A DNA stretch of 11,384 bases from an uncultured bacterium (GTDB lineage: Bacteria > Patescibacteriota > Saccharimonadia > Saccharimonadales > Saccharimonadaceae): assembly GCA_903889015.1 (NCBI GenBank), contig CAISVS010000131.1, forward strand, positions 1 to 11,384. Reading direction: 5' to 3'. The position numbers and the translations under genes were made by a program. The notes beneath the pieces were generated by a model. That model was not told where the DNA came from, made no database searches, and saw only the letters and a list, made by a program, of their open reading frames with translations. The number at the start of each line of letters is the position of its first letter. Within the stretch, counting starts at the first letter, position 1. Positions 1 to 11,384 of the stretch are shown here, in pieces.

Positions 1-367
1 GGCCTTTATCGCCCGCAAACTTTAAAGTTTGTTCGGTGCACCACCAATATTCTTCTTCGGTTTCGCCCTTCCAAGCAAAAACAGGCACGCCAGCGGCGGC
101 TATGGCGGCAGCGGCATGGTCTTGGGTCGAAAAGATATTGCATGATGCCCAACGAACTTCAGCGCCAAGGGCGACCAAGGTTTCAATCAAAACTGCAGTT
201 TGAATTGTCATGTGTAGCGATCCAGCGATGCGGGCGCCTGATAGTGGTTTAGATTCACCAAATTCACGTCGCAAAGCCATTAATCCTGGCATTTCTTTTT
301 CGGCTAGTGTAATTTCTTTTTGACCCCATTCAGCCAACTTTATATCTGCAACTTTATAATCAGTCAT
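1..367 (-). CDS. ahcY: Adenosylhomocysteinase (S-adenosylhomocysteine hydrolase), N-terminal part, cut by window edge
   Basis: Translation from the ATG at 367 reads [19 protein letters not shown] and continues through [66 protein letters not shown] and EEYWWCTEQ. This is the unmistakable N-terminal substrate-binding region of S-adenosylhomocysteine hydrolase. The cytosolic enzyme splits S-adenosylhomocysteine into adenosine and homocysteine, relieving product inhibition of SAM-dependent methyltransferases; it uses a bound NAD, whose Rossmann domain lies beyond the window. About 122 of the usual 420-480 residues are present. The start is supported by an AAGGGG Shine-Dalgarno site six bases upstream. 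The gene begins 13 bases after the stop of the upstream kinase, so the two are almost certainly co-transcribed. That pairing fits metabolism, since a kinase acting on adenosine would pull the reversible hydrolysis forward. Confidence 0.95.
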
Positions 368-372
368 GTAAT

Positions 373-378
373 CCCCTT
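373..378 (-). promoter_or_regulatory. Shine-Dalgarno site of ahcY
   Basis: AAGGGG on the minus strand, with ATTAC before the ATG at 367, lying just past the stop codon of the kinase gene. It is one of the few clear ribosome binding sites in the window and belongs to an operon-internal gene. That contrasts with the leaderless-looking first genes. Confidence 0.75.
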
Positions 379-380
379 AT

Positions 381-1337
381 TTAATTAATTTTAATTTTAT
401 CATGAAAATTGTCCGAGAATCTGGTTTCAAATTGCTTTTTTGTAAATCTAAATTCTTGAGTGCCATGAGTTTCAACTGCATAAACAGATGAAATAGCACC
501 CATTTTGCCGCATAACTCTAAATCATAATTTCGAATATAACCGTACAAAAATCCAGCCCTAAATGCATCGCCAGCGCCAGTTGGGTCGGCAACAGTTTCG
601 GGGTGGGCGATTGGTATCTGAATTTCGCTTTTGACATTTTTGCCGGTGATAATTGAACCTTTTTTGCCTTTGGTGACGACAACAACTGGAATCATATCAA
701 TAATTTGTTGTTGAGTTTTACCTGTGCGTTCGGACAGTACTGAAAATTCATAATCGTTTAATATCAACAGTTCGGCGGTTTCGATGCCAGCAATCAAATC
801 TTCGTGTGGGACGTTGACGACTTGTTGACCAATGTCATAAAACATTCTTAATTTGTATTTTTTACATTCGTCAGTTTGTTGGCGCATGGCAGTTGGGTCG
901 TGCGGTGAGATGACAACAAATACATTTTCATTTTGCCATTTTGTCAACGATAAGTCGCCGCAATCAAACATGGCGCCAGGGTAAAATCCGCCAATTTGGT
1001 TGTCGTCAGAATCTGTAAAGACATTAAAACAAGCAGTAGGTGTGTCGCTGTGGTGAATGTAATCAGTATTAACGCCGCTTTCAGTTAATTTTTCAACGTA
1101 TTTGTCGGCATCAGGTCCGACTGAACCTAATAAAATTGGTTTTTCGCCTAATAACGACAAAGTGTAGCAAATATTTGCGCCAACGCCACCGTCGTTGGTT
1201 GATAATTTGTCCAAGAAAAAACTAAGTGACAATACGTGAATTTTGTCTGGTTTGATTAGGTCTTTATATTTGCCTGAAAAGTTCATAATGCGATCGATTG
1301 CGATTGATCCGCTGATAATAATCTGGGGTAAACTCAT
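381..1337 (-). CDS. PfkB-family sugar/nucleoside kinase, adenosine-kinase-like
   Basis: Cytosolic ribokinase/PfkB-fold kinase of 318 residues from the ATG at 1337. Seen: MSLPQIIISGSIAIDRIMNF with the substrate-hydroxyl-binding Asp near residue 15, a glycine-rich GGVGANICYTLSLLG stretch at 50-64 (PfkB signature 1), NQIGGFYPGAM at 113-123, LNDYEFSVL at 193-201, and signature 2 ADPTGAGDAFRAGF at 250-263 with the anion hole GAGD and catalytic Asp257. The overall pattern (SIAIDRIMNF, PDKIHVLSLSFFLDKL) resembles the bacterial/archaeal carbohydrate kinases annotated as adenosine kinases. The downstream ahcY neighbour makes adenosine the most likely substrate, but ribose or another nucleoside is possible. 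An upstream TTG at 1361 and an ATG at 1355 are in frame. I prefer 1337 because homology begins there and a TGC-TATTAT extended -10 ends eight bases before it, which would place the earlier starts inside the promoter. Confidence 0.9.
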   Translation of the reverse strand: MSLPQIIISGSIAIDRIMNFSGKYKDLIKPDKIHVLSLSFFLDKLSTNDGGVGANICYTLSLLGEKPILLGSVGPDADKYVEKLTESGVNTDYIHHSDTPTACFNVFTDSDDNQIGGFYPGAMFDCGDLSLTKWQNENVFVVISPHDPTAMRQQTDECKKYKLRMFYDIGQQVVNVPHEDLIAGIETAELLILNDYEFSVLSERTGKTQQQIIDMIPVVVVTKGKKGSIITGKNVKSEIQIPIAHPETVADPTGAGDAFRAGFLYGYIRNYDLELCGKMGAISSVYAVETHGTQEFRFTKKQFETRFSDNFHDKIKIN

Positions 1338-1345
1338 ATGTATAA

Positions 1346-1354
1346 ATAATAGCA
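1346..1354 (-). promoter_or_regulatory. Extended -10 promoter of the kinase-ahcY operon (leaderless)
   Basis: On the minus strand TGC-TATTAT runs from 1354 to 1346, and the expected start point near 1339 is two bases before the ATG at 1337. No good -35 is seen at 1369-1374. An alternative extended -10, TGT-TATATT (1388-1380), would give a leader of about 36 nt. Confidence 0.55.
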
Positions 1355-1374
1355 TAATCAACCTGTTGTTTATC

Positions 1375-1403
1375 TTGAAAATATAACATTAGCGGTTTAT
1401 ACT
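1375..1403 (+). promoter_or_regulatory. Sigma-70 promoter of the pilin array (leaderless)
   Basis: TTGAAA at 1375-1380, a 17-base spacer, and TATACT at 1398-1403. The predicted start near 1410 abuts the ATG at 1411, so pilin gene 1 should be translated from a leaderless mRNA. The same -35/17/-10/ATG geometry recurs at 6013-6049. It lies back to back with the kinase promoter on the other strand. Confidence 0.75.
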
Positions 1404-1460
1404 GAATCATATGCATAACGGTGCTGAATCTGTGGGCAGTTCAAACACATTAGTCTATTC
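1375..1460 (+). repeat. Block A, copy 1: promoter plus leader-peptide repeat
   Basis: A promoter-and-leader unit repeated at 6013-6098. From 1408 to 1449 the two copies are identical over 42 bases (coding MHNGAESVGSSNT); then come a 2-base mismatch and nine more identical bases. Upstream, the -35 and -10 hexamers match exactly while the spacer has diverged. A degenerate third copy is at 4745-4776. In this copy the leader joins straight to the pilin core. Confidence 0.85.
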
Positions 1461-2463
1461 GCGTGGCTTTACAATAGTCGAACTGCTAGTTGTCATTGTC
1501 GTCATTGGTATTTTAGCCGCCATAACAATCGTCAGCTATACGGGTATAACCAACAAGGCTACGATTGCTTCAATTCAATCCGACCTGACAAATGCTTCAA
1601 ATATTTTTAAAATGGATCAAGTTGTGAATGGTAAGTATCCGGCTACATTGGCCGACGCAAATAGCAGTAAGGGGATTACGTCGTGTGCTGGTACGACAAC
1701 TTGTTTTTATGCCGTTAATAACAGTCTGACACCTCAAGGATTTTGTATGGCTGTCACCAAAAATTTAACAGCTTATCGAATCACCAATGACAGCGCGCCG
1801 ACAGTAGGTGATTGTCAAAATTATGGGCAGCTGGTCAGTTTGGACGCTGGCAATACGTCGTCGTATTCTGGTAGTGGAACGGCATGGACTGACTTAAGCG
1901 GAAATGGTAACCATGGGACGTTAGTCAATGGAACAGGTTATATCAATCCCGGTATTTATCCAAATGATGCAAATTTAGTATTTGATGGTACTAACGATGG
2001 TGTTTCTTTGCCTGCTATTACACCTAACAAAGAAGTAACTTTTAATGCATTTATTTACCTCAACGGCGCAAATACGAATTACGGAACAATATTCTCAAAT
2101 TACGGGGCGGGTGGCAATGCGTACTATATTGGAACGTATCTGAATTTGCCGTCATCAATACAGGTATACTTTAACACCTCATTAGTCGCCACGATTACCT
2201 CGTTACCGATGAATACATGGATGATGTTGACGGTGACGCATAATGGCACTACAGCCATTGGTTACATTAATGCAGTACAGCAGTTTTCAGCCGCTAGCAC
2301 ATTGATTTCGTCGACTAATGTTACGGGTGTTGGATATGACGTTGCGCGTTCGAATTATCCATTCAAAGGTAGTATCGCAACAGCGCAAATTTACAACCGA
2401 GCTTTGCCGGCGGCTGAAATATTGCAGAACTTTAATGCGCTAAAAGGTCGTTATGGCTTGTAA
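1411..2463 (+). CDS. Type IV pilin-like protein 1 with C-terminal LamG-like domain
   Basis: Prepilin-like surface protein of 350 residues. A 19-residue leader ending SRG is followed by the class III processing site G|FTIVE, with Phe as mature residue 1 and Glu5, then the hydrophobic helix LLVVIVVIGILAAITIVSYTG. The prepilin peptidase would cleave before Phe20 in the membrane. A short pilin globular part (about 50-138) has Cys92/98 and Cys112/135, likely two disulfides. From about 140, LVSLDAGN, TAWTDLSGNGNHGTL, LVFDGTNDGVSL, NTWMMLTVTHNG, GYINAVQQF and KGSIATAQIYNRAL mark a concanavalin/LamG-fold (Laminin_G_3-like) domain, which commonly binds carbohydrate or protein. It is the first gene of a five-gene array with its own leaderless promoter. 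Its last codons contain the ATG of gene 2. A role in adhesion is inferred. Confidence 0.88.
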   Translation: MHNGAESVGSSNTLVYSRGFTIVELLVVIVVIGILAAITIVSYTGITNKATIASIQSDLTNASNIFKMDQVVNGKYPATLADANSSKGITSCAGTTTCFYAVNNSLTPQGFCMAVTKNLTAYRITNDSAPTVGDCQNYGQLVSLDAGNTSSYSGSGTAWTDLSGNGNHGTLVNGTGYINPGIYPNDANLVFDGTNDGVSLPAITPNKEVTFNAFIYLNGANTNYGTIFSNYGAGGNAYYIGTYLNLPSSIQVYFNTSLVATITSLPMNTWMMLTVTHNGTTAIGYINAVQQFSAASTLISSTNVTGVGYDVARSNYPFKGSIATAQIYNRALPAAEILQNFNALKGRYGL

Positions 2464-3520
2464 TCGAGATTCTACCGCCTACAATCTACTACCTACTACC
2501 TACCAACGGGGCTTTACAATAGTTGAACTATTGGTTGTTATCGTCGTCATTGGTATTCTCGCTGCGATAACCATCGTCAGCTACACTGGTATTTCGCAAC
2601 GTGCCACAGTTGCCTCAATCCAGTCCGACCTAACTAATGCATCTAATATCTTTAAGATGGACCAAGTTACAAACAGTGGCTACCCATCAGATTTAACATC
2701 AGCTAACAATAACAAAGGTATCCCATCATGCACTAGCACAACAGCTTGTTTTTATGCAGTAAATAACAGCATTACGCCACAAGGATTTTGTTTGGATGTT
2801 ACTAAAAACTCAACAACTTACAAAATTACTAATGACAGCGCGCCGACGTTAGGTGATTGTAGAAGTTATGGACTGGTTGTCAGCGTAGATGCTGGTAATG
2901 TGATTTCATATCCTTCACCATTTACGGGCACAGCATGGAATGATTTAAGCGGTAACGGGCTTAACGGCACTTTATATAATAATGTGGCTTATAATTCAGC
3001 TAGTGGTGGCATTCTAGTTTTTGATGGCAATGATGATTATGTTGACTTGGGCGACAATGCAAGTTTTAGAAATTTATCCAACATTACATTATCTGCTTGG
3101 GTTAATATAGATAATTTAGTTGATGCTTGGAATTATATCTTGGGAAAATCGGGATTTTGGGGCAATAATGAGTTTGGATTTTATACGAGTGGTGCTAAAT
3201 TGGGAGTGTCAATTGATGGTGATGTCGGTTCGCGTGCTTGGGTTGAATATGTGTACTCGGCCAATATCGGACAGTGGCATTATTTGACGACGACTTATGA
3301 CGGATCGAATGTTAAATTGTATATTGATGGAGTTTTGATTGGCTCAAGTGCAACTTCCGGTAAAGTTGGCAATAATACTGATCATCTTTATGTTGGTCGT
3401 GCCACGAATTTATATTACACCAAACAGTCAGTCGGTAGTGTTCAGTTGTTTAATCGATCGATGCCAATAACTGAAATTCAGCAGATTTTTGACAACACAA
3501 AGGGTCGTTATGGTCTATAA
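2453..3520 (+). CDS. Type IV pilin-like protein 2 with C-terminal LamG-like domain
   Basis: 355 residues. The leader MACNRDSTAYNLLPTTYQRG (20 aa) is encoded by the heptamer-repeat block B, then G|FTIVELLVVIVVIG opens the pilin helix. The pilin part keeps the four-cysteine layout of gene 1 (Cys93/99 and 113/136) and the ITNDSAPTLGDC motif. The C-terminal half (about 141-355) is LamG-like: VVSVDAGN, TAWNDLSGNGLNGTL, LVFDGNDDYVDLG, ITLSAWVNI, QWHYLTTTYDGSNVKLYIDGVLIG, GSVQLFNRSMPITEIQ. The ATG overlaps the last 11 bases of gene 1, so translation is probably coupled; no Shine-Dalgarno site was found. The N-terminal helix protein is identical to that of gene 1, but many codons differ synonymously, so this is an old duplicate held by selection. 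Confidence 0.88.
   Translation: MACNRDSTAYNLLPTTYQRGFTIVELLVVIVVIGILAAITIVSYTGISQRATVASIQSDLTNASNIFKMDQVTNSGYPSDLTSANNNKGIPSCTSTTACFYAVNNSITPQGFCLDVTKNSTTYKITNDSAPTLGDCRSYGLVVSVDAGNVISYPSPFTGTAWNDLSGNGLNGTLYNNVAYNSASGGILVFDGNDDYVDLGDNASFRNLSNITLSAWVNIDNLVDAWNYILGKSGFWGNNEFGFYTSGAKLGVSIDGDVGSRAWVEYVYSANIGQWHYLTTTYDGSNVKLYIDGVLIGSSATSGKVGNNTDHLYVGRATNLYYTKQSVGSVQLFNRSMPITEIQQIFDNTKGRYGL
2464..2505 (+). repeat. Block B, copy 1: heptanucleotide tandem repeat in pilin 2 leader
   Basis: After TCGAGATTCTAC the sequence falls into 7-base units of the form TACCTAC (CGCCTAC, AATCTAC, TACCTAC, TACCTAC). Related blocks at 4798-4835 and 6109-6152 share the CCGARATTCTAC-type lead-in. Each lies inside coding sequence, so gain or loss of one 7-base unit shifts the frame. 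Confidence 0.75.
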
Positions 3521-4703
3521 AAATAACGGCTTTACGATCGTCGAATTACTTGTCGTCATTGTCGTAATTGGCATCTTGGCCGCTATAACCATCGTCAGTT
3601 ATACTGGTATAACCAATAAAGCTACGATTGCTTCAGTTCAATCCGACCTAGACAGTGCCAGTCGCAAACTTAGACTTTATTATACTTTGTATGGCTCTTA
3701 TCCCACTGCTATGGACGTCAACAACTGTCCTGCCGCTCCAACAGCCGACACTAATTATTGTTTAAAAAGCAGTAACGGCAGCACCTTTTCCTATGGTTCA
3801 ACCACTCCATCAACATTTAGATTAAATAACATTAAAAACACAACCAGATATACTACTACCGAAAGTTCCAGTCCGGCACCGTTAACCCAAGTGGTTGCTA
3901 GTGGTGGCAACACGGTTACTGACTTAAACGGTTATCGTATTCATACCTTTACTTCGACTGGCGCTTTTACAGTTACAAGCGGTGATAGTGTTGAGGTGCT
4001 AGTTGTTGGCGGTGGTGGTGGCGGAGGCGGTGGATATTACGCTGGAGGTGGTGGAGGTGGTGGGTTGATATATAATTCTGCATTTGCAATATCTAGTCAG
4101 AGTTATACCGTTACAGTCGGGGTTGGCGGTACTGCTGGAGTTGCCCAGACTTCTCATGGTGGCAATGGTGGTAACTCAATATTTTCGTCATTAACTGCTG
4201 TTGGCGGTGGTGGTGGCGGTTCGACTTATTCTCAAGCACCGACTGCCGGAGGAAGCGGTGGCGGTGGCGGACCTTTAGCTGGCAGTGGCGATAATGGCGG
4301 GCAGGCTGGTGCAGTTGGTACTGCAGGCCAAGGGAATGTTGGTGGAACGGCTGGGTTTAATGCTGGCGGTGGCGGCGGGGCTGGTGAAGCTGGTGTTAAC
4401 GGGTCAGGTACTTCACCTTATGGCCGCGGTGGAGATGGGCTAGCGTACAGTATTTCAGGCGCATCCGCATATTATGCTGGTGGTGGCGGCGGAGCTTGGG
4501 ATGCAAATAATGGTACACCACAGCTGGTGTATGGCGGGCTTGGTGGTGGCGGTAATGCCGCTACCTATAGCGTAGCGGCAACTGCGGGCGCTGCAAATAC
4601 AGGAGGTGGTGGTGGCGGCGGTCAACATGCGACTTTTCCGGCTGGTTTTTCAGGTGCAGCTGGTGGTTCTGGAGTTGTAATTATTAGGTATCTGCTGCCA
4701 TGA
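3510..4703 (+). CDS. Type IV pilin-like protein 3 with C-terminal glycine-rich domain
   Basis: 397 residues from the ATG at 3510; an in-frame TTG at 3489 would add seven. 3510 is chosen because it reproduces the exact 11-base overlap seen between genes 1 and 2. The leader MVYKNNG is minimal, then G|FTIVELLVVIVVIG at residue 8. The pilin body has Cys73 and Cys84 and differs from genes 1/2 (RKLRLYYTLYGSYP). From about 140, GYRIHTFTSTGAFTV and VEVLVVGGGGGGGGGYY begin a long glycine-rich region with repeated GGGG blocks alternating with short hydrophobic strands, ending SGVVIIRYLLP. This matches the glycine-rich domains of phage tail adhesins and CPR surface proteins, which can form polyglycine II helical sandwiches. 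Only the pilin N-terminus is shared with genes 1 and 2. The stop overlaps the next start (ATGA). Confidence 0.85.
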   Translation: MVYKNNGFTIVELLVVIVVIGILAAITIVSYTGITNKATIASVQSDLDSASRKLRLYYTLYGSYPTAMDVNNCPAAPTADTNYCLKSSNGSTFSYGSTTPSTFRLNNIKNTTRYTTTESSSPAPLTQVVASGGNTVTDLNGYRIHTFTSTGAFTVTSGDSVEVLVVGGGGGGGGGYYAGGGGGGGLIYNSAFAISSQSYTVTVGVGGTAGVAQTSHGGNGGNSIFSSLTAVGGGGGGSTYSQAPTAGGSGGGGGPLAGSGDNGGQAGAVGTAGQGNVGGTAGFNAGGGGGAGEAGVNGSGTSPYGRGGDGLAYSISGASAYYAGGGGGAWDANNGTPQLVYGGLGGGGNAATYSVAATAGAANTGGGGGGGQHATFPAGFSGAAGGSGVVIIRYLLP

Positions 4704-6016
4704 TAAAGCATATAATTTCGCATATATTTAGATCTATATTTAAAGATGCACAATCTGTTGATAGTTCAAACACACCGGTTTCTTCGAATCGCCCCAAAAA
4801 CCGAAATTCTACTACCTATAACCTACTACCTACCAAAAAGGTTTTAACCCATGCTTCGCCAAGGTTACGCAGGATAAAGCTAGCTTCGCCAGCCTTTACA
4901 ATCGTCGAACTCCTAGTCGTCATCGTCGTCATCGGCGTCCTAGCCGCCATAACTATCGTTAGTTACACTGGCATCTCCCAAAAAGCCACCGTTGCCTCAT
5001 TTCAATCTGACCTAAATAACGCCTCTAGGTTATTAAAGATGGACCAGGTTATAAACGGCGGTTATCCCGCATCGACAAGCCAGCTTAATAACAACAAGGG
5101 GCTAGTAGCAAGTAATGGGGCTACATTTGCTAGTTATGAATATAATAATACCGTCATTCCTCAAACTTTCTGTTTAACACTTAAAAAAGACACAACATAT
5201 TATCGTATTACTAATGATTCAATTCCTACATCCGGTGCTTGTATGGGATTATATGCGACTGGCGGCACTATTACAGATAGTGGTGGTTATCGAATAAATA
5301 CATTCACAACCAGTGGCACATTCACTGTTAATAGTGGCATTAGTAATGTTGAGGTGCTAGTTGTTGCTGGCGGAGGCGGCGGCGCAGCTATGACGGGTGG
5401 TGGCGGTGGCGCTGGTGGGGTGCTGTATAATGCAACTCATGCTGTTTCGACGCAGTCATATGTAGTTACAGTTGGCGCTGGTGGTGCTGGTCAGATTGGT
5501 GCGTCTAATCCTGGGTATGGCTCTGATGGTCAGAATAGTGTTTTTGATAATTTAACCGCAATTGGTGGCGGTGGTGGTGCAACAAATGCCGGCAATGGCA
5601 GGCTAGGTGGTTCTGGTGGAGGATCTGGTCACAGTAATACGACAGGTGGTGCTGGTACTGCTGGGCAAGGCTATAGCGGTAGCGGTGGCGCAACTGGGGT
5701 GCCAAATTACGGTGCAGGTGGTGGTGGCGGAGCTGGTGCTGTTGGCGGTGTGCCAACTAATACAAATGGTGGTAATGGTGGTATAGGAGTTTCATATTCA
5801 ATTTCTGGATCATCAGCTTATTATGCTGGCGGTGGTGGTGGCGGAACATATTTAGGTGGTACCCCAGGTAATGGTGGCTTAGGTGGCGGCGGTAATTCAC
5901 CAGCCGGCAACGCAACAGCAAATACTGGTGGCGGTGGCGGTGGACAGATTAATAACGGTTCAAACGCTGGTGCCGGTGGTTCAGGTATTGTAATCGTACG
6001 CTACCTTCTTCCTTGA
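4700..6016 (+). CDS. Type IV pilin-like protein 4 with C-terminal glycine-rich domain and very long leader
   Basis: 438 residues. The start ATG overlaps the gene 3 stop as ATGA. The leader is 65 residues, unusually long for a prepilin, and contains all three leader blocks in frame: A-like (AQSVDSSNTP), B (NRNSTTYNLLPT) and C (THASPRLRRIKLASPA). The processing site is A|FTIVE rather than G|F; Ala at -1 is tolerated by some prepilin peptidases. The mature protein has the pilin helix, Cys158 and Cys181, then from about 195 GYRINTFTTSGTFTV, VEVLVVAGGGGG and a glycine-rich domain ending SGIVIVRYLLP, closely parallel to gene 3. No other credible in-frame start exists between 4700 and the pilin helix. 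The stop overlaps a TTG (TTGA) that is also the -35 of an internal promoter. Confidence 0.83.
   Translation: MIKHIISHIFRSIFKDAQSVDSSNTPVSSNRPKNRNSTTYNLLPTKKVLTHASPRLRRIKLASPAFTIVELLVVIVVIGVLAAITIVSYTGISQKATVASFQSDLNNASRLLKMDQVINGGYPASTSQLNNNKGLVASNGATFASYEYNNTVIPQTFCLTLKKDTTYYRITNDSIPTSGACMGLYATGGTITDSGGYRINTFTTSGTFTVNSGISNVEVLVVAGGGGGAAMTGGGGGAGGVLYNATHAVSTQSYVVTVGAGGAGQIGASNPGYGSDGQNSVFDNLTAIGGGGGATNAGNGRLGGSGGGSGHSNTTGGAGTAGQGYSGSGGATGVPNYGAGGGGGAGAVGGVPTNTNGGNGGIGVSYSISGSSAYYAGGGGGGTYLGGTPGNGGLGGGGNSPAGNATANTGGGGGGQINNGSNAGAGGSGIVIVRYLLP
4745..4776 (+). repeat. Block A, degenerate copy in pilin 4 leader
   Basis: GATGCACAATCTGTTGATAG and the following TTCAAACACACC align with the 1425-1450 and 6062-6089 copies at roughly three-quarters identity. 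The promoter hexamers of the other copies are not preserved here. It is read in frame with the pilin core. Confidence 0.6.
4798..4835 (+). repeat. Block B, copy 2: heptanucleotide repeat in pilin 4 leader
   Basis: AAACCGAAATTCTAC is followed by TACCTAT, AACCTAC and TACCTAC, three 7-base units. It translates as NRNSTTYNLLPT and lies between blocks A and C. Confidence 0.7.
4848..4898 (+). repeat. Block C, copy 1: SPRLRRIKLASPA element before the pilin helix
   Basis: An insert of about 50 bases containing a 30-base-spaced direct repeat of GCTTCGCC (4853-4860 and 4883-4890) and the palindrome AGCTAGCT. The second copy at 6167-6217 differs at three positions over about 50 bases. It supplies the basic residues RLRRIK just before the membrane helix and replaces the normal G|F junction with A|F. 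Confidence 0.75.
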
Positions 6017-6041
6017 AAACCAATCATATCACGCTTATACT
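6013..6041 (+). promoter_or_regulatory. Internal promoter of the pilin array (block A copy)
   Basis: TTGAAA at 6013-6018, a 17-base spacer, and TATACT at 6036-6041: the same hexamers and spacing as the array's first promoter. The predicted start near 6048 is one base before the ATG at 6049. The -35 overlaps the gene 4 stop codon. Exact retention of both hexamers while the spacer has drifted suggests selection for promoter function. Confidence 0.65.
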
Positions 6042-6098
6042 TAAACATATGCATAACGGTGCTGAATCTGTGGGCAGTTCAAACACACCAGTCTATTC
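6013..6098 (+). repeat. Block A, copy 2: promoter plus leader-peptide repeat
   Basis: Second near-identical copy of 1375-1460. It has the same promoter hexamers, 42 identical bases from 6046 to 6087, a 2-base difference at 6088-6089, then AGTCTATTC. Here the leader is not in frame with the pilin that follows. Confidence 0.85.
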
Positions 6099-6195
6099 AA
6101 AATGTCCAAAAACCGAGATTCTACTACCTACTATCTACTACCTACTATCTACAAAAAAGGCTTCACCCATTCTTCGCCAAAGCTACGCAGGATAA
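6049..6195 (+). CDS. Short leader ORF from block A, out of frame with pilin 5
   Basis: Reads MHNGAESVGSSNTPVYSKCPK, then TEILLPTIYYLLSTKKASP, and stops at 6195 (48 codons). An in-frame TTG at 6013 overlapping the gene 4 stop (TTGA) would extend it to 60 codons and corresponds by alignment to the start of gene 4. The first 13 residues equal the leader of pilin 1, but the heptamer and element C blocks are read in a different frame from pilin 5, so no pilin helix is made. It could be a frameshifted (OFF) leader of gene 5, a translated coupling ORF, or a relic. Adding one base modulo 3, such as one 7-base repeat unit, would fuse it to pilin 5. Confidence 0.4.
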   Translation: MHNGAESVGSSNTPVYSKCPKTEILLPTIYYLLSTKKASPILRQSYAG

Positions 6196-7205
6196 AGCTA
6201 GCTTCGCCAGCCTTTACTATCGTTGAACTATTAGTTGTCATCGTCGTCATTGGCGTCCTAGCCGCCATAACAATCGTCAGCTATACTGGCATATCCAACA
6301 AAGCCACAGTCGCTTCATTAACGTCAGATTTAGATAACGCATCAAGATTATTAAAGTTAGACCAGATCGTGAACAGTGGCTATCCGGCGACATTAGCGCT
6401 TGCGAACAATAGTAAGGGTTTAACAGCCAGCAACGGAGCGAATTATTATTACTCAGTCAACAATAGTGTAAGCCCACAAGCATTTTGCTTGAACGAGGTA
6501 AAGGGGACGACTAGTTACAAGATTACTAACGATTCGGCGCCAGTGGCGGGCGATTGTCAAGGTTACGGACTGGTCCTTAGCCTTGACGCTGGTGACAACG
6601 CATCTTACCCTGGCAGTGGCACAACTTGGAATGATATTAGTGGTAAAAATAATAATGCGACATTGAATAACGTTACATACAACAGCGCCGGCGCTAAAAG
6701 TATGACATTTAATGGTACAACTGGCTATGTTAGCATTCCCAGTAGCGCTAATTACGCCTACGGAACAACAGATTTTACTTGGGAATTATGGATTAGTGGA
6801 AGTAGCTTTGTGTCAGGAAATAATTATTTGATCGATCATGGTTCAAATGGCGGAACGCTAGCTTATCAAGGTGGTAAATTATTATATTACAACCCAACAT
6901 CAGGAACGGGAGGCAGTTTGTATACGGTTGGTTTTGGATCGAGTTTCTCGTTAGGTAATTGGTATCATGTGGTTGCAACTCGGCGTATCGGAATAACATA
7001 CTTGTATCTAAATGGAATTCTGTCAACATCAGCGACTGATGCTCGAAATTACACCGCACAATCTATTACTCTTGGTAATTATGGTGGTGGCGGTAGTTAC
7101 TATTGGAACGGATCAATTGCATATGTACGCTTATATAACCGTTCTTTTACGGCTGATGAAGTTTTGCAGAGTTTTAATGATCGTAAAACTCGATTTGGTT
7201 TGTGA
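6102..7205 (+). CDS. Type IV pilin-like protein 5 with C-terminal LamG-like domain
   Basis: 367 residues from the ATG at 6102, which lies inside the frameshifted block A leader and has no Shine-Dalgarno site. Leader of 37 residues: NRDSTTYYLLPTIYKK (block B), then GFTHSSPKLRRIKLASPA (block C), then A|FTIVELLVVIVVIG. The GFT at residues 20-22 looks like a disrupted ancestral processing site. The pilin part has Cys129/Cys152 and ITNDSAPVAGDC. The LamG-like domain (about 157-367) shows LVLSLDAGDNASYPGSGTTWNDISG, TTGYVSIPSS, FTWELWISGSS, NWYHVVATRRIGITYLYLNG and GSIAYVRLYNRSFTADEV. It ends RFGL, encoded CGATTTGGTTTGTGA, so the embedded ATG of the other LamG tails is lost, as expected for the last gene of the array. 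Expression in the present frame is uncertain. Confidence 0.82.
   Translation: MSKNRDSTTYYLLPTIYKKGFTHSSPKLRRIKLASPAFTIVELLVVIVVIGVLAAITIVSYTGISNKATVASLTSDLDNASRLLKLDQIVNSGYPATLALANNSKGLTASNGANYYYSVNNSVSPQAFCLNEVKGTTSYKITNDSAPVAGDCQGYGLVLSLDAGDNASYPGSGTTWNDISGKNNNATLNNVTYNSAGAKSMTFNGTTGYVSIPSSANYAYGTTDFTWELWISGSSFVSGNNYLIDHGSNGGTLAYQGGKLLYYNPTSGTGGSLYTVGFGSSFSLGNWYHVVATRRIGITYLYLNGILSTSATDARNYTAQSITLGNYGGGGSYYWNGSIAYVRLYNRSFTADEVLQSFNDRKTRFGL
6109..6152 (+). repeat. Block B, copy 3: heptanucleotide repeat in pilin 5 leader
   Basis: AAAACCGAGATTCTAC is followed by TACCTAC, TATCTAC, TACCTAC and TATCTAC, four clean 7-base units, then a six-A run. This is the most regular of the three heptamer tracts. 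It sits between the block A leader ORF and the pilin core in gene 5, where the two are in different frames. Confidence 0.8.
6167..6217 (+). repeat. Block C, copy 2: SPKLRRIKLASPA element before the pilin helix
   Basis: Near-identical to 4848-4898. It is bounded by GGCTTCAC (6159-6166) and GCCTTTAC (6210-6217), an imperfect 8-base duplication 51 bases apart. The element could therefore have entered the GGCTTTAC that encodes the normal G-F-T junction and stayed in frame. Confidence 0.7.
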
Positions 7206-7206
7206 A

Positions 7207-7431
7207 TTACTTAAATAATTTATCGGTATCGATTTTTTCAACACCAAACAAATAAATAATCTCTAAAATACCAACGGTATTAATCAGTGATAACGCGACA
7301 AACCAATTTAATTTGTGGTGTCTGGCGGCATGCCACAGGGCAGCAGCCTTCCAATAGATTGACCATACAACTAGAACTAATATTAATAATATTGCCCAGT
7401 CTGGTAGTAATGAGATTTCGGTACGATACAT
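7207..7431 (-). CDS. Small DUF5652-type membrane protein
   Basis: 74 residues with two predicted membrane helices (about 11-32, DWAILLILVLVVWSIYWKAAAL, and 42-63, NWFVALSLINTVGILEIIYLFG) joined by a basic loop WHAARHHKL. The WKAAALWHAARHHKLNWFVALSLINTVGILEIIYLF pattern, split here by topology, fits the DUF5652 family, which is common in Patescibacteria and has no established function. The N-terminus is short and the C-terminus (EKIDTDKLFK) charged. The start is firm: GGAGGT lies five bases before the ATG, and a perfect extended -10 lies upstream. The gene is convergent with the pilin array, one base separating the two stop codons. I see no terminator between them, so antisense read-through is possible. 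Confidence 0.8.
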   Translation of the reverse strand: MYRTEISLLPDWAILLILVLVVWSIYWKAAALWHAARHHKLNWFVALSLINTVGILEIIYLFGVEKIDTDKLFK

Positions 7432-7436
7432 ATTTT

Positions 7437-7464
7437 ACCTCCGTTTTATATACTAATTATATCA
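7437..7464 (-). promoter_or_regulatory. Extended -10 promoter and Shine-Dalgarno site of the DUF5652-type gene
   Basis: On the minus strand TGA-TATAAT (7464-7456) is followed by GGAGGT (7442-7437) and the ATG at 7431. It directly follows the pyrH stop codon (7471-7473) in the same orientation. The gene therefore has its own promoter and a conventional leader of about 18 nt. Confidence 0.75.
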
Positions 7465-7470
7465 CTATTT

Positions 7471-8193
7471 TTATTTGTGATTACCATCAATCATAGTGCC
7501 GAAAGAGTAGTCGCCGTCAATAATATCAGTTAATTTATGTAGGTCATTAATGTCAAATACAAAGATAGGAATTTCGGATTTTTCACACATTGCAAATGCT
7601 GTTCGGTCCATAACTTCCAGTCGCTGATCAAGTGCTTGCTGATATGTCAGTTCGGAATATTTTTTGGCTGAACTGTTTTTGCGGGGGTCTGAATCATAAA
7701 CGCCGTCAGTCGTGCTGGCTTTGAAAATAATCTCACATTGCAGTTCACTAGCAAATTGAGCGACAGCTGAATCAGTTGAAAAATTTGGCATTCCAAGGCC
7801 ACCAGCCACAATTACCATCCGTCCATGGCCTAAATGATGTCGGCCTTTGGTGCGAATATACGGTTCGGCAATTTGCGGAATGCTGATTGATGTCATTAGT
7901 CTGGTGTCGGTTGCGCCATTGCGAACTAACGCTTCACGTAGTCCGATACCGTTAATAATTGTCGCCATCATACCCATCGAATCGGCTTCGGTATGATCAA
8001 CGCTACTGTCAGCCTGACGGCCACGAAAAATGTTGCCACCACCGACAACAACAGCTAGTTCAATTTTAGTTTGTTTTTGGACCTGTATCAGATGTTTTGC
8101 AACATCATTATATCTGTCAAAGTTAATATTTTCGCTTTTATCTTGAAACAATTCACCGCTCAGTTTAAGTATCGCGCGTTTAATATTTGCCAT
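7471..8193 (-). CDS. pyrH: UMP kinase (uridylate kinase)
   Basis: Cytosolic amino-acid-kinase-fold enzyme that phosphorylates UMP to UDP with ATP, in pyrimidine nucleotide synthesis. All 240 residues are present, the usual length. Seen: KLSGE at 10-14, VVVGGGNIFRGR at 48-59, DSMGMMATIINGIGL at 71-85, IPQIAEPY at 105-112, GGLGMPNFSTDSAVAQFA at 131-148 (uridine and phosphate binding) and KASTTDGVYDSDPRKN at 158-173 (ATP side). The C-terminal MDRTAFAMC and PIFVFDIND also match. The ATG at 8193 is supported by homology from MANIKRAILKLSGE and by a promoter two bases upstream. Bacterial pyrH often sits between tsf and frr; neither is adjacent here, and the gene appears to be transcribed alone. Confidence 0.96.
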   Translation of the reverse strand: MANIKRAILKLSGELFQDKSENINFDRYNDVAKHLIQVQKQTKIELAVVVGGGNIFRGRQADSSVDHTEADSMGMMATIINGIGLREALVRNGATDTRLMTSISIPQIAEPYIRTKGRHHLGHGRMVIVAGGLGMPNFSTDSAVAQFASELQCEIIFKASTTDGVYDSDPRKNSSAKKYSELTYQQALDQRLEVMDRTAFAMCEKSEIPIFVFDINDLHKLTDIIDGDYSFGTMIDGNHK

Positions 8194-8201
8194 TACCTAA
8201 A

Positions 8202-8230
8202 AGTATATTGGTTTATCATCCCATAGTCAA
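8202..8230 (-). promoter_or_regulatory. Sigma-70 promoter of pyrH (leaderless)
   Basis: Minus strand TTGACT (8230-8225), a 17-base spacer and TATACT (8207-8202), one mismatch in each hexamer. The predicted start near 8195 is two bases before the ATG at 8193, so the mRNA has essentially no leader. Confidence 0.75.
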
Positions 8231-8240
8231 TTTTTACCTA

Positions 8241-8276
8241 CTTCAATAATTTGTCCGGTCGGATAAATTATTGAAG
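8241..8276. repeat. 16-bp inverted repeat upstream of pyrH promoter
   Basis: Arms CTTCAATAATTTGTCC and GGATAAATTATTGAAG around the loop GGTC, pairing throughout with one G-T on the plus strand. No T-run follows on either strand, so it is not a standard terminator. It sits ten bases beyond the -35 of pyrH in a divergent spacer, a fitting place for an operator, or it may be part of an unrecognised RNA. Confidence 0.7.
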
Positions 8277-8344
8277 CAACAACTCATCCAGGTTTCGATT
8301 CTGGAAAACAGATAGAGTCCATTTGTTGAAATAGAAAGTTGTAA

Positions 8345-8366
8345 TTTTTGCTCGGCCGAGCAAAAA
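8345..8366. repeat. Perfect 22-bp palindrome between pyrH and trmH
   Basis: TTTTTGCTCGG and CCGAGCAAAAA form an uninterrupted dyad with no spacer. It lies 51 bases before the trmH -10. A dimeric repressor or activator site is the simplest reading; as RNA it would need a small GGCC loop. Confidence 0.7.
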
Positions 8367-8416
8367 GTGCACCAAATAGTTTTTTGCACGGATTATCCTT
8401 ACAAAGATAGATAAGA

Positions 8417-8422
8417 TATAAT
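8417..8422 (+). promoter_or_regulatory. -10 of trmH (leaderless)
   Basis: A consensus TATAAT whose expected start point is the A of the ATG at 8429. The -35 is poor: the best candidate, TTATCC at 8393-8398, has an 18-base spacer. Activation from the upstream palindromes is conceivable. Confidence 0.6.
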
Positions 8423-8428
8423 AAAGTT

Positions 8429-9049
8429 ATGAATGAACAGGTGAATGAAGTTGTTGTTGGCGTTGGGGCACATCCGAAACCTTGGCCGACTGATGCCAAG
8501 TATGATTTAGATTTGCTGAAAAACGGTGACAAGCGTAATGTACTTGATAAATATCGCTATTGGACGCTGGAGGCAATTAAGGCTGATTTGGATGACAACA
8601 GAACGTCACTGCATATTGCTATTGAAAATTGGCAACACGATTTTAATATCGGCACGATTGTGCGCACGGCGAACGCTTTTAATGTTGAATCGGTTCATAT
8701 TATCGGTCGTCGTCATTGGAATCGCCGTGGCGCCATGGTAACTGACAGATATATGAATATAGTTAATCATTCAACCGTCAATGATTTTGTTGAATGTATG
8801 AAGTCGGATAATCGTCAAATTATTGCGATTGATATCGTGGCAGGTGCTGTTCCATTATCTGAATCATCTTTGCCTGAACGAGCAGTGCTAGTATTTGGTG
8901 GTGAAGGTCCAGGATTAAGTGATGAAATGCAAAAATCAGCCGAAAAAATCGTTATGATAGAACAATTTGGATCGACTCGGTCTGTTAACGTTGGCGTTGC
9001 AGCCGGTATTGCGATGTATGCATGGGTACAGCAGAATATCCTTAAATAG
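8429..9049 (+). CDS. TrmH/SpoU-family RNA 2'-O-methyltransferase
   Basis: 206 residues. The C-terminal SPOUT (alpha/beta-knot) domain shows motif 1 HDFNIGTIVRTANAF at 70-84, motif 2 AVLVFGGEGPGLS at 152-164 and motif 3 IEQFGSTRSVNVGVAAGIAMYAW at 177-199, which together form the SAM-binding knot; Arg79 is the conserved arginine of motif 1. The N-terminus GAHPKPWPTDAKYDLDLL, GDKRNVLDKYRYW resembles actinobacterial and Saccharibacteria TrmH-like proteins rather than classic E. coli TrmH or RlmB. The enzyme would transfer methyl from SAM to a ribose 2'-OH in tRNA or rRNA; the target nucleotide cannot be told from sequence. Its product SAH is the substrate of AhcY at the other end of the window, a general rather than specific link. 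Confidence 0.9.
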   Translation: MNEQVNEVVVGVGAHPKPWPTDAKYDLDLLKNGDKRNVLDKYRYWTLEAIKADLDDNRTSLHIAIENWQHDFNIGTIVRTANAFNVESVHIIGRRHWNRRGAMVTDRYMNIVNHSTVNDFVECMKSDNRQIIAIDIVAGAVPLSESSLPERAVLVFGGEGPGLSDEMQKSAEKIVMIEQFGSTRSVNVGVAAGIAMYAWVQQNILK

Positions 9050-9070
9050 CTATTTGAATATGGCAAATTA

Positions 9071-9091
9071 TTCCAAGGTTGGACCTTGGAA
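9071..9091. repeat. 8-bp hairpin after trmH
   Basis: TTCCAAGG and CCTTGGAA flank the loop TTGGA, 22 bases past the trmH stop. No T-run follows. The loop and right arm contain the TTGGAC that doubles as a -35 for the candidate promoter at 9079-9107. Confidence 0.6.
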
Positions 9092-9107
9092 AGGTAGCGT
9101 ATATAAA
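9079..9107 (+). promoter_or_regulatory. Candidate promoter of a small RNA
   Basis: TTGGAC at 9079-9084, a 17-base spacer and TATAAA at 9102-9107, in the spacer between two convergent genes. Predicted start is near 9114. No ORF follows on the plus strand, only a structured stretch ending in a short T-run. Confidence 0.4.
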
Positions 9108-9111
9108 AAGA

Positions 9112-9172
9112 GACACGAAATAACACCTCTCGAGGACGTTCCTCTAACAGAGAGAAAAAGGTGTCTGTTTTC
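9112..9172. terminator. Nested-stem element between convergent genes: bidirectional terminator or small RNA
   Basis: Outer arms ACACCT (9123-9128) and AGGTGT (9159-9164), or alternatively AGACAC (9111-9116) with GTGTCT (9161-9166). Inside, CTCTC pairs with GAGAG, and GAGGA with TCCTC. On the minus strand the outer stem is followed by CTTTTT, a fair intrinsic terminator for the aminotransferase. On the plus strand a GTTTTC follows, weaker, for trmH. With the promoter-like 9079-9107 it could instead be a roughly 60-nt RNA. Confidence 0.5.
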
Positions 9173-9182
9173 TACCTCGACT

Positions 9183-10484
9183 TTATGAAATTAGGTATTG
9201 ATTAATTGCAGTCGCAATTGTATCAAGGTTGGACTTGAATTTATTGTCATCCATCTCTAGTAACGTGATTCGGAATCCGGGTAGGTCTGAATTAAATCCT
9301 GACAGTGGCACTACGCAAATGCCAGTTGACGCTAACAGGTAATAGACGAATCTTTTGTCTAGGGCAGACGTTGCAACTAGTGGCTCGATGTAGTTTTTTA
9401 TATCTGTACTAATAATTGGTAAGGTTTGGTCAGCATTTAATACTTTGTCATTAAAAACCACGGTTGCGTAAAGTGCACCGTGTGGTCGAACGCAGGTAAT
9501 ACCGCCGATTTTTGAGAATGTTTGATACACCGTTTCGGCTCGTTTGTTATACAAGGCGTTATTTGACTGTAAATAATCATGATAACGTGCATCTGACAAA
9601 ATTTTTGGCAGTGCTTTTTGTGGCAAAGTTGTTGAACAGACTTCCAACATTTTAGAATCAACCAACGATTTAACATAACGAGCAAAAATTGTATCTTTGT
9701 CGGTATTATAAAATTCCACCCAACCACAACGCGATCCGGGCCATGGTACTTCTTTGGATAATCCCTTCATAGCCATGCCTGGTACGTTGCTAATAACATC
9801 AGACAGTGGCGTCATAACAGCGTCGCCATAGACGATGTTGGCATAAATTTCGTCGGCTATGATAAATAGGTCAAATTCGCGGGCGATTGCCACAATTTCG
9901 GTCAAAACTTGTTTAGAATAGACCATTCCAGTTGGATTATCGGGGTTGATTATCAAAATACCACCGATTGACGGGTTGTATTTGACCTTGTTGCGCAGGT
10001 CGTCAAGGTCAGGAATCCAATTATTGGCAGGGTCCAGTCGGTAGGTAATATGTGGCGAGCTAGCATGTGAGGCCTCGGCGGAAGAATGAGTTGAATAGGC
10101 CGGGTTTGGTCCAATTACTCGGACATGTTCGTTTAGATTACTGTAAACTCGAGATATTGCATCACCTAATCCGTTAAAAAACAAAATATCTTCGGCCGTT
10201 ATATGGGCGCCGCCAGCACTGTTGCGCTGATCGGCAATAAATTCACGGGTCGTCGTCAAACCTTTGGTAGGTGAGTATCCAAAAGCTGAATCGTCTGACA
10301 TGACGATATCGCGAACGATTTCTTTGATCCAACTAGGCACACAGTGACCCTTTTGAACGGGATCACCAATATTTTCCCAAGCAATGGTTACCCCCATCTT
10401 TTCTATCCGCTTAGCGACGGCAACAATCTCTCGAATTTCGTAAGTTAATTCATCAGCACCACTGTAAACAATATTATTTCGCAT
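9183..10484 (-). CDS. PLP-dependent class I/II aminotransferase
   Basis: Fold-type I pyridoxal-phosphate aminotransferase, 433 residues. Seen: ENIGDPVQKGH at 37-47 (substrate entrance), FGYSPTKGLTTTREFIADQRN at 68-88 (Gly-rich start of the large domain), LFFNGLGDAI at 101-110, IINPDNPTG at 178-186, ADEIYANIVY at 210-219 with the PLP-nitrogen Asp211, KGLSKEVPWPGSRCGW at 240-255 with the Schiff-base Lys244 and Arg252, and PGFRITLLE at 402-410 with the substrate-carboxylate Arg405. It interconverts an amino acid and its keto acid, with alanine, aspartate or an aromatic amino acid as the likely range; sequence alone does not choose. It is monocistronic, with its own leaderless-looking promoter. 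The catalytic residues are intact. Confidence 0.92.
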   Translation of the reverse strand: MRNNIVYSGADELTYEIREIVAVAKRIEKMGVTIAWENIGDPVQKGHCVPSWIKEIVRDIVMSDDSAFGYSPTKGLTTTREFIADQRNSAGGAHITAEDILFFNGLGDAISRVYSNLNEHVRVIGPNPAYSTHSSAEASHASSPHITYRLDPANNWIPDLDDLRNKVKYNPSIGGILIINPDNPTGMVYSKQVLTEIVAIAREFDLFIIADEIYANIVYGDAVMTPLSDVISNVPGMAMKGLSKEVPWPGSRCGWVEFYNTDKDTIFARYVKSLVDSKMLEVCSTTLPQKALPKILSDARYHDYLQSNNALYNKRAETVYQTFSKIGGITCVRPHGALYATVVFNDKVLNADQTLPIISTDIKNYIEPLVATSALDKRFVYYLLASTGICVVPLSGFNSDLPGFRITLLEMDDNKFKSNLDTIATAINQYLIS

Positions 10485-10491
10485 ATAAATA

Positions 10492-10497
10492 ATAATA
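10492..10497 (-). promoter_or_regulatory. -10 of the aminotransferase gene (leaderless)
   Basis: TATTAT on the minus strand ends seven bases before the ATG at 10484. No convincing -35 is present and the area is AT-rich, so this call rests mainly on its agreement with the spacing at the other starts. Confidence 0.45.
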
Positions 10498-10539
10498 CAC
10501 CATTTTAATTACTAACGTTCCTTAAAAGCATGACTAGTA

Positions 10540-10568
10540 TTGACAAAAACGTTACAATATGCTAATAT
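10540..10568 (+). promoter_or_regulatory. Strong sigma-70 promoter of the 10739 membrane-protein gene
   Basis: Consensus TTGACA at 10540-10545, a 17-base spacer, and TGC-TAATAT (extended -10) ending at 10568. Predicted start is near 10575. The surrounding AGTATTGACAAAA (10536-10548) is repeated exactly at 11172-11184. This is the best promoter in the window by consensus. Confidence 0.8.
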
Positions 10569-10574
10569 GGTCTC

Positions 10575-10738
10575 AAGTCGGTTCACAGGTGGAAATCTGG
10601 ACGACAAGCAGTTTGAAAATCAAATCATTAAAGTACATGTGATCCGTTAAAAGATTATATGTACTTACGGGTGTAAATATTAACACCACCTGCTACCGCA
10701 CAAAACATCGTTTTTGAGCGACTAGTGGGTCAAAATGT
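10575..10738 (+). ncRNA. Structured 5' leader, riboswitch-like or regulatory RNA candidate
   Basis: About 160 nt between the strong promoter and the small membrane-protein gene. Helices seen in order: GTCG/CGAC (10577-10580, 10602-10605) enclosing CAGGT-GGAA-ATCTG (10586-10599, GNRA loop); GTTTG/CAAAT (10611-10625); a 14-bp hairpin (10631-10644 with 10653-10666); GGTGT/ACACC (10670-10687); and CGC-CAAAAC/GTTTTTG-GCG (10697-10720). CAGGTGG (10586-10592) can instead pair with CCACCTG (10686-10692), dissolving the first and fourth hairpins. I do not recognise a known Rfam family. A 27-codon ORF starting at 10567 overlaps the -10, so it would need another promoter. Confidence 0.45.
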
Positions 10739-11056
10739 ATGGAAAACATACAAGGTCAGGGCAATGGCGGAAACAACGGGAATAAGAAAGGTATTTTTAC
10801 CAATCTTAAATCCAGTGTTACGTCTGCCTATCTGTATCTTCTTCCTGCGGCAGTTTGGTGCTCGCTTGTTTTGATTAACATAGCGAAAATCAACGGTGCG
10901 TCGCTGAAGGATGCAGATAAGGCTATGGCTTCGACCGTAGTTATAGGTGTCGCTTTCTTGATAATTTCCAAAATGGAAAAATATCAAGTTAAGCAGATGG
11001 CTATGAATACGATCATGGTCGCAGTCGGTATGATTGCATACTATCTGTTGAAGTAA
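10739..11056 (+). CDS. Small three-helix membrane protein, unknown function
   Basis: 105 residues, not recognised. A polar Gly/Asn-rich N-terminus (MENIQGQGNGGNNGNKKG) is followed by about three hydrophobic segments: 31-49 (YLYLLPAAVWCSLVLINIA), 65-80 (ASTVVIGVAFLIISKM) and 88-104 (MAMNTIMVAVGMIAYYLL). Short basic linkers (LKDADKAM, EKYQVKQ) separate the helices. The start ATG at 10739 has only a weak GTGGGT eight bases upstream; an out-of-frame ATG at 10735 gives just 16 codons. The gene is preceded by a strong promoter and a long structured leader, unlike the housekeeping genes here. The next gene has the same promoter type and also begins with a short polar Asn/Gln-containing segment before a membrane helix. 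A role in secretion or the envelope is possible but unsupported. Confidence 0.75.
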   Translation: MENIQGQGNGGNNGNKKGIFTNLKSSVTSAYLYLLPAAVWCSLVLINIAKINGASLKDADKAMASTVVIGVAFLIISKMEKYQVKQMAMNTIMVAVGMIAYYLLK

Positions 11057-11084
11057 TAATTACTTTCAGAAGTAGGCCACAAAA

Positions 11085-11120
11085 CGTTACGGGAATCTAC
11101 AATGCTAGATTCCCGTAACG
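11085..11120. terminator. 15-bp hairpin after the 10739 gene
   Basis: CGTTACGGGAATCTA pairs perfectly with TAGATTCCCGTAACG around the loop CAATGC, 28 bases past the stop. On the plus strand it is followed by ATAAAA rather than T's. On the minus strand TTTTG follows, so it is a better terminator in that direction although no minus-strand gene enters here. It may act as an mRNA 3'-end stabiliser or a weak terminator for the plus-strand gene. Confidence 0.55.
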
Positions 11121-11175
11121 ATAAAACCCCTACGTGTACTTTAATGAATTGATTTAACTAACAGATGTCAAAGTA

Positions 11176-11204
11176 TTGACAAAATAATGCAAATGTAGTA
11201 TATT
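11176..11204 (+). promoter_or_regulatory. Sigma-70 promoter of the 11239 gene
   Basis: TTGACA at 11176-11181, a 17-base spacer and TATATT at 11199-11204; an overlapping TATTAT at 11201-11206 has a 19-base spacer. Predicted start is near 11211, giving a 28-nt leader before the ATG at 11239. Confidence 0.7.
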
Positions 11205-11238
11205 ATGATTTGATAATCATATTTTGGGTTATTAACTT

Positions 11239-11384
11239 ATGACAAAAAGACAAGGCGAAATATTAGGTAATAATGAGCAAAGCTCAACTGCTGGCATAGT
11301 GCTAACACTAGGCTTGATAGGTGTCACTATTTTTGGCCTAAAAATTCAAAATGGTAACTTTGATAACCCACTAAATAATGTTCA
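11239..11384 (+). CDS. Membrane protein, N-terminal part, cut by window edge
   Basis: 48 complete codons run off the window. A polar start (MTKRQGEILGNNEQSS) is followed by one hydrophobic helix at about 17-35 (TAGIVLTLGLIGVTIFGLKI), then QNGNFDNPLNNV. The topology suggests a single-pass or signal-anchored protein with its C-terminus outside, but the remainder is unseen and no family is recognised. No clear Shine-Dalgarno site is present; the start rests on being the first ATG after a good promoter. Same orientation and promoter type as the 10739 gene, so the two may be functionally linked. Confidence 0.65.
   Translation, partial: MTKRQGEILGNNEQSSTAGIVLTLGLIGVTIFGLKIQNGNFDNPLNNV

Follow-up and report, generated by a model that had tools for sequence, protein, structure and literature searches.

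The window analysed here, a stretch of 11,384 nt from an uncultured bacterium of the Saccharimonadaceae (assembly GCA_903889015.1, contig CAISVS010000131.1), contains an array of five pilin genes, all of which were confirmed as open reading frames on the + strand, with the frames of genes 1, 2, 4, and 5 checked. Gene 1 (1411–2463) and gene 2 (2453–3520), taken from the list of open reading frames and Pfam, encode prepilins with LamG heads. Gene 3 (3510–4703) and gene 4 (4700–6016) encode prepilins with Gly_rich_2 heads, and gene 5 (6102–7205), counted from an in-frame ATG at 6102, again encodes a prepilin with a LamG head. The start of gene 1 is in frame with its promoter-proximal ATG. Genes 1 and 2 overlap by 11 nt, as do genes 2 and 3, and genes 3 and 4 share a 4-nt ATGA. 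For gene 3, whose leader is MVYKNNG, the ATG at 3510 was used instead of the TTG at 3489 given by the ORF lister.

The five-gene array is real and its shared N-terminal module is far above chance. The identities among the first 40 mature residues ranged from 88 to 98% in all ten pairs of the five pilins, and the DNA of the module was found as direct repeats of 237 nt in four copies and 122 nt in five copies. The mature N-terminal string proposed in the preliminary description matched all five proteins, one site being either I or V, and the head types that it had assigned from the sequence were borne out by Pfam. Laminin_G_3 (PF13385) was above its curated cut-off in genes 1, 2, and 5 (E-values of 4.7e-16, 3.6e-22, and 7e-21, respectively) and Gly_rich_2 (PF21722) in genes 3 and 4 (1.5e-27 and 2.5e-30). 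Judged from sequence, the five genes would all encode type IV prepilins, with an N_methyl site after a leader, E at +5 and a hydrophobic helix. As whole proteins, genes 1–3 scored above the N_methyl cut-off, whereas genes 4 and 5 scored below it (16.9 and 17.2 vs 21.2 bits); in the whole-genome search the sites of genes 4 and 5 reached 21.9 bits, above the cut-off. The residue at −1 is Gly in genes 1–3 and Ala in genes 4 and 5 (LASPA/FTIVE). Given this Ala and the low whole-protein scores, PilD processing of genes 4 and 5 is uncertain. The N-terminus and part of the stalk of array pilins matched solved type IV pilins, that of gene 5 matching PilA 6xxd over residues 1–105 (E-value of 4.7e-6). 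The structure predicted for mature gene 5 (mean pLDDT 88.6, pTM 0.80) comprised a helix at residues 4–55, a small sheet at 77–126 and a separate, mostly beta head from about residue 150. Of the 8000 candidates scored in the homolog search, 1872 had E ≤ 0.001, and among the 120 homologs listed, all eight names that carry an organism were Saccharibacteria or Saccharimonadales.

A sigma70-like promoter, read directly, precedes gene 1 (1375–1403, +; TTGAAA, 17 nt, TATACT), and the ATG follows 7 nt downstream, giving a leaderless-type start. Gene 5 is preceded by the same elements (6013–6041, +; TTGAAA, 17 nt, TATACT; also read directly), with an ATG at 6049, 7 nt past the −10 box. The two promoter regions are copies of each other at 84% (repeat D11). 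The ATG at 6049 opens a 48-codon frame (6049–6195, +) out of the pilin frame, lying 164 nt (2 mod 3) from the F1 codon, so gene 5 may be silent. Its in-frame ATG at 6102 has no obvious ribosome-binding site by eye. The preliminary description had missed the operon-like overlap of genes 1–4, the separate promoter of gene 5 and the frame of its promoter-proximal ATG.

The leaders are built from shared pieces. A 46-nt module (repeat D10) of gene 1 (1416–1461, +) has copies in gene 4 (4741–4786) and gene 5 (6054–6099). Gene 4 carries an extra leader segment, THASPRLRRIKLASPA (4847–4894, +), with a counterpart in gene 5 (6165–6212), and the leader DNA of gene 5 has an 85% match ahead of a LamG-type pilin in a related genome (G008). 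The leader repeats of the window are few and mostly imperfect. Arrays with a 7-nt unit were found in the leaders of genes 2 (2472–2503, +; imperfect CTACYNN), 4 (4809–4833, +; imperfect), and 5 (6121–6152, +), the last of which reads as 4.6 units of 7 nt at 88% match or as a perfect 14-nt repeat of 2.4 copies. Under a stricter tract rule, the window genes had zero tracts.

Comparison of 12 pilins of the genome, including the five of the window, showed that stalks and heads have different nearest relatives. The stalk of gene 3 (residues 41–120) was 66% identical to that of pilin C7 (score 293) and 39% identical to that of gene 4 (score 80), whereas its head was 58% identical to that of gene 4 (score 566) and scored only 27 against C7, which lies on another contig and whose head is unrelated. 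Because the stalk of gene 3 is thus nearest to C7 and its head nearest to gene 4, head swapping has occurred. Likewise, C7 and C73 were 62% identical in their heads and 38% in their stalks. The N-terminal module with a replaceable head, as well as the duplication and domain replacement suggested in the preliminary description, therefore gained support from these mosaic identities, not from the gene order on which it had relied. It had also called for comparison of the locus across relatives, and the gene content proved not to be constant. From the island edge at 7205 to 11384 the window was collinear with relative G007 at 87% DNA identity, and the array was absent there; neither this part of G007 nor the pyrH neighborhood of G005 yielded a pilin.

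The array belongs to a larger set. In the source genome, 22 of 26 N_methyl matches were above the cut-off, one of the pilins (C139) being RCC1-headed. Two sets of pilus machinery were also found in this genome, one comprising PilD, PilC, a PilT-like protein, PilB, and PilM on contig C71 and the other PilB, PilC, and PilM on contig C100. With two PilB/PilC/PilM sets, the single assembly platform put forward in the preliminary description would be only one candidate arrangement for the five pilins. The numbers of N_methyl matches ranged from 7 to 29 in the 18 genomes of the genus vs 3 to 9 in 12 others of the order.

Given the architecture and mosaicism observed, the lack of the array in a collinear relative and the pilus machinery of the genome, the window genes are best explained, at a probability of about 0.75 for the explanation as a whole, as head-swapped adhesive minor pilins of a saccharibacterium in an island of five pilins that was gained or lost. 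In each pilin, the fixed helix would allow the protein to be exported, processed by PilD and packed into a type IV pilus; a stalk of the pilin type would follow, and the C-terminal head, either a LamG jelly-roll or a glycine-rich domain, would be exchangeable. The leaderless-type promoter would drive genes 1–4 as one overlapping operon, with gene 5 transcribed separately from a second copy of that promoter. Duplication plus recombination between stalks and heads would generate new combinations, and the filament could therefore present different surfaces to host or neighbor cells. Assembly into pili, adhesion, the operon and leaderless translation are what we infer from this arrangement.

At the corresponding place of the leader, CT/GA tracts that can shift the frame occur in paralogs of the window genes, both in the source genome, where C7 and C73 have CT tracts, and in the genus. 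Among the 30 genomes searched, all 13 (CT)8-or-longer tracts were in pilin leaders, from four genomes of the genus; between tract and F1, the pilin frame was open in 13/13 of these genes, and the other frames contained a stop in 26/26. A tract was present in the leader of 13 of 67 long pilins and of 1 of 25 shorter pilins vs 8 of 2853 control windows, figures that are biased because some loci were fetched for their tracts. For the loci fetched by the pilin model alone, the leaders with a tract were 4/53 in the genus, 0/15 elsewhere in the order and 1/30 in 49-20 and 47-87 (two like leaders counted once), so the tract is a trait of a minority of pilins. A difference in CT length between otherwise identical copies was found in one case, by two CT units between 49-20 and 47-87; past the tract, this gene contains a further ATG that is in frame and accompanied by GAGG. 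The tracts are not confined to pilins across the phylum: among 60 tracts found outside the source genome in a 379-genome sample, a pilin start lay within about 260 nt downstream of only four, and 34 either overlapped a reverse-transcriptase-like match (22) or were no more than 25 nt away from one (iterative tblastn, E-value of 1e-4). Phase variation of pilins in Patescibacteria was not found in the titles and abstract openings among the literature matches listed.

These tracts raise the possibility, which we regard as doubtful, that the phase-variable family includes the window itself. The contingency genes would then include gene 5 and perhaps also genes 2 and 4, with leader repeats, heptamers here and CT tracts in the paralogs, setting the frame of the promoter-proximal ATG; cells would show random subsets of heads, and gene 5 would be OFF. 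The out-of-frame ATG at 6049, the 7- or 14-nt-unit repeat between it and the pilin, the lack of any in-frame ATG, GTG, or TTG from that array to F1 in the sequence read, and the tracts of the paralogs fit this possibility. The 7-nt arrays, however, are imperfect, and gene 5 could start at 6102. Moreover, the D10 copies place the leaders of genes 4 and 5 at an offset of 5 nt, which is not a multiple of the heptamer, and a single heptamer step as the source of the gene 5 frame offset is unsupported. A pilin-specific heptamer switch was rejected, as CTACYNN arrays also adjoin other genes in the genome, which on reading resemble a tRNA-Ser gene, tsaD, gltX, and an ABC-F gene. Somewhat less probable still is a role of the heads other than host adhesion, such as polysaccharide or DNA binding for uptake or enzymatic activity. 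The description of PF13385 as a concanavalin A-like lectin/glucanases superfamily fits sugar binding, but the precedent of TM7x, in the available part of that report, favors host binding (PMC12206443). An ordinary decaying family, with duplication relics, gene 5 as a pseudogene at its start and heads without special role, is improbable, for although the frame of the gene 5 ATG and the patchwork leaders agree with it, the five bodies are open, the heads exceed the Pfam cut-offs, the gene overlaps are kept and N_methyl matches are numerous throughout the genus.

The preliminary description had also missed that the five belong to a genome-wide set, in which frame-shifting repeats or heads mutated by a retroelement occur in some of the other pilins. 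Two of the 13 CT-tract pilin genes end in confirmed retroelement (DGR) variable regions, and so does one pilin gene in 49-20 and 47-87, two other Saccharibacteria. These DGRs consist of an RT and a TR/VR pair with mismatches at template adenines. Gaps aside, the substitutions fell at template A in 16/16 (G007), 18/18 (G016), 12/12 (49-20), 10/11 (47-87), and 18/18 (G002) positions. The target is a type IV pilin, with a CT tract in its leader in four cases; the G002 target gene is truncated at its N-terminus by a contig end. In 49-20 and 47-87 the gene is on a common 20-kb element that, past its left edge, differs by two CT units and 13 substitutions, all of which fall in the DGR-target pilin gene. 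The two genomes are not near-clonal strains: their N_methyl matches number 34 and 25, and a comparison of 80 kb to each side showed only this element in common. The window genes themselves had no GFRV/GFSV-type end in any of the five, and the single RVT_1 match of the source genome was on contig C6, with none on the contig of the window.

The best reading of these sequences is that the lineage also appears to switch and hypermutate some pilins of the set, and such relatives of the array pilins probably vary which cells the bacterium can grip. We consider it somewhat better than an even chance that pilus adhesins are diversified in three layers: head swapping and island turnover, as in the window; reversible ON/OFF switching of prepilins with leaderless-type starts, through slippage of CT/GA tracts in their leaders; and hypermutation, by retroelements, of the heads of some of these switchable genes, including one carried from species to species on an integrative element. 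Host recognition by episymbiotic Saccharibacteria is largely open, according to the accessible text of a recent study (PMC12206443). The modular set names candidate genes behind it, and swappable heads that in paralogs are apparently switchable and hypermutable would, if true, explain host-range shifts. The three layers, if true, would give a host-dependent bacterium, whose genome is about 1 Mb or smaller, a stochastic repertoire for recognizing hosts. In addition, type IV pilins provide a concrete protein class as a retroelement target in Patescibacteria.

The opa genes of Neisseria are contingency loci with a simple sequence repeat, CTCTT, in signal-peptide codons. Similar to opa, the paralogs of the window genes carry a short tandem repeat in leader codons that could shift the frame. 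Different from opa, the target is a type IV prepilin leader in Patescibacteria, with CT or GA units and often a leaderless-type start, and the window genes hold only a few, mostly imperfect heptamers. In Neisseria pilE/pilS, the pilin surface undergoes antigenic variation on a conserved N-terminus. The array likewise places a variable surface over a conserved pilin N-terminus, but what is exchanged here is the entire head, between unrelated families. Similar to the DGRs of Patescibacteria in the portion available of a large survey, those of the paralogs combine an RT and a template with a C-terminal variable region whose mutations are A-directed (PMC8144416). In that survey, the targets of a Patescibacteria-restricted clade typically had no recognizable conserved domain, whereas the target here is identified as a type IV pilin, and the window genes are not targets (PMC8144416). 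Putative pilin structures are mentioned among DUF1566-linked DGR targets in part of another report (PMC6642488). The hypervariable repeat gene of Gracilibacterium BD1-5 also shows repeat-driven local variation of a CPR surface protein; in the part of the report at hand, however, its units are nine-nt and frame-keeping and there is a PTD repeat, with neither a pilin nor frame switching (PMC6851277). The closest likeness is to TM7x (Nanosynbacter lyticus), where, in the accessible sections, 12 pilin genes and two type IV pili are described and extra C-terminal domains are named for the minor pilins PilX1 (beta jelly-roll-like) and PilX2 (RCC1 propeller) (PMC12206443). After deletion of pilX2, the share of host cells bound fell from about 10.6 to 4.6%, and four other minor pilins were deletable without significant effect on host binding (PMC12206443). 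Similar to PilX1 and PilX2 as described there, the array pilins have a beta-rich head added C-terminally to a pilin N-terminus, and their genome is again that of a saccharibacterium with two type IV pili, the LamG pilins recalling PilX1 and the RCC1-headed C139 recalling PilX2. Different from what is described for TM7x, the heads here are swapped between stalks and the five headed pilins form an island.

The five prepilin ORFs of the window were all on the + strand in head-to-tail order. The identities among their first 40 mature residues were 88–98% for all pairs of genes 1–5, which bore out the fixed N-terminus claimed in the preliminary description. The array with the LamG and glycine-rich heads (C-terminal domains) reported there was also real, and these heads were matched by Pfam. 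Genes 1 and 2 as well as genes 2 and 3 overlapped by 11 nt and genes 3 and 4 by 4 nt, suggesting that genes 1–4 could form one operon. Gene 5 was read to have its own promoter in front. An 87-nt block (repeat D11) was common to genes 1 and 5, with 84% identity, and contained TTGAAA, 17 nt, TATACT and then an ATG after 7 nt, a spacing that would correspond to a leaderless start. The promoter-proximal ATG of gene 5 (6049) did not share the reading frame of the pilin and started a 48-codon frame; an in-frame ATG was at 6102. Ahead of this pilin, 4.6 imperfect heptamers formed an array, which equals a 14-nt unit present in 2.4 exact copies. Arrays of CTACYNN heptamers were dispersed in this genome (2472–2503, 4809–4833 and 6121–6152 of the window and contigs C30, C114 and C115 of G000) and 7 of 29 other genomes had them as well; in the same search, the reversed pattern had zero occurrences. 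Given that similar heptamers occurred away from pilins, they are a general repeat rather than a pilin-specific device, with a possible effect on the gene 5 frame. The predicted structure of mature gene 5 (50 sequences; mean pLDDT 88.6, pTM 0.80) comprised a helix (residues 4–55), a small sheet (77–126) and, from about residue 150, a mostly beta head with a C-terminal helix, and would fit a pilin bearing an added head.

The replacement of domains proposed earlier was addressed with 12 pilins of this genome, whose stalks (between the N-terminal helix and the head) and heads were compared separately. The nearest neighbours differed between stalk and head. For instance, the gene 3 stalk was closest to that of the pilin on contig C7 (66%), the heads of these two being unrelated, and the gene 3 head was closest to that of gene 4 (58%). 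Moreover, the C7 head was closest to that of contig C73 (62%), while the stalks of these two were 38% identical. At the sequence level, this discordance supports domain swapping in the window. The shared N-terminus carried Pfam-matched LamG, Gly_rich_2, Fib_succ_major and RCC1 heads in this genome. Two further heads appeared by eye to be sulfatase-modifying-factor-like and fibrinogen-like, for which the Pfam search gave zero matches. This genome (671 kb, 71% complete) possesses two type IV pilus machineries and had 26 matches to the prepilin motif model N_methyl at E ≤ 1, of which 22 were above the cut-off. At E ≤ 0.001, the matches ranged from 7 to 29 per genome in 18 genomes of the genus, including this one, and from 3 to 9 in 12 other genomes of the order.

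The window was collinear with the related genome G007 from 7205, the last base of the gene 5 stop codon, to 11384, with 87% DNA identity. No pilins were found in 18 kb of G007 around the collinear place or in 14 kb of the genome G005 around its pyrH. The left end of the window is the contig end, and the island was seen at its right edge only. The pfkB-family kinase adjoining the array (381–1361) may have arrived together with the island, because its listed matches from other genomes were partial and 21–33% identical. The pyrH-like protein (7474–8193) was 99% identical to its G007:C17 version, as compared with 87% for the surrounding DNA; its best match in G004 of the same genus was only 41%, and zero matches were found in 7 of the 12 genus genomes searched.

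In this genome, tracts of (CT)7 or longer on both strands were only two, each in a pilin leader. Tracts of (CT)8 or longer numbered 13 in 4 of 30 genomes, all four of the genus, and all 13 started no more than about 130 nt upstream of the codon for F1, the first mature residue, of a pilin; one of them reads GA on the coding strand. Frames were analyzed for 13 genes, with 12 of these tracts and one 15-nt tract, and a fourteenth (G016:C40) was read separately. The pilin frame was open from tract to F1 in all 13, and the alternative frames contained stops in 26 of 26 cases. The tract-proximal ATG shared the pilin frame in 1 of the 13 genes and was out of frame in the fourteenth; an ATG farther upstream was in frame in one additional gene. 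A TANNNT box ended 6–8 nt ahead of the tract-proximal ATG in 9 of the 14 genes and was absent from the other 5, the background being 129 of 1809 ATGs (7%) of the same loci. In 9 of the 14 genes, the stretch from tract to F1 contained no in-frame ATG, GTG or TTG, and the candidate starts of the other 5 had no ribosome-binding-site match. A gene common to the Saccharibacteria 49-20 and 47-87 does possess an ATG with GAGG between tract and F1, and its tract may therefore alter the leader only. The majority of pilins lacked a tract: when loci were retrieved with only the pilin model, 4 of 53 leaders from the genus had one.

Reverse transcriptases (RTs) were found in 7 of the 30 genomes, including this one. 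Pairs of variable and template regions were identified in five genomes, where substitutions, gaps aside, fell at template adenines in 16/16 (G007), 18/18 (G016), 12/12 (49-20), 10/11 (47-87) and 18/18 (G002) cases. The variable genes of the first four were CT-tract pilins, and that of G002 was cut by a contig end and had no N-terminus. In G012, no full pair was found, and the variable stretch was masked. In this genome, contig C6 encodes an RT and has a template-like copy. C73 carries a CT-tract pilin that is truncated by the contig end at the very point where its variable region should start; C6 and C73 may represent one locus. The metagenome-assembled genomes 49-20 and 47-87, otherwise different, had in common an integrative-type element of 20,292 bp (G404:C1:133625-153916 and G405:C1:550648-570935) with the pilin, template, RT and, as read by eye, a serine-recombinase-like gene. 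Ten differences were within its first 67 bp. Beyond these, the two versions differed solely by 4 nt (two CT units) within the leader of the pilin and by 13 substitutions confined to 98 bp of the variable region of the same gene.

A contig scan for CT tracts with a prepilin motif identified 17 stretches, from Saccharibacteria (2), Omnitrophota (1), Parcubacteria (1), Planctomycetes (2) and bins labelled 'bacterium' (11, including 4 of G007 and 1 of G016). One Planctomycetes stretch lay in a CT/AG palindrome, so it could be of a different kind. Short pilins of FW104_bin.10 (L143, L151 and L152) and Omnitrophota STD1_147 (L145) had CT tracts at the same position of a similar leader. A phylum sample of 379 genomes contained 62 tracts in 45 genomes; outside this genome, 4 of 60 were at pilins. 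Among the (CT/GA)8 or longer tracts of Patescibacteria, 34 of 60 overlapped or were within 25 nt of RT-like matches (L221, L224, L227, L238, L258, L265, L268, L277 and others). All 10 ORFs searched with Pfam (9 loci) matched RVT_1, and at L221 the RVT_1 halves were in separate ORFs flanking the tract. Phase-variable RTs may be common across the phylum.

Minor pilins with added heads are in themselves already known from TM7x (PMC12206443). Relative to the literature searched, head swapping from stalk to stalk, CT tracts in pilin leaders and the combination of such tracts with retroelement heads seem to be new. The second and third of these apply to relatives and paralogs rather than to genes 1–5 themselves.
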